Shown: positions 1 through 49,883 of the stretch, one piece after another
How positions within the stretch are numbered: position 1 is the first letter of the stretch
How the letters are laid out: the number at the start of each line of letters is the position of its first letter
Assembly: GCA_030529135.1 (NCBI GenBank)
Contig: JAUMXO010000006.1
Location: forward strand, 1 to 49,883
From: Candidatus Saccharimonadota bacterium
GTDB lineage: Bacteria; Patescibacteriota; Saccharimonadia; Saccharimonadales; Saccharimonadaceae
Length of the DNA stretch: 49,883 bases
Direction: 5' to 3'
The notes under the pieces: model-generated
What the model saw: only the letters and a program-made list of their open reading frames with translations
Database searches by the model: none
What the model was told of the DNA's origin: nothing
Translations under genes and position numbers: made by a program

Positions 1-337
1 CAGTATTATCGGTACCTTTAATAGTTAGAGTGTAGCCTGTATAGTTATCAGTGGCTACTTCGATATTAGCTCGTTCAGTATCTTTACTCGTAGCAAAAGT
101 ACCATCATAAGAAGTAGGGACGATGTTAAGCATAGCTCCGGTAGTATTTACAGTAAGATCCATACTAGATACTCTAGCAGCAGCCTCAACTAAATTTGAA
201 TCTGGCGCTATAGGCGCTATCATAAACCCCATAATTATTAATATCAAAAACGAAGCCAGAAGACCAGCTCGTGGTATGAAAGTCCTTTTTCCGCGAATGC
301 GAAAAGAAGGCTTTATGTTTAATGTTTGTGTGACCAT
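1..337 (-). CDS. Exported surface protein, N-terminal part (runs off the window)
   Basis: This reading frame is open from an ATG at 337 on the minus strand to the window edge, so only about 112 residues are visible. The N-terminus is basic (RIRGKRTFIPR) and is followed by a hydrophobic stretch near residues 26-42, consistent with a signal peptide or membrane anchor. The exported part is Thr/Asn-rich and predicted beta-type (for example DLTVNTTG and YTGYTLTIKG). A GGGA sequence 7-10 nt upstream may serve as ribosome binding site. The family is not recognised; a role in surface structure or adhesion is inference from the composition. Confidence 0.6.
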   Translation of the reverse strand, partial: MVTQTLNIKPSFRIRGKRTFIPRAGLLASFLILIIMGFMIAPIAPDSNLVEAAARVSSMDLTVNTTGAMLNIVPTSYDGTFATSKDTERANIEVATDNYTGYTLTIKGTDNT

Positions 338-486
338 TTATTTTCCCTTTTTTAATTTAGATATTGCTACTTTTTATTTTTATGCAAATAACTGTGTATG
401 ATCTCTACTGCTTTTAATAATACCTCCCACATAGCGTTTTGGCAAGAAATTTTTTCCAGAAATTAAGCTCTACCTCTATAAAATAG

Positions 487-505
487 TGTTGTAAAATTTA
501 CAACA
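487..505. promoter_or_regulatory. Palindromic operator candidate upstream of alarmone synthetase promoter
   Basis: Nine-base arms TGTTGTAAA and TTTACAACA flank a single central A, giving a perfect odd-length palindrome. It ends 23 bp upstream of the -35 box at 529, a plausible position for a regulator binding site. No cognate regulator can be named. Similar GTTGTA/TACAAC hairpins occur at 22950-22984 (terminator) and inside xseA near 27962, so it could also be a common hairpin motif. Confidence 0.35.
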
Positions 506-528
506 GCCAAAAAATCTTCTACGAAACA

Positions 529-557
529 TTGACATTTAAGCAAAAGTGTGATATAAT
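529..557 (+). promoter_or_regulatory. Consensus promoter of the alarmone synthetase gene
   Basis: TTGACA at 529-534, a 17-nt spacer and TATAAT at 552-557 match the sigma-70 consensus exactly. The spacer ends in GTGTGA, an extended -10 shared with the promoters at 17882 and 45990. The transcript would carry a leader of about 35 nt. Confidence 0.85.
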
Positions 558-601
558 TAGAATGTAACTGTTGTCAGTTAGTAGCTTAACAGGGGGTAAA
601 A

Positions 602-1309
602 ATGAGTATGAGCGAAAAGATAGTGCAGCATGGAATAGAAATGGAGGCATTAAAATTAGAATATAACAAATATGCCGCCGAAAGCAGAGCTGCGCTAAGA
701 CTTACCCTGACCCGCATTGAGAACCTCAAAGAGGCCCTCGAAATGACCGGTCAGGACAACCCGTTTGACTTGATTGAAAGTCGCATTAAGACTTTCGAGT
801 CAGTCAAGGGTAAATGTAAGACTCGCGGGTATGAGCTAAACATTGAAAGTATCCGCGAGAACGTCAAGGACGTGGCTGGGATCCGCATCGTCACGAAATA
901 TATCGATGATGTGCAGAAGCTCGTAGGTCTTCTGGAAAAGATTCCAGGGCTCAACATAGTCGACAAGAAAGACTATATTACAGAGCCCAAGCCGAATGGC
1001 TACTCCAGTATCCATCTTGGATGCAAGGTAGAAGTTTTCACCGGAGTAGATGGCTCCAAGCTGGTCCCTATCGAGATCCAGCTGAGAAGCTACTCAATGA
1101 ACCTCTGGGCTACCCTGGAGCACGATCTCAAATATAAAAATGAGAACCCGTCTCCTGAGGTGACCAAGAAGTTCAAGCGTATCGCTGAATTCCTCCGTGA
1201 ATTCGACGAAGAGGCGATCGCTCTTCGCGATTATCACGAAATCAGCGAGAGTAACCTCGAAAGCTCCACTAGCAAAGAGAATGCCGAGACTATTATTAAC
1301 ATGGTCTAG
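602..1309 (+). CDS. Small alarmone synthetase, RelA/SpoT domain (GTP pyrophosphokinase)
   Basis: This 235-residue protein is predicted to make (p)ppGpp from ATP and GDP/GTP. It consists of one RelA/SpoT synthetase domain with DVAGIRI at 90-96, the KPNGYSSIHL substrate loop at 130-139 and an EIQLRS...WATLEH block near 157-173, and resembles the RelQ/YjbM class. No HD hydrolase, TGS or ACT domain is present, so ribosome-bound regulation as in RelA is not expected. AGGGGG at 591-596 is spaced 5 nt from the ATG. A consensus promoter lies upstream and a strong hairpin terminator follows, so it is monocistronic. Codons are richer in G/C than in the neighbouring housekeeping genes. Confidence 0.9.
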   Translation: MSMSEKIVQHGIEMEALKLEYNKYAAESRAALRLTLTRIENLKEALEMTGQDNPFDLIESRIKTFESVKGKCKTRGYELNIESIRENVKDVAGIRIVTKYIDDVQKLVGLLEKIPGLNIVDKKDYITEPKPNGYSSIHLGCKVEVFTGVDGSKLVPIEIQLRSYSMNLWATLEHDLKYKNENPSPEVTKKFKRIAEFLREFDEEAIALRDYHEISESNLESSTSKENAETIINMV

Positions 1310-1330
1310 ACATTTTCTAGATACCCTCCC

Positions 1331-1360
1331 AAAAAGCCTCAGCTTATGCTGGGGCTTTTT
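1331..1360 (+). terminator. Rho-independent terminator of alarmone synthetase gene
   Basis: A 13-bp stem (AAAAAGCCTCAGC with GCTGGGGCTTTTT, one G-T pair) closes a TTAT loop and ends in a T run. It lies 21 bp after the stop codon. Confidence 0.85.
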
Positions 1361-1417
1361 CATGTCTTACTAAACTTCAGAGTAGCTCATTAAAGTCTTT
1401 AAAACCATTCACTATAT

Positions 1418-2578
1418 TTACCAAACAATTTCAAAAACCAAACTTAGAGCTATCAACCCACCCATGATCAGGTTAAGCACCAAAACATTAAGCAGATGCA
1501 CTCGCCACTCACTAACAATATTTGCGACAAACTCCCTGACCGCCGCGTTTATATAAAAATACCATCTTGTCTTACTACCCACCCCCTCAACTTTTAGACC
1601 ATTTTTATTAGCAATAATACCGCTCCTAAAAACATGGTAATCAGAAGTAGCAAAAGCTATCTTTACATCCTCAAGAGAATTTATGGATTTTTTAGAAAGA
1701 TTTTTTAGGATAGCTTTCTTGCTATAACGCATATTCTGCCAAGTATTTATCGAACGATTTTCTACCAAAATGCGCCCGCGCGGTATTTTTTTCATCTCCA
1801 AATATTTTGCCATCGCATCTGCCTCAGAAATGACCTCATCACCACCCTGACCACCAGACACCACGAAAATCAATTTTTTACCACCAAGTTTTTGCTGCTC
1901 TCTATCAAAACTAAGCGCTCTTTCCACTCTCCCCCGAAGAAACGGAGTAAGATTTAAATCTTTCCCCGGATAACATCCCAGAATTATCATATAGTCCTGC
2001 TCTAATTTCGGACGATGCCGACCAGCCTTAATAGTGCAAACAAATGAGGCCACCAGCATACATTCAAAATATACCAAAGTAATATCCACGATATTTTCTA
2101 GGAAAATTACTAAATGAAAATCTTCGCGAGTAGTTATATCCAAAAAATTTATCAAAATATTATCCAAATTAATATCTAAAGCTATTGCCACCAAAGCACA
2201 AACACCTATAAATATACCAAGTAAATTGTTAAAATTCCTACCCTCGCGATAAATCACCACAATACTACCCAGCATCAAAAGCCCAGAGAGAATTATTGCA
2301 ATCGGAAAAACCAAATAAGAAACCTCAGAAAATAGTCCCAAAAAGCTCATATAAAGAATTTCCGGCCCAAGATCCCCGACTTCCGTCTGTATCTCTATCA
2401 AATTTGACAATTGTGATGCTAAAAGTATTATCGTTGACCCAAGAAATATAATTAAGCCCACCACTAACATAATCTTATAAGAATACATAGTCTTCTTAGA
2501 CGCTCTGAAGATATAAAAAATACAACCAATTAATGTAATAATCGTAAAAACTAATGCCAAGATATTCGATACCAACAT
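1418..2578 (-). CDS. YdcF-like (DUF218) membrane protein
   Basis: The 386-residue protein has about six hydrophobic segments in its first 190 residues, then a soluble DUF218/YdcF/SanA-type domain starting near YMIILGC. Family marks include LRGRVERAL, VSGGQGGDE followed by SEADAMAKYL, and ENRSINTWQN. A further hydrophobic stretch ends the protein. Members are linked to envelope integrity or wall metabolism in other bacteria, but the substrate is unknown. A TATAAT box at 2586-2591 sits 7 nt from the ATG, so the mRNA is probably leaderless. It is flanked by the rpsO terminator upstream and is transcribed alone. Confidence 0.75.
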   Translation of the reverse strand: MLVSNILALVFTIITLIGCIFYIFRASKKTMYSYKIMLVVGLIIFLGSTIILLASQLSNLIEIQTEVGDLGPEILYMSFLGLFSEVSYLVFPIAIILSGLLMLGSIVVIYREGRNFNNLLGIFIGVCALVAIALDINLDNILINFLDITTREDFHLVIFLENIVDITLVYFECMLVASFVCTIKAGRHRPKLEQDYMIILGCYPGKDLNLTPFLRGRVERALSFDREQQKLGGKKLIFVVSGGQGGDEVISEADAMAKYLEMKKIPRGRILVENRSINTWQNMRYSKKAILKNLSKKSINSLEDVKIAFATSDYHVFRSGIIANKNGLKVEGVGSKTRWYFYINAAVREFVANIVSEWRVHLLNVLVLNLIMGGLIALSLVFEIVW

Positions 2579-2597
2579 TAATAATATTATAACAATT

Positions 2598-2639
2598 AAT
2601 CAAAAAACTCGCTATTTTTATCTAGCGAGTTTTTTGATT
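2598..2639 (-). terminator. Bidirectional-type terminator after rpsO
   Basis: A 16-17 bp perfect stem (ATCAAAAAACTCGCTA with its complement) overlaps the rpsO stop codon and gives a T-rich tail on the minus strand. It separates rpsO from the YdcF-like gene promoter. Confidence 0.85.
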
Positions 2640-2904
2640 ATTTTCTGAGACCAAGTTTGGAAACGGTCTTCTTATAAAGCTCAAAATCTGTCTCTTCGAG
2701 ATATTTTAGAAGTTTTTTACGCTTCCCTACCATCTGGATAAGACCACGTTTAGCCATAAAGTCATGTTTATTATTCTTAACATGCTCAGTCACTTCTTTG
2801 ATGCGAGCAGTCAGAATAGCCACTTGAACTTCAGGAGAACCAACATCGTTCTTATTTCGAGCGACACTGGCAATAGCTTTATCTTTATTCTCTTTTGTTA
2901 TCAT
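2638..2904 (-). CDS. rpsO: 30S ribosomal protein S15
   Basis: S15 binds 16S rRNA in the small-subunit platform. The 88-residue product is full length for the family and shows the conserved GSPEVQVAILT motif, the H-x3-NKHDF segment and the GKRKKLLKYL helix. The ATG at 2904 is chosen over one 9 codons upstream because the -10 box at 2914-2919 overlaps that upstream region and the family begins here. The start lies 9 nt after TATAAT, implying a nearly leaderless mRNA. Its promoter overlaps that of the divergent truB gene. Confidence 0.95.
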   Translation of the reverse strand: MITKENKDKAIASVARNKNDVGSPEVQVAILTARIKEVTEHVKNNKHDFMAKRGLIQMVGKRKKLLKYLEETDFELYKKTVSKLGLRK

Positions 2905-2910
2905 AGTAGC

Positions 2911-2942
2911 ACCATTATACCACAGAATCATGGTATAATCAA
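2911..2942. promoter_or_regulatory. Overlapping divergent promoters of rpsO and truB
   Basis: For rpsO, TTGATT at 2937-2942 and extended -10 TGGTATAAT (box 2914-2919, minus strand) are 17 bp apart. For truB, an extended -10 TGGTATAAT has its box at 2934-2939. The rpsO -35 shares bases with the truB -10, so polymerase can occupy only one promoter at a time. Confidence 0.8.
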
Positions 2943-2945
2943 GGG

Positions 2946-3671
2946 GTGAAACCAGAAAATCCAGAAGACCAAATCATTTTAATAGACAAACCCGCCGGCA
3001 TTTCCAGCTTTGGCGTGGTAGCCAAAGTACGCGGTCAGCTCAAACAAGAATTTGGCCACAAAATTAAAGTTGGTCACACCGGTACTCTAGACCCCTTTGC
3101 CACCGGACTTATGATTTTGCTCTCTGGTAAATTTACCAAAAAATCTAACGATTTTCTAAAAAAAGATAAAGTTTACGAAGCTACTTTAAAGCTTGGCTAT
3201 ATTTCTACCACTGGCGATCCCGAAGGGCAAATTCAACCTTACTTAACCAAAGATCTTCCGGAGGTTATTACCGAGGATGAGGGTGCGAGCCCCGCAAAGA
3301 CGGGCACAAGCAACTCGTATCCGAAATTGAGTGAGATTGAATTTGTCCTTTCTTGTTTTGTGGGCGAAATAAAGCAAACCCCACCACGTTTCAGCGCTAT
3401 CAAAATCAATGGGGAGCGCGCTTACAAACTCGCTCGCAAAAATCAAGATTTCAAAATTCCTGCTAGAAAAGTCACTATTTATAGTATCGACATCTTAGAC
3501 TACAATTATCCCATTCTTAAAATTCGCTGTCATGTTTCTTCCGGCACTTATATTAGAACTCTCGCTGAAGATATCGGCAAAAAACTAAAAACTGGTGCTT
3601 ATTGCGAGGAACTAAGACGCACAAAAATCGGCGATTACAATATCGAAGATGCAAAGAAACTTGTGCTATAA
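2946..3671 (+). CDS. truB: tRNA pseudouridine(55) synthase TruB
   Basis: TruB converts U55 in the T-loop of tRNAs to pseudouridine. The catalytic aspartate is D49 in GHTGTLDPFATG; KPAGISS near residue 15 and the QTPPRFSAIKINGERAYKLAR block are further family marks. At 241 residues it lacks the C-terminal PUA domain of longer homologues. Residues about 100-127 form an extra segment between GDPEG and the LSEIEF helix, partly encoded by an imperfect DNA palindrome at 3275-3322. The start is GTG, exactly 6 nt after TATAAT, so translation is probably leaderless. Confidence 0.93.
   Translation: MKPENPEDQIILIDKPAGISSFGVVAKVRGQLKQEFGHKIKVGHTGTLDPFATGLMILLSGKFTKKSNDFLKKDKVYEATLKLGYISTTGDPEGQIQPYLTKDLPEVITEDEGASPAKTGTSNSYPKLSEIEFVLSCFVGEIKQTPPRFSAIKINGERAYKLARKNQDFKIPARKVTIYSIDILDYNYPILKIRCHVSSGTYIRTLAEDIGKKLKTGAYCEELRRTKIGDYNIEDAKKLVL
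3275..3322 (+). repeat. Imperfect palindromic insertion inside truB
   Basis: This GC-rich stretch (GGATGAG...CTCGTATCC outer arms, GTGC...GCAC and CCG...CGG inner arms) encodes part of a segment absent from typical TruB. It differs in composition from the surrounding gene. It may be a small palindromic element fixed in frame, comparable to the one in ligA, but the stem is interrupted. Confidence 0.4.
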
Positions 3672-3672
3672 T
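3667..3672 (+). promoter_or_regulatory. -10 box for PRC-barrel gene, leaderless spacing
   Basis: TATAAT lies across the truB stop codon and is followed after exactly 6 nt by the ATG at 3679. Confidence 0.7.
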
Positions 3673-3678
3673 AAAAGT

Positions 3679-4290
3679 ATGCTAATTGCTAATTCAAAAC
3701 TTATGAACTCGCCAATCTTAAGTATGCAAGATTCTGGCAGAGTCGCCACGATTACAAATTCTATTGTGAATCCTGACAATCTTAAAATCATCGCTTTCCG
3801 CGCCTACGGCGCAGTAAATAAAGATGGCGGCAACCTTCTAGATGTTAGATCTATTCGTGAATATTCTAAACTAGGCATCGTTATTGACTCTCGTGACGAG
3901 TTTGTCAGCCCTGACGACGTAGTCAAAATTAAAAAAGTTATTGAGCTGAATTTTAATCTCATTGGGCTTAAAGTCGTGACAAAAAAAGGCACCAAACTCG
4001 GTAAAATTATTGATTTTACCGTCACGGAAGACAACTTTTCCGTCCAACAAATCATCGTCAAGCGTACCGCCATTAAAGGCTTTATGGATCCAGAACTAGT
4101 CATCCCTCGCGTCGAGATCGCTGAAGTGACCGACGACAAAGTCATCGTCAAAAACGAAGCCAAAACCATCAAAGAACGCGCCTTAAAAGAAGACTTCGTA
4201 CCAAATTTCGTCAATCCGTTTCGGAAGACCGAAGAACCTGCTCCCGCACCGAGTCATATAGAAACCCCTGCCGAAGAAGATAAGCAGTAA
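3679..4290 (+). CDS. PRC-barrel domain protein
   Basis: The 203-residue protein contains two PRC-barrel-like halves, the clearer one around GLKVVTKKGTKLGKIIDFTV and ending near PRVEIAEVTDDKVIVK. PRC-barrels are small beta-barrels found in RimM and photosynthetic reaction centre H subunits and often bind RNA or proteins; the specific role here is unknown. The C-terminal tail is Pro/Glu/Ala-rich and probably disordered. The ATG at 3679 follows a TATAAT box by 6 nt. Its last 80 bp overlap the 3' end of recX on the opposite strand. Confidence 0.7.
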   Translation: MLIANSKLMNSPILSMQDSGRVATITNSIVNPDNLKIIAFRAYGAVNKDGGNLLDVRSIREYSKLGIVIDSRDEFVSPDDVVKIKKVIELNFNLIGLKVVTKKGTKLGKIIDFTVTEDNFSVQQIIVKRTAIKGFMDPELVIPRVEIAEVTDDKVIVKNEAKTIKERALKEDFVPNFVNPFRKTEEPAPAPSHIETPAEEDKQ

Positions 4291-4831
4291 GTTTTTCGTC
4301 ATCATATTTCGCTCGTTTTTTAGCAATAATTTTTGCAATTTCTTCTTCATCATTTCTATCAGAATTCGCCAAAACCTCATCAATAATATCTTTTGACACG
4401 CCCTTTTTCATCAGCTCCATCCTAAGCCTTTTAAGACTCACCCCTTTTTTCACAAACCGATTCTCCACATAATACTCCGCGAACCGTTCATCATCGAGAT
4501 ATTTTTTGGACTGTAATTTCTCAATAATTCTATCGATATAGTTTTTATCTAATTTTTTCTCAAAAATCTTCTTACATAAATAGTCTCTCGTCTCCTTTAT
4601 ACTTCGCGGTCGCACTAATACCCATTCCAGAGCCCTCTGATATAATTTCCCAAATTCTGAAGCTTTTTTAAATTCCTCCAATTGCTCCTCGGATATCACT
4701 AAACCCTTCTTGATTTTAAAATCCACCACCTGCGAAACATCCAAAGAAAAGGAAAACTTATCGTTCACATACACATTCACCCGGTCAGGATTCCTCACTC
4801 CCTGCTTTAAATCTGTGATTCTAATATCCAT
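4211..4831 (-). CDS. recX: Regulatory protein RecX
   Basis: RecX modulates RecA filament growth. The 206-residue protein shows the family's three-helix repeats, including YLCKKIFEKKLDKNYIDRIIEKLQ, the DDERFAEYYVENR motif and LRMELMKKGVSKDIIDEVL. The start at 4831 (MDIRITDLKQG) matches the usual family N-terminus and overlaps the Nudix stop by 11 nt; an ATG at 4852 would add seven residues. It is the third gene of recA-Nudix-recX and is presumably translationally coupled. Its 3' end runs 80 bp antisense into the PRC-barrel gene. Confidence 0.88.
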   Translation of the reverse strand: MDIRITDLKQGVRNPDRVNVYVNDKFSFSLDVSQVVDFKIKKGLVISEEQLEEFKKASEFGKLYQRALEWVLVRPRSIKETRDYLCKKIFEKKLDKNYIDRIIEKLQSKKYLDDERFAEYYVENRFVKKGVSLKRLRMELMKKGVSKDIIDEVLANSDRNDEEEIAKIIAKKRAKYDDEKLTAYLLRQGFLYDSVREQVLRSSETD

Positions 4832-5375
4832 GTTGCTTAAACCATTCACCAAGAAGCGCGAAAGTTAATTCGTCTTTTTTTAGTGGTGCTTTCGCGTATT
4901 TTACTCGGAACTCCTCCGTTTCATCAAACGGCACCCATTTAATTTCACTTACTTCCTTGTCATTAAAGTGAAAGTCTTCCGGTTTGTTGGTCCAATCAAC
5001 TGCATACACCCACGCAAAACGATTTTTGTTAAAACCTCTTTCCGTTACTAAACGAAGCTCGCTTGCATCAATCTCAGCTCCGATTTCCTCGCGCGTTTCT
5101 CGCACCGCTGCTTCCACAAACGATTCCCCTAAATTTACATGCCCACCCGCCGAAATGTCGTAATCTCCAGGATAACGATCAATTTTATCCGATCTTCTCT
5201 GCCACAATATTTCCAATACCCCATCGCTAGAGACTCGATACAAGAACACCACCGCCACGCCTACGATTTTCGAAGACCCAGTTTTTTCCGGATTATTCAA
5301 AGCTGAATTCCAACCTTCACCGGGGACAGGATCGCCATTTGGATTATAAACTTGCCACATTTCTTCTTTATGCAT
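4821..5375 (-). CDS. Nudix hydrolase
   Basis: A complete Nudix box (GHVNLGESFVEAAVRE...REEIGA, residues 78-100) shows that the 184-residue protein hydrolyses a nucleoside diphosphate linked to another moiety, using Mg2+. The N-terminal layout (VYNPNGDPVPG...WQRRSDKIDRYPG) is like the IDI/YfcD branch of the family, but the substrate cannot be read from sequence. GGAGGTAAA precedes the ATG. It lies 19 bp after recA and overlaps recX, an unusual position that suggests co-expression with recombination repair, perhaps for cleaning the nucleotide pool; that link is inference. Confidence 0.85.
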   Translation of the reverse strand: MHKEEMWQVYNPNGDPVPGEGWNSALNNPEKTGSSKIVGVAVVFLYRVSSDGVLEILWQRRSDKIDRYPGDYDISAGGHVNLGESFVEAAVRETREEIGAEIDASELRLVTERGFNKNRFAWVYAVDWTNKPEDFHFNDKEVSEIKWVPFDETEEFRVKYAKAPLKKDELTFALLGEWFKQHGY

Positions 5376-5394
5376 TTTACCTCCTAATCCAAAG

Positions 5395-6423
5395 CTAAAT
5401 TCCTAATTTTTCGCGTACCTTATTTTCAATTTCAGCCAAAAGCTCTGGTTTTTCTACAAATAATTTTTTCACAGCCTCACGTCCTTGACCAAGCGTTTCT
5501 CCGTTATATTTAATAAACGCGCCCGCCTTTTCAAGTACGCCATTAGCTACCGCCAAATCTAGTACATCCCCAGTCTTTGAAATCCCCTCGTTATACATAA
5601 TATCAAATTCTGCTGTTCTAAATGGCGCTGCAATTTTATTCTTTACTACTTTGATCTTGGTTCTATTGCCTGCAACGTTATCACCATCCTTAATTTGCCC
5701 AATCCTTCGAATATCTACTCGCACCGAAGCGTAGAACTTAAGAGCATTGCCACCAGTTGTAGTCTCTGGATTTCCAAACATCACCCCAATCTTCATTCGA
5801 ATCTGATTGATAAATATCACTGTGGCACGGGACTTGGAAATAATTCCAGTGAGCTTTCGCATTGCCTGAGACATAAGTCGCGCCTGAAGCCCCATTTGTG
5901 CATCACCCATATCGCCATCAATCTCTGCCTGTGGCACCAAAGCCGCCACCGAGTCTACTACGATCAGATCCACTGCATTAGACCTCACCAAAGTCTCACA
6001 AATCTCGAGAGCCTGTTCGCCATTGTCCGGCTGAGAGATGAGAAGATTCCCAGTATCTACACCAATTTTCTTCGCATAGGCTGGATCAAGTGCATGCTCC
6101 GCATCAATAAACGCCGCTTGCCCACCTTGTTTTTGGATCTCCGCAATCGCATGAAGGGCTAAAGTTGTCTTACCAGAAGATTCCGGTCCGTAAATCTCGA
6201 TAATTCGCCCCTTCGGCCAACCGCCACCAAGCGCCAAATCTAGAGACAAAGATCCAGAAGGAAGTAGCTGTACATCCATCTTTGGCGTCTCGCCAAGTTT
6301 CATGATTGAACCATCTCCGAACTGTTTGGTAATCTGAGCAATTGCCAGCTTCAAAGCCTCGTTCTTGCCATCATCTTTAGTGTCTTTATTTTCCACACCC
6401 TTATCCGCATCTTTTTTTGCCAT
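5395..6423 (-). CDS. recA: Recombinase RecA
   Basis: RecA forms ATP-dependent filaments on single-stranded DNA for strand exchange and repair. The 342-residue protein has Walker [10 protein letters not shown] at 79-87, Walker [11 protein letters not shown], the MAWxL-like L1/L2 region with [12 protein letters not shown] and the INQIRMKIG block. An N-terminal lysine/aspartate-rich tail of about 20 residues precedes the core. The ATG at 6423 is preceded by GGAGAAAG, which decides it over an upstream in-frame ATG. A promoter lies at 6452-6480. It heads an operon with a Nudix gene and recX. Confidence 0.97.
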
Positions 6424-6451
6424 ATTCTTTCTCCACTTTATAATTAATATC

Positions 6452-6480
6452 ATTGTAGCATATTCCCGTTGACATAGCAA
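6452..6480 (-). promoter_or_regulatory. recA promoter
   Basis: On the minus strand TTGCTA (6475-6480) is separated by 17 nt from TACAAT (6452-6457), which has an extended TG. No obvious LexA box of a known type overlaps it. Confidence 0.75.
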
Positions 6481-6514
6481 TTCATCGGGGTTATACTTAA
6501 AAAGGAAATAGGCG

Positions 6515-6543
6515 TTGACTTATACAGCTGTGTATGGTAGGAT
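6515..6543 (+). promoter_or_regulatory. Promoter with near-palindrome in its spacer
   Basis: TTGACT (6515-6520), a 17-nt spacer and TAGGAT (6538-6543) form a plausible promoter pointing right. The spacer holds TATACAGCTGTGTA, a near-perfect 14-bp palindrome well placed for a repressor. An ATG follows exactly 6 nt after the -10 box (at 6550) and opens a 13-codon frame; a hairpin with a T run lies directly downstream. Confidence 0.45.
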
Positions 6544-6558
6544 TAAATTATGGTTGGA

Positions 6559-6590
6559 TTACTTCTGCTTCTTAGCAGGAGTAATTTTTA
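6559..6590 (+). terminator. Terminator-like hairpin in recA-folD gap
   Basis: TTACTTCTGC and GCAGGAGTAA form a 10-bp stem with one G-T pair, followed by TTTTT. If the promoter at 6515-6543 is active, it would produce a very short RNA ending here. Confidence 0.5.
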
Positions 6591-6630
6591 GCTTAATAGT
6601 CACTTTCATTTCTTCCAGTTCTATCTGCAT
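6559..6630 (-). CDS. Putative 23-residue peptide with strong SD
   Basis: An ATG at 6630 is preceded by a full-strength AAAGGAGGTTGT and opens a 23-codon frame (MQIELEEMKVTIKLKITPAK...). The peptide is amphipathic and basic at its end. Nothing else explains the SD sequence, since the next gene in this direction, recA, starts 136 bp further on with its own promoter and SD. No homologue is recognised. The other 330 bp of this gap hold only the recA promoter and the rightward promoter/hairpin. Confidence 0.45.
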   Translation of the reverse strand: MQIELEEMKVTIKLKITPAKKQK

Positions 6631-6753
6631 ACAACCTCCTTTCATCTAACCACGTTTATTTTAAACTACGCCCGCACCTATCTCCTGTCACCCCTTATAG
6701 CATACCCATATTATAAAATCAACCCCCTACCCATCGCTCATGGTTAAAATATC

Positions 6754-7554
6754 TCAAACTTTTTTTGCCGCCTGTATCACATGATCAAACAGACATGTAA
6801 TCGTTAGCGGACCTACCCCGCCAATTACTGGAGTAATCGCAAGCAAGTCTTCTCGTTCTCGCACTTTAGAAGAGACATCACCCTTTATTACTCCATCTTC
6901 ACTTGCTGTCCCTGCATCCACCACCACCGCGCCAGGTTTTATAAATTCACTTTTAATTAATCCTGGCACTCCAGTTGCAGAAATGATTATATCAAAATCA
7001 ACAAGTTTTGTAAGATCCGACCCCCGATGAAACATTTCCACATTATATTTAGATTCGGTAAATATTTTAAAAAGTGGCGCACCCACTAGTTTTCCTCGCC
7101 CTACCAACGCAATTTTCGCATCACTAAGTTCAATTCCATATCCAGCAAGTAACCACAAAATCGCCGTAGCTGTTGCCGAATCAAAATCGCCATGAGAAGA
7201 AAGCCCATCCACATCCTTTGAAGGCAAAATCATCTCCGTCAGAGTATCTGTCTTCTCTTTTTCAAGAATCGGCAGCTGCAGAATAATTCCAGAAATAGCG
7301 TTGTCTTTATTAGCAGAGGCAATCTTCTCTGCAATATCGGCAACAGAATTAGCTTTATAATCAATCACAGAAATTCCGATGTCTTCACCATATTGCATTT
7401 TTAGCCGCACATATTTAAGAATTACTGGATTATCCGAATCACGAATAATCAAAAGCGTGGGCTTCCTAGAGAAACCTCGTACTTCGCCAGCCTGTCGCTC
7501 TTTAATAAAACCGGCTAGCTCTCGCCCGTCTAGGACCTTCACTTTGCTTACCAT
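6754..7554 (-). CDS. folD: Bifunctional methylenetetrahydrofolate dehydrogenase/cyclohydrolase FolD
   Basis: FolD interconverts 5,10-methylene-, methenyl- and 10-formyl-tetrahydrofolate using NADP. The 266-residue protein carries the catalytic YxxxK (Y48-K52), GIILQLPI, the PSKDVDGL loop and the Rossmann signature VGRGKLVGAP, ending with TPVIGGVGPLT. The cofactor loop is GRGKLVG where most homologues have GRSxxVG. Its ATG follows the murB stop without a gap, so the two genes are co-translated. One-carbon enzymes are among the few cofactor functions kept in such reduced genomes. Confidence 0.93.
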   Translation of the reverse strand: MVSKVKVLDGRELAGFIKERQAGEVRGFSRKPTLLIIRDSDNPVILKYVRLKMQYGEDIGISVIDYKANSVADIAEKIASANKDNAISGIILQLPILEKEKTDTLTEMILPSKDVDGLSSHGDFDSATATAILWLLAGYGIELSDAKIALVGRGKLVGAPLFKIFTESKYNVEMFHRGSDLTKLVDFDIIISATGVPGLIKSEFIKPGAVVVDAGTASEDGVIKGDVSSKVREREDLLAITPVIGGVGPLTITCLFDHVIQAAKKV

Positions 7555-8580
7555 TTATCTTTGCGCTCCGCGATTCTTGGTGTTAATAATTTCTACCGGC
7601 TCCTGCTCTAACCAATAGCCAAATTTATCATAAATCGTACTCGTAATCATCGCCCTAGCCCTAGCCAAATTCGCATAAGTTCCCGCAGATTCATTAATAA
7701 GAACTAGTGGTGCCGCTGGATTTACTCTTATACCATAAAGTAGTTGTCCTTTAAACCCGCACTGTTCCACAAACCAAGCCGAATTAATTTTGTTACCATC
7801 TCTTCCACGATGTACTGGGTAACCTTTCTCCTCAGCCTTTTCCGCTTCGATTGGATCAAGATAGACATTTTTGAAAAATGAGCCCGCACTCGCCTTCTCT
7901 CTAGGATCTGGCAATTTATCTTTGCGTATCGCCGAGACAATTTCTCTCACGCCTTTTGGCGAAAAATCCGCATAACCATAATCTTCGATATATTTTTCCA
8001 TTGAATTATAGAATGGTCTATCCATATGACCTTTCTTAAACTCCAAAGTCACGGAAGTAATAAAGAAGCGCCCTTTCATTGTGGTGTTCATAATACTTTT
8101 ACGATAGGCAAACTGCATATCTTTTTTCTCGAGTGTAATAAAGGTATGCGTTGCGGTATCGTAAGCTCTAGCACTCTTAAACACACCAGCTAGTTCCTGC
8201 CCATATGCACCAATATTTTGCGCTGGCGCCGCTCCGACTAGACCCGGAATTCTAGACAAAGCTTCTACACCTGTGTAACCTTTTTCGCAAGCATAATCCA
8301 CAATCGTATCCCAGTTTTCACCTGCCATCACAGTAATCTCACCATTGTTATCATTAAAACCACGCAAACGATTCAGGAGTATCACCCCGTCAAAGCCTTC
8401 ATCCCGCCCAATTGTATTAGCTCCACCGCTAATGATATAAGTAGGATACCAATAAGCACTGGCGAAATTATAAGCCTCGGGAATATCATTTTCCGACTCA
8501 ATTTCAAGCACATGCCGACTCGTCCCACCAATCCGCATGGTAGTAAGACTAGAGATAAATACATTTTCGTAGGATTTCAT
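7555..8580 (-). CDS. murB: UDP-N-acetylenolpyruvoylglucosamine reductase MurB
   Basis: MurB reduces the MurA product to UDP-MurNAc with NADPH and FAD in peptidoglycan synthesis. The 341-residue protein has the FAD-binding region TTMRIGG...GGANTIG, GLVGAAPAQNIGAYGQEL and the serine-containing AGSFFKNVYLDP active-site loop, and ends with EQEPVEI as in the E. coli-type (type I) enzyme. The start is the only plausible ATG; TACAAT about 20 nt upstream may be its -10. It is followed directly by folD. Confidence 0.93.
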   Translation of the reverse strand: MKSYENVFISSLTTMRIGGTSRHVLEIESENDIPEAYNFASAYWYPTYIISGGANTIGRDEGFDGVILLNRLRGFNDNNGEITVMAGENWDTIVDYACEKGYTGVEALSRIPGLVGAAPAQNIGAYGQELAGVFKSARAYDTATHTFITLEKKDMQFAYRKSIMNTTMKGRFFITSVTLEFKKGHMDRPFYNSMEKYIEDYGYADFSPKGVREIVSAIRKDKLPDPREKASAGSFFKNVYLDPIEAEKAEEKGYPVHRGRDGNKINSAWFVEQCGFKGQLLYGIRVNPAAPLVLINESAGTYANLARARAMITSTIYDKFGYWLEQEPVEIINTKNRGAQR

Positions 8581-8652
8581 AGGTTATTTCTTATCTTTTT
8601 ATTGTATCCTATCCTAAAATACTTGTCAATTTTATCCGTAATGAGCAGCAAG

Positions 8653-11600
8653 CTATGAATTATCAGGAGGGCTGTTAGGAAGGACCTCAGGCAAACCCAG
8701 CAATTCTCTGGTCCTTGTAGGCATAGAGTTAATAAGCTGCCTCGTAGGATCGGTATTCATCGTTGCCTTAATTTCATTCAAAGCATTAGTATAGGTTGAT
8801 GGGTCTAACGCCGGTCGCCCTTTTACCGTTCCTTGATTTGGGTCTAGCAACTCAGGTTTTAGTTTTGCCAACTCTGACATACTCAAGCTGTAATTCTGTT
8901 TACCATGATTATTTTTAAGTAAGTCTATTATTTCTTTTAGCTGTTTATTGTCAGTAGCATTTCCAGCAGCATTAAGTAAAGTCTGCGTATTAATTGCAGT
9001 TCCTTTCTCCTTCATATATCCTAATATATCATCATTCACACCATTAAGCTGGTTTGGACCTTTCCCTTCAATATTGCTTGCCAGACTTATAGGACCACCT
9101 CCAGAAGCATAGTCATTCAAAGACATAGATAAATTCTCTGATTTTCCCATGTCCTTACCGAAGCTACTCAAAGGAAGACTACTAGTAGCAGCCATTTGAT
9201 CAATAATTCTAGAGTCATGACTATCGGAAGAGTTAAGGACAATATTACCCAATGCACCATTCAACATCTCTTTATCCATACCGCGAGCAGAAGCGTTTTT
9301 AATCGCTCCCAAGAGAGCTGCCTCCGTACTCTCATTACGATTATCTGCATAAGCTTTCACGCTATTATTAAGTGCACTTTCAAGACCGGACCTTGTCATT
9401 CCGCTATATTGCAATTCATAATCATCGGACAGCTTCTTTCTTCTTTGTGCATCCGCATAATTCACGGCAGCCGCATCAGTAACCTCCACTGGTGGCCCTA
9501 TATTAGCCCCCTCTTGTTCATACTTAGCTTGATTCAGAATATCTTGAGCCTTTTGCCATTGCCTCTTTTCACTATCACTAAGATTACCATAGTTTCTCCC
9601 CTTAAATCTCCCTACTCTTCTGGCTGCATCTCTAATTCTCTTAGTCCTTGCTGCTTCTTCTTGTGCATTCTTATATCCTTCCGTACCCTGTACCGCTTTC
9701 AGTCCACCTTGCACCGCATTCCGCCCAGCGCTTCTCACAGTATTGCCCATTGAAGTTAACGCCGCACCTACTTTACCTAACGCGCTAATTGCGTTCGTGA
9801 GAAGCATCGGAATTAAGAAAAATCCAAGATACGGCAATACTAACAATATCAAATGTGTATACCATGGCAATTCAGCACCATCTTCTAAGGATCTAAGAAG
9901 TTGGCTGATCCCTGATAACGCCCCAAGTATCGGAAAAACAATCAATGCAGCTTTAAACAGCTCAGCCCATTTTTTAAATAATTGTTGAGTGTTTGGCAAA
10001 ACATACGCCACAAATGCAAACGGCGAAATCAATACACAAAACATTATTATAACCTGCCTAGCGCCTACCGCAAGAAGCAATATAAGAACTGCAATCGCAA
10101 TTGCAAGCAAAGCTATAATCACTAATATTATTATTGCTACCACACTTGGACCTAGAATTGCAGTTATCGCAGGAGCAGTAGTGGCTACAGCCGGCCCACC
10201 AGTCGAAGCGGCCGCAATCAATCCACCAACTGCTGTCCCAACATACGATGGTTCACCCACTTTATCAACACCATTAGCAATCCCACCAAACATATCCCTC
10301 AATCCTGTTCCAGCAATATTAGATACATCAACCAAAGCTTGACATATATAAATACTCAAATTCATAAGTATCGCTATTAATATCAGACGAGGCAGCATCT
10401 TCTTAATGCCATAGTTATCTATGCCATATCCAGTCAATTGCGAAATTACAACTATCAAGAAGAATAAAACCATCAATCCATTTGCTATATTTCGCACAAG
10501 CCCCCACGCATTCTCGATATCGTCATTATCATAAACCGAAGTCTTTACCTCGAGAAACTTTTGCGACATGTTGTCTAGCCAAGAGGCTGTATATTCCATA
10601 TTGTTCATCGTAGGACAAAGCAACCATTGCATCGGCCCTACCGTAGTGAAATCGTTACAATCAACTATTTCGCTATTGTCTGTAGTGCTTTGATTGATTG
10701 GCTTGCCTGGATTCGGCTTGCTAGCACCTTCATCCTCTTGCTCTTCTTCTATGATGTTTTCCGGGCAATCGTTCGGTGGAATATTGACAGTTCCAAAAAT
10801 AGAAACCCCACGACTGATAGTAGAAAAACTGTTTAAACCACTAATCACAGAATTATAATCAGCTATAGCATTACCCCCAAAAGTCGTACCGTTAAATCCC
10901 CCCATTGTATCAGTAGGGTTTATGCCACCAACATAACAAGTATTATATTCACCACCACCGTAAAGTGTAGTTCGTTTCCACCCAAGTTGATCAATTGCTT
11001 TCTTTTGATTCTCAGTTATAGATGTCAGACAGCATACCTTCGGACCATAATGACCAAGTAAATAATTCTGATATGTTATAAATTTCTCTGGCTCAGAAAA
11101 ACTTGGTTTAGCCCCACTCATAGGCATCTGTCCAGTCAAAAAATTGACGCCATTCTTCTTTACCTCATCAGTAACCTTCAATTCAAATTTTTGGTCTTCA
11201 CCAAAAGGAGAAGCATCTTCCCCCGTGCTAGCATCGCTAAGATCATTATATGTATAAGAAATACATATTTTTTCACCTCCTTCTACTCCACCAATAGTCT
11301 GTTCGCCAATAACAGCACCTCCGTTGTTCAATATACCATCAACAAGCGCCCCAAAGAAAGCGGCTGGATCCCCCCTATCTTGGCTAATAATCACTTTTTG
11401 TTTATCCCTTTTTGTGCATTTTCCATTATCGTAACCACGCCCACCGATCTCCACTTTTACACTACTTTCTCCAACGAGCGAGATTTTTACTAAACTCTCA
11501 GGCATTCTTAAATAATTATGATTAGAACTATCTTTTTTAAGAGTATGTTTTTTGACGCTTACATCTAATATCTTGTTGTTTGCATTCTTGTCATACATAA

Positions 11601-12063
11601 CACAAATTTTCTTATCTGTATAATAAGACATGCCGCCGGCTGTCCTCCAAATAAGATATCTACAATCCGTAAATTCACTAACATCTACTCCGACAGGTTT
11701 GTATCCTAAACCTTTCAAATAAACAGGCTTCAGGTTATCGTCTGTCCATGTAGTATTTTTTATGCTTGTAATAAACTTATTACAATTTTCTTTGGTAGTC
11801 TTATAATCTTCGACGGAATAGACATCTGGCTTGGTTTTAATTACTTTTTTCGAATCCGTGTTTTTCAGAATTGTATCAGAAGCAAATCCACCACCATCAT
11901 AGCAATCGATTATCGAAGAAATGGTTATTTTTCGCTTCACTTCATCCCAAGAATAGCTGTTAGCAGCAAACGTATCATGAGCTATAGATAATCCTATCAT
12001 TATAGCAATCAAAGAAGTTACGCCAGACCAACCAAAAATCCTTTTAATAAAATTATTTTTCAT
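8653..12063 (-). CDS. Large exported/polytopic membrane protein, VirB6/TrbL-like candidate
   Basis: The 1136-residue product begins with a signal peptide (hydrophobic VTSLIAIMIGLSIA). About 480 residues with several cysteines follow and are likely outside the cell. A cluster of six to eight membrane segments occupies roughly residues 510-780, including LMVLFFLIVVISQLTGYGI, LPRLILIAILMNLSIYICQAL and a segment of nearly pure I/L/A. About 350 Gln/Asn/Ala-rich residues end the protein, probably in the cytoplasm. The membrane block resembles VirB6/TrbL channel proteins of type IV secretion systems, but no VirB4 or pilin gene is in view. The ATG at 12063 is chosen because GAGG lies 7 nt upstream; it overlaps the preceding gene by 11 nt. 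Confidence 0.55.
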   Translation of the reverse strand: MKNNFIKRIFGWSGVTSLIAIMIGLSIAHDTFAANSYSWDEVKRKITISSIIDCYDGGGFASDTILKNTDSKKVIKTKPDVYSVEDYKTTKENCNKFITSIKNTTWTDDNLKPVYLKGLGYKPVGVDVSEFTDCRYLIWRTAGGMSYYTDKKICVMYDKNANNKILDVSVKKHTLKKDSSNHNYLRMPESLVKISLVGESSVKVEIGGRGYDNGKCTKRDKQKVIISQDRGDPAAFFGALVDGILNNGGAVIGEQTIGGVEGGEKICISYTYNDLSDASTGEDASPFGEDQKFELKVTDEVKKNGVNFLTGQMPMSGAKPSFSEPEKFITYQNYLLGHYGPKVCCLTSITENQKKAIDQLGWKRTTLYGGGEYNTCYVGGINPTDTMGGFNGTTFGGNAIADYNSVISGLNSFSTISRGVSIFGTVNIPPNDCPENIIEEEQEDEGASKPNPGKPINQSTTDNSEIVDCNDFTTVGPMQWLLCPTMNNMEYTASWLDNMSQKFLEVKTSVYDNDDIENAWGLVRNIANGLMVLFFLIVVISQLTGYGIDNYGIKKMLPRLILIAILMNLSIYICQALVDVSNIAGTGLRDMFGGIANGVDKVGEPSYVGTAVGGLIAAASTGGPAVATTAPAITAILGPSVVAIIILVIIALLAIAIAVLILLLAVGARQVIIMFCVLISPFAFVAYVLPNTQQLFKKWAELFKAALIVFPILGALSGISQLLRSLEDGAELPWYTHLILLVLPYLGFFLIPMLLTNAISALGKVGAALTSMGNTVRSAGRNAVQGGLKAVQGTEGYKNAQEEAARTKRIRDAARRVGRFKGRNYGNLSDSEKRQWQKAQDILNQAKYEQEGANIGPPVEVTDAAAVNYADAQRRKKLSDDYELQYSGMTRSGLESALNNSVKAYADNRNESTEAALLGAIKNASARGMDKEMLNGALGNIVLNSSDSHDSRIIDQMAATSSLPLSSFGKDMGKSENLSMSLNDYASGGGPISLASNIEGKGPNQLNGVNDDILGYMKEKGTAINTQTLLNAAGNATDNKQLKEIIDLLKNNHGKQNYSLSMSELAKLKPELLDPNQGTVKGRPALDPSTYTNALNEIKATMNTDPTRQLINSMPTRTRELLGLPEVLPNSPPDNS

Positions 12064-13327
12064 TGCCATCCTCATCTTTATATTCTTCTATAATCCAGTT
12101 GTTATCCAAAGAAAAATCCCTTTCTATTTGATAACAAATCCTCATCATCTCCCTCAATTCGTCCAATATCTCTAAATCATTATTTTGCATATTCTCTACA
12201 CTTGTCGCATATGCATCAGACACAGCAGACAAAGCAGTAGAATTTCTCTCTATACAAGCATCGTCTTCATTCGTCATGCAGCCCAACGCATCATACGCAT
12301 CATACAAATTTAACGTTGCTATTACTGCTTCTTCGGCTGCATTGGCATAATTCATCCCAAATTCATACACGGTATTTTTCAATTCTGCATAATTTTCTTT
12401 TATAAGGTTCAATGCTTTGTCTTTGTCTTTACCATTATCGTAATACAAACCAAGGATGCTCTCTTCTACCCAATAATCTTTTACCGCAACATATTTTGAC
12501 AAAAAATCCAGTAACGCATTCTCTTCTTTCGTATCACCATAAAGTCTACTAGTAGTAGCCATTTTGTCATCATTCATAATCCTCTCATAAAATCCACTCC
12601 AGAGTTCCTTAGCTTTATTGAAAAAATCAACATTCTTATCCTCAAGAGCCTTCACCGCTGCATACTCACGAGATTCATCATACTCTCCACCCAGACTAGA
12701 GATTTCCTTGTCGTCTCCATTCAAAAGATAATTAGCATATCTATAAAAATCACCATTTGTACCGGTATAACCATTATTATGGCTACCGCCACCACCTCCA
12801 CGCGTCGCCATCACTATAGCAAGTACCACGGTCACCACCGCTACCAGCATCAAAATCCCGCCAATTATCCAATTGCGTTTAGATTTCCTTTTACCGTCGC
12901 TATTATCAAGTATAATTGGATCATCGCTTGTCGTCCTTATTGGCATACCTGGCCGCGTAAACACACTAGGTCGCGTCGGTGTATTTGACTGCATCGATAC
13001 ACCTGGCTGCGTTGGCATTACTGGCCGCATATTTGGCTGTGCTGGGGTGTTCGGTTGTGTTAGTATATTCGGCTGTACAGACTGTGTTGGCATAGTCTGT
13101 TGCGCAGATTGCACAGATGCCATTGACTGCATAGATGCACCAGGCTGCACAGAACCACCAGGTTGCACAAGACTACTGGGTTGCATAGAAGCATTCGGCT
13201 GCGCAGATACATCCGGCCCACTCACAATCGGTTTCGGCTTGTCATCATCACCACTTGGACCACTAGCAATCACGCCCGGTTTTGTACCAGGGACACCCAA
13301 CCCACCACTATTAGACGACGGATTCAT
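12053..13327 (-). CDS. Gln/Pro-tailed single-pass membrane protein
   Basis: The 424-residue protein starts with about 140 residues rich in Q-P, M-Q and T-Q-P repeats, then a basic stop-transfer KRKSKRN and one membrane segment (WIIGGILMLVAVVTVVLAIVM, about 151-172), a Gly/Asn linker and a helical acidic domain of about 230 residues with three cysteines. Its function is not recognised. The gene sits upstream of and overlaps the VirB6/TrbL-like gene, suggesting the two act in one membrane assembly. TATAAT at 13334-13339 is exactly 6 nt before the ATG, so the mRNA is probably leaderless. Confidence 0.7.
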   Translation of the reverse strand: MNPSSNSGGLGVPGTKPGVIASGPSGDDDKPKPIVSGPDVSAQPNASMQPSSLVQPGGSVQPGASMQSMASVQSAQQTMPTQSVQPNILTQPNTPAQPNMRPVMPTQPGVSMQSNTPTRPSVFTRPGMPIRTTSDDPIILDNSDGKRKSKRNWIIGGILMLVAVVTVVLAIVMATRGGGGGSHNNGYTGTNGDFYRYANYLLNGDDKEISSLGGEYDESREYAAVKALEDKNVDFFNKAKELWSGFYERIMNDDKMATTSRLYGDTKEENALLDFLSKYVAVKDYWVEESILGLYYDNGKDKDKALNLIKENYAELKNTVYEFGMNYANAAEEAVIATLNLYDAYDALGCMTNEDDACIERNSTALSAVSDAYATSVENMQNNDLEILDELREMMRICYQIERDFSLDNNWIIEEYKDEDGNEK

Positions 13328-13333
13328 ACACTC

Positions 13334-13339
13334 ATTATA
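13334..13339 (-). promoter_or_regulatory. -10 box, leaderless spacing
   Basis: TATAAT on the minus strand lies 6 nt before the ATG at 13327 and would drive the two-gene operon ending at 8653. Confidence 0.75.
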
Positions 13340-13399
13340 TCATAAGCATAATCGATTTTACAACAAAAAATCACAAAAATTACCAAGCCACTTACGCAC

Positions 13400-13436
13400 A
13401 AAAAAACGAACCCCGCATTAAATGCAGGGTTCGTTT
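13400..13436 (-). terminator. Terminator of the surface-protein gene
   Basis: A stem of about 14 bp with one C-A mismatch (AAACGAACCCCGCAT against ATGCAGGGTTCGTTT) with T/A runs on both sides lies 38 bp after the stop codon at 13474. Confidence 0.8.
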
Positions 13437-13473
13437 ATCATCTGAGTTCTTGTGCTAGAAGCGGCCAATGAAC

Positions 13474-14760
13474 TTAGAATTTTCTCCGGCTAACAATAGC
13501 ATAGCTAACTAAAGTAGTTAAGCCACCAGTACCAAGTGCACCAAATACGATACCCTCAGGACCGGTTGAAGGAATAGTAGTAGGAGTACCACCATTATCT
13601 ACAACAGGTTGTTGAGGAGTAGGAGTTGGGGTAGGGGTTGGGGTTGGTGTTGGAGTTGGTTTCTCATCACAAACACCACCAGTCTTGGATACCATTACCG
13701 AAGCATCATCTTTGGTTACTTTAGAGGCAACCGTAGAAGAAGCCCAGTTTACAAGTTGGTTAGAACCACAAGCTAAAGTCTTGTCAATTACTTTCGCAGT
13801 AAAGCGAACGTAAGCATTACCCTTAGAATTATAGCTACCAATATTCAAACCAGAAGTGGTAACAGTGTTTTCTGGGAGTTGTTTACCATTTTGATAGTTA
13901 GAGTTATAAAGATAAGTAGAATTTTGCACGTATTCCATGTTGGTAGGCAAAATGTCGCGAATCATCACGTCTTTTACAGTATCACCAAGTAAGTTTACGT
14001 ATTCAATTTGAAACTCTACTTCATCGCCAACGTTAGCGTTCACACTTTCAGTAAAGCCATTACCAGAACCTTTAATACGTACGGTTTTGGAAAGCTTAGC
14101 TGACACAGATTTGTGAACTTTCACCTGAATAGTAGCCTCACCGTCATATTCGTAACAGCCAGGAATCTCACCATTCATAGTCTTAAAACCAATTTTGACA
14201 TTATCATTGATTACAGTATCAGATAAAGCAAAAGTACCTTGAGTGTTGGTATATTTAGCAGAACCCTTTACATATTCAATGTAAAAGTCATCATTTGATT
14301 TCATTTTAATCTCATCCCAATAACGAGTTGGTTTAGCGTTAGAAGAGTTGAGATAACCAATTACGGTTTGTTCTTTAGCCACTACTGTAGGCAAAGAAAA
14401 GTTTACAGAAACATCTTTAGCTACAGTTTTGGTACCTTGAGGGTTGTTATTGTGGACATAAAGACGGATAGTATAAGTCTGACCGTCTTCAACATTAATT
14501 TCGTCGGCATTGTAAACACTGGCATTACCAGAAGCAACCTTAGCGCCTACGAAATTACGCTCATCACCAATTTTACCATTGGTAATAGAGTTAAAGGTAA
14601 TCTTGTTACCAAGTTTGCCTTCATTGATTTGTGAAAGAGTGTAAGTAGCACGACCATTGTCAGAGTCACCCCACGCATTCACTATAGCTGGAGTCATCGA
14701 TGCAGTAGCTACAATCGTAGCAGCAGTCACCGATAAAACCGATTTAGCAAATTTATTCAT
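13474..14760 (-). CDS. Surface protein with DUF11-like repeats and sortase-type signal
   Basis: The 428-residue protein has a clear signal peptide (FAKSVLSVTAATIVATASM, cleavage near VNAWG). Its body is beta-rich, with a DUF11-like domain around GDEVEFQIEYVNLLGDTVKDVMIRDILP. A Pro-Thr repeat spacer (PTPTPTP) precedes the C-terminal sorting signal IPSTG (about 396-400), a hydrophobic stretch and the RRKF tail. It should be attached to the cell wall by a sortase, although no sortase is in the window. AAAGGAA precedes the ATG. The 262-bp upstream gap contains a structured element, suggesting a long leader. It is a candidate major surface or attachment protein. Confidence 0.75.
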   Translation of the reverse strand: MNKFAKSVLSVTAATIVATASMTPAIVNAWGDSDNGRATYTLSQINEGKLGNKITFNSITNGKIGDERNFVGAKVASGNASVYNADEINVEDGQTYTIRLYVHNNNPQGTKTVAKDVSVNFSLPTVVAKEQTVIGYLNSSNAKPTRYWDEIKMKSNDDFYIEYVKGSAKYTNTQGTFALSDTVINDNVKIGFKTMNGEIPGCYEYDGEATIQVKVHKSVSAKLSKTVRIKGSGNGFTESVNANVGDEVEFQIEYVNLLGDTVKDVMIRDILPTNMEYVQNSTYLYNSNYQNGKQLPENTVTTSGLNIGSYNSKGNAYVRFTAKVIDKTLACGSNQLVNWASSTVASKVTKDDASVMVSKTGGVCDEKPTPTPTPTPTPTPTPQQPVVDNGGTPTTIPSTGPEGIVFGALGTGGLTTLVSYAIVSRRKF

Positions 14761-14876
14761 AATTTAAATTCCTTTCAAAATTATAAATCGTATTAAGTTG
14801 ATATTTTAGAGTTTTGTATCAAAACTTCAAAAACTCCTTTCTTGCTAGCCGAATTGTTAAAATTCCTCTAGTTCAT

Positions 14877-15014
14877 ACAACCGAATCGTCTCAAATTTCA
14901 AATTATCTTAGTAAATTTCTGTCCAGGTAGAGCCCGGCGGCAAATGCCGCCGGACGTAAAAAATAAAGTGCTTGAGCTGTCCAGCTCACTGGGCCCTACC
15001 CTTTGCCTATATAT
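14877..15014. repeat. Left arm of interrupted inverted repeat
   Basis: Three blocks recur in the same order and inverted orientation at 17039-17089: ACAACCGAATC (14877-14887), TTTCAAA (14896-14902) and TTGCCTATATAT (15003-15014). Here a three-way-junction-like sequence lies between the second and third blocks. The two arms bound a two-gene cassette. Confidence 0.55.
14926..15000. ncRNA. Three-way-junction-like structured element
   Basis: GGTAGAGCCC (14926-14935) pairs with GGGCCCTACC (14991-15000) with one mismatch and encloses two further stems: GGCGGCA/TGCCGCC (14936-14951) and TGAGCTG/CAGCTCA (14973-14988). CTGTCCAG occurs once just before and once inside the element. No T run follows on either strand, so it is not a simple terminator. 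The strand is uncertain; on the minus strand it lies between the cassette genes and the surface-protein gene and could be a leader element. It matches no RNA family that I recognise. Confidence 0.45.
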
Positions 15015-15022
15015 GAACAGAT

Positions 15023-16438
15023 TCAGTCGGGAGGCCCGTCCCAAGAACTTCCCGGCGAATCGTTACTAACCGAGCTATCGCTCGGTGGCGTAGGAGTATC
15101 AATACTCCCGTTACCATTCCCGCTGTCAGCGTTACTATCGACAGTGGTATTAGAATCTGGCGGCGGGGTGGAGGGTGTGTTATCCTCGCCACCAGATCTA
15201 GACTGATTATTAGCCTCTTCCAACTGTTTTACTATCTGCTGGTACTGCTCCGGCGTCAAATCATTTGAATTACCGGGCTGATCAGCAGTGGAGTACTGCG
15301 CTCCTTTACCGTTATTCGTATCCGGCCCCGGTCCCGAAGTGTCGTTCGGAAGTACAGGAGTGCCCTTTGTGGGATCCTTATCGTACTTCTTCTTCGGATC
15401 CGGTTTCGGAGTCGGTTTCGGACTCGGAGTCGGAGTCGGAGGCGTTTTACCAGGTACAGTCCCTCCACCCTTGAGGGAGGTGCCAGCTTTACCGCCGCCA
15501 CCAGATATACCTCCGCCACCGACAGAGCCACCACCACCTTGCTGCTGTTTATTCGGGTTAGGTTTTACCTTCACCTTCATAACTTCAGCCACGTTGGTGG
15601 GCTGGTAGCCGCAGTCGATGCGGTACATGACTTCCTTCGTGGTAGTTCCCTTAATGGTGAAAGTGTACACCAGGAACCACCCGCTGTGGTTGTCGGTCTC
15701 CATGACGATAATGTCAGGGACCTTGTCCACGGTGAAGGGGTTCATATACATCTGATCCGTTAAGCCTTTTTCAACCCTTCGGACCTCTTTTTTGGTGGCG
15801 GAATTCAGATATGCATCGAAGGCATCAAGAGCATTATAGTACTGCTCGTGATCCTTCATGAAGTCAGACTTGGCCTTGTTCATTGCTGCGTCCCACTCAT
15901 GTTCGCACTCGTCATAAAATACTCCGAGATAGCGAGTGCCCATGATCGAGTCGAACCAAGCCATATCAGCTGCACCGAGCGCCGGATCGTTTCTTAAACG
16001 AATTCTAAAGTCTTCGTCCAGAACATCAATCTCCGCCGACCCAATGATATCAGACACCTTCACGGTGTCTGTCGGCTTTTTGTCTTGCAACACTTGTTTC
16101 ACTTGTGAAAGTGACAAGTTTTCAAACACAGGATTAGGCCCAAAGTCGTAATTATTGGACTCATTGCCGTCATCTTGCAGTTCCTGGTTATAAAAATGCC
16201 AGGTCCATTCGTCGACGGTACTATTGACCACCGGCTCCGGCGTAGGTTCTGGTACTGCCGCCAAATCCTCCACCGGAAAAAGATCCTCCGTGGTATCCTC
16301 TGGCGGAAGTTCCTGCGCGGCAGCCTTAGGAAGACCTAAAGCTCCCAGCACCGAAACCGCCATAATCGCTACTCCAACAATGGAGGCGATTATAATTGCC
16401 AACCAACCCAAAAACTTCTTATTCTTCTGCTGTGACAT
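15023..16438 (-). CDS. Membrane-anchored secreted protein with Gly- and Pro-rich linkers
   Basis: The 471-residue protein has one N-terminal membrane segment or uncleaved signal (WLAIIIASIVGVAIMAVSVLG), an acidic linker, and a folded domain of about 220 residues (roughly 60-290) with two cysteines. A glycine-rich linker (GGGGSVGGGG), PTPTPSPKPTPKP and a long Ser/Asn/Pro/Gln-rich tail follow. The function is not recognised; the low-complexity tail could reach through the cell wall. GGAGGTGA precedes the ATG at 16438, inside the end of the upstream gene, so the pair is translationally coupled. G/C-rich codons and a long palindrome-bearing 3' region differ from the chromosome's usual style. Confidence 0.65.
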   Translation of the reverse strand: MSQQKNKKFLGWLAIIIASIVGVAIMAVSVLGALGLPKAAAQELPPEDTTEDLFPVEDLAAVPEPTPEPVVNSTVDEWTWHFYNQELQDDGNESNNYDFGPNPVFENLSLSQVKQVLQDKKPTDTVKVSDIIGSAEIDVLDEDFRIRLRNDPALGAADMAWFDSIMGTRYLGVFYDECEHEWDAAMNKAKSDFMKDHEQYYNALDAFDAYLNSATKKEVRRVEKGLTDQMYMNPFTVDKVPDIIVMETDNHSGWFLVYTFTIKGTTTKEVMYRIDCGYQPTNVAEVMKVKVKPNPNKQQQGGGGSVGGGGISGGGGKAGTSLKGGGTVPGKTPPTPTPSPKPTPKPDPKKKYDKDPTKGTPVLPNDTSGPGPDTNNGKGAQYSTADQPGNSNDLTPEQYQQIVKQLEEANNQSRSGGEDNTPSTPPPDSNTTVDSNADSGNGNGSIDTPTPPSDSSVSNDSPGSSWDGPPD

Positions 16439-16970
16439 CTTCCTCACCTCCTTCTTCTTCAACCTCCCAATACTCGTCCTCAGAATCATCTGAAGTAGTA
16501 TCGGTATCAACATTTCCTTCCGGCAGACTTTCTAGCTCCAAATTGAACCATATTGCATCGGCTGCGAAAAAGCCGACACCAACAACAAAAAGCATTAATG
16601 GAGCTCCGTTAAGAACCCCAATTAAGCCTCTCGGCAAATTGGTGTCAATCACTCTTGCCGCCGCTGATTTACCGATAAGCATCAAGATAAACATGATACC
16701 AGAGTGTATTAAAAGCTCTGGTACGTTGCTTCCTTCCTGATGCCACCAATAAATCAAATAACCCATCAGTGCCAACACGATCACATAAAAGAATGGTACC
16801 GCAATGAAGATTGGTACCTTTGGTGCCAAGAAATTGATTACACCGGAAAGAAGACCATATATGATGACCTTTACCAGTATAACCTCCTTCTCTTCGCCAA
16901 ATCGCTTAGAATTGGCGAATACTAAACCTGCCACTACCAATGCTACAATAAGACTAAGGAATGCCAGCAT
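16419..16970 (-). CDS. Multi-pass membrane protein with acidic C-terminal tail
   Basis: The 183-residue protein has four to five hydrophobic segments (for example LAFLSLIVALVVAGLVFA and FIAVPFFYVIVLALMGYLIYW) and ends in a strongly acidic tail (EDEYWEVEEEGGEEDVTAEE). AAAGGAGGTG lies just upstream of the ATG at 16970, which decides it over the upstream in-frame start at 17015. The acidic codons at the end contain the GGAGG ribosome binding site of the next gene. Its function is unknown. The operon is driven by a consensus promoter at 17142-17170 with a leader of about 165 nt. Confidence 0.65.
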   Translation of the reverse strand: MLAFLSLIVALVVAGLVFANSKRFGEEKEVILVKVIIYGLLSGVINFLAPKVPIFIAVPFFYVIVLALMGYLIYWWHQEGSNVPELLIHSGIMFILMLIGKSAAARVIDTNLPRGLIGVLNGAPLMLFVVGVGFFAADAIWFNLELESLPEGNVDTDTTSDDSEDEYWEVEEEGGEEDVTAEE

Positions 16971-17038
16971 GGCTTCCACCTCCTTTTCAAGTATGGGAGC
17001 CTTCGCCCCCATCAACTAAACAACAGTTATAGGGACGT

Positions 17039-17089
17039 ATATATAGGCAACAGGTTTCATTATTTTGAAACCTGGGATGATTCGGTTGT
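17039..17089. repeat. Right arm of interrupted inverted repeat
   Basis: This is the inverted partner of 14877-15014: TTGCCTATATAT (17039-17050), TTTCAAA (17064-17070) and ACAACCGAATC (17079-17089) on the minus strand. Between the first two blocks the hairpin CAGGTTTCA/TGAAACCTG occurs. The arm lies in the 5' leader of the two-gene cassette. Confidence 0.55.
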
Positions 17090-17141
17090 TAAGGGTCTTC
17101 TCTGTTCTGAAAAAACTTTACCCAAAACTCAGACTACTTTC

Positions 17142-17170
17142 ATTATAGCACACATAAGCAATTTTGTCAA
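17142..17170 (-). promoter_or_regulatory. Consensus promoter of the two-gene cassette
   Basis: TTGACA (17165-17170), a 17-nt spacer ending in GTGTGC and TATAAT (17142-17147) on the minus strand match consensus. The remaining sequence from 16971 to 17350 is leader, this promoter and the repeats/terminators described separately; no gene was seen there. Confidence 0.85.
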
Positions 17171-17211
17171 TATAATTACCATGTTTTCCGCTTATGGCAA
17201 TATCCCAAAAC

Positions 17212-17297
17212 GTCAGGGTATAGCCAAGCATTAAACCCCGACTTCTAGTCAGAGTGTAGTCAAGCATTAGAAAACCCCGACCTTTCGGTCAGGGTTT
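17212..17297 (-). repeat. Tandem degenerate terminator-like repeats
   Basis: Units begin at 17212 and 17248 (36 and 40 bp) with a partial third at 17288. Each has GTCAGGG- or GTCAGAG-type and CCCCGAC segments that can pair, and CAAGCATTA in the middle. The last hairpin (17272-17297, AAACCCCGACC / GGTCAGGGTTT, one mismatch) followed by TTTTC on the minus strand is a plausible terminator for the 155-residue protein gene. A further small hairpin CCCTC-TTAC-GAGGG lies at 17318-17331. Confidence 0.6.
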
Positions 17298-17350
17298 CCT
17301 AAAGTACTTGTAACTTTCCCTCTTACGAGGGAGGGGGTGTTGTGTTGAGA

Positions 17351-17818
17351 TTAAGGCAAGTATCTCTTCATCTCCTCAACAGAGAGGAGATGGTCAATCT
17401 GGCCATCTGAATACCATACCCAGATGACCGACCAGATATCCCCACCTATCTGACGAGCCGCCCAGTAATCAGATGTAATTCCCCAGGTACGCGTTTCCGC
17501 GTCCCAATATTTGTATGCCTTGCCTACCCCATCCTTGTGGTAGGTATAATCCAAGGTGGCCGGAGCTACATCCTGAGGCGGATTAGCCTTCTTCTGCTGC
17601 CTCTGAGGCGGAGCCTCCTTCTGCTGCTGGTCAGTTTTCTGCTGCTGTTCATCATCCTCAGCCTGCTGATCCTGCTGCTTCTGCTGCCGAAGCTGTTTCT
17701 TATAATAATCTTCGGTGGCAGCAACCTTCTTGGCTGCTGCTGCATCTGCAGCCTTCAGAGACTCTATTTCCTTCGAGAGTCTCTTATTTTTCGCCATCAG
17801 TTCCTTACTTTTCGCCAT
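17351..17818 (-). CDS. Gln-rich coiled-coil protein with Trp/Tyr-rich C-terminal domain
   Basis: The 155-residue protein starts with a predicted coiled coil (KELMAKNKRLSKEIESLKAADAAAAKK), continues with a Gln/Lys/Asp-rich low-complexity stretch (about 45-85), and ends in a compact aromatic domain of about 60 residues with six tryptophans (KYWDAETRTWG, GGDIWSVIWVWYSDG). No family is recognised. GGGAGGG lies upstream of the ATG at 17818, which is preferred over ATGs further upstream. It has its own consensus promoter and a tandem terminator region. Codon use is G/C-rich, like the cassette at 15023-16970. Confidence 0.65.
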   Translation of the reverse strand: MAKSKELMAKNKRLSKEIESLKAADAAAAKKVAATEDYYKKQLRQQKQQDQQAEDDEQQQKTDQQQKEAPPQRQQKKANPPQDVAPATLDYTYHKDGVGKAYKYWDAETRTWGITSDYWAARQIGGDIWSVIWVWYSDGQIDHLLSVEEMKRYLP

Positions 17819-17881
17819 ATTACCCTCCCTTCTGGCCCCCATGGCCATACATGGCAAATATTTAAAAGTTACATTGACCCC

Positions 17882-17910
17882 ATTATATCACACTTACGTA
17901 TTTTTGTCAA
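17882..17910 (-). promoter_or_regulatory. Consensus promoter of the coiled-coil protein gene
   Basis: TTGACA (17905-17910), a 17-nt spacer ending in GTGTGA and TATAAT (17882-17887), all on the minus strand. Confidence 0.85.
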
Positions 17911-17953
17911 TAATTATATAATATTTATCCTAGATTCGCTTCCTCTAAACAGA

Positions 17954-17977
17954 TGAAAAACGCCTCTCAAAGAGGCT
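17954..17977 (-). terminator. Terminator of the tRNA-His/tRNA-Gly unit
   Basis: GCCTCT and AGAGGC (17962-17976) form a hairpin followed on the minus strand by GTTTTT. It lies beyond the copied tRNA-Gly 3' end, so that copy is inside the transcript. Confidence 0.8.
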
Positions 17978-17989
17978 GTTTATCAACAC

Positions 17990-18011
17990 TGGTGCGGGTG
18001 AGGGTAATCGA
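17990..18011 (-). repeat. Copy of the tRNA-Gly(UCC) 3' end
   Basis: These 22 bp are identical to 18057-18078, the last 22 nt of tRNA-Gly(UCC) including CCA, shifted by 67 bp. GGGTAATCG in the copy can pair with CGATTCCC at 18021-18028 in the spacer. No other part of a tRNA is recognisable. Confidence 0.9.
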
Positions 18012-18056
18012 TTGGAACAACGATTCCCTTTTTCTGAGATTTTTGTGCAACAAAAA

Positions 18057-18131
18057 TGGTGCGGGTGAGGGTAATCGAAACCCTTTCTCGAGTTTGGAAA
18101 ACTCGCATACTAACCGTTGTACTACACCCGC
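18057..18131 (-). tRNA. tRNA-Gly (anticodon UCC), CCA encoded
   Basis: The cloverleaf is complete: acceptor GCGGGTG/CACCCGC, D-loop with GG, anticodon stem CGAGT/ACTCG with loop TTTCCAA, T-arm AGGGT-TTCGATT-ACCCT, discriminator A73 and genomic CCA. A73 differs from the U73 usual in bacterial tRNA-Gly. It is transcribed after tRNA-His in one unit. Confidence 0.95.
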
Positions 18132-18141
18132 ATAATATTAA

Positions 18142-18171
18142 ACTGTGGGGTGGGATATCGGGATCGAACCG
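18142..18171 (-). repeat. Copy of the tRNA-His 3' end
   Basis: These 30 bp are identical to 18211-18240: the T-arm 3' part, acceptor 3' strand and CCA of tRNA-His plus three following bases, shifted by 69 bp. The spacer carries GATACCCAC (18199-18207), complementary to GTGGGATATC in the copy except for one bulged base, so the copy can rebuild an acceptor-like stem. Confidence 0.9.
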
Positions 18172-18214
18172 TTTATGAAATACGGCTCATCGTTTTTTGA
18201 TACCCACTTCACTG

Positions 18215-18292
18215 TGGGGTGGGATATCGGGATCGAACCGACGACCTTCTGGACCACAATCAGACGCTCTAACCATCTGAGCTAATCCCACC
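18215..18292 (-). tRNA. tRNA-His (anticodon GUG), CCA encoded
   Basis: Acceptor GTGGGAT/ATCCCAC is extended by G-1 opposite C73, the histidine identity pair. The anticodon loop is TTGTGGT. The anticodon stem TCTGA/CCAGA has an A-C mismatch at its loop-closing pair. The T-arm is GTCGG-TTCGATC-CCGAT. TATAAT at 18302-18307 (minus) lies just upstream and overlaps the end of the neighbouring gene. Confidence 0.95.
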
Positions 18293-18301
18293 ATACCTAT
18301 A

Positions 18302-18307
18302 ATTATA
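18302..18307 (-). promoter_or_regulatory. -10 box of the tRNA-His/tRNA-Gly unit
   Basis: TATAAT on the minus strand, 9 nt before the tRNA-His 5' end and overlapping the stop codon region of the gene at 18303. Confidence 0.65.
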
Positions 18308-18734
18308 TCATTTTTCTCATCGGAATGCTAGGGGTTTTTGTAGTCATAGGTGTCCTCGCCGACATCATCGCTCGTCTTGTCGCCATGCCAGACCCGCCAG
18401 AACCAGCATTAGAGCCAACACCAGCACCGGTGTTAGAACCAGCGCCAGAGCCAACACCAGCATCACCAGCACTTCTTGCAGTAATATCTTCCGAAGGATT
18501 GTAAGTCTTTGCTTTCGGCGTATTATCCTTTATATCTGTCATCAACTCCGAATCTTTATATCCCTTTACATTCTGCCGATTCCTATCGATATTCACCCGC
18601 ACCTGATAGCTCTCTGTCGAAGCCGCCCCCATATTAGCACCACTCTGCGCCTTACCATAAGCCGAAGAATGAAAAAAATCTTCCTTATTATCCTTGATTA
18701 CATACTTTAAAAAAGGATTTTTTTGTATCGCCAT
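18303..18734 (-). CDS. Hypothetical protein with Gly/Ser/Ala-rich tail
   Basis: The 143-residue protein has an N-terminal charged region (KNPFLKYVIKDNKEDFF) and a low-complexity second half (GVGSGAGSNTGAGVGSNAGSGGSG) followed by a basic Met/Arg/Thr-rich end. No signal peptide, membrane segment or known domain is visible. GGAGGTGAT directly precedes the ATG, and a TATAAT box lies about 20 nt further up. Function unknown. Confidence 0.6.
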   Translation of the reverse strand: MAIQKNPFLKYVIKDNKEDFFHSSAYGKAQSGANMGAASTESYQVRVNIDRNRQNVKGYKDSELMTDIKDNTPKAKTYNPSEDITARSAGDAGVGSGAGSNTGAGVGSNAGSGGSGMATRRAMMSARTPMTTKTPSIPMRKMI

Positions 18735-18768
18735 ATCACCTCCTTTGCACCTAATTATACACTAAAAA

Positions 18769-19371
18769 TTACTTTGGCAGTAGCAAAAATGCCACCGTAC
18801 CAGCTGCCGCGCCTAAAATAATAGTCAAAATCACCGCTATAATTAACCCTGCCTTCGAATCCTTTTCCGGCTTAGTAATAATCCTAGCTGGATCCGATAT
18901 CTCCTTTTTCGGCAGCACCACTGGTTTCTTCGTAGCAACACTTTTTGACAAAGGTCGTTTCTCAATCTTCTCTGTATTCACAAAATGCGTTGCTGGCCTC
19001 ACATAAGGTTTATTTATCGGCTTCTTTGCTGTTTCTCTACTTAAAGCTTCTTCTTGTGGAGCAGCTTTCTTTGAAACACCCTTATTTACGGTATCCGGAT
19101 GATAATCCTCTATCACCCCAAAATTCAACTCTTTCTGCGTTTTTAACCCCTTAGACACTCCCGCCGGCTGCGTCCTCTCTGCAAATAAATCCTCTATTGG
19201 CACCTCCGGAGCATCTTTTCTGGTGATTTTTGCCTTAGCAGCAGGTTTCTTGGTCGCTGTTTTTGAAGTAGTTTTTGTAGCTTTTGGTGTAGTTTTCACC
19301 GCACCAGAAGTAGCAGAAGCACTACTTTTCTCCTTAGCTACTGGCACAAAATCAATATAACGCTTTTTCAT
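18769..19371 (-). CDS. Lys/Ala/Pro-rich tail-anchored membrane protein
   Basis: Most of the 200-residue product is a basic low-complexity region (SGAVKTTPKATKTTSKTATKKPAAKAK) reminiscent of histone H1-like tails, followed by one C-terminal membrane segment (AGLIIAVILTIILGAAAGTVAFLLL) and a short PK end. The basic part therefore probably stays in the cytoplasm, where it could bind nucleic acid or acidic protein; this is inference. It begins 6 nt after tpiA and should be co-transcribed with it. Confidence 0.6.
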   Translation of the reverse strand: MKKRYIDFVPVAKEKSSASATSGAVKTTPKATKTTSKTATKKPAAKAKITRKDAPEVPIEDLFAERTQPAGVSKGLKTQKELNFGVIEDYHPDTVNKGVSKKAAPQEEALSRETAKKPINKPYVRPATHFVNTEKIEKRPLSKSVATKKPVVLPKKEISDPARIITKPEKDSKAGLIIAVILTIILGAAAGTVAFLLLPK

Positions 19372-19377
19372 AATAAT

Positions 19378-20148
19378 TTATTTTTTCACTCTCTTTGCTG
19401 TGTCTATTATATCAGTAAATTGCTGAAGTATCAAGCTCGCACCGCCAATCAAAAGTCCATTTATACCAGGCACAGTCAAATATGCACCCGCATTGGTTGG
19501 CTTTACGCTCCCACCAAAGAGTACCGGCACTGCTTCGGCTACTTTTGTACCATAAATTTCCTTCAAATTCCCACGAATCATTTCTACTACCTCCGCAATC
19601 TCGTCAGGAGTAGCTTGTTTTGCGTCTTTCGTAGAAGAAATCGCCCAAACTGGTTCGTATGCCACAATCACTTTACTTATATCTTCCTCACTTACCTCTG
19701 ATAAACCACCCATTAGCTGATCGTGAATTACGTCTTTCGTTTCACCAAATGCTCTCTCGCTTTCAATTTCCCCTATGCAAAGAATTGGTGTAATTTTATT
19801 TCTAATACAAGCGGCCACTTTTTTTGCAATCGTCTTATCATCTTCATGAAAAATATATCGTCTCTCTGAATGTCCAATAATGCAATAATTTACTAGTCCT
19901 GAAAGCTCCGCAAACGAAATCTCCCCCGTATAAGCTCCAAAATCCTGATAAAATGCGTTTTGCGCAGCAAGTTTCATTTTGGACCGTTCAATCTGCAAAG
20001 ATAGAGGCTGCAAGCAAACCGCAGTCGGCGCCACCACCACTTCTATATCTCTATAATTTGATATTTTTTTCTGCAATTTATGTAGATAAATTGACGCTTC
20101 CCCCACGTTAAAATTCAACTTCCAGTTGCCCACAATATAAGTTTTCAT
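19378..20148 (-). CDS. tpiA: Triosephosphate isomerase
   Basis: TpiA interconverts dihydroxyacetone phosphate and glyceraldehyde 3-phosphate. The 256-residue TIM barrel shows GNWKLN with the active-site lysine at residue 10, the histidine in GHSERR, the catalytic glutamate in AYEPVWAI and the phosphate loop GGSVKPTNA. The ATG at 20148 is exactly 6 nt after TATAAT; upstream in-frame ATGs would lie in or before the promoter and are rejected. Confidence 0.96.
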   Translation of the reverse strand: MKTYIVGNWKLNFNVGEASIYLHKLQKKISNYRDIEVVVAPTAVCLQPLSLQIERSKMKLAAQNAFYQDFGAYTGEISFAELSGLVNYCIIGHSERRYIFHEDDKTIAKKVAACIRNKITPILCIGEIESERAFGETKDVIHDQLMGGLSEVSEEDISKVIVAYEPVWAISSTKDAKQATPDEIAEVVEMIRGNLKEIYGTKVAEAVPVLFGGSVKPTNAGAYLTVPGINGLLIGGASLILQQFTDIIDTAKRVKK

Positions 20149-20154
20149 ATCATC

Positions 20155-20160
20155 ATTATA
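20155..20160 (-). promoter_or_regulatory. tpiA -10 box, leaderless spacing
   Basis: TATAAT on the minus strand, 6 nt before the tpiA ATG. Confidence 0.75.
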
Positions 20161-20216
20161 GCACAGAAGCATAAATCTTTGGACATCAAGCAAAAAATCT
20201 TTGATTTTTTGTGCTT

Positions 20217-20268
20217 GGGAGGTGGAGTGTCGTAATATAATTGAAGATTATCACGGCACGAAACTCCC
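20217..20268. ncRNA. Hairpin-rich element between divergent tpiA and HAD genes
   Basis: GGGAG/CTCCC, GTGTCGT/ACGGCAC and ATAAT/ATTAT pair in nested order with small internal loops. A second hairpin, AAGCAAAAAATC with GATTTTTTGTGCTT, lies immediately to the left (about 20187-20214). Both flanking genes start here, so a terminator is unexpected; a small RNA or old gene remnant is possible. Confidence 0.3.
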
Positions 20269-20288
20269 AAGATTTTATGTTTATATGG

Positions 20289-20294
20289 TATACT
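20289..20294 (+). promoter_or_regulatory. -10 box of HAD gene, leaderless spacing
   Basis: Extended -10 TGGTATACT with the box 6 nt before the ATG at 20301. Confidence 0.7.
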
Positions 20295-20300
20295 AAAAAT

Positions 20301-21068
20301 ATGAAAAAAGTACTTGCATTTGATATAGATCAAACATTAAACATAGCCAAAACTCCCATCCCAGACGAAATTGCCGATTTATTAAAAAAATGCCTAAATC
20401 ATTTCGAAATTTGCCCAATTTCTGGCCAAAAATTCGACCAATTTCTAGTCCAAATTGTTAATAGGCTAAAAGACCCTACTAAAGAAGAACTAAGCCACCT
20501 ACACTTGTTTGTGGCCCAAGGGACGCAATATTACCGCTTCAATACCTCAAAAAATGATTGGGAGCTAGTTTACAGCTATCCTCTTACAGATGAACAAGTG
20601 AAAAAAATCTCCGAGACTATCGAAAAATCCGCTCGTGAACTAGGCTATTGGGAAGAAGATAAATTACAGCCAGGTGATGAAATTATTGAAAATCGCCTTT
20701 CTCAAGTCACTTTTTCAGCTCTTGGCCAAAAAGCCTCTACCGACGACAAATATGCCTGGGATCCAGATTGCAAAAAACGCGAAAAAATCGTCGCAAAATG
20801 CAAAGAATACGCTCCGGAATTTGATTACGAAATCGGTGGCACTACCTCTATCAACGCCATCACCCCTGGCATGAACAAAGAATTCGGCATGACCCACCTC
20901 TTAGAAGAACTAAAGGTAGAAAAGAAAGATATCCTCTACTTTGGCGATATGACTCAACCTGGTGGCAACGATTACCCTGTTGTAAAAATGGGTATTGATA
21001 CTATTACCGTAAGAAATCATGAAGACACTGCCTACGCTCTCCGTGGTATTCTTGAAGTTATCAAATAA
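20301..21068 (+). CDS. HAD-IIB phosphatase/mutase resembling eukaryotic phosphomannomutase
   Basis: The 255-residue protein has the HAD nucleophile motif FDIDQTL (D8 and D10) and a C2b cap. Blocks SQVTFSALGQKA, WDPDCKKREK, GGTTSINAITPGMNKEFG and LYFGDMTQPGGNDYPV match the PMM family of eukaryotes, which interconverts mannose 6- and 1-phosphate. A sugar-phosphate mutase or phosphatase feeding surface glycan synthesis is likely. Its stop is directly adjacent to the convergent aldolase-fusion stop. The start at 20301 is set by the -10 box. Confidence 0.8.
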   Translation: MKKVLAFDIDQTLNIAKTPIPDEIADLLKKCLNHFEICPISGQKFDQFLVQIVNRLKDPTKEELSHLHLFVAQGTQYYRFNTSKNDWELVYSYPLTDEQVKKISETIEKSARELGYWEEDKLQPGDEIIENRLSQVTFSALGQKASTDDKYAWDPDCKKREKIVAKCKEYAPEFDYEIGGTTSINAITPGMNKEFGMTHLLEELKVEKKDILYFGDMTQPGGNDYPVVKMGIDTITVRNHEDTAYALRGILEVIK

Positions 21069-22913
21069 TTATCTTATTGCTTTTATATTTTCCATCAATC
21101 TTTCAGAGAAAGCTACCTTAGCGGGCTCAATATTCGCGCTGTCACCATTCCAGGCTTCTAAAGCTGGGTCTTGCAAAGCTCTTGCAAAAGAAAACGTTAC
21201 CGGCCACGCAAATGGCCCATGCGCCATAATTGCCGCTAAATTATCTGTTGCTTGCTCTGGAGTTTGCCCACCAGAGAGAAAGACCACCCCAGCCAAATCC
21301 ACTGGGACATATTCATGCAGAAATCTTGCCGTTGCTCGACCTATTTCGTCAGGAGTCGTACCACTTTTTACCGTATTTCCAGAATAATCTTTGCCTGCCA
21401 TAATCATATTAGTTTTAAGGATACAAGCCCTTAGATTCACCCCATGTCGTTTTAACGCTTTAAACAGTTCGTCTAAAATTCTACCAGTAGTTCTCGAACA
21501 CTGCTCAATTGAATGATCGCCATCATATAGCACCTCTGGTTCCACAATCGGTACCAAACCTGCCGACTGACAAGCTGCTGCATATTCCGCTAAAATTCGA
21601 CAATTCTCTCTAATCGCCGCTATTGTCGGTGTGATTACTCTCCCTTCAGAATCAAATCTGATTTCAAAAGCCGCCCGCCATTTAGCAAATCGGAGTCCCA
21701 TCTGATAGTATTCCCGCAATCTCGCCGGCAAATCTTCTATTCCATCTGTATAAGTTTCCTCCGGCAAGGCCTCCGGAAAATCCGTCAGCTGTTTTAGTCC
21801 TTTATCTACCTTTATTCCTGGCACAATTCCCCTTGATATCAAAAAATCCGGCACAGGTTGTCCATCATGCATCACATCTCTAGCAGTTTCATCAAACAGA
21901 ATTACCCCATTCAAAAACTTCTCTATCTCTGGAGTAGATAAAAGTAAATCCCTGTACTCATGTCGATTCTCCTTCGTATCAGCAATCCCCAATTTTTCAA
22001 ATTTCTTATGTATCGAACCACCAGACTCATCCGCTGCCAAAATTCCCTTCCCTGGCATCATCAAAGCTGCCGCAATCAGCTCCAAGCTACTTTCAGAGGT
22101 AGAAGTTGCAATATTTTCCAGTTCATCAATACTAAGCGTAGAATCAAGCGTTGCATTCTCTGCATTAATCCGAGCAATTCTAAGCGAATATTCTACGGTT
22201 TTTCCTAAGATGAATCCACCAAGTATCGTCGCCGCAATAATTGAATAGGCTGAAAGATGCGTCATCTTGTCAATTCTATTTACTGCAATATTCTCAGTAT
22301 ATCCCATATAACCTAAACGTTTGTCGGATATCTTAATGATTTTTGCTTCTGGATAATTTTCTAGAGTTCCCTTACCTTCTTCTAGGAACACCAAATCTGC
22401 ATGCTTCACTAGTCCAGATAAATTCTCCACCATTAAATCTTTGAGATAAAGTACCAATTTTGTTTTCTTAGAATAGTCTAGATAGGCCATAATTCTATCT
22501 ATCACAGTAGGGGTAAGGCATGCCGACCTATCTACAAATAAATAATCTACTTTTTCAGAAGGCGTAGAGAAAACTGTCTTTTGCTCATCGGTTGGCACCA
22601 TGTAAGCCACCCCTGTATCAGAAGTCAAAATATATCGGTAAGTTCCAGTTGGACTATTATTTACTGGCCCACTCTCATCAAAATGAAAATCCGTATCTGA
22701 AATATCTGCGTCCAGACCCATTTTCTGTAGAACTTCCAGCGTAATTGCTGCACCACCAAAGCTACTCATTCTACTGAAATAATGGTGCTCCGAAGCGTTA
22801 AAACCAAAATCTACCCATTCCACCCCAGATTGATCTTGTTCAAAATTTTCTTTTCTAGAGTCAAGATTTAAATAAACATCTTTTAAGACATTGCCCACTA
22901 CCAATATATGCAT
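21069..22913 (-). CDS. PfkB-like pseudokinase fused to class I fructose-bisphosphate aldolase
   Basis: Residues 1 to about 260 follow the ribokinase/PfkB fold (MHILVVGN start and the SSFGGAAITLEVLQKMGL motif). Where family members have DTxGAGD, this protein reads DKMTHLSAY (215-223), so the catalytic aspartate and anion hole are missing. Residues about 275-614 are a eukaryote-type class I aldolase: GKGILAADESGGSIHKKF, GIVPGIKVDKGL, EPEVLYDGDH, Schiff-base lysine K500 in ILKTNM, and SGGQTPEQA. The aldolase half should be active; the N-terminal half may sense a sugar phosphate or shape the oligomer. The ATG at 22913 is 6 nt after TATAAT. Confidence 0.85.
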   Translation of the reverse strand: MHILVVGNVLKDVYLNLDSRKENFEQDQSGVEWVDFGFNASEHHYFSRMSSFGGAAITLEVLQKMGLDADISDTDFHFDESGPVNNSPTGTYRYILTSDTGVAYMVPTDEQKTVFSTPSEKVDYLFVDRSACLTPTVIDRIMAYLDYSKKTKLVLYLKDLMVENLSGLVKHADLVFLEEGKGTLENYPEAKIIKISDKRLGYMGYTENIAVNRIDKMTHLSAYSIIAATILGGFILGKTVEYSLRIARINAENATLDSTLSIDELENIATSTSESSLELIAAALMMPGKGILAADESGGSIHKKFEKLGIADTKENRHEYRDLLLSTPEIEKFLNGVILFDETARDVMHDGQPVPDFLISRGIVPGIKVDKGLKQLTDFPEALPEETYTDGIEDLPARLREYYQMGLRFAKWRAAFEIRFDSEGRVITPTIAAIRENCRILAEYAAACQSAGLVPIVEPEVLYDGDHSIEQCSRTTGRILDELFKALKRHGVNLRACILKTNMIMAGKDYSGNTVKSGTTPDEIGRATARFLHEYVPVDLAGVVFLSGGQTPEQATDNLAAIMAHGPFAWPVTFSFARALQDPALEAWNGDSANIEPAKVAFSERLMENIKAIR

Positions 22914-22919
22914 AAACTT

Positions 22920-22925
22920 ATTATA
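22920..22925 (-). promoter_or_regulatory. Aldolase-fusion -10 box, leaderless spacing
   Basis: Extended -10 TGGTATAAT on the minus strand, 6 nt before the ATG at 22913. Confidence 0.75.
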
Positions 22926-22947
22926 CCACAAGAAAGTTAAACACAAC

Positions 22948-22984
22948 AAAAAAATAGTGTTGTATTTTTCACAACACTATTTTT
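22948..22984 (-). terminator. Terminator of ppa
   Basis: A 14-bp perfect stem (AAAAATAGTGTTGT with its complement) around a 7-nt loop gives a T run on the minus strand just after the ppa stop. Confidence 0.85.
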
Positions 22985-22993
22985 CGATTATAT

Positions 22994-23641
22994 CTACATT
23001 TCTTTTGCGGCCTCTTCTATTTTCTCGGAAACTTCATCTAGTTTTTCATTTAGTTTAGTCTTTACTTCACCGGCAAATTCCTTTGCATCTTTAGCAAGTT
23101 TCACCTCCGGATGAACCTCTTCATACCTAGCTATTGCATCAGCAATCACTTTCTTCGCTACATCAACTCCCTCAAACGATTTCACCACGGTAGTACCAGG
23201 TTTTTTCAAATCTTTATAGTGGTTGAAGTGAAATTCAATCTGTTCCAAGGTTCTCTTTGGTAAATCTTCTAATTTTTGATACTTATCACCATTATTTCTG
23301 TCATCTTCTGGTACACAAATAATTTTATCATCTACTTCACCATCATCCACAAACTTCATCACGCCCAGAATCCGACCTTTCATCCAAATACCAGTCGTTA
23401 ATGGTTGATCGGTAATCATCAAAACGTCAAGCTCATCGCCATCCTCATCCAAAGTTTGCGGAATAAATCCATAGTTACATGGTTTAGCGAAGGCGATTGG
23501 CTCTACTCTGTCTAGCATAAAACACGCATGCTCTCTATCCCACTCAATCTTGTGATTGGAACCAGTTGGAATTTCAATTACTACATTTAATTCACCCTTT
23601 TCCCAGTCCCCCGGAGTTAAAACTTTATTAAAATCTGCCAT
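22994..23641 (-). CDS. ppa: Inorganic pyrophosphatase, family I
   Basis: It hydrolyses pyrophosphate to phosphate, pulling biosynthetic reactions forward. The 215-residue protein carries the metal-binding signature DEDGDELDVLM, the KPCNYGFIPQT loop and DDKIICVPEDD. About 40 Lys/Glu/Ala-rich residues at the C-terminus (from KLAKDAKEFAGEVK) exceed the usual length and look like a helical or coiled-coil tail. AAGGAGAT precedes the ATG, with TATAAT about 20 nt upstream. Confidence 0.95.
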   Translation of the reverse strand: MADFNKVLTPGDWEKGELNVVIEIPTGSNHKIEWDREHACFMLDRVEPIAFAKPCNYGFIPQTLDEDGDELDVLMITDQPLTTGIWMKGRILGVMKFVDDGEVDDKIICVPEDDRNNGDKYQKLEDLPKRTLEQIEFHFNHYKDLKKPGTTVVKSFEGVDVAKKVIADAIARYEEVHPEVKLAKDAKEFAGEVKTKLNEKLDEVSEKIEEAAKEM

Positions 23642-23679
23642 AAATATCTCCTTTTTATTCCCACATTATATCACATTTA

Positions 23680-25023
23680 TTAGAGTTCAGAAACAGGCAC
23701 TCTTATCTGCTTAGTAGTGTCTCTATCGCGAATAGTTACCGAATTATCCTCTAGTGTATCAAAATCGATTACCACACACTTCGGTGTACCGATTTCGTCC
23801 TGTTTACGATATCTCTTACCAATATTTCCCGAATCATCCCAAGTCACATTTTTGTATTTCTCACGAAGTATTTGATACACTTCCTTAGCTTTTTCTACTA
23901 ATTCTGGTTTATTTTTAAGTAGCGGCGACACACAAAATCTATACGGCGCCAAATTTTCTGGTAATTTTAGTACGACACGTTTCTCCCCATTCACTTCGTC
24001 TTCGGTATAAGCATTTGAGAGTACTGCTAGGAATAATCTCTCTACGCCAATCGATGGCTCAATTACGTGCGGCACAAAAGTTTCTCCCGTTACCTTATCA
24101 CGATATTCCATCGATTTTCCAGATTCACGAGCAATATTAGACAAATCAAAATCTGTTCTATAGGCTAACCCCATCAATTCTTCAAGTCCATTCGGGTAGT
24201 CAAACATAAAATCAATTGTACGCTTAGAATAATGCGCTCTATCTTCTGCTGGCACTTCATATTCATGAATAAAATCTGCGCGAAGACCAATCATATTCTC
24301 TAGAAAATCATGCTGCAAGTTTCTTAATACTTCAAAATTTTCTTCCCAAGTATCTGGTTTTACAAAATATTCAATCTCCATCTGCGAACATTCACGATCC
24401 CTCAAGATAAAATCTCTAGGTGAAATTTCATTTCTAAAAGCCTTACCTTGCTGCGCCAACCCAAATGGCAAAGAAGGATAAAAAGTATCTAGCACATTTT
24501 TGTAATTTACAAAAATTCCCTGCGCTGTTTCCGGACGAAGATATGCTACATTTTTCTCCATCAATTCCGCATCATCATCTGGCAAAACCGCCCCTATATG
24601 CGTAGAAAACATCATGTTGAATTTTCGGATCGGACCCCAGTTTTCTTTACCACATACCGGACATTTTACATGTAAGTTCAAAAACTCTTCCGAAGTCACC
24701 GATTCACTTATACCGTCTGCAATTTTGTCTGCACGGAATCGTGATTTACATTCTTTACATTCCACTAAGGGATCTGCGAATGTCGAAGTATGCCCAGATG
24801 CCACCCAGGTACGAGGATTCATTAAAATTGCCGCATCAATTCCATACATATCGTCTCTAGACTCCACAAAAAATGACCACCATGAATCCATTAACTTCTT
24901 TTTCAAAATCACACCGAGGGGACCAAAATCCCAAGTCCCAGCCATACCGCCATATATTTCCGAACCAGGAAAAATAAAACCTCGTCTTTTGCACAAACTT
25001 ACAATATCTTCTAAATTACTCAT
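23680..25023 (-). CDS. glyS: Glycyl-tRNA synthetase, alpha2 (eukaryote/archaea-like) type
   Basis: The enzyme charges tRNA-Gly. The 447-residue class II synthetase has motif 1 near FGPLGVILKKKL, zinc-type cysteine pairs CKECK and CPVCGK, motif 2 RNEISPRDFILRDREC and motif 3 EPSIGVERLFLAVL, with an anticodon-binding domain at the end. It belongs to the homodimeric class, not the bacterial alpha2beta2 class. This agrees with both tRNA-Gly genes here having A73. The ATG is 6 nt after TATAAT. Confidence 0.95.
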   Translation of the reverse strand: MSNLEDIVSLCKRRGFIFPGSEIYGGMAGTWDFGPLGVILKKKLMDSWWSFFVESRDDMYGIDAAILMNPRTWVASGHTSTFADPLVECKECKSRFRADKIADGISESVTSEEFLNLHVKCPVCGKENWGPIRKFNMMFSTHIGAVLPDDDAELMEKNVAYLRPETAQGIFVNYKNVLDTFYPSLPFGLAQQGKAFRNEISPRDFILRDRECSQMEIEYFVKPDTWEENFEVLRNLQHDFLENMIGLRADFIHEYEVPAEDRAHYSKRTIDFMFDYPNGLEELMGLAYRTDFDLSNIARESGKSMEYRDKVTGETFVPHVIEPSIGVERLFLAVLSNAYTEDEVNGEKRVVLKLPENLAPYRFCVSPLLKNKPELVEKAKEVYQILREKYKNVTWDDSGNIGKRYRKQDEIGTPKCVVIDFDTLEDNSVTIRDRDTTKQIRVPVSEL

Positions 25024-25029
25024 ACTAGT

Positions 25030-25035
25030 ATTATA
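25030..25035 (-). promoter_or_regulatory. glyS -10 box, leaderless spacing
   Basis: TATAAT on the minus strand, 6 nt before the glyS ATG. Confidence 0.75.
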
Positions 25036-25041
25036 TCATAT

Positions 25042-25725
25042 TTACAGGTTGTTTATTGCCTTCGCAATTCTCAAAATTTCCGGCATGTACACTTCTATAT
25101 TTTTAATTCGCTTTATTACATCACAATCCGTCGTCCACATTAAACGCATAATTTTTATTGCATTCGCATCAATTTCACCATTGTTAAATAATCTCAAACC
25201 TTTCTCATTCACATCCCAAACGTATTTACTACCCACATCCAACTTATTTCCATTTATATCCGTATATAAATTTACCTGCTCTCCCATCACTCGTGCTAAA
25301 TTAAACAAAAACCAAGTATTAACGATTTTTGTATCCAAACCATCATCAAGAGCCGCCAAGCTCTGATTTAATATTTCAAAATGTTCCGACGTTTCTATAT
25401 TTTCCGAAACCTGATTAATTTTTTTCAAAAAATCAGCACCAAGCTCCAGCCTTTCAAAATCTTTTAAAATGTTTGCATAAAATTTTACCATTTTCGCACC
25501 AGTCAAAGTCGCCAGATTACTTTTGCCAAAATGCAAATTTACCTCCGTAAGCGTAAACATCTCTATTTTGCCAGCCAGTTTAGATTTTTCTTTTCTAACT
25601 CCTTTAGCCATCGCCGAAACCTTACCGACTGGCGTAATTAAATTTAAAATCCGATCGCTCTCACCATAATTCGTCCGCCGAAGTATTAAAGCTCTCGTTT
25701 TCAAATCTTTCAGATCATTTTGCAT
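25042..25725 (-). CDS. recO: DNA repair protein RecO
   Basis: RecO helps load RecA on SSB-coated DNA. The 227-residue protein begins with the OB-fold block LKTRALILRRTNYGESDRIL followed by GKVSAMAKGVRKEKSKLAG, and has a helical C-terminal half. The zinc cysteines found in some homologues are absent. The ATG at 25725 overlaps the response-regulator stop; an ATG at 25737 would add four residues. It is the last gene of the kinase-regulator-recO group, an unusual association. Confidence 0.85.
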   Translation of the reverse strand: MQNDLKDLKTRALILRRTNYGESDRILNLITPVGKVSAMAKGVRKEKSKLAGKIEMFTLTEVNLHFGKSNLATLTGAKMVKFYANILKDFERLELGADFLKKINQVSENIETSEHFEILNQSLAALDDGLDTKIVNTWFLFNLARVMGEQVNLYTDINGNKLDVGSKYVWDVNEKGLRLFNNGEIDANAIKIMRLMWTTDCDVIKRIKNIEVYMPEILRIAKAINNL

Positions 25726-26068
25726 ACTCATCAACATATTTTTCTATATCCTTCGGTTTCATCGTATTTTTATCTAATATTCCAACCACGCCATATTCAG
25801 AAAAATTCTCACCAGAAAAGTCTTTTTCACTTATTATTACTACAGGTATTTTCATAGTATCTGGATACGATGCTATTTCATTAAGAAGCGTAAACCCATC
25901 TGGCCCTGTCAAAAATATATCCATAAAAATCATCTCAGGCACTTCCTCACTTATCGCCGCTATTCCCTCAATCGCATTATTAAACAATCGTCCATTTTTT
26001 CCTTTTTTTTTCAAAATCCTCAACAAACACCCACCGATTACTGCATCGTCATCTAAAACCAAAATCAT
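25715..26068 (-). CDS. Single-domain response regulator (CheY-like)
   Basis: The 117-residue protein is only a receiver domain: acidic pocket DDD (6-8), phosphorylation site D50 in MIFMDIFLTGPDG, switch serine in PVVIISEKD, and conserved lysine in GILDKN. No output domain follows. GGGAG lies 5 nt upstream of the ATG at 26068, which overlaps the kinase stop as ATGA, so the two are translationally coupled. It may signal by protein contact; the partner is unknown. Confidence 0.85.
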   Translation of the reverse strand: MILVLDDDAVIGGCLLRILKKKGKNGRLFNNAIEGIAAISEEVPEMIFMDIFLTGPDGFTLLNEIASYPDTMKIPVVIISEKDFSGENFSEYGVVGILDKNTMKPKDIEKYVDEYAK

Positions 26069-26751
26069 CGAAACTCCCAAATAGACATCTGTCTTAGAGT
26101 TGGCAGTTTTATCAAAAAACTCGTGCCATCTTGATGTCGCACCGCCTCCACCTTCGCATTCATGTATTTAGAAAATTTTGAAGCAATAAAAAGCCCCACT
26201 ACTGAAGAACCGGGACGCATCGCCATATCATTTGGCTGTTTTACTAGAGAATCTTTCATCTCCCTCCAAATTTTTATAGGAAGAGCTGGTCCAAAATCTC
26301 TTACTTCCACTACTACATTATTTTTGACTTCCCTAACTTTTAATTCTGCTTTAGTATCTATGCTTGCATAATGCGTCGCATCTAATAAAAAGTTATATAC
26401 TACGCTACCAAGTAATTCTTTATTTGCCATCACTAATCTCTGCCGATTAGAATATCTTACTTTCATCTGACAAGTTTTATCACCAAATAATTTTGCAACT
26501 TCCTGGAGCACGTCATCACAGACTGCCCGTACCGCCACTGGCTCAAGCTTGTAATCTCCGTTACCAAGATGCTGAATTTTCATTAAATCATCCACTTGAT
26601 GCATCGCCCTGTCTGCTACTCCCACCATCTCGGTTCGAATTTCTTCATCACCTTTACCTTTCCCATCAAAACCAAGAGCCAATTGTCTCAGTTCCAAAAG
26701 CGGCCGTTTTAATTCACGCGCCACCACGCTTGCCCCATCTACCTCCAACAT
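26065..26751 (-). CDS. Histidine-kinase-like protein lacking the phospho-acceptor histidine
   Basis: The 228-residue cytoplasmic protein has a shortened HisKA-like helix pair and a HATPase_c domain. The H-box reads VARELKRPLLEL, with arginine (R12) at the histidine position. The ATP-site boxes are also altered: NFLLDATHYA for the N-box, DFGPALP for G1 and GSSVVGLFI for G2. No membrane segment or sensor domain precedes it. It is followed by a receiver protein in overlap. It may be a pseudokinase or a phosphatase/scaffold for that receiver. The -10 box lies 9 nt before the ATG. Confidence 0.7.
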   Translation of the reverse strand: MLEVDGASVVARELKRPLLELRQLALGFDGKGKGDEEIRTEMVGVADRAMHQVDDLMKIQHLGNGDYKLEPVAVRAVCDDVLQEVAKLFGDKTCQMKVRYSNRQRLVMANKELLGSVVYNFLLDATHYASIDTKAELKVREVKNNVVVEVRDFGPALPIKIWREMKDSLVKQPNDMAMRPGSSVVGLFIASKFSKYMNAKVEAVRHQDGTSFLIKLPTLRQMSIWEFR

Positions 26752-26782
26752 ATATTATCTATTATATCATCAATAATAGATT

Positions 26783-27667
26783 TTAGGCGTTGAATCTTAC
26801 AGAAGCAAGTAAAGTGTTGTAATCAGCTTCAAATAATTTCGAATCGGTTTGCAAAATTGCAGTCTTATCACGAATCTTAAATACTATAATGTAGCCATCA
26901 AATTCAGTGCCCGGAATAATTCCGATGTACTTATTTGCAGGAATATCATTATTCTGACCAATCACCACTGACTCCAAGCGTAAAGTTGGTTGATCGCCTT
27001 CCAAATCTCGCTGATACATCGCCGCAACATCATCAAAAGCTGTATTTAAAACCTTAACTCTAAGCGCATCAATCGTAGTGTCACCCACTTCATAGACTTC
27101 CACAGGGTTAAGATACGCCTCAAAATCACCACCATGAGAAGCATCCGCTGCCACATATACACTCCAGGTTTTAGGATATTCAAACGTTAACCCACCATAA
27201 TCTTCTGGCCCCGCAAAAGTTTGAAAAGGATATTTTTCGCGTTCTGCAAACTCATTTTCTAATTTCATAGTATTTTCATCTATTGCTTTGGTCACCGCCA
27301 CATTAATTTGCCCATCCACATTCGTTCGCGCATCATCATACTGCGTATACATCCAGATAAACAGACCAATGAAAGTTACAGATATCAAAGATAAAGCGAT
27401 TATCGCAATGGTCCTAATCAAAGGCTTGTAGTCTTTCTTAGGCTCCGGAATTGCCGCTGCTGCCTGCATAATCATCGGCACGCCAGTTATGGGATTTTTT
27501 TGCGCCTCCGGCATCGGTTGCGCCGGCTGCACTGGCTGCATTGGTTGTGACATATCTGCACCTCGCGGTGATGTAATTGGCTGCGAAAATGCCGCCGTTA
27601 ACGGCTGTCCAGGCTGCGCTGTTGGCTGTCCAGGTTGCCCAGAAGTAAAAGATTGCTTATTATCCAT
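26783..27667 (-). CDS. Gln/Pro-tailed single-pass membrane protein
   Basis: The 294-residue protein has a cytoplasmic Q-P-G-rich tail of about 80 residues (SGQPGQPTAQPGQP), a membrane segment near 85-108 (TIAIIALSLISVTFIGLFIWMY) and an outer domain of about 170 residues beginning near GLTFEYPKTWSVYV, which resembles PsbP/DUF-type lipoprotein folds only loosely. The ATG at 27667 is chosen because the upstream GTG directly abuts the -10 box and could not be in the transcript. Function unknown. Confidence 0.65.
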   Translation of the reverse strand: MDNKQSFTSGQPGQPTAQPGQPLTAAFSQPITSPRGADMSQPMQPVQPAQPMPEAQKNPITGVPMIMQAAAAIPEPKKDYKPLIRTIAIIALSLISVTFIGLFIWMYTQYDDARTNVDGQINVAVTKAIDENTMKLENEFAEREKYPFQTFAGPEDYGGLTFEYPKTWSVYVAADASHGGDFEAYLNPVEVYEVGDTTIDALRVKVLNTAFDDVAAMYQRDLEGDQPTLRLESVVIGQNNDIPANKYIGIIPGTEFDGYIIVFKIRDKTAILQTDSKLFEADYNTLLASVRFNA

Positions 27668-27673
27668 AATCAC

Positions 27674-27679
27674 ATTATA
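27674..27679 (-). promoter_or_regulatory. -10 box that decides the start at 27667
   Basis: TATAAT on the minus strand, 6 nt before the ATG. Confidence 0.75.
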
Positions 27680-27689
27680 TCACAAAATA

Positions 27690-27908
27690 TTATTTAGTAA
27701 AATCTTCGTTTAAAATTTCTATTTCATTTTTAAGATTCTTTAAATCTTTTTCTATTTCGGAAGAAAGCTCCAAAGCGTCTTTGTAATTGGGGACTGCTTT
27801 TTCAATCTCAAATTCGTCCGAGTAAAACCATTCTACTTTTTTGTCTAATTCTTCAATTTTTTGATTCAGACTCTTTTTGGTCTTCTTGTCGGCTTTTTCT
27901 TCAGTCAT
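27690..27908 (-). CDS. xseB: Exodeoxyribonuclease VII small subunit
   Basis: The 72-residue, highly charged helical protein (SLNQKIEELDKKVEWF and LSSEIEKDLKNLKNEIEIL) has the size and heptad pattern of XseB, which packs on XseA. Its ATG overlaps the xseA stop by 8 nt. The sequence alone is weak, but the position next to xseA is decisive. Confidence 0.85.
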   Translation of the reverse strand: MTEEKADKKTKKSLNQKIEELDKKVEWFYSDEFEIEKAVPNYKDALELSSEIEKDLKNLKNEIEILNEDFTK

Positions 27909-28923
27909 TATTTTCCCTTTCTTTTATTTTATCAATTTTAGCTTCCATTTCTTTATCTAATGTTGTAATTTTTACAACACTTCCAATTGCATAATCGCCT
28001 GCGATGATTGCATATCCCTGTCTTAATACATTTTCTGGATTCAAAGTCTCTATAATCCGTTTTTTCTGCATTAAATTACTTTCTAGCATCCGAATTTCCG
28101 AATTGATTTTATCTCGAATTCGTTCTACTTTCTCCATGATTTTTTCGGTTGTTCTATCCCGAGTTAAAAGTTCAGCCGCATTAGATGGCGTAGAGGCTCT
28201 TACATCGCAAGCAAGGTCGCACAAAGATTCGTCCACTTCGTGCCCAATTCCACAAATTACTGGAATCTTCGACGCTGCCACCGCTCGCACTAGTTCTTCA
28301 TCATTAAAACAAGCCAGGTCGTCTTTACTGCCACCACCCCTAAGTATCGCAATCATCTGTACATCACCACGTTCATTAAAATATTTCAAAGCCCTTATAA
28401 TTTGCTCAGGCGCATCTAGACCCTGTACCTGTGTATGTGCTACCAGAACCTTCATACCTCCCCATCTTGCATTTATAATTTTCACAAAATCCGCATACCC
28501 AGCCGCTTGCGTAGATGATATTACCCCAAGTCTCGTCAAATCTTCTGGAATTCCTCGTTTTCTAGCCGGATCAAATAAGCCTTCGTCTGCTAATTTTTTC
28601 TTCAAAATTTCAAACGCTTTTTTTAATGACCCTTCACCCACTGGTGCTATTTTCGAAACCGTCAAAGAAATTTTTCCCCATTTTGTTACTTTTAATCCCC
28701 CTTTTACTGCTACCTTCATTCCATCTTCCAGTGGCGTATGAAGTGACCATAAGGTCATAAAACATGGCACACTAGTTTCTTCATCTTTTATATTAAAAAA
28801 CACCCATTTTCCTTGATTTACTTTAAATTCACTTACTTCACCAATTAAAGTTACGGATGAATAGGCGTAGTCAAGTGTTTGGTTTACTAATGCTACTAAC
28901 TCAGTCGGTGTTAAATTTTCCAT
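27901..28923 (-). CDS. xseA: Exodeoxyribonuclease VII large subunit
   Basis: XseA degrades single-stranded DNA together with XseB. The 340-residue protein has an N-terminal OB fold (VTLIGEVSEFKVNQGKWVFFNIKD), the catalytic domain with GVISSTQAAGYADF, RGGGSKDDLACFNDEELVRA and GHEVDESLCDLACDVRASTPSNAAEL, and a shortened helical region. It is shorter than the E. coli enzyme (456 residues). AGAGG upstream supports the ATG at 28923, which overlaps the flippase-like gene by 23 nt. Confidence 0.93.
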   Translation of the reverse strand: MENLTPTELVALVNQTLDYAYSSVTLIGEVSEFKVNQGKWVFFNIKDEETSVPCFMTLWSLHTPLEDGMKVAVKGGLKVTKWGKISLTVSKIAPVGEGSLKKAFEILKKKLADEGLFDPARKRGIPEDLTRLGVISSTQAAGYADFVKIINARWGGMKVLVAHTQVQGLDAPEQIIRALKYFNERGDVQMIAILRGGGSKDDLACFNDEELVRAVAASKIPVICGIGHEVDESLCDLACDVRASTPSNAAELLTRDRTTEKIMEKVERIRDKINSEIRMLESNLMQKKRIIETLNPENVLRQGYAIIAGDYAIGSVVKITTLDKEMEAKIDKIKERENND

Positions 28924-29968
28924 CTTTACCTCTAATTGCCTGCTGATATGGCCCAACTCCCGTCGCAATCGTAAACATCAGTGACAAAGCTCTCGCCATC
29001 ACCGTCACAATCAGAGAAATTGCCACTGCTTCCTCTGTTCCACCAAGCAAAATTCCCATCACACCCGCCATACCAAGCTCATATGGACCATACGGTACGA
29101 TCCCATCAAATACCGAACCAATCGCTTCGCCCACCATGATTACTGGCAAAATCTCTGGTCTTCCTAGCGCGCATGCCACAATCCAATACACTCCAATCTC
29201 GCAAAGACTATAGACAAACCCCCAAATTGTCGGCTTAATCATAGATTTCTTATCTTTTTTGACAATCACCACACAATCATGGATGCTTAAAAAATAATCC
29301 TGAATCTTTTCTTTTCTAAATAAGCTCCTTTTATGCCCGAACGTTACTGACCTTGTTATAAACGCAATTATTCTCCCCACTATCATTGCAAACCATTCAA
29401 TTCTCTTTTTACTGCTCGCCACATATATGATTAATCCGAGTATTACAAATACACCCATATTCATAAGAAGTGACACCCAAATAATCCATGTTGCCTCTTC
29501 TGGCACCGACCCCAATGCATATAAAATTAAAATGGCGATTAATGCCTGTACATAATTTACCACTGTCGTTACCGCGAATCTAAAAATATACAAAAAACTC
29601 GCCTGCCCAGCATTCACGCCATAGGGTTTTAAACGATAAGTTAGATACGCCAATCCACCAACTGCACCAGCTGGCACTGCACGATTTACAAAATTCATTT
29701 CTGTCGAAATTTTTAATTTGTCTTTCTTTTTAAAAACTTTATGGTACTTACTTTCTAGATATGAGAAAAAAATCTGTCCACAGGCATAATACATGAACAA
29801 TTGTTCAGGAATTAAAAGTAAAATCACAAAAATATTAGCATGATTTAAATTCTCAAAAGTTTCAATAAATCCGTCCCAGTTTTGATATACCACATATCCT
29901 ACTAGGGCAAAAGTTGCAAGCATAATAATTGCGCGCCACGGAAACTTAAAGCCCTTTTTCTTAGCCAT
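28901..29968 (-). CDS. LPG-synthase-type membrane protein (UPF0104 family)
   Basis: The 355-residue protein has seven or eight membrane segments and matches the flippase-like half of lysylphosphatidylglycerol synthase and UPF0104 proteins, with NFVNRAVPAGAVGGLAYLTYRL and the late FDGIVPYGPYELGMAGVMG motif. No aminoacyl-transferase domain is fused, so it more likely moves or handles a lipid-linked substrate. The ATG at 29968 is 6 nt after TATAAT. It overlaps xseA, with which it shares an operon without obvious functional link. Confidence 0.75.
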   Translation of the reverse strand: MAKKKGFKFPWRAIIMLATFALVGYVVYQNWDGFIETFENLNHANIFVILLLIPEQLFMYYACGQIFFSYLESKYHKVFKKKDKLKISTEMNFVNRAVPAGAVGGLAYLTYRLKPYGVNAGQASFLYIFRFAVTTVVNYVQALIAILILYALGSVPEEATWIIWVSLLMNMGVFVILGLIIYVASSKKRIEWFAMIVGRIIAFITRSVTFGHKRSLFRKEKIQDYFLSIHDCVVIVKKDKKSMIKPTIWGFVYSLCEIGVYWIVACALGRPEILPVIMVGEAIGSVFDGIVPYGPYELGMAGVMGILLGGTEEAVAISLIVTVMARALSLMFTIATGVGPYQQAIRGKDGKFNTD

Positions 29969-29974
29969 AAATAA

Positions 29975-29980
29975 ATTATA
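29975..29980 (-). promoter_or_regulatory. -10 box of UPF0104 gene, leaderless spacing
   Basis: Extended -10 TGGTATAAT on the minus strand, 6 nt before the ATG at 29968. Confidence 0.75.
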
Positions 29981-29984
29981 CCAC

Positions 29985-30009
29985 AAAAAGCCGCTGCATT
30001 AGCAGCGGC
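29985..30009 (-). terminator. Terminator of rpmA
   Basis: GCCGCTGC and GCAGCGGC pair around a 4-nt loop and are followed by TTTTT on the minus strand. Confidence 0.9.
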
Positions 30010-30035
30010 AAACAAGTCCAAGCCGGCAAAAACTC

Positions 30036-30308
30036 TTATCTTACTTCTACTCTGACTCTAGGCAAAGTTTTCCCAGAAAAATGCGTCTTTTTAGTCTTCA
30101 CAAAAGTTACTACCCCATCTTTAGCAGCATGAATAGTAAAATTAGCAGACATATAAGTGCCAGGACCTGCAATCTTCGTAGAACCAGTCTGGCGTACGAT
30201 TACTTCACCATTTTTAACCTTTTGGCCACCAAAACGTTTCACGCCAAGACGCTGACCAGGATTATTATGTATATTTTTGGCGGTACCGCCAGCTTTTACA
30301 TGTGACAT
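30036..30308 (-). CDS. rpmA: 50S ribosomal protein L27
   Basis: L27 reaches the peptidyl-transferase centre through its N-terminus. The 90-residue protein starts SHVKAGGTAKN, close to the usual AHKKAGGSTRN, and carries RLGVKRFGGQKV and IVRQTGSTKIAGPGT. No N-terminal extension needing cleavage is present. It starts directly after the methyltransferase-like gene and is the last gene of the tyrS group. Its usual partner rplU is not nearby. Confidence 0.96.
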   Translation of the reverse strand: MSHVKAGGTAKNIHNNPGQRLGVKRFGGQKVKNGEVIVRQTGSTKIAGPGTYMSANFTIHAAKDGVVTFVKTKKTHFSGKTLPRVRVEVR

Positions 30309-31394
30309 TTATTTCTTCCTTAATATTATTATATCTCTCGCGACAATCTGACCTTCTCTGTGGTATAGAAGCCCCTCGCACGATTTATTAGCTACATTAT
30401 ACCCCATATCTTTAATTTCGTCAAGGATTAGAAGCCTAGAATATTTACCAGTTTCAGTAAGCCACGCCGGCATCGCAATCGTCACCGGAGTGCCAGATTT
30501 GATTTGTGGTAACAAATTTTTCAAAAATCCCAGAACAATATTTCCGCATTCCTGTTTTTGCTCCTTTAGTTCCACCTCAGAAGGCATCCTACTCATCGGC
30601 TTTCCAAGATACCCTTCACATGCCACCGCATCAATTTTTGACCATTCACAAGAAGTCGCATCACCCACTTCTAGTTTAAAATTTGAAAAATCAAAATATT
30701 TTAAATTTTTCTCTGTATACTCTATCATCCTTTCAGAAACATCCGTACCATACGCCCGATACCCCATTAGCAGTGCCTCCTGCAAAACTACCCCAGTACC
30801 ACAAAATGGGTCTAGGACACATGAACCTTTCGGCAAACACCCACAAAGATTTATTAGAATCTGTGCCAACTTCGGTGGCAACATCCCCACTTTAGCATCT
30901 CTAGCCGGACGAGCTTGGTCTCGCCGACTATATGCATCAATATCTTGCACACCAATCACTCGGTACCAATCGCTTTCAATTTTTATTAATTCAGCTTTCC
31001 TAGGGCTTTTTCCATATAATCCATTATGTAAAGACGTGGCGGTACCAAGTATAGCATCTGTATTGGCTACCACCCTCACCGATCTTCCATGCCGCACCAA
31101 AATCTTTTTCAACTTCATCGCCTCTAAATTTGCTGATTTTTTTGAAGCTTTCTTAGAATAATCGCTTACTCCAAAAGTAATTTTGCCGTCTGGAAAACCA
31201 GCCAAAAATTCTAAAACTGGCGTCTTTATTTTTTCCGCAACTTTAAGCGTACCACCTAGCCTACTAATTTCTGGCATTCTTTTAGATGTAAATACTGCTA
31301 ACCCATCAGAAATCATTTGCACGTCATTAAACAACGCCTCAAGTTCCGCTAGCGAAATTTCTTTTTGTCTACCTAAAACTGCTAAATATTGCAT
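30309..31394 (-). CDS. Trm11/TrmG10-like RNA methyltransferase homologue
   Basis: The 361-residue protein has a THUMP-like N-terminal half and a Rossmann methyltransferase half with RRDQARPARDAKVGMLPPKLAQILINL, SAM loop VLDPFCGTGVVLQEALLMGY and GTDVSERMIEYTEKNL. This layout is that of archaeal/eukaryotic enzymes that methylate N2 of G10 in tRNA. The catalytic DPPY is replaced by ACEGYLGKP, so substrate or activity may differ. GGAG precedes the ATG, 10 bp after tyrS. Confidence 0.75.
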   Translation of the reverse strand: MQYLAVLGRQKEISLAELEALFNDVQMISDGLAVFTSKRMPEISRLGGTLKVAEKIKTPVLEFLAGFPDGKITFGVSDYSKKASKKSANLEAMKLKKILVRHGRSVRVVANTDAILGTATSLHNGLYGKSPRKAELIKIESDWYRVIGVQDIDAYSRRDQARPARDAKVGMLPPKLAQILINLCGCLPKGSCVLDPFCGTGVVLQEALLMGYRAYGTDVSERMIEYTEKNLKYFDFSNFKLEVGDATSCEWSKIDAVACEGYLGKPMSRMPSEVELKEQKQECGNIVLGFLKNLLPQIKSGTPVTIAMPAWLTETGKYSRLLILDEIKDMGYNVANKSCEGLLYHREGQIVARDIIILRKK

Positions 31395-31404
31395 TTTACT
31401 CCGA

Positions 31405-32670
31405 CTATTTTACAATCGCAAACTTATTTTTACCTTTTTTAATAATTGCAATCTGATTTACTGCTACATCTTCCACCAGTTTTACCCCATTAATAGATAC
31501 CGCCCCCTGTGAAATAAATTCACGAGCTTTTTTCTTAGATTCTGAAAGTCCAGTAGATACTAAAATATCAACTAAATTTGCACCTTTTGCTACAACCGGC
31601 AAATACGCCGCAAATTCAGTCAGTTCATCTTCGGAAAATTCCGAAAAATCTGTCTCTCGATTAAACAACGTTTCACAAAGATTCTCCACTGCTTCCGCAT
31701 TCCCAGCTCCATGCACTATTGTAGTCGCACCACGCGCCAAAGCCTTTTGCGCCAATCTATCCTCCGGATGTTCATGATGTCGCGCAAGCATTTCGTCAAT
31801 TTCTTCTGGCTGATATAAAGTATAAATTTTCAGAAGATTTTCTACTGCCTCGTCAGACTGGTTCATCCAAAATTGATAAAAATCAAAGATAGAGGTATAA
31901 TTTCCTGATCCATTGTCAGTCGCAGTGAGCCATACAGCATTACCTTCTGATTTCCCAAACTTCTTCTTCGTTACCGGATCTATCACGAGTGGAGTACTCC
32001 ATACGTCTGCATCTGCATTTTCAAGCCTTTTAATAAGATGTATTCCAGATGTACAATTCCCATATTGATCTGCACCACAAAGCTGCAAACTCACTCCATA
32101 TTCTCTAAAAAGATGTAAAAAATCGTAACCTTGTATTAAAGTATACGAGAACTCCGCATAAGAAATCCCCGATCCACCATCACCAATCCGATTCTGCACA
32201 AATTGCCTATCAAGTAGTTGGGTCATGGAAAAGTTTTTACCAATTTCACGCAAAAACTCCAAATAGCCAAGATTTTTAAACCAATCCAAATTATCCACCA
32301 TGTTCAAACCAGGCGTCGTATGATCTTTTACATTACCATCGCCGCTATTTATCACTCTCTCAATCTGCTCTTTAATACATTTTTTATTATGTTCTATCTC
32401 TTCGAGCGGCTTTAAATCTCTTTCAGCATTCTCTTTTGGATCGCCAATCTGTCCTGTTGCCCCACCTACTAATAGTACTGGCTCATATCCGTGCCGCACA
32501 AAACAAGCACACATCATTAAAGCCGCCAGATTCCCAATCGTAAGTGAGTCTGCCGAAGGATCCGCCCCCCAATAAAATTTTTTAGATTCCCTAGTGTCTA
32601 ACTCTGCTGGATCTTTAATGGTGGTTTCTGCCATAAAACCACGATAGATTAATTCCTCTGATAATTTCAT
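31405..32670 (-). CDS. tyrS: Tyrosyl-tRNA synthetase
   Basis: The class I enzyme attaches tyrosine to tRNA-Tyr. The 421-residue protein has GADPSADSLTIGNLAAL in place of the HIGH region, the tyrosine-binding YTLIQGYDFLHLF, QLCGADQYGN, the KFGKSEG form of KMSKS and a C-terminal S4 domain (SKKKAREFISQGAVSINGVKL). It is full length for the bacterial family. The ATG is 6 nt after TATAAT, and its promoter lies back to back with that of rnhA. Confidence 0.96.
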   Translation of the reverse strand: MKLSEELIYRGFMAETTIKDPAELDTRESKKFYWGADPSADSLTIGNLAALMMCACFVRHGYEPVLLVGGATGQIGDPKENAERDLKPLEEIEHNKKCIKEQIERVINSGDGNVKDHTTPGLNMVDNLDWFKNLGYLEFLREIGKNFSMTQLLDRQFVQNRIGDGGSGISYAEFSYTLIQGYDFLHLFREYGVSLQLCGADQYGNCTSGIHLIKRLENADADVWSTPLVIDPVTKKKFGKSEGNAVWLTATDNGSGNYTSIFDFYQFWMNQSDEAVENLLKIYTLYQPEEIDEMLARHHEHPEDRLAQKALARGATTIVHGAGNAEAVENLCETLFNRETDFSEFSEDELTEFAAYLPVVAKGANLVDILVSTGLSESKKKAREFISQGAVSINGVKLVEDVAVNQIAIIKKGKNKFAIVK

Positions 32671-32676
32671 ATCTTT

Positions 32677-32711
32677 ATTATACCATAATTACGTGCGTCA
32701 TATGATACAAT
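32677..32711. promoter_or_regulatory. Divergent -10 boxes of tyrS and rnhA
   Basis: TATAAT (32677-32682, minus) is 6 nt from the tyrS ATG, and TACAAT (32706-32711, plus) is 6 nt from the rnhA ATG. Only 23 bp separate the boxes, so upstream elements overlap; TCATATGA in between is palindromic. Confidence 0.7.
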
Positions 32712-32717
32712 AAGAAT

Positions 32718-33143
32718 ATGAAAATTCTTTGGACTGATGGTAGCGCCGAGCCGAACCCAGGCCCTGGTGGCTGGGCAGTAATAGACGAAGAGACTAAATC
32801 CCCAGCCAAATTAGGCAATGCCAAACATACTACAAATATCCAAATGGAAGGTACCGCACTTAAAGAAGCTATTAAGTATGCCGGAAATGAAGGTTGCGAA
32901 ATTCACACCGATTCAGAATTTTGGGTCAACGTCCTTACCAAATGGGCGCCTAGCTGGGAGAAAAATAATTGGAAGAAAAAATCCGGCCCTATCAAAAATC
33001 TCGAGCTAGTCCAAGAATTATATAAACTTTATCAAGAAAACAACGTCAAACTGATCTGGACTCGCGGCCATGTCGGCACAGAATTAAATGAACTTGCTGA
33101 TACTTGGGCTACCAAAGCCCGACTAAATGAAAAAATAAAATAG
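32718..33143 (+). CDS. rnhA: Ribonuclease HI
   Basis: It cleaves RNA in RNA-DNA hybrids. The 141-residue protein has the four catalytic carboxylates D7 (WTDGSAEPNPGPGGW), E44, D65 (IHTDSEFWVN) and D128 (NELADTWA), plus H118 in TRGHVG. The basic W-rich handle (WEKNNWKKKSG) is present. The start is leaderless-type, and the gene ends 3 bp from the uvrD stop with no terminator between them. Confidence 0.95.
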   Translation: MKILWTDGSAEPNPGPGGWAVIDEETKSPAKLGNAKHTTNIQMEGTALKEAIKYAGNEGCEIHTDSEFWVNVLTKWAPSWEKNNWKKKSGPIKNLELVQELYKLYQENNVKLIWTRGHVGTELNELADTWATKARLNEKIK

Positions 33144-33146
33144 CGC

Positions 33147-35207
33147 CTACCACCAAATTATATTACCATCTGCATCGAGTTCAACATCGTTAGAACTAGC
33201 ATCAGAATTGTCAAGATCAAAATCACCAGAACCATAACCAAGCGAACCTACATTATCCGAGCCATCTTCAAAACTACTACCTAAACCGCCACCATATCCT
33301 AACTCATTCAGAAATCTCGATGGCATCGAAAATCCATAAGTACCGTAATTATTCCGCCTTCTTGCGTAGGTTAAAAACAGTCTTAGTTTTGCCCTCGTCA
33401 TTCCCACATACATCAATCTCCGTTCTTCCTCCAATTCCGACTCGGTTTCCGAACCTCTAGCCGACGGAAATAGTCCTTCTTCCATCCCCACAATAAATAC
33501 CACTGGAAATTCCAAACCCTTCGCCGCGTGAAGAGTCATTAATGTAATCGCATTTTTTGCAGTTTTTTCATCCGCCGAAGACATCAAAGCCGCATCAGCC
33601 ACAAATTCTTCTATGGTTGCATATTCACTTGCATTCCCTGCCAAAACTTCCAAATTCTTCATCCGTTCATCCGTATTTGGCGTACCATCATCTACTAATG
33701 TAGAAAAATCAAATTTTTCCGTAAGCTGTTTCACGATTTCTCCCGGATTTTCAAAATTGTCTACCTTTACACTCGCCAGAAACCCTACCAATTTTTCCAA
33801 ACTCGCTCGCGCCTTAGCCGAAGACAAAACTGTAGAAAAATCTATTCCAAACAAAGGTTCATCACTATCCACTATTGCCACTGCCATTAATATTTTCCCT
33901 ATCGATACCGCACCCACTCCAGATAAAACATTTTTCATCACTCTTTCTAAACTAATCAAATCTCGTCCGTTCACAATAAGCTTCAAAATTGCTAACACGT
34001 CTTTTATTTCTTTTCGATCGTAAAATCTCACACCGCCCACAATTTTATATGGTAAATTCATTTCCATGAATACTTTTTCAAATGCTAACGACTGTGCATT
34101 CGTTCGATATAGAACCGCAAAATCACTCAAATCTGGATAGTCTCGCCTAAGATTCAAAATTTTTAATGCTACATAATTTGCTTCTGCTTTGTCATCAACC
34201 AAAGATTCCATTTCTACCGGTGCACCTTTTTCCGATTCGGTAAAAAGCACTTTTTCTGATCGTGTCTTGTTATTGTTAATGATCTTCTGCGAAGCCTCCA
34301 AAATATTTCCAGTTGAACGATAATTTTGTTCTAATTTTATTACTTTTGCACCCGGAAAATCTTTTTCAAAATTAAGAATATTTGTAAAATCTGCCCCTCG
34401 CCAAGAATAAATCGATTGCCAATCATCTCCCACCACCGCAATATTACGCTTTTTATTAACGAGCATTTTTACCAAATGATATTGTACCACATTCGTATCC
34501 TGATATTCATCAATTAAGATATGCTCAAACTTCTGTTGCCATTTTTCTCTTATTTGTTTGTTAGTCGTAAAAAGTTTTAAAGTCCGAAGTAACAAATCAT
34601 CAAAATCCAATGCATGATTTTTTTCTTTTTCTTTTTCGTATTCAAGAAAAATTTGCGCTATCTGCTTTTGATTTGGATAATACGCCTTTTCTGCATAAAC
34701 TTCTGGCGTATTACCTTGATTTTTTTCGTTAGAAATTATCGAGAGAACTCCTTTTGGCTTTAGATTCTTATTTTCATTAAGTTTTAAATTCTTCAAAATC
34801 CTTTTAATAAGCGCCACCTGATCGTCCGCATCGTAAATTACAAAATCACGAGAAAGCCCCGCCGCTTCTGCCTCAATTCGCAAAATTTTCACCGAAATTC
34901 CATGAAAAGTCCCCATGTAAGGCATAAAACTCCTCGGCGGCTCCTCATCTAAAGTTTCAGTCTGAAGTAATTTCCATAACCTACTTCGCATTTCTCCCGC
35001 CGCTTTATTGGTAAAAGTCACCGCCAAAATTCGTTCTGGCTTTATTCCGTGCAATATTAAATTTGCAATTCGATGCGTAAGCGTTCTAGTTTTTCCCGAC
35101 CCAGCTCCCGCTAAAATCAAAAGTGGACCTTCAAGATACTCCACTGCTTCCTTTTGCATCGGGTTCAAACCCCTTAGAATTTTCGAAACCTCCAAGTTAT
35201 CACTCAT
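33147..35207 (-). CDS. UvrD/PcrA-type superfamily 1 DNA helicase
   Basis: The 686-residue 3'-5' helicase has LNPMQKEAVEYLEGPLLILAGAGSGKT (Q-motif and Walker A), AVTFTNKAAGEMR, DEYQDTN, GDDWQSIYSWRGAD, EQNYRST, TLMTLHAAKGLEFPVVFIVGMEEG and EERRLMYVGMTRA. It serves nucleotide excision and recombination control. Beyond the helicase core the tail is short, Gly/Ser/Asp-rich and ends in NIIWW. The ATG is 6 nt after TATAAT. Assignment to uvrD versus pcrA cannot be settled. Confidence 0.93.
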   Translation of the reverse strand: MSDNLEVSKILRGLNPMQKEAVEYLEGPLLILAGAGSGKTRTLTHRIANLILHGIKPERILAVTFTNKAAGEMRSRLWKLLQTETLDEEPPRSFMPYMGTFHGISVKILRIEAEAAGLSRDFVIYDADDQVALIKRILKNLKLNENKNLKPKGVLSIISNEKNQGNTPEVYAEKAYYPNQKQIAQIFLEYEKEKEKNHALDFDDLLLRTLKLFTTNKQIREKWQQKFEHILIDEYQDTNVVQYHLVKMLVNKKRNIAVVGDDWQSIYSWRGADFTNILNFEKDFPGAKVIKLEQNYRSTGNILEASQKIINNNKTRSEKVLFTESEKGAPVEMESLVDDKAEANYVALKILNLRRDYPDLSDFAVLYRTNAQSLAFEKVFMEMNLPYKIVGGVRFYDRKEIKDVLAILKLIVNGRDLISLERVMKNVLSGVGAVSIGKILMAVAIVDSDEPLFGIDFSTVLSSAKARASLEKLVGFLASVKVDNFENPGEIVKQLTEKFDFSTLVDDGTPNTDERMKNLEVLAGNASEYATIEEFVADAALMSSADEKTAKNAITLMTLHAAKGLEFPVVFIVGMEEGLFPSARGSETESELEEERRLMYVGMTRAKLRLFLTYARRRNNYGTYGFSMPSRFLNELGYGGGLGSSFEDGSDNVGSLGYGSGDFDLDNSDASSNDVELDADGNIIWW

Positions 35208-35213
35208 TGTTCC

Positions 35214-35260
35214 ATTATAACATATTTATTATTTACAAAATATTCATCTGGTGATATAAT
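35214..35260. promoter_or_regulatory. Divergent promoters of uvrD-type gene and HTH-murA
   Basis: TATAAT (35214-35219, minus) is 6 nt before the helicase ATG. TTTACA (35232-35237), a 17-nt spacer and TATAAT (35255-35260) lie 6 nt before the murA GTG. Confidence 0.75.
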
Positions 35261-35266
35261 TAAGTA

Positions 35267-36817
35267 GTGAAAAAACCGAAAACCTATCAAGAAGTCATTG
35301 GTGAGACTATCGAACAAATGCGCACCGACAAAGGTTGGACGCAAGGTGAACTCGCCGAAGCTACTGGTACCAGCCAGTCGGCTATTCATCGTATTGAAAA
35401 AGGTGGCCAAAACGTCTCCCTAGAGATGATTAAAAAACTTTCCGAAGCCCTCGGCACCCAAATTCTCTCTATTAATGATTCAGTCTCCCAAAGTTTTCGT
35501 ATTCGTGGCGGCAAAGAGCTAAGCGGTGAAATTACAGTCAACACATCTAAGAATGCTGCTGTTGCTCTCCTTATGGCTGCACTTCTAAATTCCGGCAAGA
35601 CCATACTCCACCGAATCGCTCGTATAGAAGAAGTTTTTCGTATTATTGAAGTCCTAGAATCTATCGGCGTGAAATGTCATTGGCAAAATCGCCATCGAGA
35701 TTTAGAGATTATATCACCACGCGAATTAAAACTAGAACAAATGGATGTAGAGGCCGCCAGAAAAACCCGTTCTGTAATTATGCTACTTGGTCCTTTACTC
35801 CATCGCTACAAAGAATTCCAACTTCCCTACGCCGGTGGCTGTTCGTTGGGCGTCAGAACTATTGAACCGCATCTAAAAGCTCTGGAATCTTTTGGTCTTA
35901 AAGTTGACGCTGAATCAAACAGTGGCTTCTATCAAGTTAAAGTCAACCAACACACACTTAAGAAATATGAAGATCGCTACATTGTTTTAGTCGAACGTGG
36001 CGACACTGTCACCGAAAATGTCCTCATGGCTGCTGCTCTTAGCCCTGGTCGCACTACTATTGTCGGTGCCTCGTCTAATTATATGGTCCAAGATATGTGC
36101 TTCTTTTTGGAAAAGTTGGGCGTTAAAATCTCTGGTATCGGTACTACCACTTTAGTAATTCGTGGTAGATCCACCATTGATGCAGACGTAGAATACAATC
36201 TTTCTGAAGACCCAATCGAAGCCATGAGCTTTATTGCTGCTGCCTACGCCACCCACTCCGAAATTACCATCCGTCGTGCGCCTATCGAATTCCTCGAAAT
36301 TGAACTTGAAATTCTGAAATCCATGAATGCTAGATTCAAAAAAACCAAAGAATACCTCGCTGCCAACGGCCGCACTCGTTTAGTGGATCTAAAAATCTTA
36401 AAATCCGATTTAATTGCACCAGTCGACAAAATCCATCCAATGCCATTCCCTGGTCTTAATATCGATAATCTTCCATTCTTCTCAGTAATTGCTGCTGTCG
36501 CTGAAGGCCGTACCATGATCCACGATTGGGTTTTCGAAAATCGTGCCATTTACACCACCGAGCTATCCAACCTTAATGTCAAAGTAGAACTACTAGATGC
36601 TCACCGTCTCTACGTTGAAGGACCTACTAATTGGCGCCCAGCTGAGCTCGTTGCTCCACAAGCACTTCGCCCAGCCGTAGTAGTATTAATTGGAATGCTC
36701 GCCGCTCCTGGCACCTCTATCCTCAGAAATGTCTATTCTATTAATCGCGGTTACCAAGACTTTGCCGTACGGCTCCGCCATCTTGGCGCCGACATTACGC
36801 CTCTTACCGGTATTTAG
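35267..36817 (+). CDS. murA: MurA with N-terminal XRE-type HTH domain
   Basis: Residues about 5-70 form a Cro/C1-type helix-turn-helix (RTDKGWTQGELAEATGTSQS...IHRIEKG). From about 76 to 516 the protein is UDP-N-acetylglucosamine 1-carboxyvinyltransferase, the first committed step of peptidoglycan synthesis, with K95-N96 in NTSKNAA and active-site C192 in AGGCSLGVRTIEPH, so it keeps the fosfomycin-reactive cysteine. Usual MurA is about 420 residues; the extra length is the HTH. The fusion could let the enzyme bind DNA and adjust expression to substrate. The GTG start lies 6 nt after TATAAT. pgk follows 18 bp later with its own -10 box. Confidence 0.9.
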   Translation: MKKPKTYQEVIGETIEQMRTDKGWTQGELAEATGTSQSAIHRIEKGGQNVSLEMIKKLSEALGTQILSINDSVSQSFRIRGGKELSGEITVNTSKNAAVALLMAALLNSGKTILHRIARIEEVFRIIEVLESIGVKCHWQNRHRDLEIISPRELKLEQMDVEAARKTRSVIMLLGPLLHRYKEFQLPYAGGCSLGVRTIEPHLKALESFGLKVDAESNSGFYQVKVNQHTLKKYEDRYIVLVERGDTVTENVLMAAALSPGRTTIVGASSNYMVQDMCFFLEKLGVKISGIGTTTLVIRGRSTIDADVEYNLSEDPIEAMSFIAAAYATHSEITIRRAPIEFLEIELEILKSMNARFKKTKEYLAANGRTRLVDLKILKSDLIAPVDKIHPMPFPGLNIDNLPFFSVIAAVAEGRTMIHDWVFENRAIYTTELSNLNVKVELLDAHRLYVEGPTNWRPAELVAPQALRPAVVVLIGMLAAPGTSILRNVYSINRGYQDFAVRLRHLGADITPLTGI

Positions 36818-36823
36818 GTATGT

Positions 36824-36829
36824 TATAAT
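36824..36829 (+). promoter_or_regulatory. pgk -10 box, leaderless spacing
   Basis: TATAAT is followed after 6 nt by the pgk ATG. Confidence 0.75.
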
Positions 36830-36835
36830 CAAAAT

Positions 36836-37888
36836 ATGAAAACGATTAAAGATATAGACTTAAAAAATCAAATTATTTTAATACGCGTAGACTACAACGT
36901 CCCATTAAAAGACGGCGTAATTACCGACGATCTCCGTATTCGTGCTAGTCTCCCCACTATTAATTACTTGCTAGAAAATGATGTCAAAAAAATCGTTCTA
37001 ATTTCTCATCTTGGCCGCCCAGAAGGCAAAGAAAATCCCGATTTTTCACTCTCACCAGTTGCAGACACTTTAAGAAATCTTCTTCAAAATCAAAAAATTG
37101 GTTTTTATCAATTACCTAAAAAAGCCGAAAAAATTAACACTCCAGAAGATGAGAGAATCGTGCTGCTTGAAAACCTCCGTTTTGACCCAGGTGAAGAAGC
37201 AAATAATCCAGATTTCATCAAAAATATTATCGATTCTATAAACGCCAATGTTTTCGTCCAAGATGGTTTTGCCGTAGTCCATCGTGCTCATGCCTCTACG
37301 GATGCTATCAAAAATTTCTTACCCGTATATTCCGGTTTTCTAGTAGAAAAAGAGGTTGAAAACCTTACCAAAGTTTTAAAAAACCCAGAACATCCCGTAC
37401 TCCTTATTATCGGTGGCTCAAAAGTAGAAGACAAACAACCTTTAATTGACAAATTTATCAATATTGCCGATCATATTTTAGTCGGTGGTAAAATTGCCGC
37501 TGATGGATACAAATCTGAAAACGGAAAAATTATCGTCGCCCACGATTTTGATGAAGACTCCATGGGTAATAAATTAGATATCGGCCCAATCTCCACTTCC
37601 GAATTTGCCAAATATATCGAAAACGCTAAAACTATTATTTGGAATGGCGTAATGGGCAAAGTCGAAGATCCTGCTTTTACCACCGCTTCTAGTATCATCG
37701 CTGATTTAATCGGAAAAAACCAAGACGCTACCACCATCATTTGCGGCGGCGATACTGCCGGCTTTGTCGAAAATTATCTCAAGAATCACGCAGACTTAAA
37801 TTATTCTCTCATTTCTACTGGTGGTGGCGCCTCACTAGAATTCCTTCTCGGCAAAAAATTACCAGGTCTAGTAGCAATCGCTGATTAA
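36836..37888 (+). CDS. pgk: Phosphoglycerate kinase
   Basis: It transfers phosphate from 1,3-bisphosphoglycerate to ADP. The 350-residue protein is about 40-50 residues shorter than usual. The N-domain has RVDYNVPLKDG, ISHLGRPEG, LLENLRFDPGEE and QDGFAVVHRAHAST; the C-domain has IIGGSKVEDK, IWNGVMGKVE, CGGDTAGFVEN and STGGGASLEFL. The shortening falls mainly in the C-domain after GGSKVEDK. It overlaps the convergent pyk gene by 4 bp. Confidence 0.95.
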   Translation: MKTIKDIDLKNQIILIRVDYNVPLKDGVITDDLRIRASLPTINYLLENDVKKIVLISHLGRPEGKENPDFSLSPVADTLRNLLQNQKIGFYQLPKKAEKINTPEDERIVLLENLRFDPGEEANNPDFIKNIIDSINANVFVQDGFAVVHRAHASTDAIKNFLPVYSGFLVEKEVENLTKVLKNPEHPVLLIIGGSKVEDKQPLIDKFINIADHILVGGKIAADGYKSENGKIIVAHDFDEDSMGNKLDIGPISTSEFAKYIENAKTIIWNGVMGKVEDPAFTTASSIIADLIGKNQDATTIICGGDTAGFVENYLKNHADLNYSLISTGGGASLEFLLGKKLPGLVAIAD

Positions 37889-39318
37889 ACGTGCCTAATT
37901 TTTATCGTATCAGTCCCATATTTATTTTTATCGCCCGATACTATCACAGCCAGTAAGTCTTTCTTTCCTTCTCTGGTCTGAAGATATTCAGATTCTTTAA
38001 GCTCCAAAGCTAATTCTCTCCCAAAATTCTCATCATATTTTCTCACAAATGCCGAATTCGCATAGGTCAGAGCTAACTGATTTGCCACCCTAGCATCTGG
38101 TGTTACCGAAATAATTGGCACATTCGGCCTTTGAGCCGCCATCGTTGCAGCCGTAGCGCCAGAAGCAGTTTGACAAACTATTACATCTGCTTCAATCTTC
38201 TCAGCCAGTCTCGCCACCGTAGAAGAAATTGCGTCATAAATTGCTTTTTCGCCTTCCGGCTGTCTCTTCATCGGCGCAACTCGCGAATGATTTTGAGTAT
38301 AAAGAATCACTTTTTTCATTTCTTTTACCGCTTCTACAGGATATTCTCCATTAGCAGTCTCATCTGAAAGCATCACCGCATCGGCACCCTGCACTACTGC
38401 AGTGGCTACATCCGAAACTTCCGCCCTAGTTGGTTCCGGATTTTCTACCATCGAACCCATCATTTGAGTAGCCACAATACAAAGTTTTGCATGCGCTCTA
38501 CAAAGTGCAATTAATTTCCGCTGCACTATTGGCACCACTTCTGCACCAGCCTCTACCGCCATATCGCCCCTAGCCACCATAATTCCATCCGCTGCTTTTA
38601 CAATTTCTTCCAGATTTTCATCACTAGAAATAGCCTTTTTGGTTTCAATTTTTGCAATCACTTTTGCCGTAGAACCGAGAGATAAAAGAATTTGTTTTAA
38701 TTTTTCAATGTCAGAAGCCGATTGCACAAAAGAAAGCGCCACAAAATCATAATCTTGCCCTGCACCATACTCCAAGTCCGCCATGTCTTTTGAGGTAATA
38801 ATATCCCCGCCAAAATCTGTTTCTGGTAAATTTAGCCCTTTTCTACTCATCACGAATCCGTCATTCAAAACTTTCACTTTTATAGCAGTACTAGATACGA
38901 TTTCAGTTATTTCAGTTTTTATCTTGCCGTCGAACATGAATAATGGTTCGCCTATTTTTACTTTTTCTACTAAATTATACTGTACTGGTAAAGTCAATCC
39001 ACCATCATGTTCAAAGCCTTCTTCAGCTTCCAAAATTACTTCGTCACCAGAAGATAAATCCAAGTGGTTGTCAACCAACTCGCCTAATCTAATTTTTGGC
39101 CCTTGTAAATCCTGTAAAATCGCTACGCTACGTCCTTTTTTCTCCGCCGCTGCACGAATCTGTTTGATTTGCTCTGCACGTTCTTCATTTGTCCCATGTG
39201 AACAATTCAATCTACATCCATTCACCCCAGCCATAATAATTTCTTCAATCTTCTCTGGTCCAAACACAGACGGGCCAATCGTCGCCAAAATTTTTGTTCT
39301 CTTAAAAAGTTTACTCAT
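37885..39318 (-). CDS. pyk: Pyruvate kinase
   Basis: It makes pyruvate and ATP from phosphoenolpyruvate. The 477-residue protein has KILATIGPSVFGPE, RLNCSHG, DLQGPKIRLGEL, the catalytic block IAKIETKKA, MVARGDMAVEAG, ATQMMGSMVENPEPTRAEVSDVA and DAVMLSDETANGEYP, followed by a complete regulatory C-domain. The -10 box reads TAATAT, 6 nt before the ATG. It is convergent with pgk, and only 47 bp separate it from the next divergent gene. Confidence 0.96.
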   Translation of the reverse strand: MSKLFKRTKILATIGPSVFGPEKIEEIIMAGVNGCRLNCSHGTNEERAEQIKQIRAAAEKKGRSVAILQDLQGPKIRLGELVDNHLDLSSGDEVILEAEEGFEHDGGLTLPVQYNLVEKVKIGEPLFMFDGKIKTEITEIVSSTAIKVKVLNDGFVMSRKGLNLPETDFGGDIITSKDMADLEYGAGQDYDFVALSFVQSASDIEKLKQILLSLGSTAKVIAKIETKKAISSDENLEEIVKAADGIMVARGDMAVEAGAEVVPIVQRKLIALCRAHAKLCIVATQMMGSMVENPEPTRAEVSDVATAVVQGADAVMLSDETANGEYPVEAVKEMKKVILYTQNHSRVAPMKRQPEGEKAIYDAISSTVARLAEKIEADVIVCQTASGATAATMAAQRPNVPIISVTPDARVANQLALTYANSAFVRKYDENFGRELALELKESEYLQTREGKKDLLAVIVSGDKNKYGTDTIKIRHV

Positions 39319-39365
39319 ATTATTATATTATCATATTTATACTTTTTATGGTAATATATAAGTAT

Positions 39366-39902
39366 ATGGCACATAATAAAAACAAATATTTAGAAAATCG
39401 TATCAAAAGATTCCAAGAGCCTTTACCAAAAAAACCAAAATTTGAAATCGCTTCCAAAAGTTCTTATCACATTACAAAAAATACCATACTCGGTGTTATT
39501 GTTACAGCAGTAGTTGTTGTCATCGGATTTTGTATATTTAACCTTATTGCTACTCCAGAATTTTTAGTTAAAAGAGAGGTCGAATCTATAGTCGCAGATT
39601 ATTACGAAAATTATTTTTATCCAACACTCTTAAAAAATAATTCTATCGACCCTGAGCATATTTCCGATTCTATCGAATCGAAATCTGCTATTAACAATGT
39701 ATTTAGCAAATATGCCGATCACGGTTTTTATGATACCAGTTTCAACCAATTATTGCATTATGATGATTTAAAACACATTAGTTCCAGCGCTAAACTATCC
39801 GAATATTGCGACCTAGAAAATAGTCGCATCAGAATCTATCCTGAACATCCTTTTGGTAGTAAAAATTACCGCGTAGAATATACCTATTCTTGCAATTTTT
39901 AA
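39366..39902 (+). CDS. Hypothetical single-pass membrane protein
   Basis: The 178-residue protein has a basic cytoplasmic start (RIKRFQEPLPKKPKF), one membrane segment (TILGVIVTAVVVVIGFCIFNLI, about 42-63) and an outer domain of about 115 residues with two cysteines near the end (SEYCDLENS, YTYSCNF) that could form a disulphide. No family is recognised. The ATG at 39366 is preferred to one six codons upstream because a TAATAT-type -10 overlaps that region. Confidence 0.6.
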   Translation: MAHNKNKYLENRIKRFQEPLPKKPKFEIASKSSYHITKNTILGVIVTAVVVVIGFCIFNLIATPEFLVKREVESIVADYYENYFYPTLLKNNSIDPEHISDSIESKSAINNVFSKYADHGFYDTSFNQLLHYDDLKHISSSAKLSEYCDLENSRIRIYPEHPFGSKNYRVEYTYSCNF

Positions 39903-39918
39903 GAATTCTTGTTATAAT
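39890..39918 (+). promoter_or_regulatory. tRNA-Glu promoter
   Basis: TTGCAA (39890-39895), a 17-nt spacer and TATAAT (39913-39918), 18 nt before the tRNA 5' end. Confidence 0.8.
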
Positions 39919-39935
39919 AAACCTAGCACTTTTTT

Positions 39936-40010
39936 GGCCTCATAGTATAATGGTTAGTACAACGGGTTTTCATCCCGTCAATGTGGGTTCAATTCCCGCT
40001 GAGGTCACCA
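39936..40010 (+). tRNA. tRNA-Glu (anticodon UUC), CCA encoded
   Basis: Acceptor GGCCTCA/TGAGGTC (one G-T pair), anticodon stem ACGGG/CCCGT with loop TTTTCAT, T-arm GTGGG-TTCAATT-CCCGC and CCA. Unlike four other tRNAs here it has no downstream 3'-end copy; an ordinary terminator follows. Confidence 0.96.
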
Positions 40011-40028
40011 AGACACGAATAAAAATCT

Positions 40029-40055
40029 CAAGCGAGCGAAAACGCTTGTTTTTTT
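40029..40055 (+). terminator. Terminator of tRNA-Glu
   Basis: CAAGCG and CGCTTG pair around an 8-nt loop and are followed by seven T. Its 3' end doubles as the -35 region of the next promoter. Confidence 0.85.
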
Positions 40056-40074
40056 ATAAAAAGTATGGTATAAT
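40046..40074 (+). promoter_or_regulatory. Promoter of the secreted-protein pair
   Basis: TTGTTT (40046-40051), 17 nt, then extended -10 TGGTATAAT (box 40069-40074). The leader is about 40 nt and carries AGGAGGTGGAAG. Confidence 0.7.
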
Positions 40075-40118
40075 AAGAATAGTACGTTAAAAAGGAGTTG
40101 ACGAATAGGAGGTGGAAG

Positions 40119-40262
40119 ATGGTGATGACGTTGCTAACGATGTTTGCATTCGTTCTACTATTACTCATGGCGGGAGGCTTCTTGCTCCTCATGGGTTTTG
40201 TAGAAATGGACCTTTGGGATAGAGAAGAAGAGGAGGAGAAAAGATGGAAAAAAAGAAAATAA
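40119..40262 (+). CDS. Small membrane protein with acidic tail
   Basis: A 47-codon frame starts at an ATG preceded by AGGAGGTGGAAG. It encodes a hydrophobic segment rich in Leu/Met (TLLTMFAFVLLLLMAGGFLLLMG) followed by a charged tail (DREEEEEKRWKKRK). Its last 19 bp overlap the next gene, whose SD sequence lies in the glutamate codons. No homologue is recognised; the strong SD, coupling and promoter support it as a real gene. It may assist export or membrane placement of the next product. Confidence 0.65.
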   Translation: MVMTLLTMFAFVLLLLMAGGFLLLMGFVEMDLWDREEEEEKRWKKRK

Positions 40263-40948
40263 CGTTAACGCTGGTTGTCGCCGCAGCAATCTTAGCATGC
40301 TGCCTGGTAAAACCATTACCAGCCTCTGCTCATGATTTTCCGAGCAAAATAGAGGACTGGAATGAGGACGACTGGAGAGCATGGAATGATCTCTGGGACG
40401 ACTATTGGAAAGTTTATTACCAAAACTGGAATTGGGCAAATAACAACAATTATTATTACTACCCCCCTAACAACAACTATTACAATAGCAATAGTAATAG
40501 TAATAGTTATAGTGGTTACAATTTCAGTTCCGGAATCCTCAATATCTACGATTCCGGCACCGAGAGTCAAGCCCAAACTCTAGCGCGCATTATCAATTTA
40601 TATGCGCACGGGGTACCCAGTATAACCGCCCAAGCATGCGTTGGCTGGGCAGTCATAAACTCAGTAGACGCATCTGGCTACGGAGTCGATATTAACTCTG
40701 TTGCTGGAAACTTCCACTACGACCCCGGAAGGCCAACTTCAGATGACTTCGGAAGAGATCTTATGCCTCTTGCAAGAGACATCATTTTCCGCTGGAAAGC
40801 AGGAAAATCCGGAGTCAATAGCTACCGAGTCTTACCTGGTGGTTATTGCTGGGTTTGGAGCACCGGCAATTCGGTGGTATTTAGAAATACCCCGGATGAA
40901 TCTGGGGCTCCATGGAATTACGCTTACGCCAGCCCCTACGGGGGCTAA
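40244..40948 (+). CDS. Secreted protein with SleB-like domain
   Basis: The 234-residue product has a signal peptide (KKKITLTLVVAAAILACCLV, cleavage near ASAHD), a Trp/Asp-rich stretch, and an Asn/Tyr/Ser repeat (NNNNYYYYPPNNNYYNSNSN). A C-terminal domain of about 130 residues (LARIINLYAHGVPSITAQACVGWAVINSV) loosely recalls cell-wall hydrolase SleB domains. The YAEARGE region containing the catalytic glutamate in that family reads YAHGVPS, so hydrolase activity is doubtful. G/C-rich codons match the cassette at 15023-16970. A strong terminator follows. Confidence 0.6.
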   Translation: MEKKKITLTLVVAAAILACCLVKPLPASAHDFPSKIEDWNEDDWRAWNDLWDDYWKVYYQNWNWANNNNYYYYPPNNNYYNSNSNSNSYSGYNFSSGILNIYDSGTESQAQTLARIINLYAHGVPSITAQACVGWAVINSVDASGYGVDINSVAGNFHYDPGRPTSDDFGRDLMPLARDIIFRWKAGKSGVNSYRVLPGGYCWVWSTGNSVVFRNTPDESGAPWNYAYASPYGG

Positions 40949-40966
40949 TCGTCAACTCCTTCATAC

Positions 40967-40993
40967 GCCCCCTGGGAAACCAGGGGGCAATTT

Positions 40994-40995
<2 letters not shown>
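40967..40995 (+). terminator. Terminator of the secreted-protein pair
   Basis: GCCCCCTGG and CCAGGGGGC pair around GAAA and are followed by AATTTTT; the element touches the ligA stop and could serve both sides. A second hairpin, AGCCCC-TACG-GGGGCT, lies at 40931-40946. Confidence 0.9.
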
Positions 40996-43054
<2,059 letters not shown>

Positions 43055-43081
43055 TCATAATCAAAAAAGAAAAAATTGAAT

Positions 43082-44122
43082 TTATTTTCGTTTGGTCTTT
43101 TTAGCAAAAGAATCTTTAGTGTCAAAATCCAACATATAGCGATAATATAGGTAAAAATATGTCGCCACATAAATTCCCGAAAAACAAGTCATAATCACCA
43201 AGCATACTGGCACAAACGGAATTTGTACCGTCCAAGAAAATTGCTTCATAAATAGATCGAACATAATGAGAGGCATCATCACAACCGCCCACATTATTAT
43301 AAGTACGATTATTAGTGCAACAATTCTCAAAATAAATTTTATTCTCCTTCCAGCCATTAAATCATTTGCAGTTTTTAAAGCTTGCATAGGATATAAACCT
43401 GGAGCAGTCACCGCCGTCAGTGCCATAATCGTGCCAGAAACTAGATAGAAAGAAAGCAAAAACATCAGCGCCGAAAAAACCCAAAACAACAATGCATAAA
43501 ATGGTGTATCAAGAAAATGAGTTTCTATTGCCGCCGAATACGCTATCAAAAATATCATGATCGGCAAACACTGTATCACTGCCACTAGAAGAACCACAAA
43601 AGTAGAAATAAGCGGCGTCATTGCATTATATAGTCCATCACGCAATTTTACTTTATGTCCCGCCATAATATGTCTAAGCAAAAATATTGTAACTAACCAA
43701 ATAATCAAAAAAATTAACGCCACAAAGACTCCTGCTCCAGCATTATTAGATTCTACCGATAAACCACCAGTGAAAACCGTAGACACGAGAAGTAGCCCAG
43801 ATTTTGCAAAAGTTCCAATATTTGCATTATTCTGCTCAGCCGTCTGGTCTAAAATATTTTGAATATCTCGATAGGTGTTTTCGCTCATCAATCCCACAAA
43901 TGCAATCGCCGTTATCGTCATTATCAAAAGAAATGGCAAAAACAATTTCCAATTTTTAAAAATCATTTTGAAAGTATACAGAATATGATACATCATACCA
44001 GGAACTTCTAGTTCCCTTACATAATCCTCTCGATAAGACCGCTTAAATGATTTATGTTTAAAAATCGGCGGCGTTTCCTTAATAGATTTCTTCTTTTTTT
44101 TACTAGAAGTTCCACTTGCCAT
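43082..44122 (-). CDS. Polytopic membrane protein of unknown function
   Basis: The 346-residue protein has a basic cytoplasmic start (SSKKKKKSIKETPP), about six membrane segments (for example WKLFLPFLLIMTITAIAFVGLM, VFVALIFLIIWLVTIFLL and FILRIVALIIVLIIMWAVVM) and a basic end. No family motif is clear; the general build recalls DUF-type integral membrane proteins with repeated helices. Its ATG overlaps the htpX 3' end by 20 nt, so it belongs to the lemA-htpX operon and may act in the same membrane quality-control context. Confidence 0.6.
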   Translation of the reverse strand: MASGTSSKKKKKSIKETPPIFKHKSFKRSYREDYVRELEVPGMMYHILYTFKMIFKNWKLFLPFLLIMTITAIAFVGLMSENTYRDIQNILDQTAEQNNANIGTFAKSGLLLVSTVFTGGLSVESNNAGAGVFVALIFLIIWLVTIFLLRHIMAGHKVKLRDGLYNAMTPLISTFVVLLVAVIQCLPIMIFLIAYSAAIETHFLDTPFYALLFWVFSALMFLLSFYLVSGTIMALTAVTAPGLYPMQALKTANDLMAGRRIKFILRIVALIIVLIIMWAVVMMPLIMFDLFMKQFSWTVQIPFVPVCLVIMTCFSGIYVATYFYLYYRYMLDFDTKDSFAKKTKRK

Positions 44123-44981
44123 TTTCTAGCCTCTCAATTCTTTTTTCAAGTGGTGGATGCGTCCCAAATAAATTATTGAAAAATCCTTTCCTTAAAGGAT
44201 CATTAATATACATAGAAGCCTGCGCCGAATTCTGATTTTTCATCGGCTGGCTATGCGATTGAAGTTTTTTCAAAGCATCAATCATCCCTTCTGGATATCT
44301 TGTAATATTTACTGCCGAAGCGTCCGCTAAATACTCCCGCTCGCGCGATACCGCCATTTGCGCAATCGCCGCACAAATTGGTGCAAAAATTGCCGCAAAT
44401 ACAATCAAAAGATAGGCTACAGGACTACCTTCGTTGTCACGTTTACGATTTCCGTAAAACATCATCCGCATTGCAATATCCGAAATTAGACCTACCACAC
44501 ACACAAGCCCAAACACAATCATCGATACTCTAATATCATAATTTTTTACATGGGACATTTCGTGTGCCATTACCGCAGTCAATTCTTTATCGTTCATAAT
44601 GTCAAGGAGCCCAGTCGTAGCAGCTACTACTGCATGTTCAGGATCCCTGCCGGTCGCAAAAGCATTTGGTGCCAAATCTTCGATTAAATAAACTTTTGGC
44701 ATTGGAAGCCCAGTAGTAATAGAAAGATTTTCTACCGTATTATAAAGCCTCGGATTATCTTTTTTTTCGATTTCCTTTGCCCCCGCCATCATCGTTGCTA
44801 CCGACCCAGCCGCAAAATACTGAATCACTGCATAAATAATCGAAGCTATACTCACCCAAAGTAAGACCCACCAATCATTTAAAAAATACGCTACTGCCGC
44901 CGCTATAGCTATAATGATGGCCACAAAAACCATCATTATAAATATAGTTCGCCTTTTATTCTGTGCAATTTGTTTATACAT
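44103..44981 (-). CDS. htpX: Membrane zinc metalloprotease HtpX
   Basis: HtpX degrades damaged membrane proteins. The 292-residue protein has two N-terminal membrane segments, the zinc site HEMSH (140-144) and a third ligand in REREYLADASAV, with further membrane segments between. The active site faces the cytoplasm in the family. It follows lemA by 9 bp, a pairing seen in many bacteria. Confidence 0.93.
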   Translation of the reverse strand: MYKQIAQNKRRTIFIMMVFVAIIIAIAAAVAYFLNDWWVLLWVSIASIIYAVIQYFAAGSVATMMAGAKEIEKKDNPRLYNTVENLSITTGLPMPKVYLIEDLAPNAFATGRDPEHAVVAATTGLLDIMNDKELTAVMAHEMSHVKNYDIRVSMIVFGLVCVVGLISDIAMRMMFYGNRKRDNEGSPVAYLLIVFAAIFAPICAAIAQMAVSREREYLADASAVNITRYPEGMIDALKKLQSHSQPMKNQNSAQASMYINDPLRKGFFNNLFGTHPPLEKRIERLENGKWNF

Positions 44982-44990
44982 TGACTTAAA

Positions 44991-45569
44991 TTAGAATTTT
45001 ACTTCTGGCGCGTTATCAATCTTTGCTTTTTCAGCTTCAGAAACTTCAAAGTAATCACGCTTTTTGAAGTGGCCAAACATATTATTTATGATGTTGGTCG
45101 GGAAAGTTTTAATTTTTGCATTAAGTTCTTTGCATCCAGAATTATAAAATCTTCTAGCGGCTTGAATTTTATCTTCAACATCTTGAAGTTGATTCTGCAA
45201 TTTCACAAAATTCTCATTAGCCTTAAGTTCTGGATAAGCTTCTGCAATCGCAAAAATCTTAGAAAGAGCTGCTTGCATCTCACCTTCAGCTTCAGCCGCC
45301 GCCTTCACGGTTTTAGCACCCATCGCTGCACTTCGAGCAGCTGTCACCATTTCAAAAGTTTCTTTTTCATGTTTAGCATAGCCTTTGACGGTCTCTACTA
45401 CATTTGGGATTAAATCTGCACGATATTTAAGCTGAACAGTAATATCGCTCCAAGCTTCGTCCACTCTTTCATTAGTTCGGACTAAACCATTGTAAGTCCC
45501 AACGATAATTGCGATAATAAGAACTACTACGACCGCAATTACTATTCCTATTATTGCTCCTGTACTCAT
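44991..45569 (-). CDS. lemA: LemA family protein
   Basis: The 192-residue protein has one N-terminal membrane segment (IIGIVIAVVVVLIIAIIVGTY) and the LemA helical domain: YNGLVRTNERVDEAWSDITVQLKYRADLIPNVVETVKGYAKHE, then AARRFYNSGCKELNAKIKTFPTNII. The ATG at 45569 is preceded by GGAGTGG. TATAAT (45603-45608, minus) lies about 33 nt upstream. The exact biochemical role is unknown; the constant link with htpX suggests membrane proteolysis. Confidence 0.92.
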   Translation of the reverse strand: MSTGAIIGIVIAVVVVLIIAIIVGTYNGLVRTNERVDEAWSDITVQLKYRADLIPNVVETVKGYAKHEKETFEMVTAARSAAMGAKTVKAAAEAEGEMQAALSKIFAIAEAYPELKANENFVKLQNQLQDVEDKIQAARRFYNSGCKELNAKIKTFPTNIINNMFGHFKKRDYFEVSEAEKAKIDNAPEVKF

Positions 45570-45654
45570 TATTTTTCCACTCCTTATATTATATATATGC
45601 ATATTATATCAAATTTTTCCTTTTAAGTAAAATTATGATAAAATATATCTATAT

Positions 45655-45728
45655 GGTGCTTTGGCGGAGTGGTTACGCAGCGGTCTGCAAAACCGCGTAC
45701 ACCGGTTCAATTCCGGTAGGCACCTCCA
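45655..45728 (+). tRNA. tRNA-Cys (anticodon GCA), CCA encoded
   Basis: Acceptor GGTGCTT/AGGCACC, anticodon stem GCGGT/ACCGC with loop CTGCAAA, T-arm ACCGG-TTCAATT-CCGGT, U73 and CCA. No downstream copy of its 3' end is seen; the promoter of the next tRNA follows. Confidence 0.96.
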
Positions 45729-45756
45729 AGATATTCCAAAAATTAAAAAATTGTGC

Positions 45757-45762
45757 TATAAT
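45757..45762 (+). promoter_or_regulatory. -10 box of tRNA-Gly(GCC)
   Basis: TATAAT 13 nt before the tRNA 5' end. Confidence 0.65.
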
Positions 45763-45775
45763 ATATACGCAACGT

Positions 45776-45852
45776 GCGAATGTAGCTCAGTTGTTTAGAG
45801 CGCTTCCTTGCCAAGGAAGAGGTCGAGAGTTAGAGTCTCTTCATTCGCACCA
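45776..45852 (+). tRNA. tRNA-Gly (anticodon GCC) with altered 19-56 pair, CCA encoded
   Basis: Acceptor GCGAATG/CATTCGC, anticodon stem CTTCC/GGAAG with loop TTGCCAA, T-stem GAGAG/CTCTT and A73-CCA. The D-loop reads AGTTGTTTA (G19 to U) and the T-loop TTAGAGT (C56 to A), so the near-universal G19-C56 tertiary pair is replaced by U19-A56. The co-change suggests a functional tRNA. Confidence 0.93.
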
Positions 45853-45903
45853 TTTTTATGCTCCAGATTTCTTTCTCCAGTTAAAACTCTCGGGCTACGC
45901 CAA

Positions 45904-45937
45904 CGAGAGTTAGAGTCTCTTCATTCGCACCATTTTT
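45904..45937 (+). repeat. Copy of the tRNA-Gly(GCC) 3' end
   Basis: These 34 bp are identical to 45824-45857: the whole T-arm with its unusual TTAGAGT loop, the acceptor 3' strand, CCA and five T, shifted by 80 bp. AACTCTCG (45885-45892) in the spacer pairs perfectly with CGAGAGTT at the start of the copy around an 11-nt loop. Confidence 0.92.
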
Positions 45938-45989
45938 TGTTATCCAAAATTAGTCAATTTATTTGCATAAAAAGGCTGAAAAAGTGTGA

Positions 45990-45995
45990 TATAAT
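45990..45995 (+). promoter_or_regulatory. -10 box of the exchanger gene
   Basis: GTGTGATATAAT extended -10; the leader would be about 20 nt without an SD sequence. Confidence 0.65.
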
Positions 45996-46021
45996 ATAAC
46001 CATAAACGAAACAAAATAAAT

Positions 46022-47005
46022 ATGGAAAGCAATATATTCTTACAAATTCTCTTACTTGTCGGTGGTTTTGTAATTCTAATCAAAGGTGCAGACTGGCTCG
46101 TAGATGGCGCAAGTAGCGTTGCTTCCAATTTTAAAGTTTCAAAACAACTCGTTGGCCTTACTATCGTAGCTTTTGGCACCGGCGCTCCAGAGCTTGCAGT
46201 TTCTATCACTTCAATGATTAATGGCAATACCGACATGCTTCTTGGCAACGTTATGGGAAGCAATATTATTAATATTTTACTTTTAATTGGTTTAGCCGCC
46301 ATTATTAGCCCCATCAGAATCAACAGAAACACTATCTCAAAAGAGCTTCCCCTGCTGCTGCTAACTACTCTTGGTCTTGTTTTTCTATTTCTAGACACCA
46401 CTCTCTCTGGCGCCAATGAAAACTGGATTACTAGAAGCGATGGGCTAATTTGCGTTCTCTTCTTTGCTATTTTCCTTTATTACATAATAGCTATGACCCG
46501 AAAAAACAAAAAAGAAAAGCATAAGGTCGAAAAACCCAAGTGGAAACTCGGCAAATCTTTTCTTTTTGTACTTCTAGGCCTCATTGGCGTAGTCGGTGGT
46601 AGCCAACTCGTAGTTAGTTCGGCTTCTGAAATTGCATCAGTTATCGGAATTTCCGACCGTATCATCGCCCTTACTGTCGTAGCCTTTGGCACTTCGCTTC
46701 CAGAGCTTGTCACTACCATCACCGCCGCCAAACGTGGTGAAAACGAACTTTTGGTTGGCAATATTATTGGCAGTAACATCTTTAACATTTGTATCGTGTT
46801 GGGGCTCCCAATTGCTATCTTTGGCGGCATCAAACCAGAAAGCTTTGAGATGATCGACGTAATTATGATGGTCGTCTCTGCCGCACTCCTCTGGCTAGTT
46901 GCTCGCCGCGGTAGTCCAATCTCCAAAAGAGAAGGTTCTTTCATGCTTATCGTCTTTGCTATTTATTACGGCTATATAGTCGTAAACGCCCTCACCGCAA
47001 TCTGA
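46022..47005 (+). CDS. CaCA-family Na+/Ca2+ exchanger (YrbG-like)
   Basis: The 327-residue protein has ten hydrophobic segments in two homologous halves. Each half carries an alpha repeat with the ion-binding glutamate: VAFGTGAPELAVSITS with GNVMGSNIINILLLIG, and VAFGTSLPELVTTITA with GNIIGSNIFNICIVLG. It should exchange Na+ or H+ for Ca2+ across the membrane. A basic cytoplasmic loop (RKNKKEKHKVEKPKWK) joins the halves. It ends 2 bp from the convergent glycosyltransferase gene. Confidence 0.93.
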   Translation: MESNIFLQILLLVGGFVILIKGADWLVDGASSVASNFKVSKQLVGLTIVAFGTGAPELAVSITSMINGNTDMLLGNVMGSNIINILLLIGLAAIISPIRINRNTISKELPLLLLTTLGLVFLFLDTTLSGANENWITRSDGLICVLFFAIFLYYIIAMTRKNKKEKHKVEKPKWKLGKSFLFVLLGLIGVVGGSQLVVSSASEIASVIGISDRIIALTVVAFGTSLPELVTTITAAKRGENELLVGNIIGSNIFNICIVLGLPIAIFGGIKPESFEMIDVIMMVVSAALLWLVARRGSPISKREGSFMLIVFAIYYGYIVVNALTAI

Positions 47006-47007
47006 GA

Positions 47008-47985
47008 TTATTTCTCAATCCTTTTAATTAAAATCTTCTTTTCTTTAGCTAAAATATCACCTTTTTTGATTAAAGCCGCCACTTTTTCCTGATCGGACTT
47101 TTGTTTAGAATCATCAAAAGATTCTTGTTGCCTCTTCAAATCACCATAAAAACCCGTACCCTTTGCTGCATCCCAAAAAATCTTCTCACCTGGCACATTT
47201 TTATAATGCCAAGGTTTATTAAATAAATTAAAATGCACTAGCTTGGTCTCTTTTTTAAACTCTTTCGTTGGTTCGGCATTCCATTCCGGCCCAAAATGCC
47301 CAATTTTACCTCTAAGAATTACATTCAAATAATCTTGATCTGGCGCCACTAAATCAGCATCATATTTCTGTATTACTTCTATCATCTGAGAAAGATATTT
47401 ACATTTTCGCATTTTTCTAAGGTTCATCAGCATCACCCCATCATTTACATACTCATTATGCGGTACCCCCAATGCAAAATCTACATAATCCCTAAACTCT
47501 GGAATTACAGTTACTTTTGGATCTACCATCGCCATTATTATATTGTCACCCATATCCATATCAAAAAGCTCACCAATATCCCCCCTAAGAATTGTGTCAC
47601 TGTCTATATATATCGCCTTTTCATATCGCGGAAAAAGCAATGGAATGAAAAACCTATAAAAATACACCGCTTTAGAAAAGAAATCCCCCATACCTTTTCG
47701 TTTCGACACATATTTTATTACTACCCTTAGATAGATACTATTAGTAATTTTCTTAAATTGTATAGCGCAATTTTTTGTCACCAAGCTCCTAAATCTCACT
47801 CGATTCGGCCAGCTCAAACCATCATGCAAAATTATCACCCGATAATATCTATTCTTATCAGCATGCAAAAAAAGTGAATGAATCGCCGCCGCCGCATACG
47901 GCGCATACTCATTATTGATCGTAATAAATATCGGTACCACCTTCACTAATTTATTTAACGGTGTACCCGTACTAAAAATACTCAT
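47008..47985 (-). CDS. Family 8 glycosyltransferase
   Basis: The 325-residue retaining glycosyltransferase has the sugar-nucleotide region PIFITINNEYAPYAAAAIHSL, the metal-binding DSD in KAIYIDSDTIL, the acceptor-side NDGVMLMNLRKM and a late HFGP...KLVHFNLFNKPWHY block. It probably transfers glucose or galactose onto a surface glycan. The C-terminal 60 residues are Lys/Gln/Asp-rich and helical. No membrane segment is seen. A second GT8 gene lies just upstream. Confidence 0.85.
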   Translation of the reverse strand: MSIFSTGTPLNKLVKVVPIFITINNEYAPYAAAAIHSLFLHADKNRYYRVIILHDGLSWPNRVRFRSLVTKNCAIQFKKITNSIYLRVVIKYVSKRKGMGDFFSKAVYFYRFFIPLLFPRYEKAIYIDSDTILRGDIGELFDMDMGDNIIMAMVDPKVTVIPEFRDYVDFALGVPHNEYVNDGVMLMNLRKMRKCKYLSQMIEVIQKYDADLVAPDQDYLNVILRGKIGHFGPEWNAEPTKEFKKETKLVHFNLFNKPWHYKNVPGEKIFWDAAKGTGFYGDLKRQQESFDDSKQKSDQEKVAALIKKGDILAKEKKILIKRIEK

Positions 47986-48090
47986 CTACTCTACTTTTCT
48001 TATTATGCTTACCTTCTATTTTACCAAATTTTTCAATATATTTAAAGTAAATTATAAACACTCAAAAGACATCTATGGCTTTGCTTTTAA

Positions 48091-48912
48091 TTATAAATTT
48101 ACTTTCAACTCATCATACTTTTCTAATATATCATCGTAATCGTGAATTTTCAAAACCTCATGAACCTTTTTTATCTCAAACGGCTTCACTTTTTGTACAT
48201 GGAAAAATGGGAAAAACTTAAAATTATTCGAAAAATGATGTAATACTGTATTTTTATCTGGCCTTTCACGCTGATCATTATATTTAAGTGGTAAAATCTT
48301 ACGTTTACGAATAGATTTGTTCAATGCCGCTTGATCCGCCAACATCATCCATCTTTTCCCACATAAAGCCACCGCCTTTTCGAACATTCCGGTTTTGATA
48401 CATTCTTTCATATTAAATAACATTACACCAGAATTCATATAATCCTGTTTAAATAAACCGTTATAATGATAAAATCTTCGTCCGTAGATATCGAGCACCC
48501 CCGCCGCTTCAAGTCCATTCATATCCATATTATAAAATTCCGAAATATCTTTCCGACATACTACGTCATAATCCAAGTACAAAATCCGATCTAGCCTAGC
48601 AATCTCTGGAATTTTATCCGCATAAAGCCTAAGCATCGAACACGGCGTAAAATAAGAACCCATATTTTTACTCGGCAAATTCTTTACAAAAACGTCCGTC
48701 GCATCAATTAATTTTACAAAATTTTTTGGACTCTTTGCTCGTACGATTTTGTCAAGATACGCCGCCGTTTTTCGAGTAAACGGTTTCACATCTTTGTATT
48801 TAATTGTCAAAATAAAAATCTCAAGTGGCTCTATATTATTCTTAAGTAGCGATAAAATTGAAATCAACACCCCATCAGAGATTCCCTTATCTCCACAATA
48901 TAATATATTCAT
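48091..48912 (-). CDS. Family 8 glycosyltransferase, second copy
   Basis: The 273-residue protein shares the GT8 layout: ILYCGDKGISDGVLISILSLL, the metal site as LDYDVV instead of the more usual DxD, MNSGVMLFNMKE, DQAALN and VLHHFSNNFKFFPF. It differs enough from the gene at 47008 to suggest a distinct sugar linkage. The ATG is 6 nt after TATAAT (48919-48924). The 105 bp between the two GT8 genes hold no terminator or gene. Confidence 0.85.
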   Translation of the reverse strand: MNILYCGDKGISDGVLISILSLLKNNIEPLEIFILTIKYKDVKPFTRKTAAYLDKIVRAKSPKNFVKLIDATDVFVKNLPSKNMGSYFTPCSMLRLYADKIPEIARLDRILYLDYDVVCRKDISEFYNMDMNGLEAAGVLDIYGRRFYHYNGLFKQDYMNSGVMLFNMKECIKTGMFEKAVALCGKRWMMLADQAALNKSIRKRKILPLKYNDQRERPDKNTVLHHFSNNFKFFPFFHVQKVKPFEIKKVHEVLKIHDYDDILEKYDELKVNL

Positions 48913-48918
48913 ATCTAT

Positions 48919-48924
48919 ATTATA
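48919..48924 (-). promoter_or_regulatory. GT8 gene -10 box, leaderless spacing
   Basis: TATAAT on the minus strand, 6 nt before the ATG at 48912. Confidence 0.75.
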
Positions 48925-48973
48925 TCAAATATAAGTAATTCAGTTCGTAGCTAATTTTTTATTCTAAAAACGA

Positions 48974-49582
48974 TTAGTCAGCACGTCTTCCGTTAAAGAA
49001 CCCCAACTCTTTTATCATTTCCTCGGCGACAGAATCATTATGGACAGATAAAGAAAGCATAGCATTATTATATACTATAATGTATGTCCTCACAGTACCG
49101 GTTTCAGTAGGTTCATCAGAATATGCTTTTATAAAATCATCAGAATCTTCCAGCACAACATCTCTTTTATAATTAGCAGACCTTATCTGAGACCAAATTT
49201 CTTCCTTATTCTTATCCTCAAAAAAACCTATCAAAAATTTAGTACCATTCGGCATAAAACCTACAGAGCTCTCTTTGCTACCGCAGCTATATGATTCATA
49301 TAGAAGCGGGTTATTATCAAGCTGATACAAAATTCCATCATACTCCTTGCAAACCGATCTTGCCAACTCTGGTGTGGGCTCATTATGGGTATCACCTCTA
49401 GTTGAAAAAGCCACGATTAATGCTATAGTTAAACCCAAAATAATCATAACAAGACAAACTATAACTGCCAAAACTACCTTAGAATCATATGCTTTCGGCT
49501 GCTGCAAATCTGTAAATTCCGGCTGAAATTCCGGCTGTTGTAACGGTTGCTGCGATATTGGTTGCATATTATTTGGTTCCAT
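48974..49582 (-). CDS. Gln/Pro-tailed single-pass membrane protein
   Basis: The 202-residue protein has a short cytoplasmic tail rich in Q-Q-P and Q-P-E repeats, one membrane segment (VVLAVIVCLVMIILGLTIALIVAF, about 36-60) and an outer domain of about 140 residues with two cysteines. The build repeats that of the genes at 12053 and 26783. AGGAAAT upstream supports the ATG at 49582; TATAAT lies at 49614-49619 (minus). Function unknown. Confidence 0.65.
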   Translation of the reverse strand: MEPNNMQPISQQPLQQPEFQPEFTDLQQPKAYDSKVVLAVIVCLVMIILGLTIALIVAFSTRGDTHNEPTPELARSVCKEYDGILYQLDNNPLLYESYSCGSKESSVGFMPNGTKFLIGFFEDKNKEEIWSQIRSANYKRDVVLEDSDDFIKAYSDEPTETGTVRTYIIVYNNAMLSLSVHNDSVAEEMIKELGFFNGRRAD

Positions 49583-49621
49583 TTTTATTTCCTTTTGTAT
49601 AATTCTTGTACTTATTATATC

Positions 49622-49658
49622 AAAAAATGAAACGGAATTCACTTTCGTTTCATTTTTT
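49622..49658 (-). terminator. Terminator of tRNA-Leu
   Basis: A perfect 13-bp stem (AAAAAATGAAACG with CGTTTCATTTTTT) around an 11-nt loop. A second A/T-only hairpin, AAACTTTTCTTTT with its complement, lies at 49678-49705. The copied tRNA end lies upstream of both, inside the transcript. Confidence 0.8.
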
Positions 49659-49710
49659 ATACTCATTTTCTTTTACTAAACTTTTCTTTTAAAAAAGAAA
49701 AGTTTAAGCT

Positions 49711-49733
49711 AATGGTAGCCGGAACGGGACTTG
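49711..49733 (-). repeat. Copy of the tRNA-Leu 3' end
   Basis: These 23 bp are identical to 49781-49803: the T-loop end, T-stem 3' strand, acceptor 3' strand and CCA plus two bases, shifted by 70 bp. GGGACT in the copy pairs with AGTCCC at 49749-49754 in the spacer. Confidence 0.92.
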
Positions 49734-49782
49734 CCCGCGAAGCACCACAGTCCCTAATTTTTGAGTTTTTGTGAAACAAAAA

Positions 49783-49867
49783 TGGTAGCCGGAACGGGAC
49801 TTGAACCCGTACGGATTGCTCCATTCGATTTTAAGTCGAACGCGTATACCAATTCCGCCATCCGGCC
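49783..49867 (-). tRNA. tRNA-Leu (anticodon UAA), CCA encoded
   Basis: This class II tRNA has acceptor GGCCGGA/TCCGGCT with a G1-U72 wobble pair, anticodon stem TTCGA/TCGAA with loop CTTAAAA, a long variable arm (GGA-GCAA-TCC), T-arm ACGGG-TTCAAGT-CCCGT and A73-CCA. It decodes UUA/UUG. Confidence 0.95.
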
Positions 49868-49883
49868 ACCTCTATATATTATA

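Follow-up and report, generated by a model that had tools for sequence, protein, structure and literature searches.

We identified a class of very short DNA units in one genus of Candidatus Saccharibacteria which are inserted exactly behind the CCA end of tRNA genes and which close with a duplicate of the tRNA 3′ end. The units form a hairpin in which the right arm is the tRNA-derived copy, and the left arm shifts with the tRNA while staying complementary to it. The stretch of DNA analyzed here (the window; 49,883 nucleotides) is one contig of a 787-kb genome (G000) and contains six tRNA genes. Tentatively, we read the units as minute elements that insert site-specifically at the 3′ ends of tRNA genes, using attachment sites in the T-loop and a folded or inverted-repeat recognition site.

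Copies of tRNA 3′ Ends in the Window

The tRNA genes of the window were detected with ARAGORN and matched the Rfam tRNA family. The tRNA-His(GTG) gene (18215..18291, reverse strand) is the upstream partner of the first unit. Its spacer (18172..18214, reverse strand) contains, according to sequence and predicted fold, two arms which pair with the copy, GTGGGTATC (18199-18207) and CGATGAGCCG (18183-18192). The copy itself (18142..18171, reverse strand), defined by sequence comparison like the other copies of the window, lies at an offset of 69 and is 30 bp long, consisting of 26 nt that end at CCA (18146-18171) and the four shared trailing bases CAGT. On the same strand, tRNA-Gly(TCC), corresponding to Gly(UCC) (18057..18131), is followed by a spacer of family F1 (18012..18056) with a TTTTTGTTGCACAAAAA hairpin, an A-run, the arm GGGAATCG (18021-18028) and the loop TTGTTCCAA, and then, at an offset of 67, by an exact 22-nt copy from position 55 to CCA (17990..18011). 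Past both copies lies a single intrinsic-terminator-like hairpin, AGCCTCTTTGAGAGGCGTTTTT (about 17949..17979, reverse strand; assigned by eye). The family names F1, F2, F3, F3-long, and F4 were coined in this analysis.

The same design is repeated at two further tRNA genes of the window. The tRNA-Gly(GCC) gene (45776..45852, forward strand) is followed by an F4 spacer (45853..45903, forward strand) with the arm AACTCTCG (45885-45892) and the loop GGC-TAC-GCC-AA, and by an exact 29-nt copy (45904..45932, forward strand). The tRNA-Leu(TAA) gene, corresponding to Leu(UAA) (49783..49867, reverse strand), is followed by a spacer (49734..49782, reverse strand) with the F1-like trailer TTTTTGTTTCACAAAAA and the arm GGGACTGTG (49746-49754), and by an exact 21-nt copy (49713..49733, reverse strand). 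All four copies end exactly at CCA, and the remaining two tRNA genes of the window, tRNA-Glu and tRNA-Cys, have no downstream self-copy. Both the copies with their offsets and the terminator beyond them had been described in an earlier note made from the sequence of the window, as had the two further loci (four of six tRNAs), the complementary segment in each spacer and the resulting fold, and all of this was reproduced. Exact self-copies of 21-29 nt within 250 bp of their own tRNA are beyond chance. Some units in other loci are placed past a terminator, unlike the layout in the window.

Occurrence in the Genome and Among Relatives

About 709 kb of the 787-kb genome was read, including every stretch with a tRNA detected by ARAGORN. 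A copy of its own 3′ end follows within about 170 bp downstream for 18 of the 44 detected tRNAs; in thirteen cases the match is exact for 18 nt or more up to CCA, and the other copies are shorter or decayed. Outside tRNA genes, nearly all sequences in these 709 kb that match a tRNA 3′ end sit just 3′ of their own tRNA. The statement in the earlier note that each copy matches its own tRNA and no other holds with an exception at tRNA-Gln(UUG), which bears a Gln(CUG) end. At this locus (G000:C19 17278-17500; L010 1079-1300), tRNA-Gln(TTG) is followed by a unit with the Gln(CTG) 3′ end, the one clear non-cognate copy, and then by a unit with its own end. The scan of further tRNA genes and relatives that the earlier note had proposed found copies at many tRNAs in the same genus. 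The result named in that note as pointing to chance remnants, a lack of copies at other tRNA loci and in relatives, was therefore not obtained, and the occurrence of copies after their own tRNA is confirmed and far more widespread than first noted.

Two other loci of this genome show related arrangements. At G000:C20 about 24338-24493 (L013 about 16639-16794), tRNA-Pro(TGG) has a truncated copy of itself upstream, separated from the full gene by a short spacer; this copy stops in the T-loop (GGTTCAAG) and is a mirror image of the 3′ copies. The trailer of tRNA-Asp (C19 39902-39978; L011) is an F1-like hairpin with T-loop sequence, in which a T-run replaces the acceptor copy. This trailer is a unit converted into, or derived from, a bidirectional terminator.

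Of 174 genomes of the genus, 36 contained the pattern TTCTTCGAATCGANTC, and none contained a reversed-control pattern. A 20-base form of the motif occurred at 20 loci among 84,980 species genomes, all titled Candidatus Saccharibacteria and mostly from ruminant gut; the exact core motif is confined to Saccharibacteria among the genomes searched. Almost all inspected motif sites lie beside a tRNA with a matching copy, or close an array or island that ends in the copy of the tRNA, and a few are situated at the end of a contig or at a distance from all tRNAs found (e.g., G302). Exact motif matches, which could represent a free form, were absent from the viral contigs of IMG/VR, and a phage origin was therefore rejected.

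Relatives of the same genus carry fewer units, usually at other tRNAs: about six tRNAs bear units in G001, one in the part of G002 read and seven in the part of G003 read, G000 and G001 being the genomes read beyond a part, and all counts coming from draft assemblies, which may collapse repeats or break them where a contig ends. A set of 294 tRNA loci used in the comparison is enriched for units and gives no estimate of prevalence. A copy follows tRNA-Tyr in 11 of 16 same-genus genes by our own reading, with none detected after the other five. Sampled tRNA-Tyr genes from other genera had no short unit and in some cases degraded long-family units, to which the antisense partial tRNA-Tyr of these genera belongs.

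Unit Families and Arm-Copy Covariation

A unit extends from CCA to CCA, with a variable left part and a right part that is conserved within a family. The left part consists of a small hairpin with an A-run, or of an intrinsic terminator that is sometimes homologous to the native one; in many left parts the A-run abuts the hairpin and reads, by eye, as a terminator for the opposite strand. In F1, the commonest family, an arm of 7-9 nt that can pair with tRNA positions 56-63 in the T-loop and T-stem is followed by TTC-TTC-GAA, a T and the copy, which starts at position 55/56 and runs for 22 nt to CCA. F2 resembles F1 but has the loop R-AYC...GRT-G and a 21-nt copy from position 56. The F3 copy is 18 nt long and starts at position 59, the loop is AAAT or similar, and the arm reaches the acceptor as well; F3-long units measure about 110-160 nt. 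In F4, the arm pairs with the 5′ strand of the T-stem, in which the copy of 26-30 nt also starts, so that the start of the copy varies with the family. Units range from 34 to 160 bp, and the small ones (34-60 bp plus copy) vary little in size and are conserved at the right end. Several units, for example of the F3 family, sit beyond an intrinsic terminator.

Arrays contain up to five units of identical or mixed families, with identical tandem units in Ala, Leu, and Gln arrays, and decayed copies are seen in old units. At tRNA-Gln(TTG) of G304 (L200), the copies of five tandem units are alike (CTGAAGGCCTAGCCA or one change from it) and unlike the current tRNA sequence (CTGCCAGCCTAGCCA), as though this sequence had changed after the array was formed.

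Arm and copy form 278 Watson-Crick pairs out of 328 over 41 distinct F1 sites. When the arms were swapped between sites, 236 ± 5 pairs were obtained and 278 was never reached in 20,000 trials. A second count over 30 sites gave a covariation score of 0.173 compared to 0.076 after shuffling (reached in 0 of 500), and sliding the sequences showed that the register is specific; as the sites are related to one another, none of these figures is a strict probability. The covariation includes G.U pairs. The F3-long units adopt a four-way-junction fold, in which the closing stem links the arm to the tRNA copy, with compensatory changes at 27 of 42 pairs in eight sequences. The covariation fits folding, and it does not by itself demonstrate recombination of a folded single strand.

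Insertion and Turnover at tRNA Genes

At tRNA-Lys(CUU), the CCA directly abuts ACAGGGGAACCTGTGG in seven genomes of the genus; this sequence is the left end of a serine-recombinase island, and a variant of it is present in the window's genome. In G258, a 78-bp unit (56 bp plus a 22-nt tRNA copy) lies exactly between CCA and ACAGGGGAACCTGTGG. The displaced copy has two C-to-T changes, and the terminator within the unit differs from the native one. In G003, tRNA-His is directly followed by tRNA-Gly, and in G000 and G001 it is followed by differing units. Ser(UGA) carries F1, F2, and F3 in three genomes, one family in each. The arrays, mixed families and decayed copies represent turnover. At some loci the homology does not stop at CCA but reaches into the native trailer (mean of 2.3 nt vs. 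0.70 ± 0.14 nt for swapped pairs, a signal to which tandem units and shared T-runs contribute part), which suggests that a unit carries DNA of the same tRNA locus and not a fixed left end.

In the insertion reading, which we favor, a crossover in the T-loop or T-stem would rebuild the tRNA on one side and displace the old 3′ end to the other, with the hairpin (or inverted repeat) as attachment site. The recombinase would be supplied in trans, might be of the tyrosine type, and would recognize the folded or inverted-repeat site rather than a fixed sequence, which would explain the covariation of the arms. As the tRNA would keep working only with a cognate 3′ end, the units that survive would be those with cognate copies, and arrays would form by repeated insertion and unequal exchange. 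Insertion, duplication and covariation are seen directly in the sequences; the crossover point, the folding of the DNA and the recombinase are inferred. Of the three explanations offered in the earlier note, integration of small elements at tRNA ends has the best support: the precise insertion at Lys(CUU), the turnover, the mixed arrays and the decayed copies speak for integration, but "scar" is too simple a term because arm and copy covary and the long family keeps its four-way-junction fold. Several observations weigh against insertion, among them that no candidate enzyme fits (see below). At 34-60 bp plus copy, the units appear to be below the size needed for an ordinary double-stranded circle. 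Backbones shared between different tRNAs require target switching, which a T-loop crossover would not accomplish without making a chimeric tRNA. The non-cognate copy at Gln(UUG) and the lack of exact free-form matches in IMG/VR are also against it. It is possible, although we find it doubtful, that Saccharibacteria possess a tRNA-anchored integron-like system, in which folded hairpin sites, built in part from the tRNA 3′ ends of the host and re-adapted by pairing, would bring mini-cassettes of about 60-160 bp, and perhaps genes, to many tRNA loci.

A somewhat unlikely alternative to insertion is an enzyme-free tandem duplication of the tRNA 3′ end together with its trailer, by template switching or unequal recombination. 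Natural DNA uptake would help, the hairpins would make the spot prone to such events, and no dedicated recombinase would be needed. Homology that in many cases extends beyond CCA and covers part of the native trailer or terminator (Asn L139, Lys L001, Met L014, and Glu L240), and the identical tandem units of the Ala, Leu, and Gln arrays, would agree with duplication. The invariant TTCTTCGAA motif across tRNAs and species would be unexpected from slippage, as would the family-specific copy starts, the arm covariation and the conserved four-way junction, and the terminator of the Lys(CUU) unit is not the native one.

The covariation, with its G.U pairs, and the long-family fold with its compensatory changes and CCA end would also agree with an RNA element within the pre-tRNA, and the opposite-strand terminators read by eye in many left parts point in the same direction. 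Here, a hairpin ending in CCA would steer 3′ processing, termination or antisense transcription, or would give a CCA-ended small RNA, and the long family would be a tRNA-like cloverleaf. We regard this as unlikely. Several F3 units lie beyond an intrinsic terminator, which weakens the control of processing or termination put forward in the earlier note but leaves it a rival. Occupancy is patchy, as illustrated by the one match in the part of G002 read and the five same-genus Tyr genes out of 16 without a detected copy. Moreover, the copies decay in old units, and the units match no known RNA family in Rfam, where only tRNA scored above threshold.

Relation to Known Systems

tRNA genes are classical landing sites of mobile DNA, and the elements known from them encode an integrase of their own and span kilobases. 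Within tRNA genes, tyrosine integrases use the T-loop as a sublocation. Copies that run from the T-loop to the 3′ end are found in F1 (from position 55), F2 (56), and F3 (59), whereas the family with copies of 26-30 nt starts in the 5′ strand of the T-stem instead. Elements which integrate in the 3′ part of a tRNA gene rebuild the tRNA at one border and leave it partly duplicated at the other (PMC3293823); the attachment site of virus SSV1 in tRNA-Arg is 44 bp long (discussed in PMC3293823). The units described here resemble such elements in targeting the tRNA 3′ part and in having an intact tRNA on one side and an exact partial 3′ copy on the other. They differ in their size of 34-160 bp without an integrase gene, in the many tRNAs occupied per genome, in their tandem or mixed arrays, and in a hairpin arm adapted to each tRNA.

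Integron attC arrays consist of tandem units with a folded imperfect hairpin, extra-helical bases and RYYYAAC/GTTRRRY boxes. Tandem units, a folded right-end hairpin with extra-helical bases and, as proposed here, recognition of structure are shared with them. However, the units have no adjacent integrase gene, are mostly free of genes, and take one hairpin arm from the tRNA; by inspection they lack the RYYYAAC ... GTTRRRY boxes, and their arms vary with the tRNA (e.g., GGATTCG/CGAATCC). REP elements and IS200-IS605 ends are very short non-autonomous hairpins moved by Y1 transposases, with a guide that pairs with the cut site. The units are likewise very short non-autonomous hairpin elements, for which pairing of guide and cut site is a parallel, but they copy a tRNA end and occur only at tRNAs, and a Y1 transposase was found in none of 21 genomes. 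No published description of such units was found in the literature on tRNA-linked integrons, serine recombinases or tRNA-end repeats in Saccharibacteria and CPR. The novel features are how small the units are, how many tRNAs of one genome bear them, their arrangement in arrays, and a site in which the free arm is matched to each tRNA.

In length, the units are comparable to a tRNA gene, and they occupy up to about 40% of the tRNAs in a reduced genome. Should they be mobile, they would rank with the smallest known site-specific elements and would suggest that targets are chosen through base pairing; if they function as RNA, they would represent a new tRNA-trailer element. Saccharibacteria are tiny bacteria of parasitic type which can be grown in co-culture, so that both readings are testable.

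Candidate Enzymes and Islands at tRNA Genes

No integrase gene is present within the units, at 34-160 bp. The window's genome encodes one XerD-like and one accessory tyrosine recombinase, both outside units, and neither passed the cut-off of the integron integrase model TIGR02249. The accessory enzyme (300 aa; G000:C22 44694-45593, L060) is encoded about 1.5 kb upstream of tRNA-Tyr and adjoins a Fic-like gene. Its occurrence in relatives is patchy, with several fragments at contig ends; it is unlinked to the motif and missing from motif-rich genomes, and was rejected as the enzyme. The genome also has a large serine recombinase at tRNA-Trp. Serine recombinases were found in 89 of the 174 genus genomes and, by our own count, in 20 of the 36 motif-positive ones; the large serine recombinases belong to a separate type of tRNA-end element, have no association with the motif, and were likewise rejected. 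A Y1 transposase (PF01797) was absent from all 21 genomes searched, including the window's, and was discarded as machinery. Reverse transcriptase (PF00078) was detected in 9 of the 21 genomes but not in the window's genome despite its 18 copies, and was discarded as well. None of these enzymes, serine recombinase, accessory tyrosine recombinase, reverse transcriptase or Y1 transposase, fits.

Large islands occur throughout the genus at the 3′ ends of Lys, Leu, Arg, Asn, Gln, Asp, Ser, and Trp tRNAs (e.g., L244 7433-14946, L228 8800-15853, L295, L285, and L106/L277-L283). Most have a large serine recombinase beside the tRNA, and the one at Leu (L228) has no recognized recombinase. Their cargo includes DUF1828/DUF1829, DUF6978, and a 979-aa protein with treble-clef zinc-finger repeats (DUF4379).

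The units could be imagined as degraded attachment-site remnants of ordinary tRNA-integrating islands that were shortened by deletion. tRNA ends are classical targets of islands (PMC3293823), and many large-serine-recombinase genes of the genus lie beside tRNA 3′ ends, including the one at tRNA-Trp in the window's genome. The islands target the same tRNA 3′ ends as the units, but they are several kb long, have a recombinase by the tRNA and a core of few nt at the acceptor end where this is readable, and are independent of the mini-units. At the readable borders (Arg L244, Leu L228, and L295), the repeat of the island itself is about 6-9 nt by eye, and a separate mini-unit lies beyond it. Together with the narrow sizes and conserved right end of the small units, and with serine recombinases showing no association with the motif, this makes an origin from islands quite unlikely. 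Very improbable is a target-duplicating integrase of the Cas1 or casposase kind, leaving 18-22-bp target-site duplications that end at CCA: copies that are nearly always cognate and of fixed length per family would suit it, and arrays with the newest unit next to the tRNA are plausible, but the left boundary depends on the hairpin family (18 to 30 nt) and the right one is always at CCA, and the homology past CCA does not fit.

Gene cassettes had been considered for the long stretches at Arg(UCG), Leu(GAG), and Tyr, an interpretation that was rejected. These stretches proved to be a serine-recombinase island, an island with genes but no recognized recombinase, or arrays with other inserts, and a separate mini-unit comes after them. 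At tRNA-Tyr of G003 (L086 4826-7180), an ORF of 566 aa with a weak match to DUF6843 sits in a 2.2-kb interval that has tRNA-Tyr units on one side and a further 22-nt Tyr copy on the other.

Follow-up and report, generated by a model that had tools for sequence, protein, structure and literature searches.

A degenerate PfkB-type domain fused to class I fructose-bisphosphate aldolase in Saccharibacteria, and its retention by relatives without the aldolase

Introduction

Why should an aldolase carry, ahead of its own catalytic domain, a kinase-like domain from which the catalytic aspartate is missing? The question is raised by a gene in a 49,883-nucleotide stretch of DNA (the window; contig JAUMXO010000006.1, GenBank assembly GCA_030529135.1) of a Candidatus Saccharimonadota bacterium whose genome is 787 kb long and 97% complete. 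Published work describes phosphofructokinase as scarce or absent in CPR bacteria and Saccharibacteria (PMC7304191, PMC8386444), and neither the fusion nor the dead domain was found described in the open-access literature, most of the subscription literature lying outside the search. The comparisons set out below make it reasonably probable, in our judgement, that in gut Saccharibacteria the N-terminal domain, by origin a PfkB sugar-phosphate kinase, has lost its catalytic activity and been turned to a new, non-kinase use.

Results

The fusion and its aldolase half

The fusion gene occupies positions 21069..22913 of the minus strand, with its ATG at 22913 and the stop codon within the span, and encodes 614 amino acids. 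Residues 277-612 (21078..22085, minus strand) are a class I fructose-bisphosphate aldolase domain delimited by the match to PF00274 (E 3.6e-101, 338.9 bits against a cut-off of 22.2), with a further match to NF033379 (E 1e-112, 375.9 bits against a cut-off of 250). All nine catalytic positions checked are present, namely D295, K368, K411, R413, E458, E460, K500, S547, and R578, of which K500 is the Schiff-base lysine (21414..21416, minus strand), and AF2 models most residues of the domain at pLDDT of about 80-97. Judged by its sequence, the C-terminal domain is thus a full member of the class I family. The same nine residues are kept in all 106 degenerate fusions read, and since the fused frame was found again in the separately assembled genomes of more than 100 relatives, neither chance nor an assembly artefact accounts for it. 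The closest named relative, a Saccharibacteria MAG from roe deer duodenum, has the same fusion at 83% identity, while viral contigs yielded relatives of the aldolase only and no N-terminal domain.

The gene is flanked by an inorganic pyrophosphatase upstream (22994..23641, minus strand; profile search) and, convergently, by a HAD-IIB / PMM-like phosphatase (20301..21068, plus strand; profile matches). In many relatives of the same genus the latter is encoded on the strand of the fusion, about 11-30 bp upstream, which makes it a possible operon partner. Beyond it lies triosephosphate isomerase (19378..20157, minus strand; profile match), which is near the fusion in many genomes of the genus and, in several genomes that have the N-terminal domain alone, is divergent from it at a distance of 28-72 bp. 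Elsewhere in the window, at 25715-26751, adjoining short ORFs resemble receiver and histidine-kinase ATPase domains.

Ancestry of the N-terminal domain

The N-terminal domain, residues 1-275 (22089..22913, minus strand), is invisible to ordinary searches. It had no match in Pfam or PDB sequence searches; PF00294 did not match it, and reached only one of 30 degenerate domains, at E 0.06; the PDB, searched with the single domain as well as a 30-sequence profile, yielded nothing meaningful; and AF2 runs from two N-domain sequences gave a pLDDT of about 35 for the domain, alone or within the full protein, so that no usable structure model resulted. All this would suit a domain unrelated to PfkB, a reading which we nevertheless hold to be extremely improbable. 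A profile of 30 degenerate domains aligned by hhalign to a profile built from the intact, standalone PfkB kinases of other Patescibacteria with a probability of 98.2 and E 3.2e-14 over 275 columns, whereas shuffled, reversed, and unrelated control profiles gave E 0.03-0.6; the match to a second PfkB type of the same family was weaker (E 5.8e-8). The GAGD region is matched without gaps, DRTGAGDAFASTITTALAQGESLETAL to THLSAYSIIAATILGGFILGKTVEYSL, and within this aldolase clade an intact PfkB takes the same place ahead of the aldolase. Descent from a PfkB kinase type found CPR-wide is therefore clear by profile-profile comparison.

The alignment also fixes the register of the lost motif. In the comparison with intact fusions, the kinase segment DRTGAGDAFASTI corresponds to THLSAYSIIAATI in the degenerate domain, and the kinase DRTGAGD aligns to THLSAYS, so that GAGD falls on S221-A222-Y223-S224 (22242..22253, minus strand) and the position of the catalytic aspartate on S224. 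The earlier note on this DNA had recognised a PfkB-type domain without its catalytic aspartate fused to an intact class I aldolase, and in this it was right; its statement that GAGD reads THLS, however, was out of register, as THLS is T218-S221 (22251..22262, minus strand; alignment) and SAYS lies three residues beyond it. T218, with 99% conservation across the core of the degenerate clade, stands where intact kinases have the Asp of DRTGAGD.

Loss of the kinase centre is general. The catalytic aspartate is missing from 123 of 123 degenerate domains read (106 fused, 11 standalone, and six next to an eroded or atypical aldolase), and GAGD is lost in the degenerate-domain alignments together with the DG-x-x-G and N-R-E-E motifs that standalone kinases conserve, which makes ATP-dependent phosphotransfer of the PfkB kind unlikely. 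What persists is at the other end of the cleft: an Asp after beta-1 and a GG loop are substrate-side elements in ribokinases, and the corresponding D12, G53, and G54 are conserved at 100%, 93%, and 99%, respectively, in the core set.

Selection on the dead domain

In close pairs the dN/dS of the N-terminal domain is about 0.01-0.13, similar to that of the aldolase domain, these values representing about five independent comparisons after distant pairs had been discarded as saturated; pairs of standalone domains, where measurable, gave 0.03-0.09. Near-invariance is seen at about ten positions with polar or aromatic residues (K11, D12, W33, R48, E60, R93, D128, T218, N250, and E252), of which intact kinases share D12 and N250 only. 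Mean identity within the genus is 57% for the N-terminal domain against 69% for the aldolase, and the domain is not essential everywhere, as some genomes of the genus lack any match despite 97-98% completeness.

These observations bear on two alternatives. One is that the domain is a decaying relic, a linker remaining from an active kinase-aldolase fusion. The catalytic motif was indeed lost after fusion, the domain is less conserved than its partner, and it is missing from the aldolase of a genome belonging to another genus (G420). Against this stand the low dN/dS of the domain, its newly near-invariant residues, and its persistence alone in at least five lineages, while neither dN/dS values near 1 nor frequent stop codons are seen; the relic reading, already disfavoured on these grounds, strikes us as highly unlikely. 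The other is that the domain is still an enzyme, catalysis having shifted to other residues (D128, R93, or K11, for instance) and to a different sugar-phosphate reaction. The near-invariant charged residues are common to the fused and standalone forms and mostly absent from intact kinases, and pseudoenzyme reviews (PMC10211241) report migrated catalytic residues, but with GAGD, DG-x-x-G, and N-R-E-E all gone we would call such an activity distinctly unlikely. The domain's status as dead and neofunctionalised is well supported.

Intact fusions and the ancestral state

Five genomes from two genera of the same family (L012, L092-L095) have the same domain order with an intact DRTGAGDAF, the L012 kinase matching PF00294 at E 1e-34. 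By sequence, these five have the two intact catalytic centres of a bifunctional kinase-aldolase, a state from which the window protein is removed by the loss of its kinase centre. In a tree of the aldolase domains all fusions form one clade (support 100/99), within which the degenerate side is supported at 99/95 and the intact fusions are its sister; a single fusion event is therefore probable. The tree is midpoint-rooted and the direction of change is thus inferred, but because the intact fusions are sister to the degenerate ones and standalone kinases are also intact, an intact kinase is likely to be the ancestral state of the fusion, rare as it is beside the far commoner degenerate state. 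The earlier note had held that homologues with an intact GAGD in the same fusion, as the ancestral and common state, would speak against its interpretation; such homologues exist and are likely ancestral, but they are not common.

With the L012 kinase as query, matches were found in 149 of 192 genomes, in a search that also picks up other PfkBs. In members of families f17 and f36 the L012-type kinase gene has a class I aldolase gene as its neighbour, and in several genera of family f1 it lies near a class II aldolase; from this placement beside aldolase genes of both classes we infer that the fusion began as a 6-phosphofructokinase-aldolase. Most members of the family have the L012-type kinase within an ORF of about 505 residues (L098:976-2490 and similar ones in L061, L102, L105, and L137), whose conserved N-terminal extension of about 170 residues matches no Pfam family.

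The domain without the aldolase

A clean standalone domain ORF, ending at the former linker and with no aldolase remnant downstream, is present in 11 genomes, a count that leaves out the domain-alone ORFs at contig ends (L239, L242, L246, and L248). Several of these domains sit at the same locus as the fusion, as marked by common neighbours (TIM or HAD). The tree requires five changes of aldolase presence, which we read as five losses of the aldolase, the domain outliving it in at least five lineages. In further genomes the aldolase domain is eroded beyond its catalytic residues next to a conserved N-terminal domain; in two of the loci (L233 and L236) the eroded domain carries a Ser/Ala-rich low-complexity tail at the C-terminus.

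Most assemblies are drafts, in which single absences may be gaps. Two of the standalone genomes (G620 and G589) are 96% complete and were read almost whole, and in neither was a class I, class II, or S. aureus-type aldolase detected. Both contain TIM, GAPDH, enolase, Rpe, RpiB, and a C6-type PfkB. A different outcome is seen in G521, where the standalone pseudo-PfkB gene and the beginning of a class II fructose-bisphosphate aldolase gene overlap (contig C4, L288:5513-7352; PF01116 E 5e-101) and class II aldolase has apparently replaced the class I domain beside the same partner.

It is here that a third alternative has to be weighed, that the N-terminal domain is a regulatory or oligomerisation module of the aldolase only, which stabilises or tunes it in cis and has no separate role. 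That the aldolase partner of the domain is fully intact in every one of the 106 degenerate fusions read, that in G521 the domain is translationally coupled to the class II enzyme, and that no aldolase without the domain occurs among the loci read in the two main genera (a set that leaves out about 30 intermediate-score loci of the window genome's genus) all agree with such a role. A module of this kind is, however, hard to reconcile with the 11 genomes that hold the domain alone, with the purifying selection on the standalone pairs tested, with the two nearly complete genomes in which none of three aldolase types is found, with the conservation of the domain beside eroded aldolases, or with the aldolase of G420, which does without it; we consider an exclusively cis-acting module unlikely. 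Where the earlier note had offered a fused relic or a regulatory domain, the domain is thus more than a simple relic and more than an aldolase appendage, being under purifying selection and surviving in several lineages without detectable aldolase. The reading of a dead kinase recruited to a new function remains the one that we prefer.

Metabolic context

The earlier note had linked the domain to a lack of phosphofructokinase. In the window genome PfkA (PF00365) was indeed not found, but a separate, intact PfkB (TGAGDAF) of the C6 type (contig C6, 22524-23429) is present in a GAPDH-RpiB-Rpe-PfkB cluster and is the only phosphofructokinase candidate found there. A PGI match is also present, and class II aldolase and Transketolase_N were not found. 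A pentose-phosphate bypass was considered for this genome and ruled out, there being no Transketolase_N match. The cluster itself (GAPDH-RpiB-Rpe-PfkB-LOG; L140:5412-9227, C6), in a genome with no Transketolase_N, leaves pentose-phosphate isomerases without their usual sink.

The suggestion that the domain marks a rerouting of the pathway fared well in a survey of metabolic genes in 131 genomes of the family: where class I aldolase comes with a degenerate or absent kinase domain, class II aldolase and Transketolase_N are found in 0/26 genomes each, against 5/5 for both in genomes with the intact fusion and 79/100 and 87/100, respectively, in genomes without class I aldolase, a pattern that is exceptionless in the sample and essentially that of one clade rather than of many independent events, so that very small Fisher p-values overstate the evidence. 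A third aldolase type, like the class I enzyme of S. aureus (AALDQSGGSTP; L251-L256), occurs in some genera without PF00274, and these genera are mostly without class II aldolase too.

A frequent cluster in the family runs from transketolase through class II aldolase and a C6-type PfkB to the L012-type kinase; in 39 of 57 genomes tabulated, no more than 150 bp separate the C6-type PfkB from class II aldolase. Despite this proximity the C6-type PfkB was not accepted as a sure phosphofructokinase, as it is retained in most of the genomes that have lost the aldolase (33 of the 36 searched).

Discussion

The preferred reading can be put as a sequence of steps. A PfkB kinase type found CPR-wide was fused, its motifs intact, to class I aldolase; in one large clade the GAGD and ATP-side motifs were lost, the catalytic residues of the aldolase being kept and class II aldolase being absent from the genomes sampled. 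The dead domain would have retained the substrate-side end of the kinase cleft (D12 and G53-G54) with a remodelled polar set, and may bind a metabolite, of which a sugar or triose phosphate is the likeliest, or act as a scaffold, this being the least certain part. Such a module would have been tied to the aldolase at first and usable alone later, acting on the aldolase in cis, in trans on the class II aldolase coupled to it in one genome, and, once the aldolase has been lost, on other partners. Both the ligand (a sugar or triose phosphate) and the partner (the aldolase or others) are guesses. As a bolder and more tentative proposal, to which we give somewhat less than even weight, the pseudo-PfkB may constitute a new non-catalytic, or newly catalytic, metabolite-binding family of Saccharibacteria that arose when an active fusion lost the catalytic function of its kinase half, was later freed in at least five lineages, and acts in trans on the remaining enzymes of central carbon metabolism.

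The making of a pseudoenzyme can here be traced across related genera, from standalone kinase to intact fusion, dead fusion, dead domain beside an eroding aldolase, and dead domain alone. Catalytic death is moreover tied to a rewiring of glycolysis, in which class II aldolase and transketolase were lost. For annotation, the label 'class I aldolase' in these genomes conceals a conserved 275-residue protein.

Comparison with known systems

Relative to class I fructose-bisphosphate aldolases (PF00274/NF033379), of which the C-terminal domain is by sequence a full member with the nine checked residues including K500, the window protein differs by the added 275-residue pseudo-PfkB domain. With the PfkB/ribokinase family of sugar kinases (PF00294; the CPR-wide type, L012 and L061-L090) that domain shares ancestry, domain layout, and the G7, D12, G53, and N250 positions, but it lacks GAGD, the catalytic aspartate, and the ATP-side motifs and is unrecognised by Pfam. 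Plant fructokinase-like proteins FLN1 and FLN2, which are not known to have kinase activity, are likewise PfkB-type proteins, though they are subunits of the plastid RNA polymerase and carry no aldolase. Their role in that complex is structural (PMC4036507), which is the point of likeness to the domain proposed here. In Nanosynbacter lyticus, TM7x_02415/TM7x_02420 comprise a PfkB in an operon with an aldolase, glucose-induced and predicted to be a phosphofructokinase (PMC12815258); a PfkB-type kinase again stands beside an aldolase, in an arrangement resembling the class II aldolase/C6-type PfkB cluster of the family, but this PfkB is separate, presumably intact, and, from gene order only, probably of the C6 type rather than the dead domain. 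Nearest of all are the intact PfkB::class I aldolase fusions of the two sister genera (L012, L092-L095), which share the domain order and the aldolase clade (100/99) and differ in that their kinase motifs are intact and their genomes retain class II aldolase and transketolase. Among named fusions, NF047869 (5-dehydro-2-deoxygluconokinase / aldolase) and NF041633 (KHG/KDPG aldolase / sugar kinase) similarly combine a PfkB kinase with an aldolase from its own pathway; both of these NCBIfam models give weak scores for the intact L012 kinase, concern other aldolases and substrates, and, in contrast to the window protein, are named as bifunctional.

Follow-up and report, generated by a model that had tools for sequence, protein, structure and literature searches.

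The biotin protein ligase BirA regulates biotin genes, and its dependence on ligand is established. This group II ligase exists in forms with and without a DNA-binding domain according to an excerpt of PMC4016012, the former having an N-terminal helix-turn-helix (HTH) on an essential enzyme, an arrangement shared by the locus that we describe here. The locus differs from BirA in the enzyme and in the type of HTH, and its main target would be its own gene, with a role for a ligand that is proposed rather than established. Trifunctional PutA provides a similar comparison as an autogenous trigger enzyme, though PutA is a ribbon-helix-helix protein of proline catabolism, whereas our fusion carries an XRE domain and belongs to peptidoglycan synthesis. 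The XRE antitoxins HigA and HipB have the same HTH fold, and antitoxin-like XRE genes of one family (f40) lie behind palindromes related to the one found here, but the fusion is joined to an enzyme and no toxin partner was seen. BzdR, as presented in an excerpt of PMC6079105, likewise attaches a DNA-binding domain to an enzyme-type domain, related to shikimate kinase, though it is a regulator of benzoate catabolism and no essential enzyme of the cell. A search of open-licence papers found neither a fusion of the present kind nor transcriptional self-control by a DNA-binding MurA; the papers that matched it dealt with type IV secretion (with nothing on MurA in the passages considered), lipocone domains and PchR of Bacillus subtilis.

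MurA performs the entry step of peptidoglycan synthesis and is the target of fosfomycin, and Saccharibacteria are tiny cells that mostly live on other bacteria. Cultivated strains of them that are naturally competent are described in an excerpt of PMC12857230. In the stretch of DNA analysed, from Candidatus Saccharibacteria (the window; 49,883 nucleotides), a MurA-type enzyme is fused to an XRE domain, and we consider it probable, at roughly 0.8, that the fusion is an autogenous repressor, or "trigger enzyme", resembling BirA or PutA. If so, wall synthesis in Patescibacteria would have its sensor and its switch in a single protein.

A MurA-type enzyme with an XRE domain

Besides the fusion gene (Table 1), no EPSP-synthase-family gene was found in the window's genome (G000), which is 97% complete. 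Its enzyme part matches Pfam EPSP_synthase over the cut-off (residues 80–500, E 3.1e-50) and the NCBIfam MurA subfamily model PRK09369 with 323 bits compared to a cut-off of 297, but does not reach the stricter murA equivalog TIGR01072 (300.4 bits compared to 392.7), which indicates a divergent branch and is why we speak of a MurA-type enzyme. In an alignment with E. coli MurA (117 identities among 416 aligned residues), the residues that we take to be the catalytic set of that enzyme (K22, N23, R91, C115, R120, D305, R331, R397) are all kept, as K95, N96, R168, C192, R197, D400, R426 and R494. The earlier note had described an intact HTH before an intact MurA with Lys-Asn and Cys active-site residues, and this description holds, since the HTH_3 match is also over its Pfam cut-off, the recognition helix is intact and the residues in question are K95, N96 and C192. 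Judged from sequence, the protein is a MurA-type enzyme with predicted catalysis.

The AlphaFold2 model (pLDDT 85) consists of two folded parts with a short uncertain linker between them, and has HTH helices at residues 7–22, 26–33, 37–45 and 52–62. Compared to known structures it matches MurA chains at Z 44; NikO and AroA were considered as the identity of the enzyme and rejected at Z 39 and Z 35. As expected of a trigger enzyme, a DNA-binding domain and an intact catalytic domain lie in one chain. The HTH also matches PRK08154 of NCBIfam (anaerobic benzoate catabolism regulator), under the cut-off. The position of E. coli Asp369 is occupied by Ala (A466), as in nearly all aligned rows of the patescibacterial MurA branch, and residues 243–247 deviate from the E. 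coli stretch 160–164; substrate binding in this branch, with no Asp369 and an altered 160–164 stretch, may deviate as well.

A survey of MurA N-termini in 379 genomes of the phylum, the check proposed by the earlier note, found the fusion throughout the rest of the order (31 of 31 genomes) and in 19 genomes outside it, one of which (G047) has a degenerate HTH; other orders of the same class gave weak matches only. All of the named Saccharibacteria loci considered (the best 80 of 134) are fused, a recurrence that rules out an assembly artefact, and the nearest named records, among the matches listed from these best 80 of 134, are mostly gut MAGs, largely ruminant. The fusion is present in 37 of 40 near genomes, a set that contains G000 itself, and in 2 of the 37 it appears as split matches; of the remaining three genomes, one has free XRE matches only and two lack any match. 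For 118 genomes of another order, rows counted by hand gave 39 with the fusion and 9 with the same MurA type lacking the HTH. In an 84-row tree built from the MurA portion, fused genes are nested and the state changes about 7 times; we read this as one gain with several losses, though the tree leaves a single gain unproven. By this distribution the fusion is ancient, occurring across the order and in many further Patescibacteria. One genome (G676) has two fused murA copies (L454 and L479), with a similar operator at both.

Table 1. Features of the xre-murA locus in the window, with related sites elsewhere in its genome
Feature	Position	Strand	Basis or remark
-35 box TTTACA	35232..35237	+	sequence; 17 bp to -10
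Operator O1, TATTCATCTGGTGATATA	35241..35258	+	between -35 and -10, overlaps -10
-10 box TATAAT	35255..35260	+	sequence
xre-murA fusion gene	35267..36817	+	GTG start, 516 aa
XRE (Cro/C1-type) HTH domain, aa 15-66	35309..35464	+	Pfam HTH_3 E 5.9e-15; four modelled helices
Ser36, at recognition helix	35372..35374	+	covaries with operator base (Ser-T, Thr-G)
Recognition helix, aa 37-45	35375..35401	+	model; TSQSA core nearly invariant
Codons 67-68, CTC TCT	35465-35470		synonymous constraint
Linker, aa 68-74	35468..35488	+	low confidence in model
MurA domain, aa 75-516	35489..36814	+	profiles, E. coli alignment, structure comparison
Candidate second operator O2, inside murA	35710..35727	-	one mismatch to pattern
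C192 codon	35840-35842	+	alignment with E. coli MurA
A466 codon	36662-36664		E. coli D369 position
Exact operator sites in G000	murA promoter; small RNA promoter; inside rlmH; one 236 bp further on
Conserved small RNA, ~100 nt	L135:1523-1627 (G000:C17)		genus-restricted; operator at its promoter
Secreted-protein gene	L136:1737-3018 (G000:C19)

An operator over the murA -10 box

Reading upstream sequences, we recognised an inverted repeat over the -10 box of murA. The GTG lies only 6 nt downstream of this box, so the transcript is probably leaderless. A regular expression found TATTCATCTGGTGATATA exactly in 77 of 80 genus murA upstream regions (best 80 of 134 named loci); of the other three sites, one was missed by the upstream cut, one is reversed, and one precedes galU (named by eye from sequence) in a galU-murA operon. 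The window's genome has 4 exact matches in total, and outside the genus the operator takes the form TATATCAT-N2-ATGATATA. An operator at its own promoter, also expected of a trigger enzyme, is thereby found in silico.

When two or fewer mismatches are considered, the operator is present at 98 of 111 fused genes, many of them from one genus and with L107 and L127 classed as degenerate rather than fused, compared to 0 of 28 genes that are unfused or have a degenerate HTH, and shuffled sequences seldom equal this. Phylogenetically independent pairs are concordant at the same threshold in 6 of 6 cases (sign test p 0.031). Of 39 fused genomes from other genera, 13 contain the exact palindrome TATATCRYNNRYGATATA, each a single time and at murA, compared to 1 of 16 unfused genomes, where it lies away from murA; a control pattern gave 0. 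Only a second set comes near to being out-of-sample, as the patterns were derived from the first, and the two sets share ancestry: here the core is perfect in 35 of 38 fused genes compared to 0 of 7 unfused ones, or in 33 of 36 new fused genes when G327 and G301, seen beforehand, are set aside (L460 was too short and was left out). Among 65 fused genes from outside the genus, 13 show at least 2 mismatches in the 14-bp core, those from genus g24 having a longer-spaced form of the operator instead, and in the second set a clear site is lacking at L446 and L463. In L046 the best motif match sits at a different place and was left unassigned. Inverted repeats sought upstream of murA with no motif given scored no better than shuffles; the specific motif alone did better.

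A few related lineages (f33, G571, G681 and others) have indeed lost the recognition helix, an outcome that the earlier note had named as refuting its idea, but the operator is absent there too, and the idea is backed rather than refuted. For instance, G571 of family f40 has neither HTH nor, by eye, operator site. These natural losses provide matched controls. In family f33 the HTH on MurA is degenerating and the operator is absent (L107, L127), a natural decay of a regulator.

In its genus-level form the operator has a right half that doubles as an extended -10, so its conservation is in part that of a promoter. The whole palindrome might then be a mere AT-rich extended -10 element, given that TGATATAAT is a frequent -10 in the genus and that tsaD promoters without the left half retain such a -10. 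However, the left half is missing from those tsaD promoters and from unfused murA, and the copy inside murA is synonymously constrained (below), which leaves this explanation very improbable.

Residue 36, at the recognition helix, is Ser in most fused proteins and Thr in some, and was compared with the operator base that precedes the central C in each half-site. Of the 94 half-sites of Ser genes in the first set, 75 have T and none has G, while Thr goes with G in 5 of 6. The second set, from another order, gives Ser with T in 26 of 32, Thr with G in 29 of 38 and Ala with A in 2 of 2, so that 55 of 70 Ser/Thr half-sites fit and 0 of 20000 permutations were as good; without G327 and G301 the Thr–G count is 26 of 34, and a single genome supplies both L454 and L479. 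L448 and L449 are clear exceptions, pairing Ser with the Thr-type operator (G). This natural series of helix residues and operator bases is a ready test of XRE recognition.

The covariation also bears on two other roles for the HTH. It could be a structural or oligomerisation module that binds no DNA. This may be so in HppE, a fosfomycin enzyme; its chains 2bnn, 1zzc and 1zzb match the HTH model at Z 7.0–7.1, and no DNA binding is known for it. With a near-invariant recognition helix and a covarying operator, however, we see hardly any room for such a role in the fusion. The operator could also belong to an XRE regulator distinct from MurA, such as an antitoxin-like protein, with the related HTH of MurA only dimerising or competing. 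Free-standing antitoxin-like XRE genes of family f40 (L429, L431, L432) do lie behind similar palindromes (TAAC/GTTA, three loci, by eye) and have Lys at the position of residue 36, which hints that the MurA HTH was derived from such an XRE. Yet the operator vanishes once MurA is without its HTH, and its base tracks a residue of MurA's own helix, and we regard a separate owner as unlikely.

We thus prefer the fusion itself as the protein at the operator. That the enzyme may bind DNA, as the earlier note put it, is well supported in silico by the intact helix, the operator, their joint loss and the covariation; the DNA that the fusion probably binds is its own promoter, and the enzyme probably doubles as the switch of its own gene. 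In the proposed mechanism the XRE domain, presumably dimeric, would bind the inverted repeat over the -10 box, the occupied operator would shut RNA polymerase out of the promoter, and sufficient MurA would turn its own gene off (negative autoregulation); we infer the binding itself, repression rather than activation, and dimerisation. The first strand of MurA, directly after the HTH, presumably lies near the hinge of the two MurA domains, so closure driven by substrate could alter the spacing of the heads in a dimer. Open and closed MurA, with UDP-GlcNAc or UDP-MurNAc, might in this way differ in affinity for the operator, and the fusion might sense UDP-GlcNAc, as the earlier note supposed, or some other ligand.

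Candidate operator sites inside murA and elsewhere in the genus

The centres of O1 and the candidate O2 are 469 bp apart, and O2 is present with one mismatch or none in 68 of 80 genus genes (best 80 of 134 named loci). Codons 147–154, over O2, are the most synonymously constrained window of murA, with an entropy deficit of 1.15 compared to a gene mean of 0.21 (sd 0.19) in 67 genes, 69 of the 80 having passed the filter and 67 being under 95% identity. Ile149 is ATA in 66 of 67 genes (usual 12%) and Ser150 is TCA in 66 of 67 (usual 21%). Similarly, at the site inside rlmH, ATA is kept in 13 and TCA in 14 of 14 loci, which had been fetched for tsaD. A by-product of conserved protein motifs was considered for both sites and is overturned by this synonymous conservation. 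Looping between O1 and O2 would perhaps strengthen repression. A second synonymous constraint lies in the linker region, at codons 67–68, which are near-fixed (66 of 69 and 69 of 69 genus genes) and are accounted for by no operator.

Exact sites occur in 40 of 40 genus genomes, 219 in total compared to 1 for the reversed pattern, a control that is blind to promoters and protein motifs; 60 regions of listed sites were fetched, and target genes were named by eye from translations, with no profile search. The operator stands at 15 of 30 tsaD promoters in the genus and at def in 3 loci. Further matches lie inside murE, a MurD-like ligase gene, trmL, argS and trxB, and since these genes were collected through the operator pattern itself, a protein motif could still be the origin of those matches. 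Of the wall-gene control suggested by the earlier note, the part that stands is murA, by the operator at its own promoter, while the inner sites of murE and the MurD-like gene are suggestive only.

The small RNA has its operator between TTGACA and the -10, an invariant loop around AAACTGCGAGG, and a stretch ATGTATGACCT before the terminator. A model that leaves out the promoter detects this RNA in 32 of the 40 genomes of the genus and, weakly, in 1 of 27 others. Among 15 of these RNAs found independently of the operator, a hand count gave 10 with the exact operator and 5 with one mismatch; the weak matches L374–L377, which did not pass the core-motif filter, are excluded from this count. Rfam has no family above its gathering score for this RNA, and base pairing with murA was no better than with shuffled targets in 8 pairs. 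A small gene was considered in its place and rejected, as the frame after ATGTATGACCT enters the terminator and diverges (by eye).

With the operator spread to the small RNA and to translation genes, MurA in this genus would be the regulator of a small regulon. A wider proposal, which we hold only tentatively and think rather less likely to be right than wrong, makes MurA a global regulator of growth whose active-site state would set the expression of its targets. Its scope would be murA (the O1–O2 loop pair) and the small RNA; tsaD, rlmH, def, argS and the TrmL-like methyltransferase, for tRNA/rRNA modification and translation; and the wall ligases murE and the MurD-like gene. If true, peptidoglycan precursor supply would directly tune translation in a regulator-poor epibiont.

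Control of host-interaction genes, also suggested by the earlier note, finds no support here save for one operator of G000, the site past rlmH, which precedes the gene of a secreted protein, whereas relatives have this site at the promoter of tsaD. In G000 this gene lies between the operator and tsaD, and several relatives have tsaD directly after the operator.

Follow-up and report, generated by a model that had tools for sequence, protein, structure and literature searches.

Hairpin-linked copies of tRNA 3' ends recur behind tRNA genes in Saccharibacteria

Behind the tRNA-Gly(GCC) gene of a Saccharibacteria genome stands a second, exact copy of that gene's own 3' end, which raises the question of how a tRNA gene comes to be followed by its own tail. 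The locus lies in a window of 49,883 nt, the whole stretch of DNA that was analysed, and all positions are those of the window unless a contig is named. An earlier note had described a 34-bp copy, which was confirmed as exact: positions 45824-45857 equal 45904-45937 without mismatch, the repeat extending past the CCA into the T run. The 8-bp stem that it had placed between the spacer and the start of the copy was also found, since AACTCTCG (45885-45892) and CGAGAGTT, the first letters of the copy, are exact reverse complements, and this pairing holds as a general rule across the set of units described below. Folded as RNA, the unit forms the 8-bp stem, an AA bulge, 3 bp and a TAC loop, and the fold energy of this hairpin alone is unremarkable (z -1.57). 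An intrinsic terminator requires a GC stem with an immediate T run; here 21 nt (45912-45932) lie between the stem end and the T run, so this interpretation was rejected. Rfam at gathering score returned only tRNAs in the 49,883-nt window, and no RNA family matches the unit. The family HPnc0260 was discarded as sub-threshold (40.6 of 59 bits), its match being the antisense of the T-arm.

The Gly(GCC) copy had been counted as the third of its kind, but exact tRNA 3'-end copies are found at four tRNAs of the window, His, Gly(TCC), Gly(GCC) and Leu(TAA), the last of which brings the number to four (Table 1). The tRNA-Cys and tRNA-Glu genes of the window have no 3'-end copy.

Table 1. Features of the Gly(GCC) locus and the other tRNA 3'-end copies in the window.
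Feature	Position	Strand	Basis
tRNA-Gly(GCC), T-loop TTAGAGT (A56), D-loop AGTTGTTTA (U19)	45776..45852	+	ARAGORN; Rfam RF00005 70.1 bits; sequence
Spacer from tRNA CCA to anti strand, 32 nt, T run at its start	45853..45884	+	sequence
Anti strand AACTCTCG, complementary to the first 8 nt of the copy (8 bp)	45885..45892	+	sequence; fold
Cap GGCTACGCCAA, 11 nt: upper stem GGC/GCC 3 bp, loop TAC, 3' bulge AA	45893..45903	+	sequence; fold
Exact 29-nt copy of the tRNA-Gly(GCC) 3' end, CCA included	45904..45932	+	sequence
26-nt copy of the tRNA-His 3' end, behind tRNA-His (18215-18291)	18146..18171	-	sequence
22-nt copy of the tRNA-Gly(TCC) 3' end, behind tRNA-Gly(TCC) (18057-18131); anti strand AGGGAATCG precedes the cap	17990..18011	-	sequence
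21-nt copy of the tRNA-Leu(TAA) 3' end, behind tRNA-Leu (49783-49867)	49713..49733	-	sequence

The T-loop of the Gly(GCC) tRNA is unusual, and the idea that its change always accompanies the copy did not hold. Among Gly(GCC) rows from the order, 75/75 have TTAGAGT together with U19, whether a copy follows or not (these rows being partly overlapping loci, not made distinct), as against 0/4 from other classes, while in the genus copies stand at only 17/62 Gly(GCC) loci, collected in two overlapping searches and made distinct by their downstream sequence. The D-loop in these rows is AGTTGTTTA, with AGTCGTTTA in a single row. The G19-C56 elbow pair is near-universal in tRNAs; in this tRNA, U19 can pair with A56 and substitute for it. 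TTAGAGT/U19 is an old shared trait of the Gly(GCC) tRNA, unrelated to the copy. Since the change is fixed across the order whether or not a copy is present, it long predates the copies and gives no clue to their age, and its use as a date mark was rejected. The earlier interpretation is supported in part: the T-loop change and the copy do not go together, but the proposal that the copy is either recent or kept identical holds, most copies being equal to the current tRNA throughout. The case that the earlier note named as refuting, in which a single copy alone has the ordinary T-loop, was seen in 0/22 Gly hairpin units, one of which (L035) has a single loop change.

The genome of the window measures 787 kb and is 97% complete; its neighbours, as judged by a Na/Ca-exchanger protein, are ruminant-gut Candidatus Saccharibacteria, e.g., Ca. 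Nanosyncoccus alces. Copies were called as exact shared stretches, with thresholds of 12, 13, 15 or 17 nt depending on the analysis. With at least 12 nt and at most 400 nt downstream, copies of the own 3' end occur at 18/44 tRNA genes of this genome, and the stricter measure used across genomes (13 nt, at most 220 nt) gives 17/43. The last 24 nt of every tRNA were also scanned against 782,444 of the 787,054 bases, accepting at least 15 exact nt. Twenty matches fell outside tRNA genes, 17 of them 44-155 nt downstream of their own tRNA and on the same strand (Ala twice). The other three are a Gln(CTG) end behind Gln(TTG) (G000:C19, 17398-17421), after which part of the Gln(TTG) end itself is repeated; a Ser match that coincides with the copy of Ser(CGA) and was counted for another Ser tRNA; and a weak Phe match (17/24) at window position 20013, ascribed to chance. 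A typical copy starts about 45 bases beyond its tRNA. The tRNA 3'-end copies behind their own tRNA exceed chance expectation.

The pattern is real and lineage-wide. Among the genomes compared, mostly MAGs, the nearest relative examined (G007, part of the genome) has copies at 8/24 tRNAs, partly other tRNAs than in the genome of the window. Per-locus counts in the genus are 4/24 for Leu(TAA), 4/11 for Glu(TTC) and 0/60 for Cys. Other families of the order carry copies more rarely (6/50 tRNAs), and their units are longer: about 90-160 nt separate the tRNA from the start of the copy, and some units contain antisense T-arm pieces. In other classes of the phylum, 1/52 tRNAs has a copy, and that one lacks the CCA. 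The copies are sporadic, gained and lost among relatives, and the pattern is order-specific with fast turnover. No description of such copies was found in the literature on Saccharibacteria, of which coverage was partial, so that their absence there is unproven; the accessible part of PMC13059738 contains nothing on them.

The units follow a common order: tRNA, CCA, spacer, anti strand, structured cap and the tRNA's own 3' end, with a spacing of 40-62 nt in 43/55 units. A stem of at least 7 Watson-Crick pairs with the T-arm of the own tRNA is formed in 29/55 distinct units, compared with 4.7% of 2768 pairings with the arms of other tRNAs, and 40/55 can form a Watson-Crick stem of at least 6 with some part of the final 45 nt of their tRNA. 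The copy begins where the anti strand pairs. In 32 of those 40 units, the offset between the first anti-paired base and the first copied base is 0 to 3 nt, and the rule holds although copy lengths vary (18-19, 21-22 and 29-31 nt) with different start positions in the tRNA. Lower-stem mismatches comprise 10 G.T, 5 A.C and 20 others, numbers insufficient to assign a strand. Equal units occur in short arrays at Ala, Leu-GAG and Gly.

Caps measure 8-14 nt, and 15 of the 17 distinct ones contain a 3-bp inner stem (2000 shuffles: mean 2.1, maximum 7); in the caps listed, a bulge or mismatch, judged by eye, separates the inner from the lower stem. The cap TTCTTCGAAT is present in 14/44 units and absent from the host tRNA. 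The pattern GTTCTTCGAATCRA occurs 20 times in 7/27 genomes of the genus and 4 times in the other 219 genomes (1 and 4 for the reversed-pattern control). Nineteen of the 20 occurrences lie 30-110 nt downstream of a tRNA in the same orientation; they represent 12 isoacceptors, and every one of the 19 continues into the sequence of its own tRNA, two Asp copies ending early. The twentieth is the second repeat of locus L267 (G026:C3, 258-1530), 1.2 kb behind a tRNA-Tyr unit; there, an ORF of 323 aa resembling a membrane protein, with no Pfam or PHROG match, lies between two 30-nt repeats made of cap and tRNA-Tyr 3' end.

Some irregular loci were recognised by eye. In G042, the unit behind tRNA-Arg(GCG) (L235) combines the antisense of the Arg T-arm with the 3' end of tRNA-Ser(GCT), and near it lies an antisense pseudo-tRNA-Ser with a hairpin within its T-loop. 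In G022 (L052), a tRNA-like sequence behind Gly(GCC) keeps the acceptor and T-arm, with hairpins replacing the D and anticodon arms.

Most probably the units are products of mutation at tRNA genes, in genomes where MutS1 and full SbcD are not detectable. As their origin we favour, at a probability of roughly 0.4, repeated template switches during the replication of tRNA genes, followed by spread and homogenisation, the Gly(GCC) unit being one of a lineage-wide set of tRNA-tail duplications. A tRNA gene in single-stranded form would fold strongly, and replication may stall there. The nascent strand would then switch template and copy a short T-arm/acceptor piece backwards, which would become the anti strand; it would fold over a small cap and rejoin the tRNA at the start of the backward-copied piece, after which the 3' end and the CCA would be copied a second time. 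Such a backward copy, fold and return to the start of the piece would couple the anti strand to the copy start by construction. Later, units could expand into short arrays, recombination could homogenise them with the tRNA, the same template switching could keep the arms complementary, and units could be lost between their direct repeats or occasionally reach other tRNA genes by way of the T-loop sequence that these have in common. Template switching is reported to create and maintain hairpins in the accessible part of PMC8794818.

The near confinement of copies to their own tRNA (17/20), the reverse complement joined at the start of its source in the 32/40 units and the arrays of equal units all argue for template switching. 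The same flank follows both tRNA and copy in 9/49 CCA-ending units, as re-copying predicts, but is missing in 40/49. Mirror-image 5'-end copies stand upstream of 8/396 loci, in some cases accompanied by a foldback complement, which shows that the process does not depend on transcript 3' ends. Upstream of tRNA-Thr(GGT) (G000:C22, upstream of 77456), a copy of the 5' half of the tRNA is followed by its near reverse complement in a long foldback (153-nt piece, predicted -52 kcal/mol). In addition, mutS1 gave no match in 30 genomes (11/14 controls over the cut-off), and sbcD gave none over the cut-off in the same number of genomes, with 4 weak matches (8/14 controls over it). Such a background would be expected to let hairpins, near-repeats and imperfect repeats survive. 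Enzyme-borne origins were checked as well. Reverse transcriptase was found in 39/60 genomes of the genus and Y1 transposase in 2/60, and neither was found in the genome of the window (97% complete); an origin by reverse transcription (retroelement) and one of the Y1/REP type (IS200/IS605, REP-RAYT) were both rejected on this ground, and the missing enzymes fit template switching. Against template switching stand the recurrent cap TTCTTCGAAT and the occurrence of GTTCTTCGAATCRA at 12 isoacceptors. No host tRNA can be the source of a cap shared in this way, which must therefore be dispersed by something else, and the 3-bp inner stem with a helix defect below it looks selected. The retention of the arms in decayed Gly units, counted below, also speaks against it, with a bias from the way in which these units were found. 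There is a fair chance that something more directed than mutation is at work.

One such process, possible if unlikely, would make the anti strand and cap a discrete miniature element that pairs with the T-arm and is inserted beside the tRNA by a putative structure-reading recombinase, the tRNA 3' end being duplicated from the pairing point to the CCA like the attL/attR of integrated elements. The arrangement of tRNA, body and 3'-end copy matches tRNA-integrated elements, the copy start is set by the pairing point, caps are structured, caps and spacer styles recur at different tRNAs, and the ORF at tRNA-Tyr of G026 is flanked by two cap-and-copy repeats; yet the genome of the window holds no orphan copies elsewhere, and the body of about 45 nt encodes no enzyme. 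Y1 transposase is present in only 2/60 genomes of the genus, and the sole PF00589 recombinase present in nearly all genomes is the size of Xer, with a single gene in each. The flanks did not tell insertion from duplication: compared with the empty allele in 46 cases, the post-copy flank was nearer in 24 (as insertion would have it), the post-tRNA flank in 17, and both were equal in 5. A first filled-vs-empty comparison (best 22 rows) had given an insertion signal, with the empty allele picked by the post-copy flank and unequal windows, and the claim was dropped because this fair repeat gave no support. In its strongest form, a mobile guide hairpin of 45-60 nt, acting as a minimal integrase-like system guided by base pairing, leaving a direct repeat defined by the pairing point and occasionally carrying a gene as at this tRNA-Tyr, the proposal is quite improbable. 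It is also unlikely that the units persist because they are useful, as a transcribed trailer hairpin with a tRNA-like 3' end and a role in termination, in 3' processing or as a decoy. The caps change their letters and keep the 3-bp stem, small loop and helix defect, and arms are retained in decayed Gly copies. At copy sites 1-18 (T-arm), 19-22 of the 22 Gly units have the tRNA letter at each site, compared with 11-19 at the last 11 sites (acceptor strand and CCA; nine sites 11-14). In the 10 most decayed units, 8/80 non-seed arm sites differ, as against 102/190 elsewhere in the copy, a figure inflated by small insertions; the units were found through six-base arm seeds, which biases them towards intact arms, and the seeds were excluded from the count. 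At Asp, the T-arm hairpin has turned into a plain terminator, an exception to the T-run distance. Sporadic presence among close relatives and the Cys gene without copy in 60/60 loci speak against usefulness, as do the mirror copies upstream of tRNAs and, in the window, the distant T run, the ordinary hairpin energy and the lack of an Rfam match.

Finally, the copies might be ordinary attR scars, remnants of deleted phages or integrative elements at tRNA 3' ends, which we regard as very improbable. Partial tRNA copies are a usual mark of integration according to the accessible part of PMC9897764; the units do contain a tRNA 3' fragment with CCA on the same strand, and large serine recombinases that face tRNAs are abundant in the genus (PF07508 in 31/60 genomes). 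Among the PF07508 loci fetched, a tRNA was near in 19/30, and 18/20 tRNAs in these loci face the 3' end of the recombinase; over the 60 genomes, these recombinases face tRNA 3' ends of ten amino-acid types. An element of 9.7 kb, L207 (G007:C2, about 840-10675, tRNA-Ala), even has a hairpin at its far copy. Its divergent serine recombinase gene overlaps the tRNA (Resolvase domain, E 2.4e-9; PHROG integrase), and it also encodes a C5 cytosine methylase and a primase-like protein. One unit class may stem from elements of this type. Against scars speaks the tight spacing (40-62 nt, 43/55 units), unlike random deletions, as well as the order at the two elements whose far end could be recognised, L343 and L347 (G026, Leu-GAG, 5.8 kb; G279, Gln-CTG, 11.3 kb). 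There the tRNA is followed by the element, a displaced tRNA 3' end and a small unit in turn, i.e., the element sits between the tRNA and a pre-existing unit and has its own displaced 3' end before the latter. The small unit is therefore separate from the integrated element, and its interpretation as a serine-recombinase scar was rejected for both loci.

Several known systems resemble the units in part. The distal repeats of E. coli tyrT carry part of the tRNA 3' end (rtT RNA) and are likewise tandem units behind a tRNA, each with its 3' end; those repeats are longer and belong to a single locus, whereas the Saccharibacteria units occur at dozens of loci under a lineage-wide rule, and we know of no comparable rule of anti strand and cap for tyrT. 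Integron attC sites, IS200/IS605 and REP are single-strand hairpins that are recognised by structure, contain extrahelical bases and vary in sequence, features that the units share, although no integron integrase or Y1 transposase (2/60 genomes) is known to be associated with them. Judging from the accessible part of PMC8794818, template-switch quasipalindromes also have an adjacent reverse-complement copy, a small loop, complementary arms and no enzyme of their own; here, in contrast, a gene end is re-copied, the site is always a tRNA and one cap is found at 12 tRNA types. With attL/attR in tRNA genes, as presented in the accessible part of PMC9897764, the units share a complete tRNA on one side and a CCA-bearing 3' fragment on the other, on the same strand, but their body measures 40-60 nt instead of kilobases, they have no integrase, they carry a hairpin at the far copy, and they also occur beside real integrated elements.

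In one bacterial order, then, tRNA genes repeatedly gain hairpin-linked copies of their own ends. Annotators should take note that tRNA fragments in these genomes alone do not mark prophages. If guided insertion were true, the units would be, to our knowledge, the smallest targeted element known. If template switching is true, Saccharibacteria would be a natural test bed for tRNA-driven replication errors and for new RNA hairpins.
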